From positions 62,001-126,000 of the forward strand of contig JAAFJP010000004.1 in assembly GCA_013298125.1 (NCBI GenBank): a DNA stretch of 64,000 bases, given 5' to 3'. The stretch comes from Cytophagales bacterium (GTDB lineage Bacteria; Bacteroidota; Bacteroidia; Cytophagales; Spirosomataceae). Below, one piece after another: positions 1 to 64,000 of the stretch; positions within the stretch are counted from its first letter, which is position 1, and every line of letters begins with the position of its first letter. The position numbers and the translations under genes were made by a program. The notes beneath the pieces are model-generated. The model searched no databases. It was not told the DNA's origin and worked only from the letters and a program-made list of their open reading frames with translations.

Positions 1-57
1 AATAGAAGCGAAGGCTTTACAGATGTAGTAGATTTTTGGAGATTTACAATTCGATAG
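1..57 (+). CDS. 3' end of a kelch-type lipoprotein (partial)
   Basis: The first 57 bases read in frame as the last 18 codons of a protein and a TAG stop. The peptide (NRSEGFTDVVDFWRFTIR) closely matches the C-termini of the two complete kelch-type lipoproteins downstream, which end GEGFSHVTDFWKFTIR and GEGFTDVSDFWRYTIR. It is therefore the tail of a third paralogue whose body lies left of the window. The tandem family thus has at least three kelch members around two DUF4249 genes. Confidence 0.75.
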   Translation, partial: NRSEGFTDVVDFWRFTIR

Positions 58-60
58 TTT

Positions 61-152
61 TAACCTCACCCCCAGCCCCTCTCCTACTGAGAGGGGAGTT
101 TTACGGACTAATAGCTCCCCTCTCAGCAGGAGAGGGGCTGGGGGTGAGGTTA
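61..152. repeat. GC-rich palindromic repeat, family A copy 1
   Basis: A near-perfect inverted repeat fills the gap between the kelch gene end and the DUF4249 gene. The left arm begins TAACCTCACCCCCAGCCCCT and the right arm is its complement, ending GGGGTGAGGTTA. Each arm carries a smaller inner hairpin (CCCCTCTC...GAGAGGGG). The same design recurs at 21899-21992, and diverged relatives lie inside pheT and the photolyase gene. It is GC-rich in AT-rich surroundings. It may be a REP/MITE-like element or a strong transcript hairpin; no transposase is nearby. Confidence 0.85.
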
Positions 153-182
153 CGGTAAATTTTCATAACAATAACATTTCAA

Positions 183-1199
183 ATGAAAAACACCATTAAA
201 ATACTATTTTTAGTGTCAATATCTTGCCTTTTTTTAGTGTCTTGTCTTGATAGAGTAGGAGTTCCACTACGTCAAGAAACACAAAAAATGGTGGTGGAAG
301 GATTAATTACGAATGACCCTAAATTTGTATCTTTAAAAATCTCTCTGACTACCTCATTTGGAAACGCTAACAGTATCGAACCCTTGAAAGGTGCTTACGT
401 GGAGGTGCGTAGCTCTAATTCAGAAGTTACGGTTTTTCGCCCTGTACCTGATGAATTAGGATTTTATAGTCCAAGTAATCCGCAATGGGCTGGTAAAGAA
501 GGTGTTTCGTACAGTATATTCGTAGCTTTACCCGACGGGCGGACTTTTCAGTCGGTTGCTCAAAAGATGCCAAAGGCAGTAGTAATAGAAAGTCTTGATG
601 CTACTTTTGAGGAACGCCCAAGTCCTGGTTTTCGGACTTTTGCGAGCTTTAAAGACCCTGTTGAAACGGAAAATTATTATCGTTGGACGGCTTTCGGCTA
701 TCACATTAGGCTATCTACTGGTGTTCCTACTGGTGGTACTATTTGTTGTTATAGATGTTGGACTTTGAAGCGTGATGTATCCACCAATCTTTTCTCTGAC
801 CTTTTGGTGAATGGAAATACTGTAAAAAATCGACCTGTATTTCTTTCGCCTTTTTATGCCATTGGGAATCATCTTATTGAAGTTCAGCAGTTTACAATTT
901 CCAAAGATGCCTTTTTATTTTGGTCACGTTATAAAGACCAACAACAACGAACGGGTACCATCTTTGACCCCTTACCCGCTACCTTGACGGGTAATGTGGT
1001 GAATACTACCAATCCAGAAGATGTAGCTTTGGGTTTTTTTGAAGTTTCAGGCGTGTCTCGCAAGCGTGTTGAAGCTAACGCAACTACACAATTAGTTTTG
1101 GCTACTAATTTGAGTAGTTCTTTGTATGTTCCCGAGGGTGATTGCATATTAGCCTTTCCGTTTTCAGTATATGCCACCGAGAACCCGTCAGGATGGTAG
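183..1199 (+). CDS. DUF4249 family lipoprotein (copy 1)
   Basis: 338-residue predicted outer-membrane or periplasmic lipoprotein. The N-terminus is hydrophobic and ends in the lipobox LVSC, giving a lipidated Cys21. The stretch QKMVVEGLITNDP just after it is the usual opening of DUF4249 proteins of Bacteroidota, which often accompany TonB-dependent receptors; no receptor is visible here. A cysteine cluster CCYRCW occurs near residue 190 and is shared with the next gene. The first 55 or so residues are almost identical to the neighbour at 1293, and the DNA is nearly identical there too, indicating a recent tandem duplication or gene conversion. The molecular function is unknown. Confidence 0.85.
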   Translation: MKNTIKILFLVSISCLFLVSCLDRVGVPLRQETQKMVVEGLITNDPKFVSLKISLTTSFGNANSIEPLKGAYVEVRSSNSEVTVFRPVPDELGFYSPSNPQWAGKEGVSYSIFVALPDGRTFQSVAQKMPKAVVIESLDATFEERPSPGFRTFASFKDPVETENYYRWTAFGYHIRLSTGVPTGGTICCYRCWTLKRDVSTNLFSDLLVNGNTVKNRPVFLSPFYAIGNHLIEVQQFTISKDAFLFWSRYKDQQQRTGTIFDPLPATLTGNVVNTTNPEDVALGFFEVSGVSRKRVEANATTQLVLATNLSSSLYVPEGDCILAFPFSVYATENPSGW

Positions 1200-1292
1200 T
1201 ATGGCGTGGGAAATTAGGTAATTAGGGATTAGTGAATGCTATACGAATAGAGGTTAAAGAGATTTAAACAATAGATTTTACAGAACTTTCAG

Positions 1293-2303
1293 ATGAAAAA
1301 TATCATTAAAATACTATTTTTAGTGTCAATATCTTGCCTTTTTTTAGTGTCTTGTCTTGATAAGGTAGGCGTTCCGCTACGTCAAGAAACACAAAAAATG
1401 GTGGTGGAAGGATTAATTACGAATGACCCTAAATTTGTATCTTTAAAAATCTCTCAGACTACCTCATTTGGAAACGCCAACAGTATCGAACCTTTAAAAA
1501 ATGCTTACGTAGAGGTGCGTAGTTCCACATCAGAAGTTACCGTTTTTCGCCCTGTGCCTAATGAGTTAGGATTTTATAGACCTAACAATCGACAATGGGC
1601 AGGAAAGGAAGGGGTTTCTTACAGTATTTATATAACTTTGGCGGATGGACGTACTTTTCAATCAGTTGCTCAAAAATTGCCCAAGGCAGTAGCGATAGAA
1701 AGCCTTGACACCACTTTTGTGAATGGTGTAGGTCCCGGATTTGAAACTTCTGTAAGTTTTAAAGACCCTGCCGAAACAGAAAATTATTACCGTTGGACGG
1801 CTTTTGGTTTTCACATCAGACGCTCCACAGGAGCAGGACCACCTGACTGTTGTGATAGATGCTGGGTCTTGAAGCGAGAGAACTCGGTTAATCTTTTATC
1901 TGACCTTTTGGTGAATGGTAGTTTAGTCAAAAATCGTCCTGTTTATTTTTCACCTTTTTATACCATTGAGAAACATCTTATTGAAATTCAACAGTTTACG
2001 ATTTCCAAAGATGCTTTTTTGTTTTGGACACGGTACAAAGACCAACAACAACGAACGGGTACTATCTTTGACCCTTTGCCCGCTGCATTGACGGGTAATG
2101 TCGTTAATACTGATGATTCAAAAGACATTGCCTTGGGCTTTTTTGAGGTTTCAGGAGTATCTCGTAAGCGGATTGAACCGAATGGTTATACAAGAGGAAA
2201 ATTAGCATTTAACTTTAATAGTCCTTTGTACATCAAAGAAGGAGATTGTCAACTTGCTTATCCATTTGCAATCCATGCTTCTGATTATCCGTTAGAATGG
2301 TAA
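1293..2303 (+). CDS. DUF4249 family lipoprotein (copy 2)
   Basis: 336-residue paralogue of the preceding gene, in the same orientation and 93 bp downstream. It has the same signal peptide, lipobox (LVSC, Cys21), DUF4249 opening and Cys cluster (CCDRCW near residue 190). Similarity is strongest in the first 180 nucleotides, which are almost unchanged, and drops in the middle and the C-terminus (the ends ENPSGW and DYPLEW differ). That pattern suggests divergence of the exposed part under a conserved export signal. Function is unknown beyond the family; ligand binding at the outer membrane is an inference from family context. Confidence 0.85.
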   Translation: MKNIIKILFLVSISCLFLVSCLDKVGVPLRQETQKMVVEGLITNDPKFVSLKISQTTSFGNANSIEPLKNAYVEVRSSTSEVTVFRPVPNELGFYRPNNRQWAGKEGVSYSIYITLADGRTFQSVAQKLPKAVAIESLDTTFVNGVGPGFETSVSFKDPAETENYYRWTAFGFHIRRSTGAGPPDCCDRCWVLKRENSVNLLSDLLVNGSLVKNRPVYFSPFYTIEKHLIEIQQFTISKDAFLFWTRYKDQQQRTGTIFDPLPAALTGNVVNTDDSKDIALGFFEVSGVSRKRIEPNGYTRGKLAFNFNSPLYIKEGDCQLAYPFAIHASDYPLEW

Positions 2304-2304
2304 G

Positions 2305-2430
2305 TTTGGTAGATTGGTAGACTAGTTATTGGTAGATTGGTCATTGGAAAAATGTTACTGAATAATAACCGAAAACCAATTACTAATAAACCAGTAACCA
2401 ATAAACCAATCTACCAGTAACCAATAACTA
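2305..2430. repeat. iterated-word inverted repeat
   Basis: The gap between the DUF4249 and kelch genes is built from repeats of GGTAGATTGGT/TTATTGG on the left and their complements AACCAATAA/ACCAATCTACC on the right, so the transcript can fold on itself. The same words reappear downstream of the LysM gene (24290-24430). Confidence 0.7.
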
Positions 2431-2442
2431 CTTTCAAAAACA

Positions 2443-3762
2443 ATGAAAAAAATAAAATATTTCTATCCAATTTTACTGTTCTTCATCATGTCCTGTGAAG
2501 ACTCAAAGCGAATTATACCATTCAGTAAAATGCTTATTACTGTTACTGACGCTTATGCTATGAATACCACCACATCAGAAATAAGTATTGTAACATCGCA
2601 AAATCCTATTTTTTTAGACGAAGTTGGAGTAATATGGTCCACTAAAAGTAATACGCTGTCTTCCGACAACCGATTATCCTCTAAAAGTATCAATAATATA
2701 CGGGCTTATACCTTCAAATTAGACAACTTAACGCCTGGTACAACCTATTATTTACGAGCTTATTATATCAATCAAGGAGTTACTTTCTTCGATTCTGATG
2801 AAGTAGCTTTCACCCAAAACTATGACAATACTTGGACACATTTACCTTCGCCCGTAGTAGAAATCGGCAGTTATGTGCTTCCAAGCGACGGTACTATTTT
2901 TGGGGATAATTTTGAAAATGTTTTTTATGCAGTTGATAAAACTACCAATCTGTCCAAGAAAATTTACTTTTCGCCACGTTCTGATAAATGGGTGATACCG
3001 TACTTTGACCCCAGATTTTCAAGAGATATACCTGTTCCTATGCGTTTTGAACCTTTCACCGCTGACTTTCTGTTGGACACTGATAATCTTAAACTCATCG
3101 GTGGAGGTTATAATAAAGAATTTAATGGAAATAGGTTTTTTCTTAAGGATTTCAAAATAGCTGGATTTACCAATTTTGGGGCACCCTCCTACCCTGGGGC
3201 AAATGCTTCTACAAGTACCTTTGGCATTGGTACGTACCCGTATGTCTTAGAAAATACCAGCAAAGGAAAACTCTGGCGTTTTAACATAAAGAGGTCAGAA
3301 TGGAATGAAGTGGGTACAGTCCCAGTGGCAAAAGAAGCCAAATTTGTTAGTTTTAGCATAGGTAATAGAGCCTTTACTTTACCTGAATATAATGATTGGA
3401 ATGATAATTTAGATGGTTTTTACGAATACATACCCAGCACTAATCAATGGAAACCTATGGCGGCTTTCAAAGGTGAAAATCGTAGAAAAGGGTTGGCTTT
3501 TGTCTATGATGGAAAACTCTATTACGGAGCTGGACAATCGACCAAAACCTTCAAAGGCTTACGAGATATTTGGGAATATAACCCAACAACTAATACTTGG
3601 AGACAATTTGCTACTTACCCTGGTTTAGGAACACTGAATTTGGTTACACTTTTAGTTAATAATACCCTTTACGTCGGTTTTGGGCAACAAGTAATTACGA
3701 GTGCAAACGGTGGAGAAGGCTTTTCACACGTAACAGATTTTTGGAAATTTACGATTCGATAG
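2443..3762 (+). CDS. kelch-repeat lipoprotein (copy 1)
   Basis: 439-residue predicted lipoprotein with lipobox IMSC (Cys18). Residues about 30-120 resemble a fibronectin type III-like fold and contain the characteristic PGTTYYLRAYYINQG. The C-terminal half contains kelch-type blades, for example YEYIPSTNQWKPM and IWEYNPTTNTWRQF, each with the conserved aromatic-x-P-x-T-N-x-W pattern. Kelch blades form a beta-propeller used for protein or glycan binding. The gene follows the DUF4249 pair and precedes a close paralogue, so the block looks like one surface-lipoprotein cluster. The ligand is unknown. Confidence 0.8.
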   Translation: MKKIKYFYPILLFFIMSCEDSKRIIPFSKMLITVTDAYAMNTTTSEISIVTSQNPIFLDEVGVIWSTKSNTLSSDNRLSSKSINNIRAYTFKLDNLTPGTTYYLRAYYINQGVTFFDSDEVAFTQNYDNTWTHLPSPVVEIGSYVLPSDGTIFGDNFENVFYAVDKTTNLSKKIYFSPRSDKWVIPYFDPRFSRDIPVPMRFEPFTADFLLDTDNLKLIGGGYNKEFNGNRFFLKDFKIAGFTNFGAPSYPGANASTSTFGIGTYPYVLENTSKGKLWRFNIKRSEWNEVGTVPVAKEAKFVSFSIGNRAFTLPEYNDWNDNLDGFYEYIPSTNQWKPMAAFKGENRRKGLAFVYDGKLYYGAGQSTKTFKGLRDIWEYNPTTNTWRQFATYPGLGTLNLVTLLVNNTLYVGFGQQVITSANGGEGFSHVTDFWKFTIR

Positions 3763-3778
3763 AGGTCGATATAACAAT

Positions 3779-3953
3779 GAAGCTATTTAAACTTATTCCT
3801 TTCGTTGTAAATGGTTTCATTTTAAACCTACCCGTCCAAAATTTATTCACAATAGCTGTGCTATTCTTCGTAAATTTTGAACGGGTAAATTCAAAATAAA
3901 TTCAATTTGCATCGGGCGACGATTCGCTCAAAACGAAAGGTTTAAACAGCTTC
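3779..3953. repeat. nested intergenic palindrome
   Basis: Most of the space between the two kelch genes is a nested inverted repeat. The outer arms are GAAGCTATTTAAAC and GTTTAAACAGCTTC, the next CCTTTCGTT and AACGAAAGG, and the inner arms ACCCGTCCAAAATTTA and TAAATTTTGAACGGGT. The sequence is unrelated to the other palindromes in the window, but the nested layout is the same. Confidence 0.75.
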
Positions 3954-3965
3954 AATTAAAAAATA

Positions 3966-5291
3966 ATGAAAAAGATAAAACATTTCCTTCCGATTTTACT
4001 GGTGTTTCTGATGTCTTGCGGAGATTCTGAGGTAACACCATACAGCAAATTGCTCGTTTCTATCGTTTCTTCTTATGCTTCGAGTAATACTGCGGCAGAA
4101 GTTACGGTGGTTACCTCTCAAAACCCCCTTAATATAAACGAGATTGGCGTAGTGTGGGCAACTAAAACGAACCCCACCACTGCCGACAACCGAGAGTCAA
4201 CGGGTGGAATCAATAATTTACTGAGCTATACCTTAAAATTGGCTAACGTAACACAAGGAACTACTTATTATTTGCGGGCTTACTATGTCTCTCAGGGAGT
4301 TACAACGTACAGTTCAGATGAAGTAGTTTTTACCCAAAATTATGACCCTAACTGGTCGTCTGTGCCTTCGCCTGTGATACCTCCAGGTAATTATGTGCTT
4401 TCGAGTGGGGGTATTTTTTCGGGTAGTGGTGGCGGAATTGTCTATTATTCAGTAAATAAAGCAACCAATATTGCTAAAAGTATATTTTTCTATCCATTCG
4501 AAGACCAATGGGGGCTACGGTATTATAATTCCGATGTTTCCCAAGAATTCCCTATGCGTTTTGAGCCGTTTAATGCTAAATATATTATAAAAACCCCCGA
4601 TAAAACTATATTTGCAACCCTAAGAGGAGGGGGTTATTTTAAGCAAGCCGATGGCAAAAAGTTTTTCCTCAAAGATTTCAGAATTGAAAATGTTGATGGT
4701 TATACGTTCAGCCCCTCTTACCCAGGTACAGAAGCCGTTACCAGTAGTTTTGGTATTGAAGGAAACGGTTATATCTTAGAAAATACCAGTAAAGGAAAAC
4801 TATGGCGTTTTAGTTTAGCCAAAAACGATTGGACTGCTGTAAATACAGTTCCAATAGCAAAAGAAGCCAAATTTGTCAGTTTTGATATTGGTGAAAGAGC
4901 CTTCATTTTGCCCGAATCCAACGACTGGAACGATAATTTGGATAACTTTTATGAATACCTACCCAACACCAACGAATGGAAACCGATGGCAACTTTCAAA
5001 GGCGAAAACCGTAGAAGAGGCGTATCTTTTGTGTATAACGGAAAACTGTATTACGGTGCAGGGCAATCAACCAAAACCCTCAAAGGCTTGCGAGATATTT
5101 GGGAATACAACCCCACGACCAATACTTGGAGACCTTTTGCCACTTACCCTGGCACAGGAACGCTCAATTTGGTTACGCTTGTGATTAATAATATCCTTTA
5201 CATTGGCTTTGGGCAACAAGTTATCCCCAATGACAATAGAGGAGAAGGCTTTACGGATGTGTCGGATTTTTGGCGATATACGATTCGGTAG
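3966..5291 (+). CDS. kelch-repeat lipoprotein (copy 2)
   Basis: 441-residue paralogue of the gene at 2443, with lipobox LMSC (Cys18), an Fn3-like segment (QGTTYYLRAYYVSQGV) and C-terminal kelch blades (YEYLPNTNEWKPM, IWEYNPTTNTWRPF). The two copies are most alike in the last third. It is followed by a clear rho-independent terminator, so it closes the lipoprotein cluster. A beta-propeller lipoprotein facing the periplasm or the cell surface is inferred. No catalytic residues can be recognised. Confidence 0.8.
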   Translation: MKKIKHFLPILLVFLMSCGDSEVTPYSKLLVSIVSSYASSNTAAEVTVVTSQNPLNINEIGVVWATKTNPTTADNRESTGGINNLLSYTLKLANVTQGTTYYLRAYYVSQGVTTYSSDEVVFTQNYDPNWSSVPSPVIPPGNYVLSSGGIFSGSGGGIVYYSVNKATNIAKSIFFYPFEDQWGLRYYNSDVSQEFPMRFEPFNAKYIIKTPDKTIFATLRGGGYFKQADGKKFFLKDFRIENVDGYTFSPSYPGTEAVTSSFGIEGNGYILENTSKGKLWRFSLAKNDWTAVNTVPIAKEAKFVSFDIGERAFILPESNDWNDNLDNFYEYLPNTNEWKPMATFKGENRRRGVSFVYNGKLYYGAGQSTKTLKGLRDIWEYNPTTNTWRPFATYPGTGTLNLVTLVINNILYIGFGQQVIPNDNRGEGFTDVSDFWRYTIR

Positions 5292-5312
5292 TGAGGGTTT
5301 TGATTTTTAGAG

Positions 5313-5348
5313 AAAAAGCCGTTTCAGATTTGCTGAGACGGCTTTTTT
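5313..5348 (+). terminator. rho-independent terminator of the kelch cluster
   Basis: The stem AAGCCGTTTCAG/CTGAGACGGCTT with a 5-base loop is followed by a T-run, 21 bp after the kelch stop. The same stem sequence is used by the terminator after sdhB (60061-60094). Confidence 0.85.
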
Positions 5349-5510
5349 GTGTTTTGAGTATTATAAACTATAAATGGCATTGGTCAGTATGTCACTGCTT
5401 GCGTGAGGTTGAGTGTATGACCGTGGCACGCTTGGAATTTTGAGAGGTTTTACCGAAAAATAAAAAAGTTTCCTTCCTTGTCAGGCAAGCCCTCGTCGCC
5501 CCTCGGCTGA

Positions 5511-5643
5511 GTGTCCCCATCATCTGTCGTGCGAAAGCAACGTTCCGAATATGCTAATGTCTGATTATCAAGTAGTGATTATTTATTTAGACACTAAAAT
5601 CTGTTCGGGACGTTTCTTTCGCACGATGGTACGGTGGGGACAC
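5511..5643. repeat. nested intergenic palindrome
   Basis: The 369-bp gap 5292-5660 holds the kelch terminator and this inverted repeat. The arms are GTGTCCCCATCATCTGTCGT plus GCGAAAG on the left, and CTTTCGCACGATGG plus GGTGGGGACAC on the right, with further pairing (CGTTCCGAA/TTCGGGACG) inside. No ORF is convincing here. It sits between two convergent transcription units. Confidence 0.75.
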
Positions 5644-5660
5644 CGACCACGGGAGTAATT

Positions 5661-6122
5661 TCAATCCAAAAGTTCAATTCGAGTTAATTGTGCAGGGTAA
5701 CCATCTGTTTGTGGGATTTGCCCTCCTGTATTTGTTGGAATGTCAAGATAAATTAACTTACAATCAAATTTCACTTTTTGTGGGCTACTTAGATTTATAA
5801 TTTTATCTGGCATATTGCAAATTGAAAAAACTGATCCGTAATATTTGAATAAGGGAAGCTGTTTATCTGAAATATTAAAAGTTGAATCTGGTATAATATT
5901 GTAGAAAACAGAATTACCTTTTGAATCAGTAAAATAACTTTTCAATTTCCCCGTAATATTTTTTAATTCAATTGGAGTGTTGCACGGACTATTTTTACAG
6001 CAACTTGGCAAATTCTCAAACACTTTTTGTTCAATTACTGCTGGCTCACTGACTTGCTGTTTACATGAAAAACAAATCACAAGCCCCCAAAAAGAAGCTA
6101 CTAATATTAGTTTATTTTTCAT
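5661..6122 (-). CDS. small lipoprotein of unknown function
   Basis: 153-residue protein with a lipoprotein signal (lipobox CFSC, Cys20). The mature part has a Cys pair (SCCKNSPC) near residue 42 and no domain I recognise. It starts 2 bp after the stop of the secreted metzincin gene upstream on the same strand, so the two are almost certainly co-transcribed and may be translationally coupled. A role tied to that protease (inhibitor, anchor or chaperone) is possible but is only an inference from the operon. Confidence 0.7.
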   Translation of the reverse strand: MKNKLILVASFWGLVICFSCKQQVSEPAVIEQKVFENLPSCCKNSPCNTPIELKNITGKLKSYFTDSKGNSVFYNIIPDSTFNISDKQLPLFKYYGSVFSICNMPDKIINLSSPQKVKFDCKLIYLDIPTNTGGQIPQTDGYPAQLTRIELLD

Positions 6123-6124
6123 GG

Positions 6125-8029
6125 CTATTTATGGTTTATAATGATTCTTTTTTTCTCAACGTTACCCTCTTTATCTATCAAATGCAAATAGTACAAGCCA
6201 TTTTTGAGGTCTTGGGTATTTATTTTTTTACTATTCAAATCAAATACCTCTTTAATAAGAATACCTTTCTCGGAAAACAATTGTATTTTATCTAAATCAA
6301 CAGATTCTCTCAACTCTTCTAAACTAATATTACTTTCTGGTTGAAGATTAATAATATCATCCGCAGGATTTGGATATGTATCATAAGATATTCGGGCACC
6401 CGAAGGCGAAAAAACGAAAGGCACTCCCCATTGAGAGAAGCTACAAGAGTTTTGAGCATAGACATTAAATGTAAAACTTGAAGCAGAATTGATACTGAAT
6501 GTTGCTCTGTTATTGTTAATTTTTGTAACAGTAACGGAGCTATTCGACGAAGAGAATGTAGAACTCGTAACTGGCAGAGTAGGGTCAATTGGTATATCTA
6601 CCGTTTTTGTAAAACTATTTACAAAAACAGGAGTACTTATAATATTATTACCATTAAGTTTTAATGTAAAATTATTAGAATAGGCGGGTTTTGCTATATT
6701 GTTATTTAAACAGCTTCCATTATTACTCAGATAAGTATTTATTTCGTTTACTGACTGCTGAATGAAGTAAGGTTGCTTTCCTAACAATGGACACATAATT
6801 GTTGCATTTGATGCAGTACAAGTTAAATCTGATGCCCCAAGTGTATGACATATTTCATGAAATGCTATTCTCCACGCATCAGTGTATGATAATATTTGGC
6901 TATTATCTAATCTTCTTATTGTACTTAAAGAAGTTGCAAGTGAAGGGGTACTACAGATTGTGCTTGTATTTGCTTGACCATATTGGTTTTGAGTGAAGTT
7001 ACTTTGAGTAAAACCTAACGCTCTTCCAGATAATAGATGCGAGACATTTCTGATAATATTAGATGTAAAAATTTGCCCTTGATTTACTTTATTTGTAAAC
7101 TCAGACAAAACGCCACTACCATCAGTTCCCGTATAAGTAAATGGATCATTAGAATTTGTATAAGTTACTAAGCCAGAAAGTTGCAAGCGTAAACCAACAG
7201 GTGGAATACCGTAAGTACTTTGATTATTATTAAGGAGAATAAACTCCATTTTATTAATCATATCATAAATTTTATCATTCAATCCAGATATTCCTGCTTG
7301 TCCATTCATTGAAGATTCATAAAGGAAATACTCGTAATCTGTAGCAATAGCTACCTTGACATACTTACAAGCTGGTACAAATGTCGCTGTTCGTGAACTT
7401 GAATTTGTTTGGTTAGTTTTACCCGTTGAGTTTTTTTCATTTCCACAAATAGAATTACCAAGAGAAGATATTTCATCATCAGCATTGCTTAAAACAAGTC
7501 GTTTTGTGGTAGTAGTAAAGTTAGATTCTTTTATTCCATTATCAGACAAATGGCTTATTGAAAAAGTGCCTTTCTCAGTTTTAAACATTCCTGAGAGCCT
7601 ATTATCCGAAATCACTAACCTCAAAAAGTTTTTGGGATTATCACCCACATATCCTGCATAAGTAACTATCTCTTTTTGTTTTTTCTCTTTAACTTCTCCA
7701 TTTTCGAGATAAACAAAATCATCCGCAAGAATATCATTCTCAAATAAATTTAGGTCTAAACTCTCTACACCAATGGTCAATTTGATTTTTTGAGGTTGAG
7801 TTCCATTTCCTTGACTTTTGCGAAGAGCATTTTTAATATCCGATGGTTTAATTTGAAAAGTTTGATACGATTTGAATTTTTCCTTTAATATTTTTTGTTC
7901 ATCATCATTTGGAGAATCTTTCTCTCCTTTAAAATTATTTTGAGCATTAGTAACACTATGAACAAGTAAAATTAGAGTAAGCAAAAACAAAGCTTTTGCG
8001 AAGGGCGGGATAAATTGAGATGTTTTCAT
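6125..8029 (-). CDS. secreted metzincin-type metalloprotease with T9SS type A domain
   Basis: The start is placed at the ATG at 8029, which gives the signal peptide MKTSQFIPPFAKALFLLTLI ending near VTNAQ. A longer frame to 8092 only adds a charged, unlikely leader. The zinc motif HEICHTLGASD begins near residue 391, with HExxHxxGxxD as in metzincins, and IMCPLLG about 16 residues later fits the Met-turn. The N-terminal 200 residues look like a propeptide. The last 80 residues (from YPNPADDIINLQPES to KKRIIINHK) match the T9SS type A sorting domain, so the product is probably exported through the type IX system and cleaved at the surface. Its substrate is unknown. It heads a two-gene operon with a small lipoprotein. 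Confidence 0.87.
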   Translation of the reverse strand: MKTSQFIPPFAKALFLLTLILLVHSVTNAQNNFKGEKDSPNDDEQKILKEKFKSYQTFQIKPSDIKNALRKSQGNGTQPQKIKLTIGVESLDLNLFENDILADDFVYLENGEVKEKKQKEIVTYAGYVGDNPKNFLRLVISDNRLSGMFKTEKGTFSISHLSDNGIKESNFTTTTKRLVLSNADDEISSLGNSICGNEKNSTGKTNQTNSSSRTATFVPACKYVKVAIATDYEYFLYESSMNGQAGISGLNDKIYDMINKMEFILLNNNQSTYGIPPVGLRLQLSGLVTYTNSNDPFTYTGTDGSGVLSEFTNKVNQGQIFTSNIIRNVSHLLSGRALGFTQSNFTQNQYGQANTSTICSTPSLATSLSTIRRLDNSQILSYTDAWRIAFHEICHTLGASDLTCTASNATIMCPLLGKQPYFIQQSVNEINTYLSNNGSCLNNNIAKPAYSNNFTLKLNGNNIISTPVFVNSFTKTVDIPIDPTLPVTSSTFSSSNSSVTVTKINNNRATFSINSASSFTFNVYAQNSCSFSQWGVPFVFSPSGARISYDTYPNPADDIINLQPESNISLEELRESVDLDKIQLFSEKGILIKEVFDLNSKKINTQDLKNGLYYLHLIDKEGNVEKKRIIINHK

Positions 8030-8311
8030 TGTTTTTTTTCGTTTATGTTTTTTGAATAAATAACTCACACACAACATAGTAAAACAACCCAATTGTTTAA
8101 TATTTTCAACGTTTATTTTATTAGTTTATAAAATATATTTTTACCATTGGAAAATAAATTTTAAAAGCAGAAGAGATTTAGTTGCAATTGTGATTTCAAA
8201 TGAACCTACCTATGTTCCAAAATCATCTCCTCAAAAAATAAATCCCCACTACGCAAATACACTGCGTACACCATTTCTAACTTTACACCATCAAAAAACA
8301 ACAAACAAAAA

Positions 8312-9859
8312 ATGAACAATTTAGAAACTGAAACATCCGAAATTATCGTGCAGGAAGACTTGCAACGTTTGGGTGTAAACAATACCGAAGCCTTAGCCAA
8401 ATTCGCAAGAGTGGCTAATGGCTTGATTAACAATGGCGTATATCCCAAAACACAAGTATTATTGATGTTCGCTCAGTTGATTGATTCGCCCAAGAAATTT
8501 TCTTTCTCCAAAAATAAATTGACCAATTTAGCCTTGTATGTCAAGAACTTGAAGGAAATCGGTCAGGAAATCGTTTTGTCGGATTATGGAAAAACTTTGC
8601 TTGAAGCGGAGGCTAATAAACCCAAATTTGAAATCGAGAAAATTGGTCGCCAACACGATGCTGATTTTGATTTGCGTGAGCATGCCGTGCCGTATAAAAT
8701 CTATGGGGCAAATTACATCGAACAAGGGGCATTAGACCAAATGGATACTGCCATGAAGTTACCAATTTCGGTGGCAGGTGCTTTGATGCCCGATGCTCAT
8801 CAAGGCTACGGTTTACCGATTGGGGGCGTTTTGGCTACGACTGCCGACACGATTATTCCCTTCGCCGTGGGCGTGGATATTGCCTGTCGTATGTGTATGA
8901 GCGTGTTCGATTTGCCCGCTTCGATGATTGAGAAGGAGGATAAATTATTAAAGAAAGTTTTATCAGAAAATACCTTCTTCGGAATCGGCTCAGAATCTGG
9001 ACGAAAGTTTGATGATACGCTTTTTGACCGCCCTGAGTGGAATTCTTTGAAAATTATCAAGGATTTGCGAGACAAAGCCTATCGACAGTTGGGAACATCT
9101 GGCACGGGAAATCACTTCGTGGAATGGGGTGTTTTGGAGGTCTTGGCGGAGGATAATTTGATGAATCTTCGTAAAGGTTCGTACTTGACGTTACTTTCAC
9201 ATTCAGGTTCAAGAGGTTTTGGCGGAAATATCGCCGACCATTATTCTAAAATTGCCATGAATAAAACTCGCCTTCCGAAAGAGGCAAAGCATTTGGCATG
9301 GTTGGATATGAATACCGACGAAGGGCAAGAATATTGGTTAGCGATGAATTTAGCGGGAGATTACGCCTCGGCAAATCATCACGAAATTCATAATAAAATT
9401 GCTCGTGCTTTGAACCAAACGCCAATCAAAGTCATTGAAAATCACCACAATTTTGCTTGGAAAGAGCAATTGGCGGATGGTACGGAAGTGATGGTGCATC
9501 GTAAAGGTGCAACGCCCGCAGGTGCAAATGACTTAGGAATTATCCCCGCTTCGATGACCCAACCAGGTTTTGTGATTCGTGGAAAGGGCGTGGATGCGGG
9601 TATCAATTCAGCCTCGCACGGGGCAGGGCGTAAGATGTCGAGAACCAAAGCAAAAGGCTCAATCACGAAAGATGATTTGAAGGAGGCTTTGAAAAAAGCG
9701 GGCGTACAACTCATCGGGGCAGATTTGGACGAAGCCCCACAGGCTTACAAAGACGTAAACAAAGTCATGGAAGCCCAAGCGGATTTGGTTTATGTATTGG
9801 CAAAATTCTCTCCTAAGATTGTCAGAATGGCAGACGGGAAGGAAAAAGCGGAAGATTAG
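8312..9859 (+). CDS. rtcB: RtcB family RNA-splicing ligase
   Basis: 515-residue RtcB homologue. RtcB joins RNA ends bearing 2',3'-cyclic or 3'-phosphate to 5'-OH using GTP and Mn2+. Visible signatures are PDAHQGYGLPIGGV, GVDIACRM (metal-ligand Cys192), SGTGNHFVEWG, NHHNFAWKE and SASHGAGRKMSR, whose His436 is the expected guanylylated residue. The usual GVDIGCRM is GVDIACRM here, a small change. The N-terminal 100 residues before the catalytic fold are an extension typical of longer bacterial RtcB forms. No archease or RtcA gene is adjacent. It is transcribed alone and ends at a hairpin facing a convergent gene. Confidence 0.93.
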   Translation: MNNLETETSEIIVQEDLQRLGVNNTEALAKFARVANGLINNGVYPKTQVLLMFAQLIDSPKKFSFSKNKLTNLALYVKNLKEIGQEIVLSDYGKTLLEAEANKPKFEIEKIGRQHDADFDLREHAVPYKIYGANYIEQGALDQMDTAMKLPISVAGALMPDAHQGYGLPIGGVLATTADTIIPFAVGVDIACRMCMSVFDLPASMIEKEDKLLKKVLSENTFFGIGSESGRKFDDTLFDRPEWNSLKIIKDLRDKAYRQLGTSGTGNHFVEWGVLEVLAEDNLMNLRKGSYLTLLSHSGSRGFGGNIADHYSKIAMNKTRLPKEAKHLAWLDMNTDEGQEYWLAMNLAGDYASANHHEIHNKIARALNQTPIKVIENHHNFAWKEQLADGTEVMVHRKGATPAGANDLGIIPASMTQPGFVIRGKGVDAGINSASHGAGRKMSRTKAKGSITKDDLKEALKKAGVQLIGADLDEAPQAYKDVNKVMEAQADLVYVLAKFSPKIVRMADGKEKAED

Positions 9860-9875
9860 AGTGGAGCTGAACTTC

Positions 9876-9908
9876 AAACCTTATAGATTTTCAAAATCTA
9901 TAAGGTTT
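9876..9908. terminator. hairpin between convergent genes
   Basis: AAACCTTATAGATTTT and its exact complement AAAATCTATAAGGTTT surround a single base. Its position 17 bp after rtcB and before the convergent lipoprotein gene suggests a bidirectional terminator. The loop is too small for a perfect hairpin, so the inner pairs must open. Confidence 0.6.
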
Positions 9909-9947
9909 AATACACTCTTTAATGAGATACAATATCTAATCAAAAAA

Positions 9948-11327
9948 TTACCTAATTTCTATTTTATTCCAATATTTCAAAGATTCCCTACCATCTGGAT
10001 AAACCAATTGAGCTTCGTAAAATCCTGATTCTGTGGACTTTGGGATGGTGTATTGGAAATAAATGACACTACAAAACACTCTTGGTAACCAGACGATAAT
10101 CTTCTTAGACGGCACTTCTAATTCCTTAAAATCTCTCGTAAGTTTCAAAGATGGTGCTTCTATCTTATCAAGATTTTCCTGACTAATTGGAACACTATAA
10201 CAGGACATAAAAGCACCTAATGGTAATATTGAAAATGTTTCTCCTTGATTAAATTGTTCTTTTTTTACAGAAGGATATATTCCTGATAAATCATCATTAA
10301 CTCTTCTGAAAGCCACAATAGCCGCAAAACTGTTTGTTTCACTAATGTCAATGAGATTTTTCATAATATGTTTTGTACCCTCAAATACTTCAATAATATA
10401 TCCATTTGGCTGTACAGATTGGGGTATTTCTATGGATAAGGTATTAGCATCTTTCACTTTTGCATTTATCGAAATTGGCGATTTTAAATAATCATTGTAA
10501 AGTGTGATACTGTAAGGCTTTGAAGGAAGAAAAATTCCTCCTTTCAATTCAAATCCAGTATTTGTTTTCTTATAACCTCTCTCAACTACAGGAGTATCAC
10601 TAAAAATTTGAAAGTCATCTTTTAAAATTTGTCTCTCTCCATTGTTTACCAATTCCACGGAAAATTTCTGATTATCAAATGGATAAAATTTTCTCATGTT
10701 GAATGAACCAAACTCATTCCAAAAAGAATGATTCAAAAATGTAGTGTCGATTAAATTCGTGGTTTTACTTCTCAATAACAAAAAAGAACTTTGTGGTGCA
10801 AAAGGTACATTTGGGTAAGTCCCTTGAAAAGTAGTCGAGCGTAATGTAAAGTAATTACTGAAATCTTGTCCTATCGAATCACTAAGGGTAATTGTAGTAG
10901 CGAGTTTTTTATTAGTTTGATTTATATAGATTTTGTAATTATCTCTTGTTTCACCATTTAAAATACCAATATCCACGGGGGCTATTCCTTGATAATTTAA
11001 TTCAATTGACTGCTTTTCAGGAATGGTAATATTTGGAGTATATTTTGGTTGGTCAGCACTACCATTATAATAAAAAGAAGTATTTACCCCTAAGTTAAAA
11101 TTAACCGTAACAGATTTTGAAGAATAAGATTCTGGAAGTGTTATCTGAATAATACCTAATTCACGATTAATACTAACGCTACTTGAACCTTCTACGGTAA
11201 TACTTTTCAAATAGGTATTTGTGTATAAATTATCAGTAACTAAAACAGGAAGCATTACTTCCTTAGAACGACAAGCCCAAACAAAACAAAAACTCAAAAG
11301 GACAAAGGATAGAATATATTTTTTCAT
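9948..11327 (-). CDS. large lipoprotein with Ig-like repeats, unknown function
   Basis: The start at the internal ATG (11327) gives 459 residues with a clean lipoprotein signal (MKKYILSFVLLSFCFVWAC, Cys19). An upstream in-frame ATG at 11357 would prefix ten unneeded residues. The body is beta-rich with repeated short hydrophobic strands, suggesting several immunoglobulin-like modules. The C-terminus ends YPDGRESLKYWNKIEIR, as in Ig/E-set folds. No catalytic motif is visible. It is monocistronic and convergent with rtcB. A surface-exposed structural or binding role is inferred. Confidence 0.75.
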   Translation of the reverse strand: MKKYILSFVLLSFCFVWACRSKEVMLPVLVTDNLYTNTYLKSITVEGSSSVSINRELGIIQITLPESYSSKSVTVNFNLGVNTSFYYNGSADQPKYTPNITIPEKQSIELNYQGIAPVDIGILNGETRDNYKIYINQTNKKLATTITLSDSIGQDFSNYFTLRSTTFQGTYPNVPFAPQSSFLLLRSKTTNLIDTTFLNHSFWNEFGSFNMRKFYPFDNQKFSVELVNNGERQILKDDFQIFSDTPVVERGYKKTNTGFELKGGIFLPSKPYSITLYNDYLKSPISINAKVKDANTLSIEIPQSVQPNGYIIEVFEGTKHIMKNLIDISETNSFAAIVAFRRVNDDLSGIYPSVKKEQFNQGETFSILPLGAFMSCYSVPISQENLDKIEAPSLKLTRDFKELEVPSKKIIVWLPRVFCSVIYFQYTIPKSTESGFYEAQLVYPDGRESLKYWNKIEIR

Positions 11328-11548
11328 AACATGAGAAACAGTTTTTTTAGAATCCACTGCTGATAATATAGACGTAAACCGAGCGTAAATAGTTGTATGG
11401 GATTATGATTTTTTTTGAGAAGAATATGAATAGAAAATTAGGAGTATTTTCATAAAATATTCCACTCACTCATTTATCCCTCCTCCTTCATTATCGTTGC
11501 GTATTTTTCATTATTTTTGTTTTTGTTTTAGAATTAAAATTCCTTGCT

Positions 11549-13195
11549 ATGGCTTACTTGGCTCAATATTCTCCTGTACTTACTGCCGAGACTGCGGCTC
11601 ATTTACTCAGACGTGCCACGGCAGGACCTACCAAAGCGGAAATTGCCGCCTTCACAGGAAAAACAGCCCTCCAAGCCTACACAGATTTGTTCAATAACAT
11701 CAATTATAACCCCTCCCCTCCTATCGTTTTAAAAGAAACTTCAACTTATTATCAACAACCTTTCGTAACAGGTCCTTTTCGTGGGGAAAATAATTTTGAT
11801 TGGAGTTCTTATGTGAAATACTGGTGGCACGCCCAATTAATCAGGCAAGATACACCTCCGAGTTTATTAGAAAAATTGGCAGTTTTTTGGCAAAACCATT
11901 TCGTTACGACTCGTGAAATGGTGAGTGATTATCGCTACGTTTGGCGGTACTTAGACACTATCCGTCAGAACTCTTTGGGTAACTTCAAAACCTTCGTCAA
12001 AGCCATTACCAAAGACCCTGCAATGTTATTGTATCTCAATGGAAATGAGAACGTTAAAAATAGTCCCAACGAAAACTATGCCCGTGAATTACAGGAACTT
12101 TTTACGGTTGGAGAAAAAGATTTTGCGGGTAATCTGAACTATACCGAAGATGATGTCAAAGCCGCCGCTCGTGTACTAACAGGTTGGTATTATACTAATC
12201 ATTGGTATGAAGGCTCAACAACGTTTGGGTCAGCTTTTGACCTTAATAAACATGACATTACGAACAAAACATTTTCCGCAAAATATAGCAATACCACCAT
12301 CACAGGCGTAAATAATACCACGGCAGGTGATACAGAATTGAATGCCTTAGTAGATATGCTAATGGCACATCCCGAAGCCTCAAAATTCATTTGTCGTAAA
12401 CTCTATAAATGGTACGTCAATCCAACTGTCACACAAGATATTGAGACGAATGTCATTATTCCATTAGCTGATTTTTTCAAGAGTCCTGCCAATAATTTTG
12501 CCATCGAGCCAGTCTTGCAAAAACTCTTGACGAGTGATATTTTTTATGATGTAGATAATATTGGTGCAATCATCAAATCGCCCTTAGAATTTATTGGCGG
12601 GTCACTTCGACACTTTGGTTTCCAAGTACCAAATATGGCAACAGAAACAGTGGCTTTTCGTAAATATTTTAGTCATTTAGACTGGCAAATGTACACCATG
12701 CAAATGAGTTTGATTGACCAGCCTTCGGTTTTTGGATGGGAACCTTACTACCAAAATGCCCTCTCACGAGCTTGGATTGCGTCCAGTACCATTGCCCTTC
12801 GGAATAGTTATTGCGACCAATATATTTGGGGATGGGCGGATGTGCCAGTTCCTTATAAACTACAAATCAACGTTGTGGAGTGGGCAAAATCATTACAACC
12901 TAATTTTTTGGATACAACGCTATCGCCAGCCATCACAACTGATGCCATATTAGAAGCATTTTCTGAAAAAATGTTTGTCACACCACTTTTTCAAACTCAA
13001 AAAGATTTCTTGATTGATACCATTATGATGCAAGGAATTCCGAGAAGTTCTTGGATTTTTGAGTGGAATGCATTTAGGACGGTTTCTAATACACCATCTG
13101 ACCCAACTTATACTAATAAATTTAATGCAATACGCTGGCGTTTAGAACCCTTAATGAGATTTTTACTCAAAATGGCTGAATATCATATGTTTTAA
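11549..13195 (+). CDS. DUF1800 family protein
   Basis: 548-residue protein of the DUF1800 family. Typical features are the opening AAHLLRRATAGPT, the tryptophan-rich helix EKLAVFWQNHFVTT, the segment NENYARELQELFTVG, and AARVLTGWY. No signal peptide is evident at the chosen ATG. DUF1800 genes are nearly always paired with a DUF1501 gene, as here (240 bp downstream, same strand). The biochemical activity is not established. The ATG at 11549 lies where similarity to the family begins. Confidence 0.9.
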   Translation: MAYLAQYSPVLTAETAAHLLRRATAGPTKAEIAAFTGKTALQAYTDLFNNINYNPSPPIVLKETSTYYQQPFVTGPFRGENNFDWSSYVKYWWHAQLIRQDTPPSLLEKLAVFWQNHFVTTREMVSDYRYVWRYLDTIRQNSLGNFKTFVKAITKDPAMLLYLNGNENVKNSPNENYARELQELFTVGEKDFAGNLNYTEDDVKAAARVLTGWYYTNHWYEGSTTFGSAFDLNKHDITNKTFSAKYSNTTITGVNNTTAGDTELNALVDMLMAHPEASKFICRKLYKWYVNPTVTQDIETNVIIPLADFFKSPANNFAIEPVLQKLLTSDIFYDVDNIGAIIKSPLEFIGGSLRHFGFQVPNMATETVAFRKYFSHLDWQMYTMQMSLIDQPSVFGWEPYYQNALSRAWIASSTIALRNSYCDQYIWGWADVPVPYKLQINVVEWAKSLQPNFLDTTLSPAITTDAILEAFSEKMFVTPLFQTQKDFLIDTIMMQGIPRSSWIFEWNAFRTVSNTPSDPTYTNKFNAIRWRLEPLMRFLLKMAEYHMF

Positions 13196-13196
13196 T

Positions 13197-13432
13197 TTGG
13201 CTGTTGGCTTTTGGCTATCAGCTTTTAGCTATTTTGTCTATTCTTAAATAAAAACGGAATTAAAACCTTGAGTCGCAAGACCCCTTTCAAGGGTTCAAAA
13301 CCCTTGAAAGGGGTAATTTAGAATATGAAAATAGCTGTGCGACTTAATCCAAATAAAAATAATTTCTCAACAAAATAAGTCCAAAGTTGATTGCTGATAG
13401 CCGATTGCTGACAGCCAACAGCCGATAGTCAA
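13197..13432. repeat. inverted-repeat spacer between DUF1800 and DUF1501 genes
   Basis: The whole 239-bp gap is self-complementary. The left side carries GGCTGTTGGCTTTTGGCTATC and the right side GATAGCCG...GCCAACAGCC. In the centre is a strong hairpin CCCCTTTCAAGGG/CCCTTGAAAGGGG (13281-13313). The GGCTATC/AGCCAATAGCC words recur at 26315-26350, 47885-47930 and 52265-52305. Confidence 0.7.
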
Positions 13433-13434
13433 AC

Positions 13435-14961
13435 ATGAACCGTAGAAATTTTCTTGCTGCCTCCTCTTCTTTTCTTTTACCCATGACCCTAAACGGCATG
13501 GGCATAAAAGCTTATAACGAAAACTCGGCTTTGGTACAGTCATTACGCCATACTGCCGCAGCCAATACTGATAGAATTTTGGTCATGATTAATATGATTG
13601 GAGGCAATGATGGACTCAATACAGTTATTCCTCTCGACCAATATTCCGCCTACAATTCTCTCAGAAGCAATATTGCTATTCCAGAAACCAGTGTTTTAGG
13701 ATTAACAGGAATGCCCGAAACGGGGCTTCATCCAGCCATGACGGGCTTACAGAATATGTACAACGATGGCAAACTTGCCATCATTCATTCAGTAGGTTAT
13801 CCCAATGCCAACCAGTCGCATTTTAGGTCGGCGGATATATGGATGTCGGGTGTGGACTCTAACCAATATGCCTCCACAGGTTGGATGGGGCGGTATCTGG
13901 GCAATCGTTATACAGGTTATCCTACGGGCTATCCAAATACTACGATGGAAGACCCAGTAGCCTTACAAATTGGGTATTTAGCTACCCCAACTTTACAGGG
14001 GGCTTCGCAATCTATGGCAGTTACGATTGATAATCCAGAAAGTTTTTATCGCCTGATTGGTGCAGGTGGTAGCACCCCACCATCGGACATTCCACCAAAT
14101 CAAATCGGAGGGCAGATTTCTTACATTCGTCAGCAACAGGCTTTGGCAATCGGCTATGCCTCAGAAATAAAAGCAGCGGCAGATTTAGGCGTAAACATGG
14201 CGAGTTATCCATTGCCGTCTGCAAGAAACGATTTGGCAGACCAACTCAAAATTGTAGCAAGGTTGATTCACGGAGGACTCAAAACCAAGATTTTCTTCGT
14301 AACCCAATACGGATACGATACCCACTCTACGCAAGTGGACGTAAACGACACACGCACAGGAACTCATGCAGATTTATTGGGAAAATTATCAGCCGCAATT
14401 ACCGTTTTTCAACAAGATTTACAACTACAAGGCACGGCGGATAAAGTAATCGGAATGACCTTCTCAGAATTTGGCAGGAGAGCCACTTCCAATGCTTCGA
14501 GAGGCTCAGACCATGGTGTGGCAGCTCCGATGTTTGTTTTTGGGAATAATTTGAAGAAAAGGGTCATCGGAATGAACCCAAATTTGACGACAGAACTCCT
14601 CCCCGAAAACCCACAACCGTGGGAAACTGGGCGAGATATTAAAATGCAAATAGACTTCCGAAGGGTTTATACCGACATTCTTAATGATTGGTTCGGTACG
14701 GCAAAAACAACGACTAATTCATTATTATTCAGAAATTTCAATACCATTTCTTTATTTTCGGATTTTGTAGAAACCGTTGGCAATGGCAACTGGAATAACC
14801 GAGACGTTTGGTCGGTTGGGCGAAAACCTTTGGCTTCTGAATATGTTAAAATTAATGCAGGACATACCGTAACCGTTGGGCAGGATATTACGGTAAAAAA
14901 CATAAGATTAGAAGGAAATTTGAATTTTACTGGAAATTATAAGGTTAATACAATGGGTTAA
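13435..14961 (+). CDS. DUF1501 family protein with C-terminal beta tail
   Basis: 508-residue DUF1501 protein, part of the alkaline-phosphatase/sulfatase-like superfamily. It begins MNRRNFLAASSSFLLP, a twin-arginine-like export signal (RRNFL). Family motifs include MIGGNDGLNTVIP, GWMGRYLGN, TQYGYDTHSTQ, TFSEFGRR and GSDHGVAAPMFVFG; the Asp, His and Asp-His positions expected for metal binding are present. After the usual end (about residue 440) there is an extra 60-residue segment (NWNNRDVWSVGRKPLASEYV, then a GHTVTVGQD motif) like G8/pectin-lyase-like tails of surface proteins. It probably functions with the adjacent DUF1800 product. Confidence 0.9.
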   Translation: MNRRNFLAASSSFLLPMTLNGMGIKAYNENSALVQSLRHTAAANTDRILVMINMIGGNDGLNTVIPLDQYSAYNSLRSNIAIPETSVLGLTGMPETGLHPAMTGLQNMYNDGKLAIIHSVGYPNANQSHFRSADIWMSGVDSNQYASTGWMGRYLGNRYTGYPTGYPNTTMEDPVALQIGYLATPTLQGASQSMAVTIDNPESFYRLIGAGGSTPPSDIPPNQIGGQISYIRQQQALAIGYASEIKAAADLGVNMASYPLPSARNDLADQLKIVARLIHGGLKTKIFFVTQYGYDTHSTQVDVNDTRTGTHADLLGKLSAAITVFQQDLQLQGTADKVIGMTFSEFGRRATSNASRGSDHGVAAPMFVFGNNLKKRVIGMNPNLTTELLPENPQPWETGRDIKMQIDFRRVYTDILNDWFGTAKTTTNSLLFRNFNTISLFSDFVETVGNGNWNNRDVWSVGRKPLASEYVKINAGHTVTVGQDITVKNIRLEGNLNFTGNYKVNTMG

Positions 14962-15092
14962 ATTTAGCAACTATTAAGTTTCAAAGACTTGATTACCAAT
15001 ATCTTATGATTCAAAAACAACATAATTGCAACGGCAAACTGTCTAAATTAAAACGAGTACGTACCACTAATTATTTTTACTGAATACATTTA

Positions 15093-16181
15093 ATGAAAAT
15101 TCCTTTTCTGAGCCTCAAAGCTACTAATCAAATTTACGAAAAACAGATTTCTGAAATTGTTGTCCAAACAATCAACTCTGGTTGGTACATTCTTGGTGAA
15201 CGATTACAGTCGTTTGAATCAGCATTTGCTCAATATTGTGGTGTAAAACATTGTATCGGTGTTGCCAACGGTTTGGATGCCCTGGTATTATTATTGAAAG
15301 CCTCAGATTTTCCTGCAAATTCCGAGGTTATTGTCCCTGCCAATTCTTTTATTGCTACAATTTTGGCAGTGTCCAATGCCAACCTCTCCCCTATCCTTGT
15401 TGAGCCTTTTTTGGATAATTATCTAATTGATTATCAAGCCATTGAAAAAGCGATTACTCCCAAAACAAAAGCGATTTTAGTAACTCACCTCTACGGAAAA
15501 TGCTGTGATATGGGCAAAATAAATACCATTGTTCAAAAGTATCAACTCAAAGTTTTTGAAGATGCCGCCCAAGCACACGGGGCTACGTATATGGGTATGA
15601 AAGCGGGCAATTTATCTGACGGTGCAGGGTTTAGTTTTTATCCTTCCAAAAACCTTGGAGCAATGGGTGATGCGGGAGCAATCACAACAAATGATGATGC
15701 CTTAGCCGAACGCATAAAAGCCCTACGAAACTATGGCTCACAGCAAAAATATGTATTTGATTATCAAGGATTTAATAGTCGTTTAGATGACATTCAGGCA
15801 GCTATTTTGAGCATCAAATTACCCCATCTTGATACAGAAAATCAATACCGTAGAAGTATTGCCAAACGATATTTATCAGAAATAAATAACCCAAAAATCA
15901 CCCTCCCTCCTACTGACTCAGTTGATGAAGATTCTTGGCATTTGTTTGTAGTTCGGGTATCAGAAAGAGATAGTTTCAGAGCTTTTTTGAATGAAAAAGG
16001 CATTGGAACAGATATTCATTATCCTGTACCTCCACATCAACAATTAGCCTATAAAGAATTTTCTCATCTCTCACTCCCAATTACCGAAAAAATCCATCGT
16101 GAAATAGTAAGTTTGCCCCTCAATACAGCCCTGACTGATGAAGAAGTTGCATATATTATTGATTCCATAAATAAATATTGA
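15093..16181 (+). CDS. DegT/DnrJ/EryC1/StrS-family PLP aminotransferase
   Basis: 362-residue sugar aminotransferase-like protein. Members usually transfer an amino group to a nucleotide-linked keto-sugar in cell-surface polysaccharide synthesis. Visible features are the start [25 protein letters not shown], the PLP-phosphate region, [10 protein letters not shown] and the Schiff-base lysine in [14 protein letters not shown] (K186). The length matches the family. No other polysaccharide genes are adjacent, so the substrate is open. It sits alone between the DUF1501 gene and ffh. Confidence 0.88.
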
Positions 16182-16235
16182 GCCTTCAACATAATTTGTC
16201 TCCATGAGCAAAAAGAGGATTAGCGTTTATTTTTG

Positions 16236-16243
16236 TACCTTTG
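16236..16243 (+). promoter_or_regulatory. candidate -7 box of ffh
   Basis: TACCTTTG matches the Bacteroidota -7 consensus TAnnTTTG, 27 bp before the ffh ATG. A clear TTG box 19-21 bp upstream is not seen (only GATTAG), so support is partial. Confidence 0.4.
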
Positions 16244-16269
16244 TTGTAAACTCAAATTTGGATTAAGTA

Positions 16270-17604
16270 ATGTTTGAAAATTTAAGCAGTAAAATCACCA
16301 CCGCAATGCGTACCCTCAAAGGAAAGGGGCGTATCACCGATGTAAACGTAGCGAGCACCGTCAAGGAAATCCGTAAGGCTTTGATGGATGCCGATGTAAA
16401 CTATAAAGTTGCCAAAGAAATCACTGACCGCATCAAGGAAGAGGCGATGGGACAAAAAATCCTGATTGCCGTTGACCCTGGACAAATGTTGGTAAAAATT
16501 GTTCACGAAGAACTCGTGAAATTGATGGGTTCGTCGGTGCAAGCGATTAATTTGAAACCCGACCCAGCCATTATTTTGATTGCGGGTTTGCAAGGTTCTG
16601 GAAAAACTACGTTCTCTGGAAAATTAGCCCAATACCTCAAAAAAGGTGGTCGTAATGTGCTTTTGGTAGCCTGTGATATTTACCGTCCTGCGGCAATTGA
16701 CCAGTTGAAAGTCCTTGGAGAGCAAGTAGGCGTAGATGTTTACGCTGAACCCGAAAATAAAAATGCCGTTGAAATTGCTCAAAATGCCCTTTCTTACGGG
16801 CGTAAAATGGGTAAGCGTGTCATCATCGTAGATACTGCGGGACGTTTGGCGGTTGATGAGATGATGATGAATGAAATTGCGGCAGTAAAAGATGCTATCA
16901 AACCTTCTGAGATACTTTTTGTAGTGGATTCGATGACGGGGCAAGATGCAGTAAATACCGCAAAAACCTTCAACGAACGCTTGAATTTTGATGGGGTTGT
17001 CCTCACAAAATTAGACGGTGATGCTCGTGGTGGTGCAGCCCTTTCGATTCGTCATATCGTGGATAAACCGATTAAGTTTATCTCGACGGGTGAGAAAATG
17101 GATGCTCTCGACCAGTTTTATCCAGACCGTATGGCGAGCCGTATTTTGGGTATGGGTGACGTGTTGAGTTTGGTAGAAAGAGCTCAAATGGCATTTGACG
17201 AAGAAGAATCTGAACGTATCAATAAAAAAATTCGTCAGAATCAGTTTACGTTTGAAGAATTCTATTCGCAGTTGCAACAAATCAAAAAAATGGGTCCTTT
17301 GAAGGATTTGATGGGAATGGTACCTGGGATGTCGGAGGCTGTGAAGGATGTGGACGTACCAGACGATGCTTTCAAAAATATCGAAGCCATTATTCAGTCC
17401 ATGACTCCCAAGGAACGCCAAAAACCAGAGATTTTGGATATGTCTCGCAAGAAAAGAATTGCGGCAGGTTCAGGAACAAACGTAACAGAATTGAACAATC
17501 TTTTGAAGCAATTTGAGGGTATGAAAAAGATGATGAAGATGATGAATAATGTGCAAGATGGCAAAATGAAAATGCCAAATATGAAGAATATGATGAGACG
17601 ATAA
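16270..17604 (+). CDS. ffh: signal recognition particle protein Ffh (SRP54)
   Basis: 444-residue SRP GTPase that binds signal sequences and 4.5S RNA and targets ribosomes to FtsY. The N domain spans residues 1-85. The G domain contains GLQGSGKTT (Walker A, from Gly106), DTAGRL, the specificity motif TKLDGDARGG, and FISTGEK. The methionine-rich M domain runs from about residue 300 and ends MKMMNNVQDGKMKMPNMKNM. The SRP RNA-binding helix segment (MSRKKRIAAGSGTNVTELN) is intact. The length is normal. It is monocistronic with its own terminator. Confidence 0.97.
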   Translation: MFENLSSKITTAMRTLKGKGRITDVNVASTVKEIRKALMDADVNYKVAKEITDRIKEEAMGQKILIAVDPGQMLVKIVHEELVKLMGSSVQAINLKPDPAIILIAGLQGSGKTTFSGKLAQYLKKGGRNVLLVACDIYRPAAIDQLKVLGEQVGVDVYAEPENKNAVEIAQNALSYGRKMGKRVIIVDTAGRLAVDEMMMNEIAAVKDAIKPSEILFVVDSMTGQDAVNTAKTFNERLNFDGVVLTKLDGDARGGAALSIRHIVDKPIKFISTGEKMDALDQFYPDRMASRILGMGDVLSLVERAQMAFDEEESERINKKIRQNQFTFEEFYSQLQQIKKMGPLKDLMGMVPGMSEAVKDVDVPDDAFKNIEAIIQSMTPKERQKPEILDMSRKKRIAAGSGTNVTELNNLLKQFEGMKKMMKMMNNVQDGKMKMPNMKNMMRR

Positions 17605-17624
17605 GTAAGAGAATATAATCCTGA

Positions 17625-17662
17625 AAAATCCCTATTCGATGATTTGAATAGGGATTTTTTTT
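17625..17662 (+). terminator. rho-independent terminator of ffh
   Basis: The stem AAAATCCCTATTC/GAATAGGGATTTT is followed by a run of eight T, 20 bp after the ffh stop codon. Confidence 0.88.
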
Positions 17663-17907
17663 GAAACAGTGATGATATTAATTCAAACAACAATACGTAT
17701 TCATTAAAAAAAATGGGAATCATAGTATCATGGACTGTTATCGACTTAACAACTTATCGACTTAAAACTTAACGACTTCTTCCTTTCGTCTTTCTTTTCA
17801 TAGGTTTCGTCTCATTCTCGGAAAAAAGTAAAATACAAACGTTAATTTTAAGATTATAAGTCTCCACCAAAAGATTTTAATTGAGAAGTTTAAAGAGGTT
17901 TCACAGC

Positions 17908-17941
17908 AAAGCCATTCCAAATTTTGGAATGGCTTTCTTTT
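17908..17941 (+). terminator. orphan terminator-like hairpin
   Basis: AAAGCCATTCCAAA/TTTGGAATGGCTTT followed by CTTTTT. The 403-bp gap between ffh and ohr otherwise holds only the ffh terminator and TTAACAACTTATCGACTT-type iterated words, with no ORF. A second terminator with no gene before it could end a short non-coding transcript, but no promoter is clear. Confidence 0.55.
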
Positions 17942-18007
17942 TGGAACTAACTTTTTGAAAAACTGTTAGCTTATCAAGTAGATTCAAACAATAAAACTAT
18001 TCAGAAA

Positions 18008-18424
18008 ATGGAAAAAATAACAGCAATGTACACTGCCGAAGCTACCAACACAGGCGGGCGTAAAGGTCACGTAAAATCATCGGATGGGATTTTGGATTTT
18101 GATGTTTCGATGCCAGCCGCATTGGGAGGTCACGGTGGAAAAACAAATCCAGAGCAATTATTTGCCGCAGGCTATGCCGCCTGTTTTAACGGGGCAGTGG
18201 GTGCAGTTGCCCAAGGACGTAATATTGCGGATGCAGCAATCACCGCAAAAGTTGGTATTGGTAAAGATTCAACGGGAGGTTTTGCCTTGACCGTTGAACT
18301 CCACGGAGCATTCCCAAACCTTTCCTCAGAAGAAGCTATGCACGTCATGGAAGATGCACATCAGGCGTGTCCGTATTCAAAAGCTACACGGGGGAATATT
18401 GAGGTTTTATTGTCAGTGAATTAA
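18008..18424 (+). CDS. organic hydroperoxide resistance protein (Ohr/OsmC family)
   Basis: 138-residue thiol peroxidase that reduces organic hydroperoxides, including fatty-acid peroxides, through two cysteines. Both are present in family context: Cys59 in AAGYAACFNGA and Cys121 in HQACPYSKATRGN. The N-terminal MYTAEATNTGGRKGHV and LDFDVSMPAALGG are typical of Ohr rather than OsmC. The length is standard. Ohr genes are often controlled by a MarR-type OhrR; none is adjacent here. It is transcribed alone toward a shared bidirectional terminator. Confidence 0.93.
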   Translation: MEKITAMYTAEATNTGGRKGHVKSSDGILDFDVSMPAALGGHGGKTNPEQLFAAGYAACFNGAVGAVAQGRNIADAAITAKVGIGKDSTGGFALTVELHGAFPNLSSEEAMHVMEDAHQACPYSKATRGNIEVLLSVN

Positions 18425-18434
18425 GTAAAATATC

Positions 18435-18479
18435 AAACGAAAAAGCAATCAGAACAGCATTCTGATTGCTTTTTCGTTT
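18435..18479. terminator. bidirectional terminator between ohr and terC-like gene
   Basis: AAACGAAAAAGCAATCAGAA/TTCTGATTGCTTTTTCGTTT with a 5-base loop lies between convergent genes. T-runs appear on both strands, so it can serve both. Confidence 0.88.
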
Positions 18480-18497
18480 AAAATTAATCTATTAAAA

Positions 18498-19271
18498 TTA
18501 CTCATCAATCGCCTTCCGCATCTTAATATTCAACACCTCCACCAACAACGAGAAGGCAATCGCAAAGTACAAATATCCCTTCGGAACAGCCCCTACGTGT
18601 GAGCCTAAGATAGACACGTTAGCATCGTGGGCAGCCTCGGCAATGAGCATAAAGCCAATCATTATCAAAAACGCCATACCTAACATTTGGATTGAAGGGT
18701 GTTTATTGACGAACTCGCCAACTGGTCCAGAGAAGCCCATCATAATCACAATCGAAATTACTACGGCAGCAATCATAATTGGTAAAACTTGGGTCAAACC
18801 AATGGCAGTCAAGATAGAATCAATCGAGAAAACAATGTTGATTAAAGCAATCTGAATCACTACGCCTGTTAATTTATCTGAGGCTGTTTGTTTAGGTTTT
18901 TCCTCGGTATTTTTAGGATGAGGTTCTAATTTTTCGTGAATCTCAGATGTTGCTTTGTATAATAAAAATAGCCCTCCAACGAACAGAATCAAACTTTGCC
19001 CAGAGATTCCTGCATGAAACCAACCCCAATCAATATGCGTAAATGGTTGTTGTAGAGAGATAATAAATGACAATCCAAACAGTAAAATTATCCTGAAAAC
19101 CATCGCCAAAAGCATACCGATATTACGGGCTTTAGGTTGGTCACGTTTAGCTAATTTATTGGCGGCGATTGAGATAAAAATGATGTTGTCGATGCCTAAT
19201 ACAATTTCGAGAAAAGTAAGGGTGATTAAACTAACGATACCGTCAGCGGATAGTAATGCTTGAAAATCCAT
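18498..19271 (-). CDS. TerC family integral membrane protein
   Basis: TerC-like protein with seven or more predicted membrane helices. TerC proteins are linked to tellurite resistance and to manganese or other metal efflux. The family hallmark TLTFLEIVLGIDNIIFISI is near the N-terminus, and a second acidic motif, INIVFSIDSILTAIG, sits near the middle. The start is taken at the ATG at 19271 (MDFQALLSADG), which matches family N-termini; an in-frame ATG at 19319 would add 16 polar residues. The gap upstream is long and full of repeats. No yybP-ykoY-type leader could be made out by eye. Confidence 0.9.
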   Translation of the reverse strand: MDFQALLSADGIVSLITLTFLEIVLGIDNIIFISIAANKLAKRDQPKARNIGMLLAMVFRIILLFGLSFIISLQQPFTHIDWGWFHAGISGQSLILFVGGLFLLYKATSEIHEKLEPHPKNTEEKPKQTASDKLTGVVIQIALINIVFSIDSILTAIGLTQVLPIMIAAVVISIVIMMGFSGPVGEFVNKHPSIQMLGMAFLIMIGFMLIAEAAHDANVSILGSHVGAVPKGYLYFAIAFSLLVEVLNIKMRKAIDE

Positions 19272-19369
19272 AAAATTTTGGTTTAATGTTTCTGCAAAAT
19301 TATTCAGTTTAATCCACATTCAAAACTCTAAACTTAATGAAAGGTATTTTTACTTGTGAAATCTTTGGG

Positions 19370-19994
19370 ATTAGGGGTTAAAGGGGTTGGGGATTAGGGG
19401 GAGTAATTGGGGGTTGAGGGGATTGGAGATTTGAGTGTAGGGAATTGAGGATTATTGGGTGTCACTCCCAAACGTAAATACAGTTACTTCCAAATGTAAA
19501 TTTTAGATAGGATACAGAGTAGTTTTACGTTAATTATAAGCCTTCCATTTCTTCATAAAACGATTTAAGAGAGTTTTTCGTGGTTTTTTAAGGGTAAAAA
19601 CTCATAGACAATTTCAGGGTTAAAACCATAGGTTTTTTCTAAATGTGAATTTTCTCTATGGTTTTATGGTTGAATCATAATTTTAATAAAATGGCTCAAA
19701 ATAATCAGAATAGACTATTTTAGTAAAACCTTTTGTAATTATGCTTGAATTTTAAAGAATAGTATCTTTTAATTCTCTAATAATTATAAAACTTCACATT
19801 TGGACTTTCTTATAAAATGATTAAAATAAGGCACATTTCAACAAAGAAGCCATTTCTCAAAATTATCCTTTTACATTTGGGACTATCCTTTAATGATTTG
19901 GGAAATCGGTTCTGAAAATAAAAATATTTACACAAATTTTAAATTACCCAATTCCCTTATCCCCCAATTACCCAATCCCTAATTACCTAATCCC
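19370..19994. repeat. terC/alpha-E intergenic inverted repeat with repeated CCAAATGTRAA words
   Basis: The 792-bp gap 19272-20063 has no credible gene. Its edges are complementary: GGGGTTGGGGATTAGGGGG on the left and CCCCCAATTACCCAATCCC with CTAATCCCC on the right. A central hairpin AAAACCATAG...CTATGGTTTT lies at 19622-19664. Five copies of a CCAAATGTRAA-like word occur: + strand at 19466, 19488 and 19638, and - strand at 19792-19803 and 19870-19882. The first two start 22 bp apart, about two helical turns. The gap separates divergent promoters, so an operator array is possible. Confidence 0.6.
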
Positions 19995-20063
19995 CATTTG
20001 CATCACAAACATTTTTCGACTAAATTTATAACATACAATCAAGCATTCTAAAACCATAAACCT

Positions 20064-21059
20064 ATGCTGAGTCGAGTTGCCAATTCCATATACTGGATGA
20101 ATCGGTACATTGAACGTGCCGACAATTACGCCCGCTTTATTTCGGTAAATTTCAACCTTGCCTTAGACTTACCACCCAACGTTCCCGAACAATGGAAACC
20201 ACTTATCATTGCCACGGCGGATAATTATATTTTTGAGCAATGTTATGATGCACCGACTCGTGAAAATGTCTTGTATTTCATGACTTTCGACAACCGAAAT
20301 CCCAATTCGATTTTGTCATGCCTATACGAAGCCCGTGAGAATGCCCGTACTATCCGTGAAAGTATTTCTCGGGAGATGTGGGAATATGTCAATCAAATTT
20401 ATTGGACAGTCAAAGAAGCAGATTCTGACAGTAAAACGTGGGAATTAGCTCGGTATCAAGGCTTTTTGGATAATATTAAGTCGGGCAGTCAGTTGTTTTA
20501 TGGTATTGTAGATTCTACTATCACAAGGGGCGAAGCATGGCATTTTGGGCGTTTAGGAAGGCTTTTGGAACGGGCTGACAAAACAACAAGGTTTTTGGAT
20601 GTAAAATATTTTACGCTCCTACCTGAAATTGATGCCGTTGGTTCGCCCTTGGATTTATTGCTTTGGTCGGCGGTTTTGAAGTCCGTAAGTGCCTATAATA
20701 TGTTCCGTCAGCAATACCAAATTGTCAATCCAACTGCCATTACGGATTTTTTGTTATTGGATAAAAAATTCCCTCGCTCAGTGATGTATTGCATCCGTCA
20801 GGCGGAATTGTCTTTGTATGAAATATCAGGAACAGCAATCACTAACTCTTATTCAAATCCTGCAGAAAAGGCTTTGAGTAAATTGCGTTCAGAAGTAGAA
20901 TTTTCGGAAGTAAAAGAGATTTTTGAAATAGGCTTACATCAATATTTAGATGAATTTCAACAGAAAAATAATGGTGTCGGAGCGGCAATTTTCAAAACTT
21001 ATTTCGATTTAAAACCAGTTATTCAAGAACAAACACAAAATGTTGTGGTGAATCAGTGA
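20064..21059 (+). CDS. alpha-E domain protein (DUF403) of the Anbu locus
   Basis: 331-residue all-helical alpha-E protein. It begins MLSRVANSIYWMNRYIERADNYAR, the family hallmark. Other matching stretches are RENARTIRESISREMWE and GRLLERADKTTRFLDVKYF. Alpha-E proteins accompany ATP-grasp-type peptide ligases, transglutaminases and the proteasome-like Anbu in a conserved locus of unclear physiological role. Here Anbu and the transglutaminase follow directly. The usual circularly permuted ATP-grasp partner is absent upstream. Confidence 0.9.
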   Translation: MLSRVANSIYWMNRYIERADNYARFISVNFNLALDLPPNVPEQWKPLIIATADNYIFEQCYDAPTRENVLYFMTFDNRNPNSILSCLYEARENARTIRESISREMWEYVNQIYWTVKEADSDSKTWELARYQGFLDNIKSGSQLFYGIVDSTITRGEAWHFGRLGRLLERADKTTRFLDVKYFTLLPEIDAVGSPLDLLLWSAVLKSVSAYNMFRQQYQIVNPTAITDFLLLDKKFPRSVMYCIRQAELSLYEISGTAITNSYSNPAEKALSKLRSEVEFSEVKEIFEIGLHQYLDEFQQKNNGVGAAIFKTYFDLKPVIQEQTQNVVVNQ

Positions 21060-21094
21060 GGAGTTGGTATTTTTGTGTGATATACAGTTTTTTT

Positions 21095-21158
21095 CTGTAG
21101 CTCGAAGTGGCACTTCGAGAGTTGGAGTAAGTTCTCGAAGTGCCACTTCGAGCTACAG
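21095..21158. repeat. perfect 26-bp inverted repeat
   Basis: CTGTAGCTCGAAGTGGCACT plus TCGAGA is followed after 12 bp by its exact complement. The arm itself contains a smaller palindrome (TCGAAGTG...CACTTCGA). It fills the gap between the alpha-E and Anbu genes and may attenuate transcription within the locus. Confidence 0.8.
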
Positions 21159-21173
21159 TATCAACCACAAAAC

Positions 21174-21893
21174 ATGACATATTGCTTAGGAATAAAAGTA
21201 AAAAACGGACTCGTAGCCATTGCCGATAACAGAATCACGGCAGGTACAGAAGTCTATTCAAACAAGAAAGTATCAACCCACCAAATTGGGAATCATACGT
21301 TGTTTATTATGACGGCGGGTTTGCGGTCAATTAGAGATAAATCCATCATCTATTTCAATCAACTGACCAAAGAAAAAGGCTTCAAATTTGACTATATGTT
21401 TGAAGCCGTCAATGCCTTTGCGGAGATGATTCGGAAAGTAGCGAATGAAGATAAAGCCAATCTGAAAGAGGAAGGTTATAAGTTCAATTTACACTCAATC
21501 GTGGGAGGACAAATGGAAAAAGACGACGAACACAAACTGTTTTTGGTTTTTCCAGAAGGCAATTGGATTGAGATAAATGAAGGATTAAAATATCAAATTA
21601 TCGGTAATTCAAATTATGGTAAACCACTGTTAAACAGGACTTTATCTTACGAAACGTCGATTGAGGAAGCTTTAAAATTAGGTTTCCTTTCTTTCGATGC
21701 TACTCAAGTAAGTGCCAGCGATGTTGATTATCCGATTGATGTAGTGGTTTATCACAAAAACAGTTTTAAGCTCATAGAACATCGCCTTGAAAAGCAACAG
21801 ATGGAAGCCGTAACCAGACAATGGAATGCCCTAATGCAGAGTTCGGTTGATAGTTTGCAGAGTGAGTGGATTAGTGATGTGTTGAAATCATAA
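21174..21893 (+). CDS. Anbu-type proteasome-like peptidase
   Basis: 239-residue Ntn-hydrolase fold protein of the 20S-proteasome/HslV superfamily, Anbu branch. The sequence begins MTYCLGIKVKNGLVAIADNR. Thr2, exposed after Met removal, is the expected N-terminal nucleophile, and the DNR motif supplies the conserved Asp and Arg. A Lys in the SNKKVSTH region fits the active-site lysine. No propeptide is present, as is usual for Anbu. Its neighbours (alpha-E protein before, transglutaminase after) confirm the locus type. Palindromic repeats separate it from both. Confidence 0.9.
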   Translation: MTYCLGIKVKNGLVAIADNRITAGTEVYSNKKVSTHQIGNHTLFIMTAGLRSIRDKSIIYFNQLTKEKGFKFDYMFEAVNAFAEMIRKVANEDKANLKEEGYKFNLHSIVGGQMEKDDEHKLFLVFPEGNWIEINEGLKYQIIGNSNYGKPLLNRTLSYETSIEEALKLGFLSFDATQVSASDVDYPIDVVVYHKNSFKLIEHRLEKQQMEAVTRQWNALMQSSVDSLQSEWISDVLKS

Positions 21894-21898
21894 AATGA

Positions 21899-21992
21899 CC
21901 TCACCCCCCAGCCCCCTCTCCTTAATGAGAGGGGGAGCAAGCGGACGAATACTCCCCCTCTCACTAAGAAGAGGGGGCTGGGGGGTGAGGTT
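21899..21992. repeat. GC-rich palindromic repeat, family A copy 2
   Basis: ACCTCACCCCCCAGCCCCCT and its complement AGGGGGCTGGGGGGTGAGGT form the arms, with inner CCCTCTC/GAGAGGG hairpins. It is clearly homologous to the element at 61-152, including the middle GCGGACGAATA versus ACGGACTAATA. It lies 5 bp after the Anbu stop. Confidence 0.85.
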
Positions 21993-22000
21993 CAAATAAC

Positions 22001-22837
22001 ATGACCATAAAAATAGAACATGAACTTCTTTACAACTACACTGATGCGGTTCATTTAGAGCCGCATTATTTGTATTTGCAACCCAAAAGAAGTTCCCTTT
22101 TGACCCTGAAATCTTACCAACTCGACGTGAATCCACAACCAGATATTGTGGCAAAAAACCTCGATGCGACTGATAATACACAACAAATTCTGTTTTTCAG
22201 TAAGCCCACGAAGCAACTCCATATCAAGGCAACGTCTGTCGTGGAGACTACGGAGTTTAATCCGCTTTCCTTTGTTTATCATCCTTTTCAGAATAGTCAA
22301 TTACCGATAACGTATAGCGAACAATTACAGCAAACACTCTCTCATTATCTCGTAAAAAGAGACGTAACAACCCTAATTGACCAAACTGCCCGACAAATTG
22401 CGGGAAGTGTAAACTGGAATACGACTTCATTTCTGACAGAACTCAATAAATTTATTAACGCATTTGACTACGAAGTCAGGGAGGATGGACAGCCCAACTC
22501 GCCCGAAATGACGCTTTTGAGTCGCAAGGGTTCGTGTCGTGATTATTCGGTTTTGTTTATGGCAATGTGCCGAGTGATGGGCATTGCTGCCCGCTTTGTG
22601 AGTGGTTATCATTACGGCGACCCCGAACAAGCACAATATCTACACGCATGGGTGGAGGTATATCTCCCAGGTGGAGGTTGGCGTGGATTTGACCCTACAC
22701 AAAACTGTTTAGTTTCTGGAAAACACGTTCCATTGGGTGCGTCGGCAATTTCTGCGGCAGTTACGCCCGTGTATGGGACGTATCGTGGGAGTGCGAAGGG
22801 GAGTTTTGTAACGAAAGTTAAATTAATGGAATTATAA
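22001..22837 (+). CDS. transglutaminase-like cysteine peptidase of the Anbu locus
   Basis: 278-residue protein with an N-terminal bacterial transglutaminase-like domain (IKIEHELLYNYTDAVHLEPH) and a catalytic core. The triad is visible: Cys179 in RKGSCRDYSVLFMAMCRVMG, His in YLHAWVEVYLPGGGW, and Asp in GFDPTQN. Such proteins are usually peptidases or amide hydrolases rather than crosslinkers. In the conserved locus it is expected to work with the alpha-E protein and Anbu. The class IV aminotransferase starts 12 bp after its stop, so they share a transcript. Confidence 0.9.
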   Translation: MTIKIEHELLYNYTDAVHLEPHYLYLQPKRSSLLTLKSYQLDVNPQPDIVAKNLDATDNTQQILFFSKPTKQLHIKATSVVETTEFNPLSFVYHPFQNSQLPITYSEQLQQTLSHYLVKRDVTTLIDQTARQIAGSVNWNTTSFLTELNKFINAFDYEVREDGQPNSPEMTLLSRKGSCRDYSVLFMAMCRVMGIAARFVSGYHYGDPEQAQYLHAWVEVYLPGGGWRGFDPTQNCLVSGKHVPLGASAISAAVTPVYGTYRGSAKGSFVTKVKLMEL

Positions 22838-22849
22838 TTTATACAAAAT

Positions 22850-23662
22850 ATGATTTATTTAAACGGAGAAATCCTCCCCACCGAAAAAGCCCAACTCCAC
22901 GTCTCTGACCTTGGTTTATTGAGAGGCTATGGCATTTTTGACTTCTTTCGTGCCATTGATGGGCAACCCATTTTTATCGAAGACCATTTGGATAGATTTC
23001 ATAATTCTGCCAAATTGATGGGGCTTCCTATTCCAGAATCAAGGGAGAAATTACGTGAAATTATCCACGAAATCATCCGCTTAAACCCTCATAAACTCTT
23101 GGGAATCAAAATGATAATGACGGGTGGCTATTCGGAGGATGGTTATACGCCTTCGCCAAAATCTAACTTGGTCGTGATGGGAAAACCCTTTGAGTTCAAA
23201 CCCGCTGACGTAGGTATGAAATTGATGAGTATGGAATACCGAAGGGAGATACCTGAGATAAAAACCTTGAATTATATCGTGCCAATTCGTGCCATTCAAC
23301 AAATGAAAACCGTTGGAGCGGATGATGTTTTATATTATCAAAACGGTAAAATTTCGGAGTCTTCACGGAGTAATATTTTTATCGTAAAAGATGAAAAAAT
23401 CATTACACCTCTGGACGGTGCATTGTTTGGCGTAACCAGAAAACATATTCTTAACTTTGCCAAAAATCATTTCACCGTAGAAGAAAGAGATGTAAGTACA
23501 CAGGAATATTTTGAGGCTGATGAAGTTTTTACTACTGGAAGTACCAAACGAATCGTAGCAATTACTGAAACTGATAAACATATTTTTGGAAATGGAGGAG
23601 TGGGAAAGATTACGAAGAAATTACAAGACCTACTTTTAGAAGAAGAAAAAAATAATAGGTAG
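22850..23662 (+). CDS. class IV PLP aminotransferase (BCAT/DAAT-like)
   Basis: 270-residue fold type IV aminotransferase. MIYLNGEILPTEKAQLHVSD and LLRGYGIFDFFRA are the N-terminal motifs, Lys138 in PEIKTLNY is the expected PLP lysine, and SSRSNIFIVKD, ITPLDGALFGVTRK and EVFTTGSTKRI complete the fold. Substrate class (branched-chain amino acid, D-amino acid or aminodeoxychorismate) cannot be assigned by eye. It is adjacent to the transglutaminase of the Anbu locus, which may be incidental. Confidence 0.88.
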   Translation: MIYLNGEILPTEKAQLHVSDLGLLRGYGIFDFFRAIDGQPIFIEDHLDRFHNSAKLMGLPIPESREKLREIIHEIIRLNPHKLLGIKMIMTGGYSEDGYTPSPKSNLVVMGKPFEFKPADVGMKLMSMEYRREIPEIKTLNYIVPIRAIQQMKTVGADDVLYYQNGKISESSRSNIFIVKDEKIITPLDGALFGVTRKHILNFAKNHFTVEERDVSTQEYFEADEVFTTGSTKRIVAITETDKHIFGNGGVGKITKKLQDLLLEEEKNNR

Positions 23663-23818
23663 AAGCATACAATTCGTACTATTTTGATTACTTACATAAA
23701 AAAACAAGGCTTAAATTTTGTAGAAATACTTAAAAAATATACTTTTGATTCCAGTCTTGAATTTAAAGGCTATTTTCTTTCTTATTATTAACAATTAAAC
23801 AACAACCGTCGTACAATT

Positions 23819-24286
23819 ATGGGCTTAATGTCATTTTTTAAGGGTGTCGGAGAAAAAATCTTCGGAGGACACAAAGAGGTAGATCCTGCAACCGCAGCAA
23901 CCGTTGAACCACTAAGAGCAAGTGCTTTATTGGCTCACATCAAAGGCTTAGGCTTGCCTTACAACTCATTAACCGTAAAAACTGCGGGTGATACCGTGAT
24001 TTTGGAAGGTGAAGTTGCCAAACAAGAAGATGCTGAGAAATTGGCTTTGGCTGTGGGTAACGTTGAGGGCGTAAAAGTGGTTGATAACCAATTGGACGTA
24101 GCTGAACCAGCCGAAGAAGCAAAATATCACGAAGTAGTTTCGGGTGATACTTTATCAAAAATTGCCAAAACTTATTACGGTGATATGATGAAATATCCTG
24201 TGATTTTTGAAGCAAACAAGCCGATGTTATCACACCCTGATAAAATTTATCCAGGTCAAATGTTGAGAATTCCACCTTTGGCTTAG
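23819..24286 (+). CDS. BON and LysM domain protein (Kbp/YgaU-like)
   Basis: 155-residue protein with a BON domain (about residues 35-95, GDTVILEGEVAKQEDAEKLA) followed by a LysM domain (about 103-153, YHEVVSGDTLSKIAKTYYGD to YPGQMLRIPPLA). This architecture matches E. coli Kbp (YgaU), a cytoplasmic K+-binding protein. No signal peptide is visible, which supports an intracellular location despite LysM. It begins MGLMSFFKGVGEKIFG, as in the family. It ends at a duplicated terminator. Confidence 0.9.
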   Translation: MGLMSFFKGVGEKIFGGHKEVDPATAATVEPLRASALLAHIKGLGLPYNSLTVKTAGDTVILEGEVAKQEDAEKLALAVGNVEGVKVVDNQLDVAEPAEEAKYHEVVSGDTLSKIAKTYYGDMMKYPVIFEANKPMLSHPDKIYPGQMLRIPPLA

Positions 24287-24337
24287 TGGCTGGTTATCAG
24301 TTATTGGAAACTGGTTATTAGAAAAATGGTAAAAACT

Positions 24338-24399
24338 AAAAAGCTCCACCACTTATTTCTGATGGAGCTTTTTTACTATCTGATGGAGCTTTTTTACTA
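24338..24399 (+). terminator. terminator with a duplicated 3' arm
   Basis: AAAAGCTCCA can pair with either of two identical 21-bp units (TCTGATGGAGCTTTTTTACTA, 24358-24378 and 24379-24399), each ending in a T-run. The tandem duplication of half a terminator is unusual. It is flanked by GGTTATTAG/CTAATAACC words. Confidence 0.8.
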
Positions 24400-24425
24400 A
24401 TAACTAATAAACCAGTAACCAATAA

Positions 24426-25229
24426 CTACTTCTTTTTCGCCTCAATCGCTTTCTGTTTTTTCTCTCTCGAAGCCAAGGCTTTTAATTTCTTTTCCATCTC
24501 CACAGGATAGCCCAATAAATCTCTCAAAACTACCGATGCACACACCCCTCCAAAGGCAGCGGGCATATACGAGATAGTTCCGTAGGCTGATTTTTTGAAG
24601 TTCGTGCCATCCGTTAGCATCAAGGATTCATCCATGACTTTCTCGGCTGAAAACACGGCTTTGATGCCCGATGTAATTCCTAATTTACGCAAACGTTTTC
24701 TGACTAATGATGCCAAATAACACTCACGGGTATCGAATAAATCTGCCGTTCTGATTTTGGTTGGGTCGATTTTTCCACCCGCACCCATCGACGAAACTAC
24801 TGGTAAACCTTTTTTATAGGCTGTCGTCAAAAAGGTTACTTTGGGCGTAATGGAGTCAATACAATCCATGACGTAATCAAATTTTGTACTACTCAAAATA
24901 GCCTCTGCGGCTTCTGGGGAGAGAAATTCACGAATGGAAGTAAGTTTTAGTTCTGGATTGATTGCCAATAAACGTTCCGCCATAATGTCGGCTTTGGGTA
25001 GTCCATGCGTTGTGGCAAGGGCGGGTAATTGACGGTTTCTGTTGGATGGATCCACGACATCACCATCGACAATGGTCATTGTTCCCACGCCTGAACGTGC
25101 GATGAACTCAGCGGCAAATGAACCAACGCCACCCAATCCCACCACAAGAACGTGGGCATTCTGTAATTTTTGGAGACGCTCCTCTCCTATCAGTAATTTG
25201 GTTCTTCCGAGCCAAGCTAAATCACTCAT
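24426..25229 (-). CDS. tcdA: tRNA threonylcarbamoyladenosine dehydratase
   Basis: 267-residue ThiF/E1-like enzyme that cyclises t6A37 to ct6A in tRNAs for ANN codons using ATP. The start MSDLAWLGRTKLLIGEERLQ is typical of TcdA. The Rossmann motif VLVVGLGGVGSFAAEFIARS is at about residues 27-46, followed by IVDGDVVDPSNRNRQ and DYVMDCIDSITPKV. The family's variable C-terminus is Lys-rich here. Its partner CsdE/CsdA genes are not adjacent. A glycosyltransferase gene follows on the same strand after a gap, but is probably transcribed separately. Confidence 0.92.
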   Translation of the reverse strand: MSDLAWLGRTKLLIGEERLQKLQNAHVLVVGLGGVGSFAAEFIARSGVGTMTIVDGDVVDPSNRNRQLPALATTHGLPKADIMAERLLAINPELKLTSIREFLSPEAAEAILSSTKFDYVMDCIDSITPKVTFLTTAYKKGLPVVSSMGAGGKIDPTKIRTADLFDTRECYLASLVRKRLRKLGITSGIKAVFSAEKVMDESLMLTDGTNFKKSAYGTISYMPAAFGGVCASVVLRDLLGYPVEMEKKLKALASREKKQKAIEAKKK

Positions 25230-25272
25230 TTGATAAAGTTACTAAGTTGATAAGTTACAAGTTGTTAAGATT

Positions 25273-26223
25273 CTAAACCGTTTCTCGAATTTGATAATCC
25301 GTCACTTTATCCGAATTACGAGTCATTAATTCACCAATAAATCCTGCTACAAATAGCTGTACGCCAATAATGATGGCGACTAATGCCAAGAAGAAAAGGG
25401 GATTGTCGGTTACGTTTCTGAACTTCAAATGCTTGGCGATGGCATACACTTTTTCACTGATTAGATAGAGCGTTATCATCGTTCCGATAAAGAATGATAA
25501 TACACCAAAACCTCCAAAAAGGTGCATTGGGCGTTTGCCAAATTTTTGTACAAAAGTAATAGACAATAAATCTAAAAATCCGTATAAAAAGCGTTCAATT
25601 CCGAATTTGGTTGTGCCGTATTTTCGGGCTTGGTGTTGGACCACCTTCTCTCCTATTTTATCAAACCCATTCCATTTTGCCATTACGGGAATGTATCGGT
25701 GCATTTCTCCGTAAAGGGTAATCGTTTTGATAACTTCGTTTTTATAAGCCTTCAATCCACAATTAAAATCATGCAAATAAACCCCTGACATTGAGCGAGT
25801 TGCAGCATTATACAGCTTCGTTGGAATCGTCTTTGTGATAGGGTCAAAACGTTTTTGTTTCCATCCTGAAACCAAGTCGTAATCGTCTTCCATAATCATT
25901 TTGTATAGTTCTGGAATCTCGTCAGGGCTGTCTTGAAGGTCAGCATCCATTGTGATAACTACTTTTCCTTTTGCATCCTTGAAACCTACATGAAGGGCGG
26001 CAGATTTACCATAATTTCTACTGAATGAAATGCCCTTAATATTTGTATTTTTCTCAGAAAGACTCTTAACCACTTTCCAAGAGTTATCACGACTACCATC
26101 ATTCACAAAAATGACTTCGTAGCTAAATTTATTGTCGTTCATAACACGCTCAATCCAAGCGGAAAGTTCGGGTAATGATTCTTCTTCGTTATAAAGTGGT
26201 ACGATGACGGATATATCTAACAT
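25273..26223 (-). CDS. GT2 polyprenyl-phosphate glycosyltransferase (DPM1/GtrB-like)
   Basis: 316-residue inverting GT-A transferase. It begins MLDISVIVPLYNEEESLPEL. The metal/nucleotide region VVITMDADLQDSPDEIPEL carries DAD, with QDSP typical of dolichyl/undecaprenyl-phosphate sugar transferases. Two C-terminal hydrophobic hairpin helices (about 230-300: GVLSFFIGTMITLYLI and FFLALVAIIIGVQLFVAGF) anchor it in the membrane. It likely charges undecaprenyl phosphate with a sugar for envelope glycans or lipid A decoration. The sugar is unknown. Confidence 0.88.
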   Translation of the reverse strand: MLDISVIVPLYNEEESLPELSAWIERVMNDNKFSYEVIFVNDGSRDNSWKVVKSLSEKNTNIKGISFSRNYGKSAALHVGFKDAKGKVVITMDADLQDSPDEIPELYKMIMEDDYDLVSGWKQKRFDPITKTIPTKLYNAATRSMSGVYLHDFNCGLKAYKNEVIKTITLYGEMHRYIPVMAKWNGFDKIGEKVVQHQARKYGTTKFGIERFLYGFLDLLSITFVQKFGKRPMHLFGGFGVLSFFIGTMITLYLISEKVYAIAKHLKFRNVTDNPLFFLALVAIIIGVQLFVAGFIGELMTRNSDKVTDYQIRETV

Positions 26224-26354
26224 AAAGGCAATTTGAAAATTTGGTGATTTGAAAATTAATTGATAAAGGTATTTTGATTTATTATGGACACATTTAGATA
26301 ACTAATTTTCTATTTTTTTAAGCCAATAGCCGATAGCCAAAAGCTAACAGCTAA

Positions 26355-27083
26355 TTAAAATATCAAGTAATAATCCTTCAAAAGCCTTTGAAAATCAGTT
26401 GAATAGCTTTCGTCAGGATTTTTGATGCTTAATTCTTCGTTACTCATTTCTTTTTTTATTCTTCCAAAGGTCGTAATAATTCTTAATATTTTACTCCCTT
26501 TTCGGTGATGAATCGTGAGTTTTTTTTGCGGATAAAGTTCTTGCGAGATAGCTAATTGTTCAAAAACCGAACTCTCATACGCAGGTAGTAAAACAACAAA
26601 TGTGCCATTGGGGGTAAGTAATCGTAAAACAGAACTTAATAAATCCTCAAAAGAAAGCGTATCAGTATGCAGAGAGTTATTGCGAGACTCAGTTTCAGAC
26701 TTTAAATGATTCTGATAAAAAGGAGGATTACTGATGATTAAATCGTAGAGGCAAAGTCTAAGTCCTTTAACCCCCAAATTATTGGAAAACAATTGGACAG
26801 ATGTATTATGAATCTTTATTTTATCGCCAAAAATACTCTTATTTACGTTTATAACAGCCTGATTATAAGCATTTTCATTGATTTCAATTGCATCAATTTT
26901 TGCTTCGCTTCTTTGTGCTAACATCAAAGCTAAAAGCCCCGTTCCTGTACCAATGTCGAGAATATTTTTTGCTTCCTGCACGTCCGTATATGCACCCAAA
27001 ATACAGGCATCAGTCGTTACTTTCATCGCTGTTTGGTCTTGATGAATCGTAAATTGTTTGAAAGTGAAGTGGGTATTTGACAT
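26355..27083 (-). CDS. tRNA1(Val) adenine-37 N6-methyltransferase
   Basis: 242-residue SAM-dependent methyltransferase of the TrmN6/YfiC type. Motif I is ILDIGTGTGLLALMLAQR (residues 41-58). The adenine-N6 catalytic motif is NPPFYQ (Asn119). The N-terminal FKQFTIHQDQTAMKVTTDAC and ILGAY are family markers. It methylates A37 of tRNA-Val in E. coli; substrate transfer to this organism is inferred. It lies downstream of a small ORF on the same strand. Confidence 0.88.
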   Translation of the reverse strand: MSNTHFTFKQFTIHQDQTAMKVTTDACILGAYTDVQEAKNILDIGTGTGLLALMLAQRSEAKIDAIEINENAYNQAVINVNKSIFGDKIKIHNTSVQLFSNNLGVKGLRLCLYDLIISNPPFYQNHLKSETESRNNSLHTDTLSFEDLLSSVLRLLTPNGTFVVLLPAYESSVFEQLAISQELYPQKKLTIHHRKGSKILRIITTFGRIKKEMSNEELSIKNPDESYSTDFQRLLKDYYLIF

Positions 27084-27122
27084 AAAATTTCAACAAAATC
27101 TCTATCTTATCTTCTTTAATCC

Positions 27123-27338
27123 TCACGCCCTCCGTTTAAGTAAGATATGTTTTGCAAAAAATCTTTTCATACAGGGTTTTGGAATATTTATATAATCTAT
27201 ACCCATATTGCTCTCTACGAATTTCAAAACGGGTGAAGGTTCTAAATGATAAATATAAGAAAAAACAAAATATGTCACGATGAACTCTTTGTGAAATAAA
27301 ACTATCCAAAATGATTTGTGGAGAAGGATTCTGTTCAT
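27123..27338 (-). CDS. small basic protein, unknown
   Basis: 71-residue ORF sitting between two genes of the same strand (16 bp after the secreted protein at 27354-27992 and 39 bp before trmN6). A 270-bp hole without it would be odd in this compact stretch. It has a hydrophobic N-terminal half (KEFIVTYFVFSYIYHL) and a basic end (KRFFAKHILLKRRA). No family is recognised. Position and strand support it more than composition does. Confidence 0.45.
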   Translation of the reverse strand: MNRILLHKSFWIVLFHKEFIVTYFVFSYIYHLEPSPVLKFVESNMGIDYINIPKPCMKRFFAKHILLKRRA

Positions 27339-27353
27339 GGTTATTTTTGAAAA

Positions 27354-27992
27354 TTACTCAATCGTGATACTCTCAAAATCTCCCCCACTTCCATCACCCA
27401 TAAAAATCCCTAATTTCCCATTGCTTCGTTCTGTGAGTTTATCAACTATCAATGATGGTTTTGTATCTTGATTAATGAATGCTTTTACGGATTTTTTATC
27501 AACGATAATCGTCATCGTAAACCAATCATTCGAGTTTGGGGGATTTATTATTTCCTTCTCAAATACACCATTACGTTCTTCTCTGAGCTTTTTCCAAGTG
27601 AATTTTGGATGAGAAATGTATTGAATCGCATGAATTTTTCGGATGGAATCTTTTGCAAAAAAATTAAACGGACGGCAATATACCGCATCATAGGTACTAT
27701 CATTTAAGCCATGAAAAATTATGCCAACAAAACTTCTTTGAAAGACATCCTTACCTCTCATTCTGATAGTTAATTTGCCATTTTTAAAGTCTTTTGTTGG
27801 CAACCAAATCAAGCCTTCTTCCTTGTTATCAGCGAGTTGTATAAAACTCTTACCATTTTCAATTACAGATTTTATCTCACGATTTATAACTTCCAATTTC
27901 CCTTTTTTGTAAAGGTCTGTAAGGTCAATTGTTTGCTTTTTTTGAGCAAAAGTGAGGTTTGAGATGATTAGTAAGATAATTAGTTTGTACAT
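27354..27992 (-). CDS. secreted concanavalin-like (DUF1080-type) protein
   Basis: 212-residue protein with a cleavable signal (MYKLIILLIISNLTFAQ). The mature part is beta-rich and shows a jelly-roll pattern (NGKLTIRMRGKDVFQRSFVG, GIIFHGLNDSTYDAVYCRPF, WFTMTIIVDKKSVKAFIN, SNGKLGIFMGDGSGGDFESI) like laminin-G/DUF1080 domains that bind or hydrolyse carbohydrates. No catalytic pair can be assigned. It is preceded on the same strand by a TPR protein and a beta-barrel protein. Confidence 0.72.
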   Translation of the reverse strand: MYKLIILLIISNLTFAQKKQTIDLTDLYKKGKLEVINREIKSVIENGKSFIQLADNKEEGLIWLPTKDFKNGKLTIRMRGKDVFQRSFVGIIFHGLNDSTYDAVYCRPFNFFAKDSIRKIHAIQYISHPKFTWKKLREERNGVFEKEIINPPNSNDWFTMTIIVDKKSVKAFINQDTKPSLIVDKLTERSNGKLGIFMGDGSGGDFESITIE

Positions 27993-28011
27993 GAGTTTCA
28001 GTTATTTTATT

Positions 28012-28785
28012 CTATTTTGACAGTTTCTCCTTCAATTCCTCAGCCCGTTTCCGTCCACCTACATGATTAGGGTCAAGGGAAATTGCTTTCTCCAAATATG
28101 CCAAGGACTCTGTTCTATATTTTTTACTCTGATGCTGATTTGCCAAAGCCCAATACACAAAACTCATAATTTTGGAGCTTGCGTATGCTGGATTTTTATT
28201 TTGCTTATCAATAATTGACTGCATATCTAATTTGGCAAATTTTCGTTTTGAAAAGAAAAAGAAAGGCAAGTTTTCTGCAACACTTCCTCTTAAAAATTCA
28301 GGCAAATACGAAACCTCAGAGTAATTATTTACTGCCTGTTCAAACATCGTAAAAGCTTCACCGACTAAACCCAATTTCTTTGTTTCTCCACCAAGCAAAG
28401 ACAAGGCTGATGCCCTATGGGAGGCTACGAAAGGCATTAATTCCTTTGTAGTCACCGTTGATTCAAAAAGTTCAGTTAATAAATCAAAACTCTTTTTAGC
28501 ATAACCTTTGTAAGATGATTTCGATAAAAATGTCAGATTTAAGGCTGTTTCGTGATAAATAATTCCTAATCTAACTTTATTAATTTCGTTTGAATTTTTA
28601 CCGAAATCTACCTCAACTTCTTTGAGCTTTGTCTTCAAAAATGTTGTGTCAATAATTTCCATAACATCTTCTAATTGATGCTCATAGACTTTTACTTTTG
28701 AAAAGTCTAATTTTTGTGTTTGGGCGGTTGTGCTATTTGATGTTGTCATTGCCATTATCAATAAAAGGGTGATTAATTGTCTCAT
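28012..28785 (-). CDS. secreted TPR-like protein
   Basis: 257-residue periplasmic protein with a signal peptide (MRQLITLLLIMAMTTSNSTTAQ). The rest is helical, with a C-terminal TPR motif (SLAYLEKAISLDPNHVGGRK). It starts 9 bp after the beta-barrel gene (28794-29435) and is followed 20 bp later by the DUF1080-like gene. These three form an operon of exported proteins of unknown purpose. No enzymatic motif is visible. Confidence 0.72.
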   Translation of the reverse strand: MRQLITLLLIMAMTTSNSTTAQTQKLDFSKVKVYEHQLEDVMEIIDTTFLKTKLKEVEVDFGKNSNEINKVRLGIIYHETALNLTFLSKSSYKGYAKKSFDLLTELFESTVTTKELMPFVASHRASALSLLGGETKKLGLVGEAFTMFEQAVNNYSEVSYLPEFLRGSVAENLPFFFFSKRKFAKLDMQSIIDKQNKNPAYASSKIMSFVYWALANQHQSKKYRTESLAYLEKAISLDPNHVGGRKRAEELKEKLSK

Positions 28786-28793
28786 TTTGTTGC

Positions 28794-29435
28794 TTATTTA
28801 GAAGATTTAGAAATTGAAAATCTACCACCTACCGCAAAAAATGGCAATGCCAATACTGATTTTGGACTATATGTTGAACCACCAAGCACTCTATTATCAC
28901 TTCCACTCACATTAAACGAAAAACCATATCCACCATCCATATACAAAACTTCCTTGAACGGAAACCAACGAAATCCCACCCGACTAACTACATAAACCTT
29001 ATTGAAATCTTCTTTCTTTTGGGTAGGTACATCCGTTACTGAATACCAATCGTAGCTCACAATCGTACCCGCATAAAATCCTTTTCTATCTTTTCGTAAA
29101 AACACATTGGCAAAAATCTCGGCAGCACCATTGGTTGGAACGTCTAAATTTTTAGCATTATCAAAAATAGCATCTCTAAAAGTGGGTGTCAATTTGGTCT
29201 TTACAAAAATAAATCCCGTTTGGAGTCTTGAAAACTCTAAGCCAACACCCGCCCCAAAGCCATCGTAGGCAAAGAATTGAGGATTAATTTCGGCAAAAAC
29301 TTGAAGACCTTTCTCTTCGGATTTTGCTCTTATTTGATTGTTGTAAAAACGTTTGAAAATTCCTTGATTTTCGTCTTGACTAAAAGCACTTAGGCTTAAA
29401 TTGATGGCAATTGCCGTTAAAATTAATGTTCTCAT
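28794..29435 (-). CDS. predicted outer-membrane beta-barrel protein
   Basis: 213-residue protein with a signal peptide ending LSLSAFSQ. The mature protein alternates amphipathic strands (GFGAGVGLEFSRLQTGFIF, GFYAGTIVSYDWYSV, KVYVVSRVGFRWFPF, LYMDGGYGFSFNV) and ends in a strand, AVGGRFSISKSSK. These are features of small outer-membrane barrels. It is the first gene of the exported three-gene operon and lies downstream of a Crp/Fnr regulator on the same strand. Confidence 0.7.
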   Translation of the reverse strand: MRTLILTAIAINLSLSAFSQDENQGIFKRFYNNQIRAKSEEKGLQVFAEINPQFFAYDGFGAGVGLEFSRLQTGFIFVKTKLTPTFRDAIFDNAKNLDVPTNGAAEIFANVFLRKDRKGFYAGTIVSYDWYSVTDVPTQKKEDFNKVYVVSRVGFRWFPFKEVLYMDGGYGFSFNVSGSDNRVLGGSTYSPKSVLALPFFAVGGRFSISKSSK

Positions 29436-29502
29436 CTTTTATTTTTGTTTATTTGATGAGACAAAATTCCGATGCAAACTGCCCTAAAAACGTTGACTTA
29501 TG

Positions 29503-30087
29503 TTAAGACTTTTGATTTTCGTAAATCCGCTTTTGAATCCGACTAAGACTTTCAGGACTTATTCCTAAGAAATTGGCAATGTATTTTTGAGGAATCCTTT
29601 GGAACAAATCAGGCTGTTTTTTCAATAAATTCTGGAAACGTTCTTCGGGTTTTTCTGAGGATAGAGACATGGCAATTTCCGTGGCACGTTGAGCCACATT
29701 CTCCGCCATTATTCGCCCGAAGGTTTCGTATTTAGAACACTCTTTGTATAGTTTATACAAGTTAGGTTTCCGAATCAAAAACACGGTTGTGTCTTCCATC
29801 GCTTGTAGGTTCATGATAGAAATAGTATCATAAGTAAAGCTCTGAAAATCAGTTACCCACATATTCTCAAACGAAATATCACACGTTTTTTCATCCCCAT
29901 TTTTTACGTGAAAATGCCTAATTGAACCTCCTGAAATGAAGGCAATGAAGTTACAAACCGCATTATCTTGTAATAAAAACTCCTTCTTTTTTAGCGTTTT
30001 AATTTCAAAATAATTGTCAATTAAATCTATTTCTTGTTCTGAAAAAGAGATGAGATTTTGGCAATATTCTTTTAGGTTTTTGAGCAT
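29503..30087 (-). CDS. Crp/Fnr family transcriptional regulator (1)
   Basis: 194-residue regulator with an N-terminal cyclic-nucleotide-binding-like barrel (about 20-130; KKKEFLLQDNAVCNFIAFISGG) and a C-terminal helix-turn-helix (about 160-190; IPQKYIANFLGISPESLSRIQK). The ligand is unknown, and the conserved cAMP-phosphate Arg-Ser pair is not obvious. It lies 2 bp after the DUF1569 gene, so it is co-transcribed with it. A second, different Crp/Fnr gene lies 1.4 kb away. Confidence 0.88.
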   Translation of the reverse strand: MLKNLKEYCQNLISFSEQEIDLIDNYFEIKTLKKKEFLLQDNAVCNFIAFISGGSIRHFHVKNGDEKTCDISFENMWVTDFQSFTYDTISIMNLQAMEDTTVFLIRKPNLYKLYKECSKYETFGRIMAENVAQRATEIAMSLSSEKPEERFQNLLKKQPDLFQRIPQKYIANFLGISPESLSRIQKRIYENQKS

Positions 30088-30089
30088 AG

Positions 30090-30536
30090 TTAAACGTTAA
30101 ACTGTCGAAGATGATGGTCAATATGTTTATAAACTGAAATGCCCACCTGTTCAGCGGTCATTTTTCCAAAGAACCAATGGACAAATGCTTGATTTGAATA
30201 GTTTTCATATTCTTCAATTAACGAAATCCATTTCAATTTGTCTTCCAAAAGATTGCCAGTATTCTCAGAAATTATGAATTCTTGTTTGGTTGGCGAGTTA
30301 CGTTTTTTGGGTTTATCATCTTTCATTAGATGTTTCAAGGCTAATTTACCTAACAAGAAACCAAGGAATGTACGCTTGTAAGGCGTTTTTCCCAAATACA
30401 TTTCTTCGCACAGAACGCAATGTTTTATCATTTGGTAAACATTCATTTTACCCCATTGTCTGGTGCTATTTTCGTTGAGAGAATTTACTCTATTTATCAA
30501 TTCTTCTCTTATGGTTTGGTCGAAAATTGTATTCAT
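30090..30536 (-). CDS. DUF1569 (DinB-like) protein
   Basis: 148-residue helical protein. REELINRVNSLNENSTRQWG and MNVYQMIKHCVLCEEMYLGK at the N-terminus and a final HIDHHLRQF match DUF1569, a relative of the DinB/YfiT four-helix metal-binding fold. His residues that could bind metal are H43 (MIKHC) and the C-terminal HIDHHLRQF. Function is unknown. It overlaps nothing and precedes the Crp/Fnr gene by 2 bp. Confidence 0.8.
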   Translation of the reverse strand: MNTIFDQTIREELINRVNSLNENSTRQWGKMNVYQMIKHCVLCEEMYLGKTPYKRTFLGFLLGKLALKHLMKDDKPKKRNSPTKQEFIISENTGNLLEDKLKWISLIEEYENYSNQAFVHWFFGKMTAEQVGISVYKHIDHHLRQFNV

Positions 30537-30569
30537 TTCTTAATTTTCACAAAATGTTAATCACGGACG

Positions 30570-31433
30570 TTATTTTGTTTTAAAATGCTTCTCTAAAAAG
30601 TCATGTACAAGATTAAAATTCTCTATTGGTGCATTATGCCCCCCATCTAATTTGATGTGGAAATAGGGATATTTAAAATTATGATGTTGTAATCGCTTAA
30701 TAATTTGGTCAGACATTTCAGGGGCAGGCCATTGGTCGTCATTTTTACCTGATAAAATCAAAATAGCACCCTTAATATTTTCAACTTCGATTTCAGCTTT
30801 TTTCACAGCTTCTTTGTTTTCCAACATCATTGCGTGGGCAGTATATAAATCACCTTTGATTGCTGGAAAGATAGTTTTGAAAGGTGCTGGAACGTATGGC
30901 AATTCTTGATTTTTATATGTCCACGAAGATGTATTTGCCGACCAAGTAATGGCTGGAAAACTTACATTTGATGTGGACATGGCTATCACTCCTTTGAAAT
31001 CGTCATATTTACTCGCTAAATTCAATACTAACTCGCCCCCTCGGGAGCCACCCAATAATATTATTCTGGACTTATCTATTTTTGGATTTTGGGCAATAGA
31101 TAAAATTGTATCACGAATTGCGTCTAACGAAATTCTATCTAAATGTTTTTGAGTTCCATTTGATCTAAAGTACCCTATTGCCAAGACCGCAAAACCCATC
31201 TTAATTAAGCTATCTCGTTTTGCTTTAAGGTAGGTTCTTTTCCAATCATTTTCGCCACCCCCGCCGCCAAATGCAACTATCAAAGGTTGGTTTTCAGCTT
31301 CCCCTAAATACAACTTGGCGTCTACAATTCCGTGTTTTTTTGGAAATGGTGGAACGTATGTAAAAATATACGTAAAACTAAAAAATAGTACGCCAGTAAC
31401 TAAGATTGATGTTATTTTTGCTTTTTTTGACAT
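30570..31433 (-). CDS. membrane-anchored or secreted alpha/beta hydrolase
   Basis: 287-residue hydrolase with an N-terminal hydrophobic segment (SILVTGVLFFSFTYIF). The nucleophile elbow is LLGGSRGGE (Ser130), the acid is probably in SGKNDDQW (Asp232 or 233), and the base is His266 in LDGGHNAP. The oxyanion-hole-like GGGGGENDW follows the first strand. It resembles the acyl-CoA thioesterase (BAAT) C-terminal/dienelactone hydrolase group. The substrate is unknown. Confidence 0.83.
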   Translation of the reverse strand: MSKKAKITSILVTGVLFFSFTYIFTYVPPFPKKHGIVDAKLYLGEAENQPLIVAFGGGGGENDWKRTYLKAKRDSLIKMGFAVLAIGYFRSNGTQKHLDRISLDAIRDTILSIAQNPKIDKSRIILLGGSRGGELVLNLASKYDDFKGVIAMSTSNVSFPAITWSANTSSWTYKNQELPYVPAPFKTIFPAIKGDLYTAHAMMLENKEAVKKAEIEVENIKGAILILSGKNDDQWPAPEMSDQIIKRLQHHNFKYPYFHIKLDGGHNAPIENFNLVHDFLEKHFKTK

Positions 31434-31506
31434 TGCAATGTTTGTTTAAAATTTTATGCAAATGTCAGTCGTTGATTGCTAAAAACTTTTGACCTATATC
31501 AAAAAA

Positions 31507-32085
31507 TCACTTCTCGGCTCGAATTCTACTAAGTGTTTCTTGGCTTATTCCCAAATAAGAGGCAACCATACCCAAGGGAATTCTATGGTAAATGCCTTGA
31601 TAAGTTTCGCAAAAGTGCTCGTATTTTTCTTTTGCCGTTGTAAATCTTAACGAGGTAATTCTATCCATAAAATGCCCGAATACCGTTCCCATAGATAGGC
31701 GTGCATAGCGTTCCATTTCAGGAAAGTGGTCAAATAGATAAACAAGGTCATTTACGTGTAAGCAAAATGCAACCGTATTTTCAATAGCATCAATGTAATA
31801 AATATCAAGTTGTCGCTCTCTAAAACTCCGAGGCGAGTTTACCCATTCTTCTTCACTACTGAAATATTCACTAATTTCTTTCCCATCTTTAATAAAATAG
31901 GTTCTGATTAGCCCCTTTTGAATAAAATAGCTTTTTGTACAAATCTTGTCCGCATCGTGTACAAGCTCTCCTTTTTTGAAATTAACAATGCTAACTCTAT
32001 TTGTCAGTTCATATTTTAGGGTATCTGACAAATGAATATATTTTTCAAAATGCTGAAATATGTTGTCTTTTGGTTCTGTGGTCAT
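31507..32085 (-). CDS. Crp/Fnr family transcriptional regulator (2)
   Basis: 192-residue regulator: a cNMP-binding-like barrel (residues 25-120, KGELVHDADKICTKSYFIQK) and a C-terminal HTH (IPLGMVASYLGISQETLSRI). Its start overlaps the end of the GrpB gene by 4 bp (ATGA type), showing translational coupling. It is only distantly like the other Crp/Fnr protein at 29503. The signal sensed is unknown. Confidence 0.87.
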   Translation of the reverse strand: MTTEPKDNIFQHFEKYIHLSDTLKYELTNRVSIVNFKKGELVHDADKICTKSYFIQKGLIRTYFIKDGKEISEYFSSEEEWVNSPRSFRERQLDIYYIDAIENTVAFCLHVNDLVYLFDHFPEMERYARLSMGTVFGHFMDRITSLRFTTAKEKYEHFCETYQGIYHRIPLGMVASYLGISQETLSRIRAEK

Positions 32086-32621
32086 AATTTTAAATGTTCA
32101 CTCCTCGCTAATTCAATGATATAATTAATGAAAGAATTTGCTTTCAACTGTTTAAGTTCGGCGTATAATTTTCTATCCTGATTGGCTTCTTCGGCAATTT
32201 GATATTTCAAATTCTCATAAAACTCCCTTGCGATTTCGTTTTTTCTTAAATAATCTCTTGATAAAATATGACGATGTAATTCTTCACTATCGTTTTTGCA
32301 GACATAGAGATGATGGGGTATTTTATGCAAAACCTCGTCATCTTGTACTGAATTTCTCTTAAAAACCTCTCGCCCTTCTATGCCTTGATTGCCGTTGTGA
32401 TAATATCCAAACGATTCAAGATTAATTTTAATGTATTCAAAATCAGCAACTTGATAGTAAATTATATCAATATCAATGATTGGTTTAGCGGCAAGTTGTG
32501 GAACAGAGGTACTGCCTACGTGTTCAATATTTACATCAATCCCAACTAATGCTTTTGATAGTTTTTCTTTTATTTGTTCAAAATGATTTACCCATTCGGT
32601 ATTGTATTTTACGATAATCAT
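32082..32621 (-). CDS. GrpB family protein (UPF0157, nucleotidyltransferase-like)
   Basis: 179-residue protein of the GrpB/UPF0157 family, a nucleotidyltransferase-like fold. The markers are IEHVGSTSVPQLAAKPIIDIDI near residues 36-57 and HHLYVC near 105. The pattern HVGSTS...KPIIDID contains the expected acidic pair. Members are sometimes fused to dephospho-CoA kinase; the activity is not established. It is translationally coupled to the Crp/Fnr gene. A shared GGACATTTGTCT word lies about 70 bp upstream of its start. Confidence 0.88.
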   Translation of the reverse strand: MIIVKYNTEWVNHFEQIKEKLSKALVGIDVNIEHVGSTSVPQLAAKPIIDIDIIYYQVADFEYIKINLESFGYYHNGNQGIEGREVFKRNSVQDDEVLHKIPHHLYVCKNDSEELHRHILSRDYLRKNEIAREFYENLKYQIAEEANQDRKLYAELKQLKANSFINYIIELARSEHLKL

Positions 32622-32671
32622 GTAATATTTTTTTAAATCACTGTTTCATCATTATTCAAATATAACCATAA

Positions 32672-32713
32672 ACCGCCCATCAAAAACAGACAAATGTCCG
32701 ATTTTGATGGGCG
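32672..32713. repeat. hairpin around a GGACATTTGTCT word
   Basis: CGCCCATCAAAA and TTTTGATGGGCG flank ACAGACAAATGTCCGA. It lies between the lipoprotein gene end and the GrpB start, so it can be a terminator for one and a control site for the other. Confidence 0.6.
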
Positions 32714-32737
32714 ATCGAATTAGCATTTAGAAATCTA

Positions 32738-33259
32738 CTATTTTTTAGTTGTAACAACTCCCTTCGGATCAACAATTTTATCATCAACTTTTGAAGCATT
32801 GGAAATCAGCACATTAATCGTTGGCGTGTAAGCATTGCCTAACAATAACTTCAAGTCAATCTCAATGGTATGTCTCATAATTGCCAAACATTGTACTTGT
32901 GATGTTGGCTCATGTGAGATTATCAAATTGGTCGAACCCAAAACCATTGTTGGATTTGCAGGTTCAGTAAAATTGATAACGCCATCCCAAATCACTCTAT
33001 ACGCTTGCGTATCGCATCCACCCTCTACCGTAACTTTAAGTAGGTTATCAGTTCTCTTAATTTCCACAATGTCAAAAGGATAACCTTTGAAATTGGCTCT
33101 GGCATTCATCAATTTTGCGTATTCAGAGGCACTTTTTTCTGACTTAACATTACTGGCTGGCTCTACGACTGCAATATCTGATTTTTGGCAACTGATAATG
33201 CCTAATCCTAAAAATAGCGTTATTGCTATTACTGTAAATTGATTTTTTAAATTTTTCAT
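32738..33259 (-). CDS. lipoprotein, unknown function
   Basis: 173-residue lipoprotein with lipobox IISC (Cys24). The mature part is beta-rich (DIVEIKRTDNLLKVTVEGGC, AYRVIWDGVINFTEPANP) with two Cys that might pair. It looks like a single-domain secreted protein with no known family. It is followed by a conserved hairpin and preceded by a Kazal-domain lipoprotein 24 bp upstream on the same strand, suggesting an operon. Confidence 0.7.
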   Translation of the reverse strand: MKNLKNQFTVIAITLFLGLGIISCQKSDIAVVEPASNVKSEKSASEYAKLMNARANFKGYPFDIVEIKRTDNLLKVTVEGGCDTQAYRVIWDGVINFTEPANPTMVLGSTNLIISHEPTSQVQCLAIMRHTIEIDLKLLLGNAYTPTINVLISNASKVDDKIVDPKGVVTTKK

Positions 33260-33283
33260 GTTTGTGTTGTTTAATTTTTGTTT

Positions 33284-33517
33284 TTACTTTTTGCACTCTC
33301 CCTTTGTATAATTTTTGATTCCCACAGCCTCTGCAAAGCAAGTGTTTACATAAGTTTTACCATTACAACCACAAACAGGTCCATATTGTAATGTACAGAT
33401 TACTTCCTTAACAGGTTTTTCAATACAATCTGTACCTACGTCTTTTTCCAAACTTTCTAATTTTTGCTCACATCCCATCATTGCTCCAACGAGTAGGATT
33501 ACCAATATTTTTTTCAT
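33284..33517 (-). CDS. Kazal-type protease-inhibitor lipoprotein
   Basis: 77-residue lipoprotein (lipobox MMGC, Cys16) carrying one Kazal domain: CIEKPVKEVICTLQYGPVCG followed by CNGKTYVNTCFAEAVGIKNY and a last Cys. Spacing CxxxY-GPVCGCNGKTYxNxC matches the Kazal signature, although the usual six-cysteine pattern carries an extra Cys in GCNG. Kazal proteins inhibit serine proteases in eukaryotes; bacterial lipoprotein forms are known but uncommon. A GGACATTTGTCT word lies about 75 bp upstream of the start. Confidence 0.87.
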   Translation of the reverse strand: MKKILVILLVGAMMGCEQKLESLEKDVGTDCIEKPVKEVICTLQYGPVCGCNGKTYVNTCFAEAVGIKNYTKGECKK

Positions 33518-33606
33518 TTCTGTATGTTTTTTTAATTATAGTAGAAAGACTTACAGACTAATAAAAAGGTTGTAAAGGGGTTGAATTATTAGACAAATGT
33601 CCTGTT

Positions 33607-33996
33607 TTAACCTATTCCTTTCTTTTTTAAGGCATCAGGATAAACAATCGTAAGCAAAGCCATTATCAACAAAAAATTAAATTCAACGCCATTTCTTCCA
33701 CCCCCAACGACAAACCAACCTTCTCTCAAATGAATCATAAAAATGCCTGCAACTAAGATAAAAATGGTGATAAAAGTGGTTGCTTTCAAATATTTATCGG
33801 TAAATAATGAAATCGCCAGAGCAACGTGAGACAGTTTTACCGCCCAAGCCAAAGGCAAACCCACGGGTGCAAAACCAACTTGGTTCAGGTATAAATTACC
33901 GAAATTATTAATCCCATTATTGAACATTCCTGTCAAACTGTGGACTAAGAATATGACGATGAGGGCAATGCGGAGAAAAGATAGATTATTTGTCAT
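33607..33996 (-). CDS. DoxX-like membrane protein
   Basis: 129-residue protein with four predicted helices. The opening RIALIVIFLVHSLTGMFNNG and the central AVKLSHVALAISLF and IFMIHLREGWFVVGGGRNGVEFN are typical of DoxX/DoxD-like small quinone-linked membrane proteins. No redox cofactor motif is visible. It ends 22 bp before the acetyltransferase gene's coding end on the same strand. Confidence 0.8.
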   Translation of the reverse strand: MTNNLSFLRIALIVIFLVHSLTGMFNNGINNFGNLYLNQVGFAPVGLPLAWAVKLSHVALAISLFTDKYLKATTFITIFILVAGIFMIHLREGWFVVGGGRNGVEFNFLLIMALLTIVYPDALKKKGIG

Positions 33997-34018
33997 TGGT
34001 TGGTTGGGTGGTGGTTTG

Positions 34019-34648
34019 TTAAAGTGCTATTTTCAAAGCCGCAATATTATTATCAGTCAAATTTTGGACATTTTGAGTTATCTTTTCAATCTCCCAATCC
34101 CACCATTTGATTTCCAATAAATCGTTGATTTCTTCCTCAGAAAACCGCTTTTTGATTAATTTGGCAGGATTCCCGCCCACGATGGCGTAAGGTTCTACAT
34201 CTTTGGTAACGACTGAATTTGTACCAATTATTGCTCCATCGCCAATGGTTACACCCGCCATGATGGTTGCGTTGTAGCCAATCCAAACATCATTGCCAAC
34301 CACAATATTCCCTTTGCTTGGATAAGTTTTTCCTTCCATGGCATTCTCCCAACCGTTTCCAAAAATGGCAAATGGATAAGTCGTAACGGCATCTGTCAAG
34401 TGATTTGCTCCGTTCATAATGAAAGTAACATCGGAGGCAATCATGCAAAATTTACCGATGATTAGTTTATCCCCCGTAAAATCAAAATGATATTTGACAT
34501 TCTTTTCAAAATTCATAATATCCTCAAAATCATCGTAGTAGGTATAATCTCCAACGATAATGTTAGGGTTTTTGATAATATTTTTCAAGAAACAAAGTCT
34601 GTCGTAATGGGCTAATGGGAAGGGAGTATTTTTATTGGGTCCTGTCAT
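34019..34648 (-). CDS. CatB/Vat-like hexapeptide O-acetyltransferase
   Basis: The start is set at ATG 34648, giving MTGPNKNTPFPLAHYDRLCF, which matches the beginnings of the Vat/CatB xenobiotic acetyltransferase family. A longer frame to 34717 adds unrelated residues. The left-handed beta-helix repeats are visible (IGKFCMIASDVTFIMNGANH, IVVGNDVWIGYNATIMAGVT, IGDGAIIGTNSVVTKDVEPY). The catalytic His is probably the one in NGANHL. Members acetylate chloramphenicol or streptogramins, but many act on other acceptors. Resistance is not shown. Confidence 0.87.
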   Translation of the reverse strand: MTGPNKNTPFPLAHYDRLCFLKNIIKNPNIIVGDYTYYDDFEDIMNFEKNVKYHFDFTGDKLIIGKFCMIASDVTFIMNGANHLTDAVTTYPFAIFGNGWENAMEGKTYPSKGNIVVGNDVWIGYNATIMAGVTIGDGAIIGTNSVVTKDVEPYAIVGGNPAKLIKKRFSEEEINDLLEIKWWDWEIEKITQNVQNLTDNNIAALKIAL

Positions 34649-34741
34649 TTTGAATGGTTTGGTATTTTCTACAAATATAATCTTAAACCTTTTTCTAAAT
34701 TCAAGACAATTGTCCAAAAATGGTACTTTTATATTACTTTT

Positions 34742-34980
34742 CGGAACTATGCACTATTTGGCGGATTTAAGGTTAGGCTTCTCCGAAGCCCTAAACCGAT
34801 ATTATTTTGGTTCTACAAAGGTTAATCGGGCGGCGTTCCGCTTCTCCGAAATTATGTCAAATTATACCTCGGACTGTGCGTCGCAGAGAGGTTCAACCTT
34901 TGTAGAAAATGATGAAATGTAGTGGAAAACTTCGGAGAAGTTTAACCTTAATCTCTTCCGCCAAATTGTGCATAGTTCCG
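34742..34980. repeat. nested intergenic palindrome, 239 bp
   Basis: The outer arms are CGGAACTATGCAC and GTGCATAGTTCCG. The middle arms are GGCGGATTTAAGGTTA/TTAACCTTAATCTCTTCCGCC (imperfect) and CTTCTCCGAAG-type repeats. The inner arms are TCTACAAAGGTTAA/TTCAACCTTTGTAGA. The rest of the 521-bp gap upstream of the acetyltransferase holds only a second palindrome. A 95-codon frame through it is an artefact of the repeat. Confidence 0.7.
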
Positions 34981-35012
34981 TTAAGAAAAGCAGAAAATAT
35001 TATTTTTACTAA

Positions 35013-35156
35013 TACACTGTTTAATAAGTTTTCGTTCATAAAATTCAGAACACGATTTTGAGGATTTATATGATTGTCATTCCCAATCCTGTTTAATCAA
35101 ATTAATCACTATAATCGTGTTCTAAAAAAGTACACGAAAACTTATTAAACAGTGTA
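35013..35156. mobile_element. 144-bp MITE-like element
   Basis: The terminal inverted repeats are TACACTGTTTAATAAGTTTT plus CGT and their exact complement (23 bp each). An inner inverted repeat AGAACACGATT/AATCGTGTTCT is nested inside. A solo copy of the same terminus occurs at 60778-60801. The size, TIRs and absence of coding suggest a miniature inverted-repeat element. No matching transposase is in the window. Confidence 0.6.
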
Positions 35157-35169
35157 CTCAATGGCTTCT

Positions 35170-35550
35170 TTATTCAGAATCCCTCCGTTTCCACGAATTA
35201 ACAATAATCACCAACAAAATTATCACTTCAATCGTAGCAATGATGAGATAATGAATCGAAGTATCTCCTGGACTCAATATATAAATAATCGTAAAAATCC
35301 CTGCAAAAATATTGGTCAATCTATTCCATTGATAAGGCAAAACTCTTGACAGATAAATCATCAAAATTGGGATATTTGTTACGATGGCGGCAATTGCCAT
35401 AATCACTTTTACATCGCCAGGAATTGCCAAAGTGTTTTTATTAACCAACTCAACAGTAATAGTAAAAATGTCGGCAAATACCATATTGAACATCACAACA
35501 ATCCAGAGGGTTGATAATTTCGTCTTTATGTCTATTGCTCTCATTTTCAC
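35170..35550 (-). CDS. small four-helix membrane protein (DUF6326-like)
   Basis: 126-residue protein with four predicted helices (TLWIVVMFNMVFADIFTITV, VKVIMAIAAIVTNIPILMIY, ANIFAGIFTIIYIL, YLIIATIEVIILLVIIV). It is similar in plan to the DUF6326 family. The second Met (35544) is an equally good start. No functional residues can be assigned. It ends 13 bp from the MITE-like element. Confidence 0.72.
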   Translation of the reverse strand: MKMRAIDIKTKLSTLWIVVMFNMVFADIFTITVELVNKNTLAIPGDVKVIMAIAAIVTNIPILMIYLSRVLPYQWNRLTNIFAGIFTIIYILSPGDTSIHYLIIATIEVIILLVIIVNSWKRRDSE

Positions 35551-35576
35551 GATTTTAGGACTGAATTATCCCGTTT

Positions 35577-35971
35577 TTATTTTAAAAAATATTGGTTGTT
35601 GCTCAAAATTAAAATACCACCACTAAGTGCTGAACCCGTTGCAGTGGCAACTTCTTTACCACCTACGTAGGTTTTTAGAGAAGCTGTTTGACCAGCTACT
35701 CCCCCAGTTCCATTTGCTTGAATAATCACAGAAGTAATACCTGACTTTGCAGTAAACTCCAATGTCCAAGGTAGCTTTGTAATTTCCAGTGTCTCAAAAT
35801 TAGAATTATTGGTTGTAGCCACAGTTAAAAATTGTCCCGTATAATTTCCAGTAAGTTCATACTTAATGACTCTACTGCCAGTAGCGGGGGTTGCATCATC
35901 TGATTTTGAACAAGCAAGTACTGTAAAAGCAATACAAATGGTTGAAATGATGTTTTTAATTGAGTTTTCAT
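35577..35971 (-). pseudogene. frameshifted lipoprotein gene
   Basis: Two out-of-phase frames make one protein. The first gives MKTQLK from ATG 35971. The second, in the -1 frame, gives NIISTICIAFTVLACSKSDD, a lipoprotein signal, and runs on to the stop at 35577 (end of protein ILILSNNQYFLK). One extra A in the A-run at 35953-35957 restores a 131-residue lipoprotein with lipobox LAC and a beta-rich C-terminus. The second frame has no ATG before its signal peptide. It is either a real frameshift or a sequence error in a 5-A run. Confidence 0.8.
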
Positions 35972-36074
35972 GGGTTTCTTTTGTTTAAAATGTGAATGTT
36001 TTTCTGACAAGAGCGTATATTAACGCTGAGTTTGGCTTGCACAGAAAATCTAAAATTAGCCCTAAGTCTTTAAT

Positions 36075-36211
36075 CAAAAAGAAGACATTTGTCTAAAACG
36101 ATTGAGTGGTAATGTGTCTTGATTAATGGTCAGTTTTTCTTGGGCGTAAAGGTTCGCACCCAGAAACACCAACACCATCAATAGAAATCCTTTTGTTAAT
36201 TTGTATTTCAT
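36075..36211 (-). pseudogene. remnant of a secreted peptide gene
   Basis: ATG 36211 opens MKYKLTKGFL and then meets TGA. The other frame from ATG 36182 reads MMVLVFLGANLYAQEKLTIN and ends at 36075 after 35 residues. Together they look like a signal peptide broken by one lost base (the A-run before GGATTTC is a candidate), with little mature protein left. The rest of the 571-bp gap (35972-36542) holds a TATGCGAAGTGG-type motif (36263-36295) and no gene. Confidence 0.4.
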
Positions 36212-36542
36212 GATTTTGTGTTAAATTATTGATGACACAAAATTGTAGGATAGAAATGTGGGGGGAAATTTAACTATGCGAAGTGGGGGGAGATGTCTGC
36301 AAATTTGAGTTTTTATTCTGTGAAAATTTTGGAAGATAAAGTTTTCACAGATACCGTTTATAGAAAAAATTGGATTTGAAATAAAGATTGAATAGATTTG
36401 AAAAAGGGTTTGTCCAGTATTTTAAACATCTGAGAATGTTGCGGATGTAAGAAATAAAGACGGAATAAAATAAACAAAAGGGCGTATGTGGTTATACTCT
36501 CGTTAGCCGTCATTGTAAAGCGAATCCCTACAATAATTGACA

Positions 36543-37364
36543 ATGGAATTAAATCCAAAAATATTTGAACCACATTTTGAGTTAACAGAATTCATCAAAC
36601 GATATTGGACATTGGATGGTGAAAAAGAAAATACGCCCTTAAAAAACACGATTGTTCCAGATGGCACAATGAAATTAATTTTTCATTATGGAGACACATA
36701 CAAGCATCATTCACAAAGTGGTAAGATAACAATTTTACCAAAATGCTTTTTAATTGGACAACTGACACAACCTTATGTAATTGAGCCTGTCGGTGTTACA
36801 GGCAGTTTTGTTGTTCAATTCAAGCCAAATGGTTTTTTGCCATTTACCACTATCCCAATTAAAGAAATGGAAAACACGGCAATACCTTTGGAAAAATTAT
36901 TTGGAAAAAACGGAAAAGAACTTGGCGAAAAAATTTTAAACGCAAGTTCTACATCTGAAAGAATACAAATTATTGAGACGTTTCTTTTTAGTGAATTATC
37001 CAATAAAAAAACTATTGATAATGTGGTGAAGTCAACTGTTGAAACTATTTTAAATGCAAACGGACATTTTTTAGTAACCGAATTTTCAAAAAGTAATAAC
37101 ATTAATCGCAGGCAATTAAGCCGTAAGTTTTCGACTACCATTGGTTTAAGCCCTAAACAATTATCAAAAACAATACGAATTCAAGCAACCTTGAAAACCC
37201 TATTAAACAACGAACATCAAAGCCTAACAGATTTGGCGTATGAAAACGAGTATTTTGACCAAGCACATTTTATAAAAGACTTTAAAGAATTTACAGGGCT
37301 AACACCCAAAGAGTTTTATGGTGATAGTTTAAAAATGTCGTTAATTTTTGATAGAAAAAAATAG
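36543..37364 (+). CDS. AraC family transcriptional regulator
   Basis: 273-residue regulator with an N-terminal effector region (LTEFIKRYWTLDGEKENTP, GVTGSFVVQFKPNGF) and a C-terminal AraC/XylS double HTH (INRRQLSRKFSTTIGLSPKQ and LTDLAYENEYFDQAHFIKDF...TGLTPKEF). The N-terminus is DUF6597-like. The start at ATG 36543 is preferred to an upstream TTG. The next gene (VOC protein) is 86 bp downstream on the same strand. Confidence 0.88.
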   Translation: MELNPKIFEPHFELTEFIKRYWTLDGEKENTPLKNTIVPDGTMKLIFHYGDTYKHHSQSGKITILPKCFLIGQLTQPYVIEPVGVTGSFVVQFKPNGFLPFTTIPIKEMENTAIPLEKLFGKNGKELGEKILNASSTSERIQIIETFLFSELSNKKTIDNVVKSTVETILNANGHFLVTEFSKSNNINRRQLSRKFSTTIGLSPKQLSKTIRIQATLKTLLNNEHQSLTDLAYENEYFDQAHFIKDFKEFTGLTPKEFYGDSLKMSLIFDRKK

Positions 37365-37404
37365 CATTGTCCCATTTTTACAATTTTGAGTTTTTAGCTA
37401 ACAG

Positions 37405-37412
37405 TACCTTTG
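37405..37412 (+). promoter_or_regulatory. candidate -7 box for the VOC gene
   Basis: TACCTTTG (TAnnTTTG) lies 38 bp before the VOC ATG. A TTTTG at 37384-37388 is 16 bp upstream, slightly short of the usual spacing. Confidence 0.4.
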
Positions 37413-37450
37413 CAATGCAATAGTGCAAAAATTTAAAAATCATATTTAAA

Positions 37451-37825
37451 ATGGCAAATGTAAATCCAGTAGGTTGGTTTGACCTTAATGTGGCAAACTT
37501 AGAAAGAGCAAAAAAATTCTACGAGACAGTTTTCAATCTAAAACTGACCGACCTTCCAATTGAGTGGGGCAGACAATCACTTTTCCCTTTTAATCACGAA
37601 GGAGCAAATATCTCAGGTGCATTAGTGGAAAAAGCAGATTTTGCACCAAGTGGTAACAATACAGTCATTTACTTTGAAACAGAAGATTGTGTAGCCGAAG
37701 AGCAGAGAATTGAAAGTTCAGGTGGGAAAGTTGTACAACCAAAAATGAACATTGGTGATTTTGGCTTCATTTCAATTTTTATTGACACGGAAGGTAATAC
37801 AGTTGGACTTCACTCACGTAAGTAA
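37451..37825 (+). CDS. VOC family (glyoxalase-like) protein
   Basis: 124-residue single VOC domain with the N-terminal VGWFDLNVANLERAKKFYET and a C-terminal IFIDTEGNTVGLHS. The possible metal ligands (N-terminal region and the Glu of DTEGN) match VOC dioxygenase/isomerase folds but do not indicate a reaction. It is followed 9 bp later by the TfoX-like gene, so they probably form an operon driven by the AraC region. Confidence 0.87.
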   Translation: MANVNPVGWFDLNVANLERAKKFYETVFNLKLTDLPIEWGRQSLFPFNHEGANISGALVEKADFAPSGNNTVIYFETEDCVAEEQRIESSGGKVVQPKMNIGDFGFISIFIDTEGNTVGLHSRK

Positions 37826-37834
37826 TTTCTAACT

Positions 37835-38188
37835 ATGGCTTACGATATAAAACTTGTGGATAAAGTAAGAGAATATCTTGCTGAAATACCAGATTTAGAA
37901 ATTGAAGAAAAAGAAATGTTCAATGTTCTAAATTTTATGGTAAATGGAAAGACTTGTATTTGTGTGAATGGAGAAAAGTTGATGTTGCGTTTTGACCCAA
38001 AATTGCAAGAAGAACTTGCAGAACGAAATGGTTATGAAACAATGTTGATGAAAGGAAAAGAATACAAAGGCTATTGCTACATAAATCCAGACGGGTTTAA
38101 AGAAACAAAAGACTTTGAATATTTTATAAATTTATGTCTTGACTTCAACAAAATATCAAAAGTATCAAACAAACCGAAGAAAAAATAG
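37835..38188 (+). CDS. TfoX/Sxy N-terminal domain protein
   Basis: 117-residue protein matching the TfoX N-terminal domain: a helix KLVDKVREYLAEIP, then EKEMFNVLNFMVNGKTCICV and KGYCYINPDGFKETKDFEYF. Only the N-terminal domain is present, as in many bacterial stand-alone forms. A role in competence regulation is known for the two-domain enterobacterial proteins but is not implied here. It ends Lys-rich. Confidence 0.82.
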   Translation: MAYDIKLVDKVREYLAEIPDLEIEEKEMFNVLNFMVNGKTCICVNGEKLMLRFDPKLQEELAERNGYETMLMKGKEYKGYCYINPDGFKETKDFEYFINLCLDFNKISKVSNKPKKK

Positions 38189-38206
38189 CGAACTGCTAAC
38201 GTAAAT

Positions 38207-38288
38207 TACTCATGGCATGAAACTGGGCGTTCCCCTAAATTCATAAATTATTGACAATCAAATAGCCTTATCAGCCATGCCATGAGTA
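38207..38288. repeat. inverted repeat after the TfoX gene
   Basis: TACTCATGGCATG and CATGCCATGAGTA are 56 bp apart; each arm contains a smaller CATGGCATG palindrome. Confidence 0.6.
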
Positions 38289-38304
38289 CTAATCCCCAAA
38301 AAAC

Positions 38305-38387
38305 ACTCGCATTAATTTGCTGAAAGAAAAGCTCCCGATATGTCTCAGAAATCGGTATCAATTGGTCAGCAATTTTTATTCTACTTC
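38305..38387 (-). pseudogene. orphan 3' fragment of a LytTR gene
   Basis: 83 bp that match 39992-40074, the 3' end of the LytTR gene, at roughly 92% identity (about seven differences counted by eye). On the minus strand it reads SRIKIADQLIPISETYRELF, then FQ, but the stop codon TAA is CAA and the frame runs on. Nothing else of a LytTR gene is left. The two copies are direct repeats flanking the HxlR and CPBP genes, suggesting that duplication or a recombination event inserted that module. Confidence 0.75.
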
Positions 38388-38438
38388 ACTCGCCTCGTTG
38401 GTGGCAAGCATATCGCAACACCCTACGAATAATAAACT

Positions 38439-38762
38439 TCAATTTGCTAACATTTGCTTTTCCCCCCAACTTCTCATTTGACTAATAAAAGGAATTAATT
38501 CCATTCCTGTATCGGTAAGTGAATACTCAACTTTTGGCGGAACTTCTAAATAAACTTTTCTCGTAATTAGTTCATCAGCTTCCAGTTCTTTAAGTGTTTG
38601 GGTTAGCATTTTTGGAGTTATCCCAACCACAGCTCTGTTTAACTCTCCATACCTGAGACAACCTTCTCTAAGTACCCATAAAATTCGACCTTTATACTTT
38701 CCGCCTATCCTTTGGAATGCATAATCAACCGCACAATGTGCCTTTTTAATTTTTTCTTTCAT
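38439..38762 (-). CDS. HxlR family transcriptional regulator
   Basis: The start at ATG 38762 gives 107 residues (MKEKIKKAHCAVDYAFQRIG). The winged-helix core is KYKGRILWVLREGCLRYGEL, GITPKMLTQTLKELEADELI and KVEYSLTDTGMELIPF, all characteristic of HxlR. One Cys (CAVDYAF) lies in the N-terminal helix, as in thiol-sensing members such as HypR/YodB. It is divergent from the CPBP gene, with a shared operator-like palindrome between them. The regulatory signal is unknown. Confidence 0.9.
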   Translation of the reverse strand: MKEKIKKAHCAVDYAFQRIGGKYKGRILWVLREGCLRYGELNRAVVGITPKMLTQTLKELEADELITRKVYLEVPPKVEYSLTDTGMELIPFISQMRSWGEKQMLAN

Positions 38763-38794
38763 TTTTTTAAAATTTAAAGCATTGATAATCAACA

Positions 38795-38812
38795 ATACTA
38801 TATTTTTAGTAT
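38795..38812. promoter_or_regulatory. candidate HxlR operator palindrome
   Basis: ATACTATATTTTTAGTAT is an 18-bp inverted repeat (ATACTA...TAGTAT), placed 33 bp before the HxlR ATG and 88 bp before the CPBP ATG. HxlR proteins bind such short palindromes as dimers. The match is inferred from position. Confidence 0.5.
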
Positions 38813-38841
38813 ATAGGCTACTTTTTTGTATGTACTTGCTG

Positions 38842-38849
38842 CAAAGGTA
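38842..38849 (-). promoter_or_regulatory. candidate -7 box for the HxlR gene
   Basis: On the minus strand this reads TACCTTTG, matching TAnnTTTG, 79 bp before the HxlR ATG. The 18-bp palindrome lies between it and the start codon, a good position for repression. Confidence 0.4.
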
Positions 38850-38899
38850 TTAAATACTTTTATTTGCAAAAACTTTAAATAATATAAATTAAAATAAAT

Positions 38900-39757
38900 A
38901 TGAATACATCAATCAAAAGAGTACTATACTTTCCAATTACTAAAATTATCGTAGGCATTGTCGTTCCTTTTTCTCTATTTGTCGTAATTCAAAACTTTGT
39001 ATTAAAACCACTTTTTTATAGCATTATTCAGGATAAAAATATTGCCAAGCCTATTATCCATTTTATTTCCTTTCTGGTTTTACTGGCTGCGTATTACTAT
39101 TTATTTCGTTTATATGATAAAAGAAAAATAACAGAGTTATCCTTAAAATACTTTTTTAAAGAAATGTTTGGAGGGTTTTTCTTTGGTTTTTTTACAATAT
39201 CATTAGTTATTTTCATTTTATACTTATTAGGTTATTATCAAGCTATTAGCATTTCAACAGCTCACTACCCCATAAAATTTTTCACGGTACTAATGTTTGC
39301 CGCCATAGTCGAAGACCTATTTCATAGAGGGTTAATAGTTCGTGTCTGTGAAAATTGGTTAGGCACTAATCTAAGCCTTGTCATTGGAATGTTAGTAGAA
39401 GTGCAACTACACTTTTTCAATCCCAATTTCAACCTATTTAGCCATTTTTTAACTTTGATTTGGGGGTTTACTTTGGGAATGATGTTTATCTATACTAAAA
39501 GAATTTGGCTACCATTTTTCTTCCATTTAGGTTGGAATTTCTCTCAGCCTTTTTATGGTTCAAATCTTTCTGGACTCAATGATATGGGTAGCATCATTCA
39601 ATCAAAATTCAATGGTCCTGAACTATTAACAGGTGGTGCAGTCGGTATTGAAGATTCAATTTTTACAGCATCTTTTTTGTTGCTTATTGGAATCATATTT
39701 TATTATTTTGCAAAAAAAGAAGGCAAAATTATCAAAGGCAAACTGTTTAAAAGATGA
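38900..39757 (+). CDS. CPBP family intramembrane metalloprotease (CAAX-like)
   Basis: 285-residue membrane protein with about eight helices. The CPBP motifs are visible: EDLFHRG (ExxxR-type, with Glu-Asp in place of Glu-Glu), LVEVQLHFF (xxxxH) and FFHLGWNF (HxxxN). These give the catalytic Glu, Arg, His and Asn. The ED variant of motif 1 is a deviation. Such proteases may cleave prenylated or modified peptides or provide bacteriocin self-protection. It is divergent from an HxlR regulator and probably controlled by it. Confidence 0.85.
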   Translation: MNTSIKRVLYFPITKIIVGIVVPFSLFVVIQNFVLKPLFYSIIQDKNIAKPIIHFISFLVLLAAYYYLFRLYDKRKITELSLKYFFKEMFGGFFFGFFTISLVIFILYLLGYYQAISISTAHYPIKFFTVLMFAAIVEDLFHRGLIVRVCENWLGTNLSLVIGMLVEVQLHFFNPNFNLFSHFLTLIWGFTLGMMFIYTKRIWLPFFFHLGWNFSQPFYGSNLSGLNDMGSIIQSKFNGPELLTGGAVGIEDSIFTASFLLLIGIIFYYFAKKEGKIIKGKLFKR

Positions 39758-39803
39758 ATTTGAAAGATGCATTGAGTAAAAAGACATAAAATCAAAGTCC
39801 AGC

Positions 39804-39968
39804 AACGTAGGGACGAATGCTATTCCAATGATGTCAATTTAAGAAATTTATCCGACTAACGCTGGCAGGGTTTTGAACCCTGCCAGCGTTCAAATGGGGT
39901 TATTGAATATATTTTGACAAAGGCAAAACCTTAAATTGACAGCATTGGAATGCTATTCGTTCCTACGT
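39804..39968. repeat. nested palindrome after the CPBP gene
   Basis: The outer arms run from AACGTAGGGACGAATGCTAT to TGTCAATTTAAG on the left and CTTAAATTGACA to ATGCTATTCGTTCCTACGTT on the right. The centre is a perfect hairpin, ACGCTGGCAGGGTTTT/GAACCCTGCCAGCGT. Layout and length (165 bp) are MITE-like. Confidence 0.7.
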
Positions 39969-39991
39969 TTCTACCCAATATCCCCTCACAT

Positions 39992-40074
39992 ACTCGCATT
40001 AATTTACTGAAAGAAAAGCTCTCGATAAGTCTCTGAAATTGGTATCAATTGGTCGGCAATTTTTATTCTACTTC
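39992..40074. repeat. 83-bp direct repeat, second copy
   Basis: The intact LytTR gene's last codons plus 12 bp after its stop, repeated at 38305-38387. Seven or so substitutions separate the copies, and no gaps are seen. Confidence 0.75.
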
Positions 40075-40327
40075 GTTCAACGGATTCTATTTTATTCAGC
40101 CCCACCATATACGATTTGTGTACCCTACACACGATACTCGTAGAAATAATTTGCTCTAATTCACCAAAATTTTGGAGCGTCATAATCTTTTTATGGATGG
40201 TATGAATTCGCCGATAATCTCTCATGCCTTCAATGTAAATAATGTCATTGAGCATGATTTTCTCCAAACGATTTTCCGTTTTTACAAAGATAAAATCCTT
40301 GGGAGTTTCCACACTTCTGAGGCTCAA
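40004..40327 (-). CDS. LytTR DNA-binding domain, remnant of a response regulator
   Basis: 107 residues from a TTG codon, covering a LytTR DNA-binding domain (DFIFVKTENRLEKIMLNDII, then YIEGMRDYRRIHTIHKKIMT, VCRVHKSYMVGLNKIESVER). The receiver domain expected in front of it is missing. An in-frame stop precedes the TTG, so no longer form exists. The sequence just upstream is the start of a sensor-kinase gene in another frame. The locus therefore looks like the product of a deletion. Expression of this fragment as a free DNA-binding domain is possible but unproven. Confidence 0.7.
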   Translation of the reverse strand: MSLRSVETPKDFIFVKTENRLEKIMLNDIIYIEGMRDYRRIHTIHKKIMTLQNFGELEQIISTSIVCRVHKSYMVGLNKIESVERSRIKIADQLIPISETYRELFFQ

Positions 40328-40445
40328 TCCTTGCCTCTAAAACATTGGGTTCTCCACCAAATTTCATACCTAAGACAATGATTACCAAAAACAGATAGCA
40401 AAACCAAAAACCGATATGAATTAAAACGACGAACGACCTTTTCAT
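40328..40445 (-). pseudogene. N-terminal remnant of a LytS-type histidine kinase
   Basis: ATG 40445 opens MKRSFVVLIHIGFWFCYLFL, then VIIVLGMKFGGEPN, which looks like the first membrane helix of a Bacteroidota LytS-like sensor kinase. The frame then runs into the LytTR coding DNA out of phase and stops at 40245. The kinase body and the receiver domain of the partner regulator are gone, consistent with one deletion of about 1 kb or more fusing the two genes. A shared TATGCGAAATGG-type motif lies about 70 bp upstream. Confidence 0.65.
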
Positions 40446-40644
40446 TTTGTGGAAATTTTAATTCAAAGGTCATTTATTTTTTTGTGACTGAAAAATGAAT
40501 TATGCGAAATGGAGGTTTTTGTCTGCAAGTGGTTTTTAAAATTGAAAGCACAATCCTTAAAGATTCTTGATTAAATGAAGTGAGAAGAGGTATTTGTGTA
40601 AACTCTGTGCAAACTATATGCAAATCGCTAAACTTTCGACAAAT

Positions 40645-40677
40645 AAAAAGGAGCTACAAATAAATGTAACTCCTTGA
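40645..40677 (-). terminator. terminator of the tRNA gene
   Basis: On the minus strand, AAGGAGTTACATTTATTTGTAGCTCCTT is followed by TTTATTT, 20 bp after the tRNA 3' end. The stem has one mismatch. Confidence 0.7.
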
Positions 40678-40697
40678 TTTTCTGTTATTTAAAATTG

Positions 40698-40771
40698 TGG
40701 GCCCACTTGGAATCGAACCAAGCACCTACTGATTATGAGTCAGTTGCTCTAACCGAATGAGCTATAGGCCC
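40698..40771 (-). tRNA. tRNA-Met (anticodon CAT); tRNA-Ile(k2C34) not excluded
   Basis: 74-nt cloverleaf. The acceptor is GGGCCTA/TGGGCCC (one T-G pair), the D arm GCTC...GAGC, the anticodon arm ACTGA-CTCATAA-TCAGT with CAT, the variable loop AGGTG and the T arm CTTGG-TTCGATT-CCAAG. The discriminator is A and CCA is not encoded. A CAT anticodon can be elongator Met, initiator Met or, if modified to lysidine, Ile. The A-T pair at the base of the acceptor and the lack of the initiator's three G-C pairs in the anticodon stem argue against initiator. tRNA-Met is the more likely call. Confidence 0.9.
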
Positions 40772-40911
40772 TTACAAAGTCGTTTCCTTCTTTGTGATAC
40801 AAAATTAGGGCTTTAAAAGCACTTCTGCAAAATATGTTTTTACTTTTTCCGTTAAACCTTTAATTTTTAAAACAATCTAACCAACAGTTTCCACAATTAA
40901 TCCAAATTACG

Positions 40912-41316
40912 ATGAACAAGAAATTAATTTTAGCTCTTAGCATTTTCACAGCTTCTTTTACGATAAATATTGATTCGGCAAAAGCACAAGATGCAGGTGT
41001 TCAAAATGTTGCACAGCAAGACTTAACACCAGAGCAAAGAGCTGCCAAACAAGTTCAACGTTTGACAAAAGCCCTTACTTTGACTAACGACCAAGTAGCT
41101 CAAATTCAACCAATGTTGTTGGAATTGAACCAGAAACGTGAAAGTATAAAGAATGCTTCTGACAAACGAGCTGCCCTAAAAGAGATGCGTGATTTGGTAT
41201 CGGCTCAGGATGAAAAAATGAAAACTATCCTCAATGCTGACCAATTCACTAAGTATCAGGACATTAAGGACGATGCTAAGGAAAAAATGAGAGGAAGAAA
41301 GGGTAGAAGAGATTAG
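40912..41316 (+). CDS. small secreted Spy/CpxP-like protein
   Basis: 134-residue protein with a signal peptide (ending SAKAQ). The mature chain is a charged helical segment with LTPEQRAAKQVQRLTKALTL, TNDQVAQIQPMLLELNQKRE and LNADQFTKYQDIKDDAKEKM, a pattern like Spy/CpxP periplasmic proteins, which carry LTxxQ repeats. It ends in a basic tail (RGRKGRRD). A chaperone or stress role is inferred from the pattern only. Confidence 0.75.
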   Translation: MNKKLILALSIFTASFTINIDSAKAQDAGVQNVAQQDLTPEQRAAKQVQRLTKALTLTNDQVAQIQPMLLELNQKRESIKNASDKRAALKEMRDLVSAQDEKMKTILNADQFTKYQDIKDDAKEKMRGRKGRRD

Positions 41317-41330
41317 TTTTTTAGAGTTGT

Positions 41331-41431
41331 GTCATTGCGAACGCAGTGAAGCAATCTGTTAGAATAATGTAAAAGAGTTTGAATATCTTTTCTCGTAAGC
41401 TAACAGATTGCTTCGTTTCACTCGCAATGAC
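41331..41431. repeat. 101-bp inverted repeat between convergent genes
   Basis: GTCATTGCGAACGCAGTGAA...GCAATCTGTTAG and CTAACAGATTGCTTCGTTTC...CGCAATGAC are arms of about 32 bp with a few mismatches and a 38-bp loop. The GTCATTGCGAACGMAGTGAAG core is a widespread bacterial palindrome type. It separates the Spy-like and thioredoxin-like genes. Confidence 0.75.
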
Positions 41432-41445
41432 AAATCTCATAGATT

Positions 41446-41898
41446 TTATTTCCCATATTTTTTAGCCAAGCTCAAAATAGCTTTTGCTGCACCCGAAAAA
41501 GGCTGTGGAACACCTACCATCGTTTTCTTTATCTTGCCAGAACCATCTAAAAAATATAAAGTAGGATAACCTTCTACTGGATATTGTTGAGCAATAGCTG
41601 GACCTTCTCCATTTTCGTAATCCATCGCAACGCACACGTACTTAGCGTTCATGTAATCGCCCAAGGTTTTATCTACAAATACCTGAGACTTCAACATTTT
41701 GCAAGGACCACACCATGTTGTGTAGCAATCCATCATTACCATTTTGTTTTCTTTTTTGGCTTTGACTAAGGCTTCTTTGAATGTACCTTTGAAGAATTGG
41801 ATTCCCTCTGTTCCGTCTTTTTTAGAAGGATTTTTGCCTGCAAGTACGCTGATTGACAAGGCGATAAGCACGGCGGTAAAGATTTTTGATTTTAGCAT
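41446..41898 (-). CDS. thioredoxin-family periplasmic protein
   Basis: 150-residue protein with an N-terminal signal (MLKSKIFTAVLIALSISVLA). The redox motif is TTWCGPCKM (Cys63, Cys66) in a thioredoxin fold, and the cis-Pro is in VEGYPTLYFLD. It resembles DUF255/thioredoxin-like secreted oxidoreductases of Bacteroidota. It is monocistronic and lies convergent to the Spy-like gene. Confidence 0.88.
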   Translation of the reverse strand: MLKSKIFTAVLIALSISVLAGKNPSKKDGTEGIQFFKGTFKEALVKAKKENKMVMMDCYTTWCGPCKMLKSQVFVDKTLGDYMNAKYVCVAMDYENGEGPAIAQQYPVEGYPTLYFLDGSGKIKKTMVGVPQPFSGAAKAILSLAKKYGK

Positions 41899-42044
41899 TG
41901 TATTATTTTTTTGAATTTTTAGTAAAACGTAAGAGTTTGAGTTTTAGTTTGTGAATTTATGATAAAAGAGAGATTATCGTCAAGAAAAATCCTCTCAAAA
42001 CGAGCATCTTTGCTTATTTTGAGAGGATTTCACGATTATAATTC

Positions 42045-42859
42045 TTATTTTTTTGAAGAAATCTTTTGCTTGACGCTTTGTACAAACTCAATCGTTACAT
42101 TGGCAATATTGGCAATTTTATCGAATCCAAAATCTGTTTGTGAAAGTAAATTTATCACTACTGATTCTTTACCTTTATCAAAACCAACTAAAAAGGCTAC
42201 ATCTCGTTCTTCATCAATATATTTTGCTATGCTATCCATGACAATATCTTTTAATTTTTGCTCTAATTTACGCAGTTGTGCCAAGATTCGCAACTGTTTG
42301 AAATACTTTTTTAGGGCAAAATCTCCTTTCGCTGTTTCTTCAATTCGCTGAATTATTTGTTTCAAGGCATTTTCGGGGCTTTCGCCTTTAAAATTTGCTA
42401 AAATAGATAGGACAACTTCTTCAGGATTACCAGAACTGAGAAATAAATGATAATCAATTTCAGAGAAACAAATAAGCTGATATTCAAAATGAACTCGTTT
42501 CCTTTCTAATTTAGAAATCATTGAAGGCTCTATATCACTAACAAAAATAACATACTGTTCTATCGGTATCTTGTATTTTCGTTCAAGCATCGCATAGTAT
42601 TCCATCATTCTATAGACCATTTCTGGTTCATCAGCTACTTGAAACTCAATTTGAAGAATAAATGTACTGCCTTGATTATCAACAATTCTTTTCAAAACAT
42701 CAGGTTCACGCTCCTTTGTATGCTGTATTGCATCGGGTAGTTCTTCCGTAGAAATAGCTGTTATACCAAGTACATTTTCATCAGACTTGGTATAACAGCC
42801 TCTATGTTTTCTTTGAATATTTTATCGTATTGTTTAGCTTGTACTTTCTTTTGCTTCAT
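42045..42859 (-). pseudogene. frameshifted Rpn-like (PD-(D/E)XK) protein gene
   Basis: ATG 42859 gives MKQKKVQAKQYDKIFKENIE, then AVIPSLM, in one frame. Reading continues as NVLGITAISTEELPDAIQHT, then KEREPDVLKRIVDNQGSTFI, in the next frame through to 42045 (last residues VKQKISSKK). Adding one A to the A-run at 42775-42778 gives one protein of about 270 residues. The segment with DNQGSTFILQIEFQV carries the expected acidic-Glu core of Rpn/PD-(D/E)XK-like proteins. As printed, translation from 42859 stops early; a short downstream start could still make 216 residues. Either it is a real pseudogene or it is a homopolymer error. Confidence 0.75.
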
Positions 42860-42908
42860 ATAACAAAACTTATTCTACATTTTAAGTAAATTCTATTTTT
42901 TTCAGAAT

Positions 42909-45386
42909 TTACTTCCGAATCACCGCCCCAATCTCCTTCTCAAACGCTCCCATCAATTTCTCCATCGTTTTGTCAATTACTTTGTCTGTAAGTGTTTGTT
43001 CGTAGTCTTGGAGCATGAAACTTACTGAATATGACTTCTTGCCTTCGCCCAAATTATCGCCTTGATATACGTCAAAAACGTTGATTTGCTTCAAGAGATT
43101 TTTCTCATAATTACGAGCTAATTTCTGAATTTGGTCAAAACTAACGGTTTTGTCAATCACCAAAGAAAGGTCACGGCGAACTTCTGGAAATTTTGGTAGT
43201 TCTACAAAAGTCGCTTTGTCGTTGAATTGTTTGAACAAATAGTCCCAATCAATATCCGCAAAGAAAACGTGCTGTTTTACCTCCGCTTTTTTGGCTACGT
43301 TTGGTTTTACTAAGCCCAATTTTACGACTTCTTTTTTGTTTACTAAATAACTTAATCCATATTCAAAAGTCGCTGAATTTTCGAGTGGTTTACTGTCAAA
43401 ATTCTTTACCCCCATTGTGCCTAAAACTTTGTTCACGGCACTCGTCAAACTATGAAAAACCACTTTTTGTGATTTCATTTGCCAAGTTTCTGATTCTGTG
43501 TTTCCCGTTACAAAAATGGCTAAATGACGCTTTTCGACATATTTATCATTGATTTTATGATAAGTTTTTCCAAAATCAAAAACCTTCAAATCTTTCTGAC
43601 GACGGTTGATATTGTACGCTAAAACTTCCAATCCCGAAAACAACATCGTCTGACGCATCACACCCAAATCTTCTGAAAGTTTATTCAAAATCTCGACGTT
43701 TTCATTGGGCAAATCTGCCTTAATTAATTCAGAATAAGCTGGTTTTGTCAAAGAATTGGTAATGATTTCGTTGAAGCCATTTGCTGCCAAAACTTGTGAT
43801 AATTTCAATTGCAAATTCTCACGGTCTTTGGCTGGGAAACTTGAAAGGAAATCCGTTCCGAGGGTTTCGGATAATTCGATATTATTGAAACCATAAATCC
43901 GTAAAATCTCTTCAATCACATCAGCCTCACGAGTTACATCCACCCGATAGGCGGGAACTGAAAAAGTAGCCCCCTCTGCCCCCAGAGGGGGAACTTCCGA
44001 GTCCGAATTGTTACCGTCTAAAATTCCCCCTCTGGGGGTTAGGGGGCTTATTTCTAATCTATCTAAAATATCTAATATCAACTCTCTCTCTAACTTTTTA
44101 CCAATCAGACGGTCAATATTTTTATAAGAAACTTGAACTCTGAAATCCTCAATTGGATTTGGATAAAAATCTGTAACTTCCGAAGACACTACGCCACCCG
44201 CTACTTCTTGAATCAACAAAGTCGCATATTTCAAAGCAAAATTATTTACATTCGGATTTGTGCCACGTTCATAACGGAAAGACGCATCTGTCTTCAAGCC
44301 ATGACGTTGGGCAGTTTTACGCACCGAGGCAGGGTCGAAGTAGGCAACTTCTAAATAAACTCTTGAAGTTTCGGGCTTAATTCCAGATTTTGTTCCACCA
44401 AAAATTCCTGCAATTCCGATGGCTTCTTCGGCATCACAAATCATTAAATCTGTTTCGCCTAATGTCCGTTCCACTTCATCCAAAGTCGTGAATTTTGTTC
44501 CTGCGGGGAGGTTTTTTACCACAATTTTTTGTCCTTTGATGGCGTGCCAATCGTAAGCGTGCATCGGTTGCCCGAGTCCGTGACAGATATAATTGGTAAT
44601 ATCCACGATGTTGTTAATCGAACGTAAACCAATGGTTTCCAAAGATTTACGTAACCATTCGGGCGATTCTTTTACCGTAACGCCATCAATAGTCAATCCA
44701 CAAAAACGTGGACAATCCGCTGGATTTTCTACGACTAATTCTATCGGGAGATCATTATTTTCAACCTTGAAATTTTCAATCGAAGGCAAGGTAAGTTCAC
44801 GACCCGTTTTGGCTTTTATATCACGAGCCACGCCCCAATGTGAAGCCGCATCTGCACGGTTTGGAGTCAGTCCGATTTCGATTAATAAATCTGCCTCTAA
44901 ATTGAAATATTGAGCGGCTGGCGTTCCATTAGGTAAGTCAGTATTCAAAACCAAAATCCCATCGTGCGATGTTCCTAAACCCAATTCGTCTTCTGCACAA
45001 ATCATTCCTTCGGATAGATGTCCGTAAGTTTTTTTACTTGAAATCTGGAAAATGGGTTCACCTTTGGCGTGGTCGTAAAGGGTAGTTCCAACCGTTGCAA
45101 CGATAACTTTTTGCCCTGCTGCTACGTTTGCCGCTCCACATACCACCTGCGAAGGCGTACCCGTTCCGATGTCCACGGTGGTTAAGCTGAGTTGTTTTTC
45201 TTTTACTTCAAAACGCTCGCAAGTAAGCACTTCGCCCACGACAAAACCTTGCAAGCCACCCAAGATAGCCTCATGGCGTTCAATGGATTCTACTTCGAGT
45301 CCCGTACCCGTGAGGAGTTCGTCCAATTCCTGAGCGGATTCTGTTATTTCTATGAATTGTTTAAGCCAATTTAGGGATATTTTCAT
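42909..45386 (-). CDS. pheT: phenylalanine--tRNA ligase beta subunit
   Basis: 825 residues with the full PheT architecture: tRNA-binding EMAP-like domain (about 40-150, VGEVLTCERFEVKEKQLSLT), B3/B4 editing region (about 210-380, NPADCPRFCGLTIDG), B5 domain (about 405-490), synthetase-like core and the C-terminal FDX-ACB domain (FPEVRRDLSLVIDKTVSFDQ). The beta subunit pairs with PheS, whose gene is not in the window. Inside B5, between LDRLEIS and TFSVPAYRVDV, an 81-bp palindrome adds 27 residues (PPLGAEG-type) to a loop. The gene is otherwise normal. Confidence 0.96.
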   Translation of the reverse strand: MKISLNWLKQFIEITESAQELDELLTGTGLEVESIERHEAILGGLQGFVVGEVLTCERFEVKEKQLSLTTVDIGTGTPSQVVCGAANVAAGQKVIVATVGTTLYDHAKGEPIFQISSKKTYGHLSEGMICAEDELGLGTSHDGILVLNTDLPNGTPAAQYFNLEADLLIEIGLTPNRADAASHWGVARDIKAKTGRELTLPSIENFKVENNDLPIELVVENPADCPRFCGLTIDGVTVKESPEWLRKSLETIGLRSINNIVDITNYICHGLGQPMHAYDWHAIKGQKIVVKNLPAGTKFTTLDEVERTLGETDLMICDAEEAIGIAGIFGGTKSGIKPETSRVYLEVAYFDPASVRKTAQRHGLKTDASFRYERGTNPNVNNFALKYATLLIQEVAGGVVSSEVTDFYPNPIEDFRVQVSYKNIDRLIGKKLERELILDILDRLEISPLTPRGGILDGNNSDSEVPPLGAEGATFSVPAYRVDVTREADVIEEILRIYGFNNIELSETLGTDFLSSFPAKDRENLQLKLSQVLAANGFNEIITNSLTKPAYSELIKADLPNENVEILNKLSEDLGVMRQTMLFSGLEVLAYNINRRQKDLKVFDFGKTYHKINDKYVEKRHLAIFVTGNTESETWQMKSQKVVFHSLTSAVNKVLGTMGVKNFDSKPLENSATFEYGLSYLVNKKEVVKLGLVKPNVAKKAEVKQHVFFADIDWDYLFKQFNDKATFVELPKFPEVRRDLSLVIDKTVSFDQIQKLARNYEKNLLKQINVFDVYQGDNLGEGKKSYSVSFMLQDYEQTLTDKVIDKTMEKLMGAFEKEIGAVIRK
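43968..44048. repeat. 81-bp palindrome inserted in frame within pheT
   Basis: The arms are AGCCCCCTCTGCCCCCAGAG plus GGGGAA and their near-complement TTCCCCCTCTGGGGGTTAGG...GGGCT. The length is exactly 27 codons. It lies in the B5 loop of PheT, so the reading frame is kept. It resembles the GC-rich intergenic palindromes in style. Confidence 0.8.
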
Positions 45387-45541
45387 TTTTTGTAATTTTC
45401 GGTGAACAGTAAACGATTCACGGTAAAAGGAAAATGGCTCACGATGGGACCGAATAAGTAAAAAATACCTTTAACCGTTCACCGTGTACCGATAGACAAA
45501 GTTACGATAAAAATAGGATTGGGAGGTATTGGATGAGAAAC

Positions 45542-45585
45542 AAAAAAGCCAAGAAACCCTGTTCTAAGGTATTCTTGGCTTTTTT
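45542..45585 (-). terminator. terminator between Rpn and pheT genes
   Basis: AAAAAAGCCAAGAA/TTCTTGGCTTTTTT with a 16-base loop, T-rich on both strands. It serves the Rpn gene, which is transcribed leftwards into it. The rest of the 297-bp gap (45387-45683) has an imperfect CGGTGAACAGTAAACGATT/CGTTCACCG inverted repeat (about 45399-45490). Confidence 0.8.
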
Positions 45586-45683
45586 GTTTGCTGAAACTAT
45601 AATTTCAATGAGGCTTTCCTTACTACTTATTTTTGTAGCATGAAAACAAATAATTATTGACGAACGAAAGTTGTATAAAGTGC

Positions 45684-46613
45684 TTAGATTAATCCCAATT
45701 TCACCTTTGCTATTATTTCTTCAATTTGTTTCATTGACAAACCTGAAATATTAACCAATAATTCATTGCTAATTCCATTCAAATGCCCTTTTTTGACAAA
45801 ATTAATAGTAGCTATTTCAATTCCTTGATTAGTTCCTTGATTGAAACCTTGGCTAATAAGTTGTTCTGCGGTTGTCATAATTGTATGATTTAAATTCAAT
45901 GAAACTTTTGTAAAAATAGTAATTAATTCTGTAATAGTCAATTCATCTGTGTTCTGAATATATAGAACTACGGATGTTTTAAAATGGTTATTGCCTTGAT
46001 TATCAATTAGTTTGAGTAATTCTACTAAACTATTCTCAATTGACCTAACGTATTTTTTAAAACGACTGTGCTTAAATAAAAGTGCCGAAATAGCCAGAAA
46101 TTTATTCTTGAAATTGGTGATTTGTTTATCTGGAATCGTATTCAGATTTATCAAATGAAAATCAAATTCTGGAATGTATCGTAATAAATCTTCGTCCAAA
46201 TTATCAAAATATGACCTCATCTGTTCATAATTCCACTTCTTCTTTCCATGATAAATTACGATAGGAATAATGGGAATAGGCTTTATTTTCTTTTGCTTAA
46301 AACCTGATTTCCAGACATTTAGAATATATTGATTCAGTTGCCAATGAGGATAGTCTTCTTTATAACTTTTATGTTCAAGCAATAAAGCAATTCGTACTTT
46401 ACCTTTACCCGCATATTCACAGGTATAAAGAATATCAGCAAAATGTTCTTCCAATTCCTCATCTATGAAAGAATTATTGTCGATTTGTAAGGTTGATAAA
46501 TCTAATTTTTTGACTAATTTTTCATCAACTAATTCTTCTAAAAAATTAGAAACTACGTCTATTCTCGAAAAAGTTTCTTTGAAGAACTTGTCGTGTACGT
46601 TCTGAATCTTCAT
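45684..46613 (-). CDS. Rpn family PD-(D/E)XK nuclease/putative transposase
   Basis: 309-residue Rpn/Transposase_31-type protein. The opening NVHDKFFKETFSRIDVVSNF is typical. The catalytic PD-(D/E)XK core is visible as FADILYTCEYAG (Asp) followed by IALLLEHKSYKED (Glu-x-Lys). The C-terminus has the repeated-Gly segment QGFNQGTNQGIEIATINF. Rpn proteins promote recA-independent recombination. The gene is not flanked by terminal inverted repeats, so it is not obviously an active IS. It is the second Rpn-like gene here; the first (42045) is frameshifted. Confidence 0.88.
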   Translation of the reverse strand: MKIQNVHDKFFKETFSRIDVVSNFLEELVDEKLVKKLDLSTLQIDNNSFIDEELEEHFADILYTCEYAGKGKVRIALLLEHKSYKEDYPHWQLNQYILNVWKSGFKQKKIKPIPIIPIVIYHGKKKWNYEQMRSYFDNLDEDLLRYIPEFDFHLINLNTIPDKQITNFKNKFLAISALLFKHSRFKKYVRSIENSLVELLKLIDNQGNNHFKTSVVLYIQNTDELTITELITIFTKVSLNLNHTIMTTAEQLISQGFNQGTNQGIEIATINFVKKGHLNGISNELLVNISGLSMKQIEEIIAKVKLGLI

Positions 46614-46656
46614 TTAATCTGTTTTTATAAAATAGTGGTTTTGAATACTGGGAATA

Positions 46657-47895
46657 TCAATTATCAGCCCGATAATACATCGTCGAACAATTCTCTTTTG
46701 TCAAAATTTTATTGGCTTGTTTTGTGATTTCATCGGTTGTAACTGCCTGAATTCTAACCGATTCCTGATTGGCGTATTCTACATTTCCTGCATTGGCGGC
46801 GAAGGCAAGGTTCATGGCACGATTCAATAATTCTACTTCCGAAAATACCAAAGTTGATTCTGCCTGATTTTTTACTTTGGTCAATTCCTCTTCTGAAACT
46901 GGTTTTTTTAAGAAATCTTCTAATACCTCTTGAATAGCTGCATCACCTTCTTCGATGCTTACACCTTGGTTCAAATTCCCTTGAATGACCATCAATCCTG
47001 GGTCGAGCGAAGCTGTTACGTAGGCATTGACCGAATTGAAAATTTGATTCTCTTTCACTAACTGATTATATAGTCTCGACGATTTGCTTCTTCCCAACAT
47101 ATCACTCGTCAAATCAACGGCATTGAAGCCTGCATCGTGTCGTCCTTGGGTATGATAAACCTTGTAAATAGCATCCAGAGGCACTTTTGCAGAGGTTTCT
47201 AAAAATCTGGCAGAGGTTTGTATTCCTTCGACAGGAAGGTTTTTCTTCACCACATTTCCCGCTGGAATTGGCTCAAACCATTTTTTGCAAAGTTGTTTTA
47301 CTTGCTCAACAGTTACATTTCCAGCTACCACTAAATTGGCATTATTCGGCAAATAATGTTTATAGAAAAAGCCCTTCACATCGTCCATTACCGCATTTTC
47401 GATGTGTGAAATCTCTTTGCCGATAGTCGCCCATTTGTAGGGATGCGTCTCGTAAGCGAGTGGACGAAGTTTCAACCAAATATCTCCATAAGGCTGATTT
47501 AAGTATCGCTGTTTGAACTCCTCAATGACCACTTTTTGTTGTACATCCAAAACCTTCTGGTCGAACGAAAGCGACATCATACGGTCTGATTCTAACCAAA
47601 AAGCCGTTTCCAGATTGACAGAAGGCAATGTGATATAATAATTTGTAATATCGGGCGAGGTAAAAGCGTTATTCTCTCCACCGACCTTTTGTAAGGGCGT
47701 GTCGTAGGAAGGAATGTTTTTTGAACCACCAAACATCAAATGTTCAAACAAATGAGCAAAGCCCGTTTTGTGTTCCTCTTCGTCTCGTGAACCCACATTA
47801 TAGATGATGTTTACTGCCGCAAATGGCGTAGAATTATCTTGGTGGACATATACTTTGAGTCCGTTGTCTAATATAAAATGTTCGTATGTAATCAT
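46657..47895 (-). CDS. M16 family zinc metallopeptidase
   Basis: 412-residue M16 peptidase. The inverted zinc motif is HLFEH (His48, Glu51, His52) in GFAHLFEHLMFGGSKNIPSY, and the downstream Glu is in the helix near IEEFKQRYLNQP. The C-terminal M16C half begins near residue 200 (LPVEGIQTSARFLETSAKVP). This is a single-unit form; a second, inactive M16 gene that often follows in Bacteroidota is not seen. It probably degrades peptides. No signal peptide is visible at the chosen start. Confidence 0.9.
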   Translation of the reverse strand: MITYEHFILDNGLKVYVHQDNSTPFAAVNIIYNVGSRDEEEHKTGFAHLFEHLMFGGSKNIPSYDTPLQKVGGENNAFTSPDITNYYITLPSVNLETAFWLESDRMMSLSFDQKVLDVQQKVVIEEFKQRYLNQPYGDIWLKLRPLAYETHPYKWATIGKEISHIENAVMDDVKGFFYKHYLPNNANLVVAGNVTVEQVKQLCKKWFEPIPAGNVVKKNLPVEGIQTSARFLETSAKVPLDAIYKVYHTQGRHDAGFNAVDLTSDMLGRSKSSRLYNQLVKENQIFNSVNAYVTASLDPGLMVIQGNLNQGVSIEEGDAAIQEVLEDFLKKPVSEEELTKVKNQAESTLVFSEVELLNRAMNLAFAANAGNVEYANQESVRIQAVTTDEITKQANKILTKENCSTMYYRADN

Positions 47896-48014
47896 TTTCA
47901 GCTATTGGCTGTCAGCTTTCGGCTTTCGGCTTGTTTTAGATTTTATATTCTTGTAATTTTCAATCAACAAATATACATTATCTAAACTGTTTCTATCAAT
48001 CAAATAATTCCAAT

Positions 48015-49136
48015 ATGAATAAAATACTTCTCTTTCTTCTTATCACTTATAGCTCATTGCTCATTGCTCACAGCTCAAAATCACAAATCCTCAACGATGC
48101 CACCACTCGCCAACAGATTTCTCAGGGTTTAGACAAAATGTATTCCTACGATTTTAAGGAATCGGCGGAGATTTTTCAGAAAATAAAAGCAAAATACCCT
48201 CAGCATCCCGTTTTCTATACCTTAATGGCGATTCAGACGGAATTGCAATACTTTCCGCTGAAAGATTATCCTACCCAACAGAAGACCTATTTGGCGTATC
48301 TCAATCAAAGTAGAAATCTTGCCGAAGCGATGTTGGATAAAGATGAAAACGACATCGAAGCCAGTTTTTTTGAGTTAGCAACTTTGGGATATTTAGCCGC
48401 CTTTGATGCTGACAATCAGGAGTTTATGAAAGCGGTGGGTGTAGCAAAAAAGGCTTATTCACATCTGAAAAGAGGTTTATCATTGACCGAAAAACAACCC
48501 GAATTTTTGTATTCATCGGGCATTTATAATTATTACAGAATCGAATATCCAGAAACCCATCCGATGATTAAATCGGTGATTTGGATGTTTGCGGATGGGA
48601 ATAAAAAATTAGGTTTGCAGCAATTAGATTTAGCAACTCGCAAGACTATTTTTGTCAAAAACGAAGCTACTTTTTATGCGGGATATGTACATACTAAGTA
48701 CGAATCAAATTCAGCTAAGGCATTGTCTTACAATAACTTACTGATTGAGAAATATCCAGATAATTTATTGTATCAAATGCAAAGAGCCGAGTTCTTGACT
48801 GCCGTAGGGCGATATGATGATGCCGAAGAATTTGCTGATAAAATCTTGAAACAGAAAGGAATTATGTTTCAATGTGCAGGAAATATTTTCAAAGGATTGG
48901 TAGCTGAGAAAGGTAAGAAAGACGATAAAACAGCCGAAATTTTACTACAAAAAGCCGTCAAAATGCCTTATGACGAACGTTTTACGAAGGACTATCACGC
49001 CCTTGCTTACATGGGACTCGCCCGCATTGCGAAGCGTGCAGGAGATTTAGCGGCGATGAAAGAATATGCCAAAAAAGCCTCGAAGATTGCGGAGTATAAA
49101 TCGACTTTGGCGGAGGCTAAGGGGATTTTGAAATAG
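48015..49136 (+). CDS. TPR-rich protein, probably exported
   Basis: 373-residue protein with an N-terminal signal-like segment (MNKILLFLLITYSSLLIAHS). The rest is helical TPR-like with YSYDFKESAEIFQKIKAKYP, AKALSYNNLLIEKYPDNLLY, GRYDDAEEFADKILKQKG and a C-terminal helix pair (AGDLAAMKEYAKKASKIAEY). No enzyme motif is present. It is probably an adaptor or a periplasmic scaffold. Confidence 0.8.
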   Translation: MNKILLFLLITYSSLLIAHSSKSQILNDATTRQQISQGLDKMYSYDFKESAEIFQKIKAKYPQHPVFYTLMAIQTELQYFPLKDYPTQQKTYLAYLNQSRNLAEAMLDKDENDIEASFFELATLGYLAAFDADNQEFMKAVGVAKKAYSHLKRGLSLTEKQPEFLYSSGIYNYYRIEYPETHPMIKSVIWMFADGNKKLGLQQLDLATRKTIFVKNEATFYAGYVHTKYESNSAKALSYNNLLIEKYPDNLLYQMQRAEFLTAVGRYDDAEEFADKILKQKGIMFQCAGNIFKGLVAEKGKKDDKTAEILLQKAVKMPYDERFTKDYHALAYMGLARIAKRAGDLAAMKEYAKKASKIAEYKSTLAEAKGILK

Positions 49137-49151
49137 GTATTTTTAGAGTAG

Positions 49152-49209
49152 AGAGATTAGATGATAGAGTAAAGAATATGGGATTGTTTTACTCTATCAT
49201 CTAATCTCT
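49152..49209. repeat. inverted repeat at the ends of convergent genes
   Basis: AGAGATTAGATGATAGAGTA and its complement TACTCTATCATCTAATCTCT (arms 22 bp) surround 14 bp. It acts as a candidate bidirectional terminator for the TPR gene and the MlaF-like gene, whose stop codon lies inside the right arm. Confidence 0.75.
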
Positions 49210-49954
49210 ACCCACGCATTTCTTGCAACAATTTATTCGCAAAAATAAACTCATTCAGTTCTGGCACTGTTGAAGTGCGGATGTTGGAATTATCACCTTC
49301 CCAGAGTTTTTTGCCTTTGTAGAGAAACATAATTTTCTCGCCCATTCCTATTACTGAGTTCATATCGTGGGTAATGACGATAGTCGTGATGTTGAATTCG
49401 TCCGTAATTTCTTTAATTAAATCATCAATTCTTACGGAAGTCAGTGGGTCGAGACCAGAGTTTGGTTCATCACAAAAAAGGTATTTGGGATTCATCACAA
49501 TAGCACGAGCAATACCTACACGTTTTTTCATCCCGCCCGAAATCTCAGAGGGCATTCGTTGTCCAGCGTTTTCTAATTGTACTCTTTGCAAACAAAATTC
49601 TGCCCGCTCAATTTTCTCTTTTTCGGACATATCAGTAAGCATATCCAGAGGAAATTTCACATTGTCAAGAACCGTTTTTGAGTCAAATAATGCTCCTCCT
49701 TGAAACAGGACACCCATTTCACGGCGAATTGCCTTGCGGGTTTCTTCGTCAGAATTATGAAAATCACGTCCGTCGTAAAGCACCTGCCCAGCTTCGGGTT
49801 TCACGATGCCAATCATACATTTCAACAAAACACTTTTACCCGTGCCACTTCCCCCAATAATCAAAGAAGTATCACCTGGTTTGAAAGAACCACTTACGCC
49901 AATCAGTACGTCTCGTCCGTTGAAGGATTTGTTTATATTTTTAATTTCTATCAT
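49208..49954 (-). CDS. ABC transporter ATPase (MlaF-like)
   Basis: 248-residue ATPase with Walker A GGSGTGKS (34-41), signature SEISGGMKKRVGIARA, Walker B CDEPNSGLDPLTSV (DEPNSGLD rather than DEPTSGLD) and the H-loop TIVITHDMNS. It is most like MlaF/YrbF, the ATPase of the phospholipid-transport (Mla) system. The permease (MlaE) and MCE subunit are not next to it. Its ATG overlaps the stop of the upstream PIN toxin gene by 4 bp, so its translation is coupled to the toxin. That is an odd arrangement for a housekeeping transporter. Confidence 0.9.
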   Translation of the reverse strand: MIEIKNINKSFNGRDVLIGVSGSFKPGDTSLIIGGSGTGKSVLLKCMIGIVKPEAGQVLYDGRDFHNSDEETRKAIRREMGVLFQGGALFDSKTVLDNVKFPLDMLTDMSEKEKIERAEFCLQRVQLENAGQRMPSEISGGMKKRVGIARAIVMNPKYLFCDEPNSGLDPLTSVRIDDLIKEITDEFNITTIVITHDMNSVIGMGEKIMFLYKGKKLWEGDNSNIRTSTVPELNEFIFANKLLQEMRG

Positions 49955-50331
49955 AATAGGTTTACTTGATAATATTTGAAATTACCGTCTTCTGTAATTA
50001 TAGTTAAATCTTCTTCTTGTGCTTGTGCAATCAGCATTCTATCAAAAGGGTCATTGTGATGAAAAGGTAATACTTGTAGTCGTTCTAATTGTTCTACTGA
50101 TGTCTGTAACAAGGTAAACAGATTTTGTAGTAAATGATTTTCAAGTTCTGAAAGAGACATCGAGATTTCTAATTTTCCAATACTTTGTTTGATGGCAATT
50201 TCCCACAAGCTTGCATAACTCACCACAATATTATTTGAGGGATTGTTTAATATTTCAGCAAAACGTGGGGATAATCTGGGACTATTTTCTGCGTGCCAAA
50301 TCAAAATGTGAGTATCAATTAAATAATTCAT
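49951..50331 (-). CDS. PIN domain toxin (VapC-like)
   Basis: 126-residue PIN-domain RNase. The acidic set is MNYLIDTH (Asp6), Glu44 (SLWEIAIK), Asp94/Asp97 (NDPFDRMLIA) and Asp115 (ITEDGNF). The family resembles PIN_Sll0205-like toxins. Its start overlaps the antitoxin stop by 4 bp, and its stop overlaps the MlaF-like start by 4 bp, so three genes are coupled. Confidence 0.9.
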   Translation of the reverse strand: MNYLIDTHILIWHAENSPRLSPRFAEILNNPSNNIVVSYASLWEIAIKQSIGKLEISMSLSELENHLLQNLFTLLQTSVEQLERLQVLPFHHNDPFDRMLIAQAQEEDLTIITEDGNFKYYQVNLL

Positions 50332-50549
50332 TTTTGAGGCATATAATCTTCAAATCCTTCGGGAGTATCGTCAAAATCATCCGCTACGTACGTGAAAATA
50401 CCTTTTCCCCAACCTGCCTGACGTAGCTTTGATGAAGATTTTTGAATGTCCGATTTGTCCAAAATTTGTTTAACTCTCGCTAATAACAAAGTATCTTGTA
50501 GCAAAGCTATTTTATTTATTACTTCTAATTTTTGTGCTTCGATGGTCAT
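50328..50549 (-). CDS. antitoxin of the PIN toxin (DUF2281-like)
   Basis: 73-residue protein: EAQKLEVINKIALLQDTLLL at the N-terminus, an acidic, flexible C-terminal half (DDFDDTPEGFEDYMPQK). The order antitoxin-toxin, the ATGA overlap and the size are those of type II systems. The N-terminal helix resembles DUF2281 antitoxins. DNA binding by the N-terminus and toxin binding by the tail are inferred. Confidence 0.82.
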   Translation of the reverse strand: MTIEAQKLEVINKIALLQDTLLLARVKQILDKSDIQKSSSKLRQAGWGKGIFTYVADDFDDTPEGFEDYMPQK

Positions 50550-50581
50550 AATCTTAGAATTTTAAACAAATTTAAGCAAAC

Positions 50582-52138
50582 TTACAGATTTTCAATATCA
50601 TTCAAATAAATTTCCGCCTGTTTCAAAATCTCAGTTTTTTGTTCAGTTTGCATTTTATTCCACGTTACATACGCCATACCTATACGTGGATTTTTGGCAA
50701 GTTTATTAGCATGACGGTCATAAAAGTCCCAATAAAGGCTATTAAATGGGCAAGCCTTATGTCCGACTTTCTTAGATTTATCATAAAAACAGGTTCCACA
50801 ATAATGGCTCATTTTGTCAATATAATTTGCCGAAGAAACGTAGGGTTTTGAGCCAACGATTCCTCCATCTGCGTATTGACTCATGCCTCTGGTATTGGTG
50901 ATTTCGACCCACTGAATGGCATCAATATAAATGCCCAAATACCACTCATCTACTTGGTCGGGATGAATGCCTGAGAGCAAAGTAAAATTGCCAATCACCA
51001 TCAATCGTTGGATGTGATGAGCGTAGGCATAATCCAAACTTTGCCCTACGGAATGTTTCAAACAGTTCATTTTAGTCTCGCCCGTCCAGAACCATTCAGG
51101 GAGTTTTCTGTCGTGATTAAAATAATTAAGACTCTCATAATCAGGCATTTTTGCCCAATATATTCCTCGCATATATTCACGCCAGCCAATAATTTGTCGA
51201 ACGAATCCCTCAATCTGCGAGATACTAACTCGGTCTTGATTATCTTCCCAAAACTTCACGGCACGATTCACTACCTCCAAAGGTGAAAGCAATTTTATAT
51301 TCATCGAAAACGATAATCTTGAATGATAAATTGACCAATAAGAAGGGTGCATGGCATCTTCAAAATTACCAAAATTTTCGAGACAATTTTCTACAAAAAA
51401 CGCTAATAATTGTAAAGATTCCTGACGAGTCGTTGCCCAAATAAATGCTTTTGGATTTATCCGTCCGATGGTTTTAATTTCTTGGTTTTGTACTAAATCA
51501 TAAATCTCGGTTACGTCCTTATCAAAAGTCAGTGGTTCGATGGGGCGATGATTGTTGGGGAGTTTTTTACGGTTATCAGCATCATAATTCCATTGACCCG
51601 TCAGAGGTTCAACTCCATCCATTAAAATCCCGTGTTTTTTCCGCATCATCCGATAGAAGTTTTCCATCAAAAAGGTTTTTTTACCTTTAAAAAATTCGGA
51701 GAATTCAAGGGGCGAAATCATGAAATGTTCAGTAGAAAATACCTCACCCGAAGCGTCGGTCGCCCCAACCCCTCTCCCATTGAGAGGGGAGTAGTTTTTC
51801 AACATCTCACCCAACCGATACTCATCAGGCTGTTGATATTCAAATGCCTCAATATCAAGATCTTGGATAATCCTATCAAGGTTTTTAGTCAATGATTGGG
51901 TATTGTTTTCATCATCCAATTTCAGATAAACTACTTGATGTCCTTGCGTACGGAGGTGTTCGGCAAAGGCACGCATAGCCGTGAAGAACGCAATGATTTT
52001 CTGAATGTGATGATTGACATAATCAGTCTCCTGACGCATCTCCATGATTATATAGAAAACGTTGTCGTCAGTCGTTTCAAACCAAGAATGTTGATGATTG
52101 AGTTGGTCGCCGAGGATGAGGCGTAAAGTTCGTTTCAT
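50582..52138 (-). CDS. cryptochrome/photolyase, iron-sulfur (PhrB-like)
   Basis: 518-residue member of the Fe-S bacterial cryptochrome/photolyase group. N-terminal MKRTLRLILGDQLNHQHSWF and the FAD region (EGFVRQIIGWREYMRGIYWA, LSGIHPDQVDEWYLG) match. Four Cys ligands are likely: CLKHSVGQSLDYA, HYCGTCFYD and GHKACPFNSL. These proteins repair (6-4) photoproducts or act as sensors. Residues about 115-131 (SPLNGRGVGATDASGEVF) are encoded by a GC-rich half-palindrome that looks like an insertion in a loop. A terminator-like hairpin ends directly in front of the ATG. Confidence 0.9.
   Translation of the reverse strand: MKRTLRLILGDQLNHQHSWFETTDDNVFYIIMEMRQETDYVNHHIQKIIAFFTAMRAFAEHLRTQGHQVVYLKLDDENNTQSLTKNLDRIIQDLDIEAFEYQQPDEYRLGEMLKNYSPLNGRGVGATDASGEVFSTEHFMISPLEFSEFFKGKKTFLMENFYRMMRKKHGILMDGVEPLTGQWNYDADNRKKLPNNHRPIEPLTFDKDVTEIYDLVQNQEIKTIGRINPKAFIWATTRQESLQLLAFFVENCLENFGNFEDAMHPSYWSIYHSRLSFSMNIKLLSPLEVVNRAVKFWEDNQDRVSISQIEGFVRQIIGWREYMRGIYWAKMPDYESLNYFNHDRKLPEWFWTGETKMNCLKHSVGQSLDYAYAHHIQRLMVIGNFTLLSGIHPDQVDEWYLGIYIDAIQWVEITNTRGMSQYADGGIVGSKPYVSSANYIDKMSHYCGTCFYDKSKKVGHKACPFNSLYWDFYDRHANKLAKNPRIGMAYVTWNKMQTEQKTEILKQAEIYLNDIENL
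51743..51793. repeat. GC-rich repeat (family A-like) inside the photolyase gene
   Basis: On the plus strand it reads CCTCACCCGAAGCGTCGGTC, then GCCCCAACCCCTCTCCCATT and GAGAGGGG. It has the CCTCACCC...CCCCTCTCC...GAGAGGGG order of the intergenic family at 61-152, with about 13 extra bases. It adds about 17 codons without breaking the frame. Confidence 0.7.
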
Positions 52139-52140
52139 AA

Positions 52141-52171
52141 AAAAGTAGCACCATTTTGAGGTGCTACTTTG
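52141..52171 (-). terminator. terminator directly upstream of the photolyase ATG
   Basis: On the minus strand AAAGTAGCACC/GGTGCTACTTT is followed by TTTT and then ATG (52138). It terminates transcripts of the large surface-protein gene. It also lies within what would be the photolyase leader. Confidence 0.75.
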
Positions 52172-52307
52172 ATAACTTAGGAAATATAAATTTTGTTAAT
52201 CAATCACTCAGTATTTCATAACTGATACTTTTATTTTGTCTAACTATGTGATTTTAAATCGGACTGCCGAAGCAGCCAACAGCCAATAGCCAAATGCTGA
52301 CAGCTAT

Positions 52308-55166
52308 TTATCTCACTAACTCCACCCAACCTTTCAACTTCGAGCTACTCGGTTCTAAGGTCAAGAAATCCACGTCGCAGGTATAAAAATATGAACCCGC
52401 AGGTAGTTGATTACCCGATAAATCATTACCATTCCATTCAAATTTAGGTCCTGAATATTCAAATACTTTCTGTCCAGCCCGATTATAAATCGTAATATTT
52501 ACGTTCTGAACAAATCGTGGGCATTTCATGGCTTGAAAAACATCATTTTTTCCATCACCGTTTGGCGTAAAAATGTTTGGCAAAGAATACGTAGTACAAT
52601 TATCCTTACAAACCACATTACTACGCCCACTTTCAGTGCCAAAACGATTAGTTGATGTTACATAATAACAACCTAAATACGAGTCATTTTTGGTATGCGT
52701 AAAAGTGGTCAGAGGTGGTCGTGGAGAAGTTACTTCGCCAATTTTTGTAAAATCACCTCCTACTTTTGAAGCATAATAAATGGTATATTTTACAATGTCC
52801 TTATCACACTCAGCCCCAGCAGGAGATTTTTCAGGATTTGTCCAAGTTAATTTATTATTGAATGAGGTAGCATTACAATTTGATTCGTCTTTATTGTATT
52901 GACTACAATCTAAGGCATCAATCAATAGCGTTGGTGGGCAAGGCACGATGTCAGTTTTGGGAGTTGCACAAGTAATTTGCGAGAAATTATACAACAAAGC
53001 GGGTTGAACTTTGGGGTCTCCATACGTTCCAACTGTTTCTACTTTGTAGCAATACGATGAATCAGGAGACATTCTTGATTTAAAAATGCCATCGCCCGCA
53101 AAGGTATCATCTCCTCTATCCGTAAAACTAAATGTTGCCGTTACAGGCACATCCGCAATGCGATTAAACACTCCCGACCCTGGGCGAGTCTCCCGATAAA
53201 CTCGATGAGTCTGGTTTTGATTATTCCAAGGCACAGTAGCTTGCCAAGCCAAATTCACCGCACGAATGTCTGCCGTAGCTCCCAAACGTACACTGCTGGC
53301 ATTTTCGGTAGTGTCCAAAGCCGTCAATCCAGATGTTGTTGTGTAATAAAACACCAAACGATAACGATATACATTATCAAGGGTATTCAAGGTTTTATCC
53401 GTGAAAAGCGTGTCAGGTTTGCCCGCCGTTAAATCAGTATCAATATTAGGCGAAACCTGAGCAAAACCCGAAGCACCCGTTTGCCCAGTAGCTCTGAATA
53501 AGCGATATTGGTAAGGTGCTTTGTACTGAGTTCTATCTAAATTGAGTGGACGAACCCATTTTACAGTAATTTCACCTGTGGTAGTATTTGTTCTATCAAC
53601 CGAAACATTCGTAATCAAAGGACCTTGGAATGGTAAGTTAGCACAGGCTTGGTCAGAGGTTACGCTCATCGTGGAGTTCGTTCCGTTGGTAAATAATACC
53701 AAAGTTCGATAACTATAATCAGTATTACGTTTAAGGTTTCTGTCTGTAAAGGTTGTAGCACTCACGGGTACACGCCCTACTTCTACATACCCCTCAGAGG
53801 CGGGTAAGCCAACCGTACAAACAGCGGGTACATACGTCGAACAACCTTCTTTCCTATAAATAATAATAACCGCACCCGCATTTTGACAAGCATAGCTGTC
53901 CCACCTTAGAGTCATTGTTCTATTACCAGCATCCGTAGTAAGTTTCAAGTTTTTGATACGTGGAGCAATTACTTTTATTCGCCAGTTTTTACTATCTACC
54001 AAACTCGGAATAGTTCTGGAAGCGGGAATGTCTTGAACCTTAAATAAAACATCATAAGGCTCTTGACGCACGTGAGAGCAATTGGTTTTCCACAAAAATC
54101 TACCAGAAGCAGGAGATGAGGGATTAGCACCAGTTTGTACAAAAGTGGCATAATCAGGAGCAATGAATGTTGTTCCATCGGGTAGTTTATAGACTGCACC
54201 CGTTGAAAAAAGACTCATATTATCTGTTCTACTACCTCTTGGAGAAGGCGTATCAGTAGCAGTAATTGTTTGGTCGATAGTAAATCCCGCCTCCACACAA
54301 ATATCATCGGGTACTTTGATTTTAGGGGCGGCGTTATCGGCAGCCTTAACTTCAATTTGCATATCACGGACAGTAATCGAAATTTTGACTCCGTTCCGCC
54401 ATTCTTCCACAATGAAAGCACAGTTATACAATCCTTCCTCTTGGGGAACATCCCAAATCAAATCTCCCGTTCGTTCATTGATTTTAAATGTCCCAGAAAC
54501 GTTTGTCCCTACTTCGTTTGGTTGAACAAAACCCGTAATTGGCAATCCTCTTTGTTTACAATCATCTTGGTCACCTCTTCTACAAACAATTAGTTGATAA
54601 GCTAAACTATCCCCTTCTACATCGATAGCATTAGGATTGTGAATGAATTTTTGACCAACTATTGCCGTTAAATCAACCGCAGGGTTCAACAAAATAGGCG
54701 TTGAGTTTTGTCCTAAGCCTGAGTTTACTTTTAAAATAGTTTCGACATAAAAATCAATACTTTCGGTAGGTCCAGGCATATTTCTAACGTTGGCATTTCG
54801 TTTGGAAATAGCCACACTAATTTTATAATCAGAGGGTGCAGCAAATGTGTAAACAGCTTTGTAGATACCCTTTGCAACACCATTGCCTATGTCCTCACCT
54901 TGTCCATTACCATTACTTCTGGGAGCTCTAATAATAATTCCAAGCCCATCACCAAAACAGAAAGACACATCTTTTTGGTCGTTCCACGCCCTTATACCAC
55001 CAATTAAATCGCAGTAGATGGTACAAGTAAATTCGTAAGTGAGGGAAGTCGTAGAAATCCGTTTTACCGAAATTTCCCCGCCTCGCAAGTGCGTAGCGAA
55101 TGAATTAGTAGTGAGCAGGCTCAGGGAAATACCCAAGACTAACGTATAAAGTAACTTTAATTTCAT
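52308..55166 (-). CDS. large surface protein with T9SS type B (gliding-type) C-terminal domain
   Basis: 952-residue exported protein (signal MKLKLLYTLVLGISLSLLTT, ending SFA near THLRGG). The opening HLRGGEISVKRIS recurs in Bacteroidota surface proteins. Several Fn3-like and Ig-like modules occupy residues 300-800. The last 90 residues (YSLPNIFTPNGDGKNDVFQ through SYFYTCDV to KLKGWVELVR) match the T9SS type B (CHU_C, gliding motility-associated) sorting domain. It is therefore likely secreted by T9SS and retained at the surface. Function (adhesion or motility) is inferred. Confidence 0.9.
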   Translation of the reverse strand: MKLKLLYTLVLGISLSLLTTNSFATHLRGGEISVKRISTTSLTYEFTCTIYCDLIGGIRAWNDQKDVSFCFGDGLGIIIRAPRSNGNGQGEDIGNGVAKGIYKAVYTFAAPSDYKISVAISKRNANVRNMPGPTESIDFYVETILKVNSGLGQNSTPILLNPAVDLTAIVGQKFIHNPNAIDVEGDSLAYQLIVCRRGDQDDCKQRGLPITGFVQPNEVGTNVSGTFKINERTGDLIWDVPQEEGLYNCAFIVEEWRNGVKISITVRDMQIEVKAADNAAPKIKVPDDICVEAGFTIDQTITATDTPSPRGSRTDNMSLFSTGAVYKLPDGTTFIAPDYATFVQTGANPSSPASGRFLWKTNCSHVRQEPYDVLFKVQDIPASRTIPSLVDSKNWRIKVIAPRIKNLKLTTDAGNRTMTLRWDSYACQNAGAVIIIYRKEGCSTYVPAVCTVGLPASEGYVEVGRVPVSATTFTDRNLKRNTDYSYRTLVLFTNGTNSTMSVTSDQACANLPFQGPLITNVSVDRTNTTTGEITVKWVRPLNLDRTQYKAPYQYRLFRATGQTGASGFAQVSPNIDTDLTAGKPDTLFTDKTLNTLDNVYRYRLVFYYTTTSGLTALDTTENASSVRLGATADIRAVNLAWQATVPWNNQNQTHRVYRETRPGSGVFNRIADVPVTATFSFTDRGDDTFAGDGIFKSRMSPDSSYCYKVETVGTYGDPKVQPALLYNFSQITCATPKTDIVPCPPTLLIDALDCSQYNKDESNCNATSFNNKLTWTNPEKSPAGAECDKDIVKYTIYYASKVGGDFTKIGEVTSPRPPLTTFTHTKNDSYLGCYYVTSTNRFGTESGRSNVVCKDNCTTYSLPNIFTPNGDGKNDVFQAMKCPRFVQNVNITIYNRAGQKVFEYSGPKFEWNGNDLSGNQLPAGSYFYTCDVDFLTLEPSSSKLKGWVELVR

Positions 55167-55378
55167 TTGATGTTGAATAAAAAAGGTCTGGCTTTTGACT
55201 ACAAGTTATAACAATATTTTTTTTTACTAACTATTAAAACAATATTTTAAAACATAAGGTTGAAAAAACATATTTGAAAGTACGATTTAGAGTTAGTTAC
55301 GAATTTGAAACCAATATCTATTTTATTGTAAAAAAACGTAAAAAGATAGTAAATAATTGCTAAAAAGTTAGAGATTAT

Positions 55379-55409
55379 TTGAAAGACAAACGTTTGGGTA
55401 GTAGTTTTG
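55379..55409 (+). promoter_or_regulatory. candidate promoter of the sdh operon
   Basis: TTG at 55379-55381 and TAGTTTTG at 55402-55409 are separated by 20 bp, fitting the Bacteroidota TTG-N(17-23)-TAnnTTTG pattern. The sdhC ATG lies 30 bp downstream. Confidence 0.5.
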
Positions 55410-55439
55410 GGGTAGATAAAAACTAAAACAAATTTTAAA

Positions 55440-56111
55440 ATGTCTTGGGTAACAAAAACATTATCAAGTTCGCTGGGTAAAAAGCTGATTATGGCTGTCA
55501 CGGGACTATCATTAATTGCTTTCCTTTTAGTACATTGTGGTATTAATGCCTGTATTTTTTTGAATGATGGCGGACACACTTTCAACGAAGCTGCCGAGTT
55601 TATGGCAAACAATCTATTTATTAGAGTAACAGAAGTTGGATTAATGGCAGGTTTTATTATTCACATCGTGGATGGTTTGATGCTTTGGAAATCAAATACT
55701 GACAAACGCCCTGTAAAATATGCAGTCGTGAAAGGTGAAGCTAATTCAACCTGGTATTCTCGCTCAATGGGTCTTTTGGGTTCATTATTGCTCATTTTTT
55801 TAGTCATCCACTTACGTCATTTCTGGGTTGTGAGTCGTTTTACGGATGTCATCACGAGTGGAGAAAAAACGCTTTTTCAGGAAATGACAGAGGTTTTCGC
55901 TAATCCTATTCCAGTAGTAATTTATGTATTAGGCTGTATTTCATTGGCTTATCACTTGTTGCATGGTTTTCAGAGTGCTTTCCAAACAATGGGTTGGAAT
56001 CACCCAAAATATACACCATTCATCAAATCAGTAGGAGCAGGTTTTTCAATTCTTATTCCTTTGATTTTTGCAGCAATGCCAATTGCGATGTATCTTGGAT
56101 GGATAGCGTAA
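55440..56111 (+). CDS. sdhC: succinate dehydrogenase cytochrome b subunit
   Basis: 223-residue single-subunit membrane anchor of the Bacteroidota/epsilon type, with five predicted helices. Conserved His residues for haem b are in LLVHCGINACIF, GFIIHIVDGLML, LVIHLRHFWVV and LAYHLLHGFQSA. It anchors SdhAB and passes electrons to menaquinone. It is the first gene of a four-gene cluster, but sdhA is separated from it by an unrelated gene (56139-57158). Confidence 0.93.
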   Translation: MSWVTKTLSSSLGKKLIMAVTGLSLIAFLLVHCGINACIFLNDGGHTFNEAAEFMANNLFIRVTEVGLMAGFIIHIVDGLMLWKSNTDKRPVKYAVVKGEANSTWYSRSMGLLGSLLLIFLVIHLRHFWVVSRFTDVITSGEKTLFQEMTEVFANPIPVVIYVLGCISLAYHLLHGFQSAFQTMGWNHPKYTPFIKSVGAGFSILIPLIFAAMPIAMYLGWIA

Positions 56112-56138
56112 TAACAACACATCAAATTATCAAAAAAA

Positions 56139-57158
56139 ATGAGTCTAATTAGTTATACAAAAAAGATAATAAAGCCTTTATTACCCAAAAAGTATCCAAA
56201 GGAATTTGATTATCCAACCCTACCTTGGATTGATAAGGATGAGGCAAATATTGATTCTTTTTTGCAGAGTTTTAAGCAAAAAGATAGCCTTCCCTACGAC
56301 TTGGGTGAAAAGCTGAAATTTTGGCAAAAAAATGGGTATGTAATTTTTGAAAATGCTATTCCACATGATTTGATTGATGTTTATTTATCCGACGTTGAAG
56401 AGCTTATCAATAACCATAAAAGGTATGAGGTTTTGGTAAGATTAGATAAACCAGAATTTAGCGATAATCCAATTCGTCAAGTAAAAGATGTTTCTGTGGA
56501 TATTCTGCGTGGAAAATCAGTCAAAATAATGGATTTCCATAACCCTTCGGTGGCAGGCAAAAAGTTAATGTTGCATCCAACCATTGTAGGCTTCTTAGCG
56601 GCAGTTTTTGACGAAAAACCAATCGCCATGCAAAGTTTAACATTTTTGTATGGTAGTCAGCAAGATACTCACCAAGATTTTGCCTATGTGGTTTCGCAAG
56701 TACCAAGTCATTTGGCAGCATCTTGGATTGCCTTAGAAGATGTCCACGAAAACTCAGGACCTCTATATTACTACGAAGGCTCGCACAAGGTAAGAAAATT
56801 TGATTTTGGAAATGGTATTTTCTTCAATAAAGAATCATCCAAAAATCCAGTTGATTTTGGAAATTATTTGGATAGAGCCTGCGAAAACTTAGGTTTGAAG
56901 AAAAAAACGCTTTTGATAAATAAAGGAGACGTATTAATCTGGCACGCATCCTTAGTTCATGGAGGAGAAGACATCAAAAACCCTGAACTAACCCGCAAGT
57001 CGTATGTATCTCATTATTCATCTGGACAAGCCTATAAATTTCATCGTACAAGATTAGGAGAAGAACCTGTACGCCAAGAAATGAATGGAGGAGAAGTATT
57101 TGCTGATCCGCTTTTCTTACAAAATGAAAATACTTTTAAGGCTGGTGAAAAATTTTAA
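56139..57158 (+). CDS. phytanoyl-CoA dioxygenase-like Fe(II)/2OG oxygenase inside the sdh cluster
   Basis: 339-residue oxygenase. The iron triad is His178-x-Asp180 (DTHQDFAYV) and His274 (LVHGGEDIK), with Arg286 (LTRKSY) as the 2-oxoglutarate ligand. Phytanoyl-CoA dioxygenase family enzymes hydroxylate various small molecules. It begins 27 bp after sdhC and ends 141 bp before sdhA. The insertion of an oxygenase that yields succinate between SDH subunits is unusual. The substrate is unknown. Confidence 0.87.
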   Translation: MSLISYTKKIIKPLLPKKYPKEFDYPTLPWIDKDEANIDSFLQSFKQKDSLPYDLGEKLKFWQKNGYVIFENAIPHDLIDVYLSDVEELINNHKRYEVLVRLDKPEFSDNPIRQVKDVSVDILRGKSVKIMDFHNPSVAGKKLMLHPTIVGFLAAVFDEKPIAMQSLTFLYGSQQDTHQDFAYVVSQVPSHLAASWIALEDVHENSGPLYYYEGSHKVRKFDFGNGIFFNKESSKNPVDFGNYLDRACENLGLKKKTLLINKGDVLIWHASLVHGGEDIKNPELTRKSYVSHYSSGQAYKFHRTRLGEEPVRQEMNGGEVFADPLFLQNENTFKAGEKF

Positions 57159-57299
57159 ATAAGTTTTAAGTCTCTGAGTGATAAGTTGTTATCTTTCTAA
57201 ATCCAAGGTGATTGAAACCTTATTTTGTTCAATCTATTAGTGATTAACAACTTAAAACTTAACAATTTAACAACTTAGTAAATCATAAATAACAAGTTT

Positions 57300-59282
57300 A
57301 TGTCAACTATATTAGATGCTAAAATACCATCAGGTGCAATTGGTGAAAAATGGACAAAGTTCAAGTCGTCAGTTCCCTTGGTAAACCCCGCAAATAAGCG
57401 GAATATCGAAGTTATCGTAGTCGGTACTGGCTTGGCTGGTGCTTCGGCGGCGGCTTCTTTGGCTGAATTGGGCTACAAAGTCAAAGCATTTTGTTTCCAA
57501 GATTCACCTCGTAGAGCTCACTCTATTGCGGCTCAGGGTGGTATCAATGCTGCCAAAAACTACCAAAACGACGGTGATTCAACGTACCGCCTTTTCTACG
57601 ATACCATCAAAGGTGGAGATTATCGTGCAAGAGAAGCAAATGTTCACCGTTTGGCAGAAGTCTCAGGTTCAATCATCGACCAATGCGTAGCACAAGGTGT
57701 ACCTTTTGCTCGTGAGTACGGTGGATTGTTGTCTAACCGTTCTTTTGGTGGAACACAAGTACAACGTACATTTTATGCCGCAGGACAAACTGGACAGCAA
57801 TTATTGTTGGGTGCATACTCAGCGTTACAACGTCAAGTGGGTCTCGGAAATGTAACGATGATGACTCGCCACGAAATGATGGATGTAGTAATGATTGACG
57901 GCAAAGCTCGTGGAATCATCGCTCGTGATTTGATTTCGGGTAAATTAGAAAGACACTTCGGACACGCTGTGTTGTTGTGCACAGGTGGTTACGGAAACGT
58001 TTTCTACCTTTCTACCAACGCCATGGGGTCTAACGTAACGGCAGCTTGGAAGGCTCACCGCAAGGGTGCATTCTTCGCTAATCCATGTTACACTCAGATT
58101 CACCCAACGTGTATTCCTGTATCAGGCGACCACCAATCGAAATTGACTTTGATGTCTGAATCGTTGCGTAACGATGGTCGTATTTGGGTCCCTAAAAAAC
58201 AAAACGATAACCGTCCAGCCGTTCAGATTCCAGAAGATGAGCGTGACTATTATTTGGAACGTCGTTATCCTGCCTTCGGAAACTTAGTACCTCGTGACAT
58301 TGCATCTCGTGCCGCCAAAGAACGTTGCGATGCAGGCTATGGCGTGGGAACTTCAAAAATGGCAGTTTACCTTGACTATGCGGAAGCAATTTTACGTTAT
58401 GGAAAAGGTGAAGCTAACAAAAAAGGTATTCAAAACGCCTCAGACGAAGAATTGCAAGCGATGGGTAAGGCTGTCGTGAAAGAAAAATACGGTAACTTGT
58501 TTGATATGTACAAACAAATCACTGGCGAAGACCCTTACTCAGTACCAATGCGTATTTATCCAGCGGTTCACTACACAATGGGTGGACTTTGGGTTGATTA
58601 TAACTTAATGACCACAGTTCCAGGGCTTTATGCTTTGGGAGAAGCTAATTTCTCAGATCACGGTGCTAACCGTTTGGGAGCGTCGGCATTGATGCAAGGT
58701 TTGGCAGATGGTTATTTCGTATTGCCATATACGATTGGAGCATATTTGGCAGGAGATATTCGTACAAAAGCGATTCCAACGGATGCTCCAGAATTTGTGG
58801 AGGCTGAAAAAGCGGTTCAAGCTCGTATCGACCAATTAATGAATATCAAAGGCACGAAATCGGTTGATTATTTCCATAAAAAATTAGGAAAAATCATGTG
58901 GAATGAGTGCGGAATGTCACGTAGTGAAGCTGGTTTGAAAGGTGCAATTACGGAGATTCAAGGTTTGATTAAAGAATTTTGGTCGGACGTAAGAATCCCA
59001 GGAGATGCGGATGAATTTAATCCTGAATTAGAAAAAGCAGGTCGTGTGGCTGACTTCTTGGAACTTGGTGAATTGATGTGTATTGATGCTTTGAATCGTA
59101 ACGAATCTTGCGGAGGACACTTCCGTGAAGAATTCCAAACCGAAGACGGCGAAGCCCTACGTGATGATGAAAATTATGCCTACGTAGCCGCTTGGGAATT
59201 CAAAGAACAGTCAAAATTCGAGTTACACAAAGAGGAATTGGTGTACGAAAATATTAAAATCGCTCAAAGATCTTACAAATAA
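57300..59282 (+). CDS. sdhA: succinate dehydrogenase/fumarate reductase flavoprotein
   Basis: 660-residue flavoprotein. Rossmann [20 protein letters not shown] (39-58), the FAD-attached His74 in [15 protein letters not shown], and the active-site motifs ([27 protein letters not shown]) are present. This form is the B-type menaquinone SDH of Bacteroidota. Its stop overlaps the sdhB start by one base (TAATG), so the two are translationally coupled. Confidence 0.96.
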
Positions 59283-60040
59283 TGGAAGGAAATATGAACT
59301 TGTCTCTTAAAGTTTGGAGACAGAAAAATGCAAACTCGGAAGGTAAATTCCAACAATACGACGTTCAGGGCATTTCAGAAGATATGTCTTTCTTAGAAAT
59401 GTTTGATGTTTTGAACGAACGTCTCATCAATGAAGGCGAATCACCCGTAGCTTTCGACCACGACTGTCGTGAGGGTATTTGCGGGATGTGTTCGATGTAC
59501 ATCAACGGCGAACCTCACGGACCTAATAAGGGCGTTACGACGTGCCAGTTGCACATGAGGTCATTCAAAAGTGGTGACACTATCACCGTAGAGCCATGGA
59601 GAGCAAAAGCCTTCCCAATCGTGAAGGACTTAGCCGTAAACCGTTCAGCTTTTGACCGTATCATTGCGGCAGGTGGATATGTGTCAGTAAACACAGGCAA
59701 TGCACAAGATGCCAACTCATTACCGATTCCGAAAGATAATGCGGACGATGCCTTTATGGCAGCGGCTTGTATCGGTTGTGGAGCGTGTGTGGCGGCTTGT
59801 AAGAATGCTTCGGCAATGTTGTTTACGTCTGCCAAAATTTCACAATTGGCATTGCTTCCACAAGGACAAGCTGAGCGTACGATGCGTGCAGAGAAAATGG
59901 TTGCACAAATGGACGTTGAAGGTTTCGGGGCGTGTACCAACACAGGTGCGTGTGAGGCTGAATGTCCAAAAGGTATTTCATTAGAAAATATTGCAAGAAT
60001 GAACCGTGAGTATTATGGAGCGGTACTTTCTTCAAAATAA
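59282..60040 (+). CDS. sdhB: succinate dehydrogenase iron-sulfur subunit
   Basis: 252-residue iron-sulfur subunit. The [2Fe-2S] ligands are in [18 protein letters not shown], with a further Cys in TTCQLH. The [4Fe-4S] and [3Fe-4S] clusters are in [11 protein letters not shown] and [14 protein letters not shown]. The upstream ATG at 59282 overlaps the sdhA stop; an ATG at 59294 (MNLSLKVW) is an alternative start. It passes electrons from SdhA to the cytochrome subunit. Confidence 0.95.
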
Positions 60041-60060
60041 AATTTATTTAGTATAGTAGG

Positions 60061-60094
60061 AAAGCCGTTTCAGGAAACTGAGACGGCTTTTTTT
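60061..60094 (+). terminator. terminator of the sdh operon
   Basis: AAAGCCGTTTCAG/CTGAGACGGCTTT with a GAAA loop and a T-run, 21 bp after sdhB. The stem is the same sequence as in the terminator at 5313-5348. Confidence 0.88.
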
Positions 60095-60162
60095 GATTGG
60101 TAAATTTTGATAAAACATTTTTTTTCTTCAACTTATGTATCATTTCACTTTATCCAGATAGT

Positions 60163-60750
60163 ATGCTTTTCCGAAGAAACCTCTTTTTAATAATTATCTC
60201 ATGTTGGCTCTTTTCATCTTGCAAAAAAGATATGCGACTTTTTGAAAAAGACCCTAAAACTTTTTTGACAGAATATGGAAAACAAAATCCTGAAAATGAA
60301 GTGGTTATCAAGACAGTAGGCGGAGATATTACGATAAAATTATATGACAAAACGCCTCTTCATCGTGCCAATTTTATCAGATTAGTCAAGTCAGATTATT
60401 ACGTTCATCGTAATTTTTATAGAATCGTGTATCAAACTGCCATTCAAGGCGGAGGCGAATATTTAGATCAATTAGACTATCTCGTACCTCCCGAATATAT
60501 ACCCGAATATACTCACAAACGTGGAGCAATTGCGATGGCACGCTACGATGAAGGAAACCCCGAAAAAGCATCTTCACCCACGGAGTTTTTTATCGTAACA
60601 AATGCCAAAGAAGCTAAAAAGTTGAACGGATTATACGTTGTTTTTGGAGAAGTTACAAAGGGAATGGACGTAATAGATAAAATCCAGAACGCCCCAGAGT
60701 ATTACGAAAAACCCGCAATTCCTGTTTATTTTAGGATTGAAATGCCTTAA
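60163..60750 (+). CDS. lipoprotein cyclophilin-type peptidyl-prolyl isomerase
   Basis: The start at ATG 60163 gives 195 residues with a lipobox FSSC (Cys20; MLFRRNLFLIIISCWLFSSC). An upstream TTG would add a non-signal leader. The cyclophilin core reads GGDITIKLYDKTPLHRANFI, YRIVYQTAIQGGG, KRGAIAMARYDEG and ASSPTEFFIVTNAKE. The Arg of the usual FHR is present as FYRIV. It is probably an outer-membrane or periplasmic foldase. Confidence 0.9.
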   Translation: MLFRRNLFLIIISCWLFSSCKKDMRLFEKDPKTFLTEYGKQNPENEVVIKTVGGDITIKLYDKTPLHRANFIRLVKSDYYVHRNFYRIVYQTAIQGGGEYLDQLDYLVPPEYIPEYTHKRGAIAMARYDEGNPEKASSPTEFFIVTNAKEAKKLNGLYVVFGEVTKGMDVIDKIQNAPEYYEKPAIPVYFRIEMP

Positions 60751-60777
60751 AGAAGTTGATAAGTTTTAAGTTATTAA

Positions 60778-60801
60778 GTACACTGTTTAATAAGTTTTTG
60801 T
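60778..60801 (+). repeat. solo copy of the MITE-like terminus
   Basis: GTACACTGTTTAATAAGTTTTTGT matches the terminal inverted repeat of the element at 35013-35156 (one C/T difference). Only one end is present, inside an AACTTAACAACTT-type iterated spacer. Confidence 0.6.
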
Positions 60802-60835
60802 ATTCAGAAACTTAACAACTTAGAAAATTGATAAC

Positions 60836-61366
60836 TTAAAACTTATTTATCATTCGCATAATCGACTGGCTATCATTCAATTGTGAAACTTTTGAAAGTT
60901 CTATCCAAGCCAAATCGGAGGATTCTGATGAGATAATTAGAGGCTCGTTCATATCCGCTTCCAACAAAAATCTCACGTCGTAATGTAGGTGCGTAGGTAC
61001 ACCTTTTCGCTCAGGGATTTCGTGAATGTCTATATCGAAAACCTCTGTACTAACGGCTTGAATATCAGTCAATCCTGTTTCTTCTCTTGCTTCTTTCATC
61101 GCCACATTGAGTACGTCCGAATCACCATCACAATGCCCGCCCGTTTGAAACCATTTATCTAATTTTCGGTGGTGCGTCAGTAAGGTAAATTGTCGAGATT
61201 TATCCACAATCCAAGCCGACCCAGTGATGTGTCCGATGAGTAAAGAACGCTCAAAACAGTCAGGGTTTTGATTGACAAATTCAATCATTTGCTCCTTGAA
61301 TTGTGCTTCTTCTTGGTTGAAAGGTTGGTGATTTGCTAAGAGTTGGAGGAGGGGATTTCTGTGCAT
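60836..61366 (-). CDS. Nudix hydrolase
   Basis: 176-residue Nudix protein. The Nudix box lies in GGHCDGDSDVLNVAMKEARE and then ETGL, with the REUxEExGU part as KEAREETGL and the first Glu replaced by Ser, a change shared by a subgroup. It begins 4 bp after the zeta-kinase stop, so the two are co-transcribed. The substrate is unknown. Linkage to a UDP-sugar-directed kinase suggests, but does not show, a nucleotide-sugar substrate. Confidence 0.88.
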   Translation of the reverse strand: MHRNPLLQLLANHQPFNQEEAQFKEQMIEFVNQNPDCFERSLLIGHITGSAWIVDKSRQFTLLTHHRKLDKWFQTGGHCDGDSDVLNVAMKEAREETGLTDIQAVSTEVFDIDIHEIPERKGVPTHLHYDVRFLLEADMNEPLIISSESSDLAWIELSKVSQLNDSQSIMRMINKF

Positions 61367-61370
61367 TTTT

Positions 61371-61976
61371 CTAAACTAAATCAGGTAAAAATTCTGTAAA
61401 CCAATTGGGTAATTCTGTGGATTGATATTCTTTTTTGTGATTATTGATGACCAATAAAATTTGAGGCGTTCCAAAAGAAGAATCCCAAATGCTCAAATTA
61501 TCAATCAAATCGTGGTGAATATTCAGAAATTTTAAGTTCCCGTAATAATTATGATGAATAGCATAAGCTGGGACTAAAAATCCATTTGCTTGAACCCTAT
61601 CAGACACACGTTTTTCAGAAGATTCGAGTGTTTTTAAGCCCAAGAATATCATTGAAATCGTATAACCTTGTTTTCTAAAAAAACGAATGGTATCCCATGA
61701 ATTTTCATTACTAAAATGACCTTCGTAAGCAAAATCAGATTGAGTAGCAATAGCTTCTTTGCTTAATCTTTCAAATTCTTCAACCGTTGCATCATCCGCT
61801 TCTTGGACGGCATATTTATGGACTTTTATGTACGAAGAAAAGTGTTTCAGCTTTTGACTAAAAACAAGGTCTCCGTCGAAAATGGTTAGATTTTGGGCAT
61901 TTTTTGGTAATAAATCTTTTCCAAAAGTAGATTTTCCTGCACCGTTATGCCCTGCAATTATATGGAGATTAGGCAT
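61371..61976 (-). CDS. zeta-toxin-like P-loop kinase
   Basis: 201-residue P-loop protein. Walker A is GHNGAGKST (9-17), followed by FDGDLVFSQ (Asp likely catalytic base) and YEGHFSNENSWDTIRFFRKQ. Zeta toxins phosphorylate UDP-N-acetylglucosamine and block wall synthesis. Its start overlaps the end of the preceding small gene by 19 bp, typical of toxin-antitoxin coupling. Several chromosomal members are not toxic, so the toxin role is inferred. Confidence 0.85.
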   Translation of the reverse strand: MPNLHIIAGHNGAGKSTFGKDLLPKNAQNLTIFDGDLVFSQKLKHFSSYIKVHKYAVQEADDATVEEFERLSKEAIATQSDFAYEGHFSNENSWDTIRFFRKQGYTISMIFLGLKTLESSEKRVSDRVQANGFLVPAYAIHHNYYGNLKFLNIHHDLIDNLSIWDSSFGTPQILLVINNHKKEYQSTELPNWFTEFLPDLV

Positions 61977-62236
61977 GGGAGCAAGTCATATTTTTCACGT
62001 AAATCATCAGCTTCTTGATGAGATAAATATCTAATAATTTGATGTTGTTTTTGATTTTCTGGAAATTCTGCAATAGCAATATCTCCATTGGCATATTCAT
62101 AATAAAATTGATTGCCTTCGAGGTCAAGTTCACCAAGCATGAAAGGAAGGTTTTTTGAAAACTTATCCTCTCTAAGCCTCTCCACAGCCAATGCCGCTTG
62201 TTTTTCTAATTCGAGTACGAAATCTGGTTTTTTCAT
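61958..62236 (-). CDS. small partner of the zeta-like kinase (possible antitoxin)
   Basis: 92-residue acidic-basic protein: KPDFVLELEKQAALAVERLR is helical and NLPFMLGELDLEGNQFYYEY is beta-like. It overlaps the kinase gene by 19 bp in another frame. No epsilon-antitoxin signature is evident, so any antitoxin role rests on gene order. It heads a three-gene unit with the kinase and the Nudix gene. Confidence 0.72.
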   Translation of the reverse strand: MKKPDFVLELEKQAALAVERLREDKFSKNLPFMLGELDLEGNQFYYEYANGDIAIAEFPENQKQHQIIRYLSHQEADDLREKYDLLPCLISI

Positions 62237-62492
62237 GATTTTGGATTCTATATTCTACAAACAAATCTACAAATTTGTCTCGAAAAATTAGCTATTTATC
62301 CTATTGGAACAGGAATTTAATAAACTATTCAAATTAAGGGTTAATATTTTTGTTATAATCAAGGTAAAAAAACGACACATAGCATCGATACGTTAGTTTT
62401 TTTTAACGAAGAGTATGACCAAAAGATTGACTCATAATTGGATAGATTATTGAATTCCTGTTCCATAACTAAACTCTTTCAATTTTATCCTG

Positions 62493-62500
62493 TAAATTTG
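62493..62500 (+). promoter_or_regulatory. candidate -7 box of the DUF2911 gene
   Basis: TAAATTTG (TAnnTTTG) 26 bp before the ATG. No TTG is at the expected distance upstream. Confidence 0.35.
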
Positions 62501-62525
62501 AAGAAACTATTAAACAAAAATTAGA

Positions 62526-63392
62526 ATGAAAAAATTATTCCTTGCCCTTTTAACAGGCATTTCTCTTTCGGCAACTGCCCAAATTCGCTTACCACAACCA
62601 AGTCCAGGTGCTTCGGTTTCACAAGTAGTTGGTACTACTGACATTTCTGTAAAATATTCTCGTCCATTATTGAGAGGTCGTGATGTGTTTGGGGGCGTTG
62701 TTCCTTACGATAAAGTTTGGAGAACGGGTGCAAACGGTACTAACCAAATCACGTTTTCAAATGATGTAATGATTGCAGGTCAGAAATTAGCGGCTGGTTC
62801 ATATTCAATCTTCTCAATCCCAACTACGGGCGACTGGACATTGATTTTCAACAAAGATTTATCTGCCCAAGAGTACAACTATTCACAAGAAAAAGATGCT
62901 TTGCGGGTAACGGCAAAAGTCTCAACCGTAGCAAAAACGGAAGCCTTCACGATTGATTTTACTGGACTTTCAGATAGTACTGCCGACATGAACATCACAT
63001 GGGCAGACAAAAAAGTCGTTGCTCCAATCACAGTTGAAACAACTAAAATGGTTGAAGCTTCCATCACAAAAGCATCAAACGACAATGCAGGACAAATGCG
63101 TGTTGCGGCAGATTATTTATCTGGAAAAGGTAAATTAGACCAAGCCTTGAAATTAGCAAATACTGCCGTTGCAGGAGCTGAGACATTCCGTAATTTATGG
63201 TCTAAGGCTCAGATTTTGAGTAAGTTAGGCAACTTTGCTGAGGCTTTACCATTGGCTCAAAAAGCACTTTCATTAGGTAATGCTGACCCAAATTTTGGCG
63301 GAATGAAAGCAACTATCGAAAAAGGAATTGCTGATTACACGGCTAAATTGCCAGTGGCTATGCCAGCGGTGCCTGTTAAGAAGAAGAAGTAA
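62526..63392 (+). CDS. DUF2911 secreted protein with TPR-like tail
   Basis: 288-residue exported protein (signal MKKLFLALLTGISLSATAQ). DUF2911 occupies about residues 20-165: LPQPSPGASVSQVVGTTDIS, YSRPLLRGRDVFGGVVPYDK, WRTGANGTNQITFSNDV. A helical TPR-like segment follows (ADYLSGKGKLDQALKLANTA, KLGNFAEALPLAQKALSLG). The Lys-rich tail is VPVKKKK. Function of DUF2911 is unknown; it is common in Bacteroidota. Confidence 0.9.
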   Translation: MKKLFLALLTGISLSATAQIRLPQPSPGASVSQVVGTTDISVKYSRPLLRGRDVFGGVVPYDKVWRTGANGTNQITFSNDVMIAGQKLAAGSYSIFSIPTTGDWTLIFNKDLSAQEYNYSQEKDALRVTAKVSTVAKTEAFTIDFTGLSDSTADMNITWADKKVVAPITVETTKMVEASITKASNDNAGQMRVAADYLSGKGKLDQALKLANTAVAGAETFRNLWSKAQILSKLGNFAEALPLAQKALSLGNADPNFGGMKATIEKGIADYTAKLPVAMPAVPVKKKK

Positions 63393-63476
63393 AAATAGTA
63401 TCCTAAAAGTCATATTTGTCTTATATATTTTGATAAATATGACTTTTTACTTAATTGACCACTTCCAATAAATTAT

Positions 63477-63938
63477 ATGAATAAACCAAAATACACGCTA
63501 ACTTCTATATCTGAGGATAAATTAAGATTTGTTTTTGAAAGTATTGGACCAAAAGGAACAGTTATAAAAGCTGTTGAATATGACCCATTTGATGCCAATG
63601 GAATGTATTATAATTTAGCCTTGGTTGATATGGATGAAAATGGAGAACTTAGCGATAATGTGATTACAGACAATAAAGATACCGAAAAAGTATTCGTTAC
63701 AATTTCAAAAACTATTGACCTTTTCTTTGAAAAATATCCTCAAAAAAGGATTGTAATATTTTCTGATGATTCCTTACGTTTGAGGCTTTACAGAATGATT
63801 ATTTCTAACTATTCGCATGAAAAAGAACAAATTTGGAATTTCTTTGGTTTGAAAAATAACAATTTTCAGAAGTTTGAAAAAGGGATTGATTACGAAGCAT
63901 TTATGATTACTTTGAAAAATGATAAAATTAAATTATAA
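63477..63938 (+). CDS. DUF6934-like protein
   Basis: 153-residue cytosolic protein: MNKPKYTLTSISEDKLRFVF, ESIGPKGTVIKAVEYDPFD and RIVIFSDDSLRLRLYRMIIS match a small Bacteroidota family (DUF6934) known only from genomes. It is followed 8 bp later by a second small gene that leaves the window, a pairing that recurs for this family. A toxin-antitoxin-like role is conceivable but not supported by sequence alone. Confidence 0.72.
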   Translation: MNKPKYTLTSISEDKLRFVFESIGPKGTVIKAVEYDPFDANGMYYNLALVDMDENGELSDNVITDNKDTEKVFVTISKTIDLFFEKYPQKRIVIFSDDSLRLRLYRMIISNYSHEKEQIWNFFGLKNNNFQKFEKGIDYEAFMITLKNDKIKL

Positions 63939-63946
63939 TTGTAATA

Positions 63947-64000
63947 TGAAATTGAAAACAGCAAATATTGAACCTTCCAAAAAAGAAAAACAAGTAGTTA
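63947..64000 (+). CDS. 5' end of a small gene downstream of the DUF6934-like gene (partial)
   Basis: ATG 63947 opens MKLKTANIEPSKKEKQVV with no stop before the window edge. The charged, helical start resembles the second partners of small two-gene modules. Only 18 codons are visible. Confidence 0.55.

Follow-up and report, generated by a model that had tools for sequence, protein, structure and literature searches.

A dispersed palindromic repeat of Arcicella in frame inside pheT, with signs that its gene copies stand in place of native loop codons

The window, meaning the whole 64,000-nt stretch of DNA that was analysed, contains the gene pheT, and a short GC-rich palindromic element is carried within its coding sequence. 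The features of the locus are the following (arms and centre are given without strand).

42909..45386, minus strand: pheT, phenylalanine--tRNA ligase beta subunit, the host gene, 825 aa with the frame intact (open reading frame and domains)
43887..44138, minus strand: B5-coding stretch that holds the element, residues 417-500 (Pfam PF03484, E 2.8e-17; coordinates derived from residue numbers)
43968..44048, minus strand: palindromic element, 81 bp, equal to PheT residues 447-473 (sequence and covariance model match)
43968..43992: outer arm 1, AGCCCCCTCTGCCCCCAGAGGGGGA, an arm without TAA
43993..44024: variable centre, 32 nt, similar to the shared centre consensus (z 5.6, partly circular since the consensus was built from such copies)
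44025..44048: outer arm 2, TCCCCCTCTGGGGGTTAGGGGGCT, of the TTA/TAA arm type

The product of pheT has the Pfam B3/4, CLM, FDX-ACB, tRNA_bind, and B5 domains, and its residues 1-823 align with chain B of PDB 3pco. Judged by gene names, the gene would be essential. An earlier note on this DNA had described an 81-bp in-frame insert of 27 codons at 43968-44048, and this description holds, since the element (SPLTPRGGILDGNNSDSEVPPLGAEGA) lies on a codon boundary and leaves the reading frame of 825 aa whole. The same note called the insert a palindrome. It is indeed self-complementary, but imperfectly so, consisting of an inverted pair of arms around a variable, non-palindromic centre. The arms, of 25 and 24 nt and GC-rich, pair with a one-base offset and differ in having TCTG in one and TAA in the other (read on the same strand). 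The 32-nt centre is not itself a palindrome and does not perfectly continue the arm pairing, and an ungapped comparison of the element with its own reverse complement gives a match at only 42 of 81 positions. Folded with 7-8 flanking bases per side, the element reaches -57.7 kcal/mol as RNA (z -7.2) and a z of -6.1 as DNA, and in each case none of 200 shuffles equals it. Its GC content is 60%, compared to 41% for pheT and 37% for the window. A 23-nt arm sequence occurs a single time in the window with up to three mismatches allowed (0 expected). The copy scores E 5.7e-17 against covariance model R1, a value that is not independent because the training set of the model includes this copy.

The placement of the insert in a loop of the B5 domain, also put forward in that note, agrees with the Pfam B5 match and with a low-pLDDT loop in an AlphaFold2 model. 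The model (input of 42 sequences, mean pLDDT 82.8, pTM 0.55) puts the element between a helix at residues 434-443 and a strand at residues 472-477, with residues 452-466 below a pLDDT of 50. To go by this prediction, the linker is probably an enlarged, disordered turn of the B5 domain, and its effect is expected to be near neutral. The next gene upstream of pheT, at 45684-46613 of the window, encodes a YhgA-like protein that matches Transposase_31 (PF04754, E 6.7e-39).

PheT was matched in 119 of 121 genomes of the bacterial family, with the source genome counted in, and 29 of the 118 other genomes having a match were taken into the alignment. Six of these 29 belong to the same genus, at 85-91% identity. 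The element is absent from the PheT site in all 29, and a weak arm-like sequence in one relative (L053) lies outside the PheT match. A scan of 80 named PheT loci for arms found none within pheT, and the sole match was upstream of the gene in L296. The loop is 13 aa long in all 16 of the top-ranked named relatives. Its length was resolved in 52 of the 80 loci and not in the other 28; it is 13 aa in 47 and longer in 5, and these five values are probably pattern artefacts. The source PheT keeps 3 residues of the 13-residue loop besides those of the element. The alignment of relatives had been proposed as a test of whether the 27 residues are a new arrival, and their absence from all 29 relatives, together with the lack of arms within the 80 pheT loci, rules out an old domain feature and indicates that the element in PheT is recent.

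The source genome is a 5.9-Mb member of the genus Arcicella, in a draft of 72 contigs that is 95.5% complete, and the same-genus genomes used for comparison include A. aurantiaca, A. rosea, and one Arcicella MAG. A genome-wide search for the pattern CCCCCNNNGGGGGNNNGGGGG with one mismatch allowed found 110 matches, compared to a single one when the pattern was reversed as a control. Arm pairs were then counted in loci taken from these matches and from those of a covariance model built from 23 copies, and two other palindrome families were dropped by peptide or arm sequence. The repeat family that the earlier note had suspected is real: there are at least 54 paired copies, of which 37 are in frame in long open reading frames (ORFs) and 17 lie outside. 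Copies were classed as gene copies when they lie in frame in an ORF of 140 aa or more that extends 25 aa or more beyond the element on each side, so the in-frame status is partly a consequence of this definition. C34:214092, counted among the 37, is doubtful because aligned relatives carry stops in that frame. Four of the 17 non-gene copies (C56:181950, C1:189250, C1:61845, and C23:42897) lie 8 or fewer codons from where a long stop-to-stop ORF begins and may be translated. The unpaired arms C22:12625, C18:28750, and C6:62033 were excluded, and C29:56466 belongs to a three-arm copy. An artefact of assembly or contamination is unlikely because the copies are spread over many contigs and related genomes have them too.

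The repeat is laid out as AGCCCCCT..CCCCCAGAGGGGG, a centre, and the inverted arm. Each arm contains a small CCCCC-AGA-GGGGG hairpin, and most copies end in AGCCCCC/GGGGGCT. Measured between the outer C/G runs, the copies of this genome are mostly 57-124 bp long, with two longer ones (57-171 bp overall), a median of 77 bp, and 5 of 54 at 107 bp or more. Of 291 genomes of the order, 4 have the exact arm, and one of these is from outside the family. A looser covariance model, scored on the best 23 or fewer candidates per genome so that counts are lower bounds, matches at least 80 of 200 family genomes and may include unrelated GC hairpins. Among the matches listed, at least 40 copies fall in other genomes: 21 in G077, 16 in G028, and 3, all non-gene, in G033. 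The intergenic copies C24:64954 and C8:92206 have counterparts at the same intergenic place in G077 (C260:11356 and C167:9475). Another palindromic repeat lies in the window at 21900-21989 (CTCACCCCCCAGCCCCCTCTCC... / ...AGAGGGGGCTGGGGGGTGAG), in the gap between an ORF that ends at 21893 and another that starts at 22001, and copies resembling it are in frame in long ORFs at C50:13121 (L093) and C2:37530 (L105).

The genes that host the repeat are diverse. Hosts named by NCBIfam above the cut-off are two LeuS, ValS, UvrA, MurD, apolipoprotein N-acyltransferase, ArgC, methylmalonyl-CoA mutase, NirB, and PBP1C. Below the cut-off are one host that resembles D-Ala-D-Ala ligase and one that resembles BioF, several others have no NCBIfam match, and PheT was named through Pfam. 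The copy at C4:48962 (L073) fuses two glycosyltransferase genes into one ORF of 718 aa. The two ORFs are separate in two relatives, and the second starts separately in a third; the stop of the first gene and the start of the second, present in relatives, are lost. The two leuS paralogs of the genome, L062 on contig C2 and L064 on contig C3, are 91% identical in DNA and carry partly different palindromic inserts. At residue 293, one has the element and the other has 14 native codons; at residue 539, a family element in one corresponds to a small palindrome of another kind in the other; and at residue 664, a copy is common to both. The uvrA loop that holds a copy is also expanded, with another sequence, in the relatives G052 and G077 (L178 and L179), and certain loops therefore seem to be recurrent landing places. 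A lone arm of the family type was seen at 982-1004 of L145 (G077:C94), in the G077 ortholog of the heptosyltransferase-like host, away from the site used in the source genome.

What the element does to its host loop was followed by comparison with relatives. The search for relatives took 31 of the 37 gene copies, all but C3:131858, C45:54668, C45:26384, C45:31137, C34:214092, and C5:48989. Alignments were obtained for 31 of the 37, and these include some of the six omitted copies, which aligned to loci from neighbouring sites. C2:92248 and C3:131858 represent one insertion common to paralogs. In 26 of the 31 hosts aligned with same-genus relatives, no relative retrieved has an arm at the site. 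For the other five, the corresponding loop of G077 holds an arm, so that loops have either been hit repeatedly or hold an older copy common to both genomes. An anchored relative is available for 28 of the 31 hosts, and 27 pass the identity filter (C24:63585 failed). Native residues are missing in all 27, with a median of 11 and a lowest host median of 5. Because some of these relatives have an element of their own, the loops were recounted with arm-holding relatives removed, and native residues are missing in 26 of 26 hosts, the lowest single value being 5. Two or three relatives agree exactly on the number missing in 10 of these hosts. Against relatives of constant loop length, the net gains are 17/17/17, 16/16/16, 20/20/20, and 15/15/15. 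In G077, all 8 hosts with relatives have a positive median native loss, and three of the 8 use the same loops as the source genome; two single comparisons are without loss (L200 against G000, -1, and L202 against G036, 0). The earlier reading of an insertion is right in that the element is absent from the site in relatives, but what took place appears to be a replacement of loop codons and not a pure addition. The element, as these alignments suggest, stands in place of native loop codons. Given the variability of the loops that were compared and the distance of the relatives (about 85-91% identical for PheT), an exchange in one step is an inference.

The copies in genes also differ in how they can be read. 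TAA or TTA in both arms is found in 3 of 37 gene copies compared to 9 of 17 others (p 0.0006), and in G077, among the matches listed, in 1 of 9 gene copies compared to 4 of 12 non-gene copies (p 0.34). Stop avoidance alone could explain this. The frames that the host does not use are more telling: their openness is 0.47 in gene copies compared to 0.25 in non-gene copies, each of which was taken in each of its own open frames (cluster bootstrap p 0.0004). In related genomes, among the matches listed, the values are 0.49 for 15 gene copies of G077 and G028 and 0.27 for 25 non-gene copies of G077, G028, and G033. All 12 arm frames are open in 18 of 37 gene copies and 1 of 17 others in the source genome and, among the matches listed, in 5 of 15 and 2 of 25 elsewhere. 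The excess of openness arises in part because the centres of gene copies are richer in GC (0.36 compared to 0.23). The idea that the family is selected to be translatable, or filtered for in-frame copies, gains support from this surplus of open unused frames in the source and related genomes.

Gly, Pro, and Ser are abundant in the encoded peptides. Two reading frames account for most left arms (by a simple pattern, 20 of the APxxP type, 14 of the SPLTP type, and 3 other). The arm triplets are readable in 56 of 94 copies, and the two match each other in 44, which exceeds all 5000 shuffles; where triplets depart from AGA, in 21 copies, 9 match and 12 do not. Matching triplets fit whole-element copying, correction of the palindrome, or selection on the stem. 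A strict coding subfamily defined by a shared centre was also considered and is weakened, as the G077 non-gene copies L196, L207, and L208 have this centre too and the shared-centre test is circular in the source genome.

Taken as a whole, the insert in pheT is likely to belong to a dispersed family of lineage-specific palindromic repeats that spread recently in the Arcicella genome, and to have arrived by substitution of loop codons. A copy would arrive through a substitutive event, for example, the capture of hairpin-forming single-stranded DNA, at the cost of a few tens of native bases. Within genes, most such events would be lost, and the survivors would be those whose stop-poor arms and hydrophilic centre are translated into a linker rich in Gly, Pro, and Ser at a surface loop able to accommodate it. 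Copies would persist in genes because they are read as such proline/glycine-rich linkers in loops that tolerate them. Short-patch double illegitimate recombination is a candidate mechanism; the phrase does not occur in the papers listed for it in the open-access literature. End joining based on Ku was dropped, as the genome has no match to PF02735.

Simple addition anywhere, with out-of-frame gene copies purged and surplus loop codons trimmed later, is a less probable account, though one with evidence in its favour. For 12 of the 17 non-gene copies, the two flanks lie next to each other in a relative of the same genus, either on separate ORFs or with an intervening stop (those of C6:64968, C11:69902, C2:52832, C9:33504, and C23:42897 could not be judged), and therefore no gene-splitting copy was recognised among the 54; the loops of relatives are also naturally variable in many hosts. 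Against this account, the loss of native codons extends to 27 of 27 hosts, often when measured on relatives of one constant loop length, and selection confined to the used frame would not be expected to leave the unused frames poor in stops.

Another candidate is a doublet of REP units, in which the arms are REPs in inverted orientation mobilised by a Y1 (RAYT-like) transposase. REPs and BIMEs are small hairpin units, often in inverted pairs, and some lie inside genes, including genes of other phyla, according to excerpts of PMC3733652. Each Arcicella arm likewise has a small hairpin, and the genome has five PF01797 matches, of which the two examined adjoin palindromic repeats. These repeats, however, differ in sequence from the family of the pheT element (family A), and no family-A arm occurs within about 1.5 kb on each side of the five Y1 matches in this genome, whereas in a REP/RAYT system of the GTAG/CGTC super-families a cognate Y1 gene would be flanked by the same repeat. 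By inspection, the GTAG or CGTC end tag is absent from most copies of the genome, and gene copies are here the majority (37 of 54). Mobilisation of this type is improbable. The two Y1 genes examined are L191 (G000:C6:27689), which adjoins palindromes of the GTCGCCCCGATGGGGC type in arrays, and L192 (G000:C4:109800), with the CTATTCCTAACGAGGGGTTTAAACCCC type; both look like REP/RAYT pairs in their own right. In the copies L200, L221, L224, L230, and L232 and in C23:42897 of the source genome, the end is GGTCGCC or GGGCGACC, which recalls the repeat that adjoins L191.

Still less probable is a MITE of an autonomous insertion sequence that has the same terminal repeats. The family has terminal inverted repeats, is multi-copy, and is patchy across genomes, and protein-coding MITEs do exist, such as the 107-bp form of Correia and ERIC, whose inverted repeats are fused in frame to genes (excerpts of PMC2229807). 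On the other hand, all but about three of the family-A arms in the fetched loci of this incomplete draft pair within 170 bp, the limit of the script, with no wider pair and no autonomous partner with the same ends noticed. No consistent target duplication was seen by eye in the flanks of filled sites. Searches gave neither a plasmid match nor an exact viral match. A native loop serving as the centre, with only the arms new and one placed on each side, would account for a centre length (about 10-12 aa) close to the number of missing residues in many hosts, but it is very improbable, as the two numbers are uncorrelated (rho 0.31, p 0.12, n 26) and a consensus is common to the centres of unrelated hosts, in G077 in 7 of 9 gene copies among the matches listed (p 0.02 or less).

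Among known systems, the family works in a manner analogous to the Rickettsia palindromic elements (RPEs) and, less closely, to in-gene REPs and coding MITEs, with a host in the Bacteroidota. Papers by Ogata reportedly describe RPEs in frame inside genes. RPEs and their Wolbachia equivalents are short stem-loop repeats that are intergenic as well as in frame in unrelated, often conserved genes, where they encode a compatible peptide (excerpts of PMC2229807 and PMC10969869). The Arcicella family shares the long stem-loop and the many in-frame copies in unrelated ORFs (37 of 54 by the ORF definition). It differs in host and in length, with 81 bp for the pheT copy and a median of 77 bp compared to 105-146 bp in Rickettsia (excerpts of PMC2229807). 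The likeness is one of description and does not extend to sequence, and the replacement of native codons is described here for the Arcicella family alone. Inverted repeats are also kept in protein-coding genes of Nematomorpha mitochondria, but these reach 284 bp and, unlike the Arcicella repeats, do not form a dispersed bacterial family (excerpts of PMC6649704). The family is not assigned to the RPEs or REP/RAYT because features of host, length, tag, or transposase do not agree, nor to the MITEs, with which it has terminal inverted repeats in common. Among the matches listed in the open-access literature, none reports elements of this kind from Cytophagales or Arcicella.

How such elements enter genes can now be tested, given 54 paired sites, same-genus genomes in which most of the sites compared are free of the element, and two leuS paralogs in one cell. 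A more far-reaching interpretation, which we hold tentatively and at less than even chances, is that of a loop-swapping mobile repeat adapted to genes, which would exchange a few tens of host bases for a two-armed palindrome that could be translated on both strands, often in several of their frames, into a hydrophilic and flexible linker. The arms of many gene copies are free of stops, and CCG-type bases there take the place of the TAA of intergenic copies. If this were true, the repeat would diversify the loops of core enzymes and could fuse neighbouring genes, as at C4:48962. In-frame palindromic repeats are known mainly from Rickettsiales, and genome reduction with weak selection is the usual explanation. 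A comparable family in the core enzymes of a 5.9-Mb Bacteroidota genome, with a signature of replacement, would untie the phenomenon from endosymbiosis.
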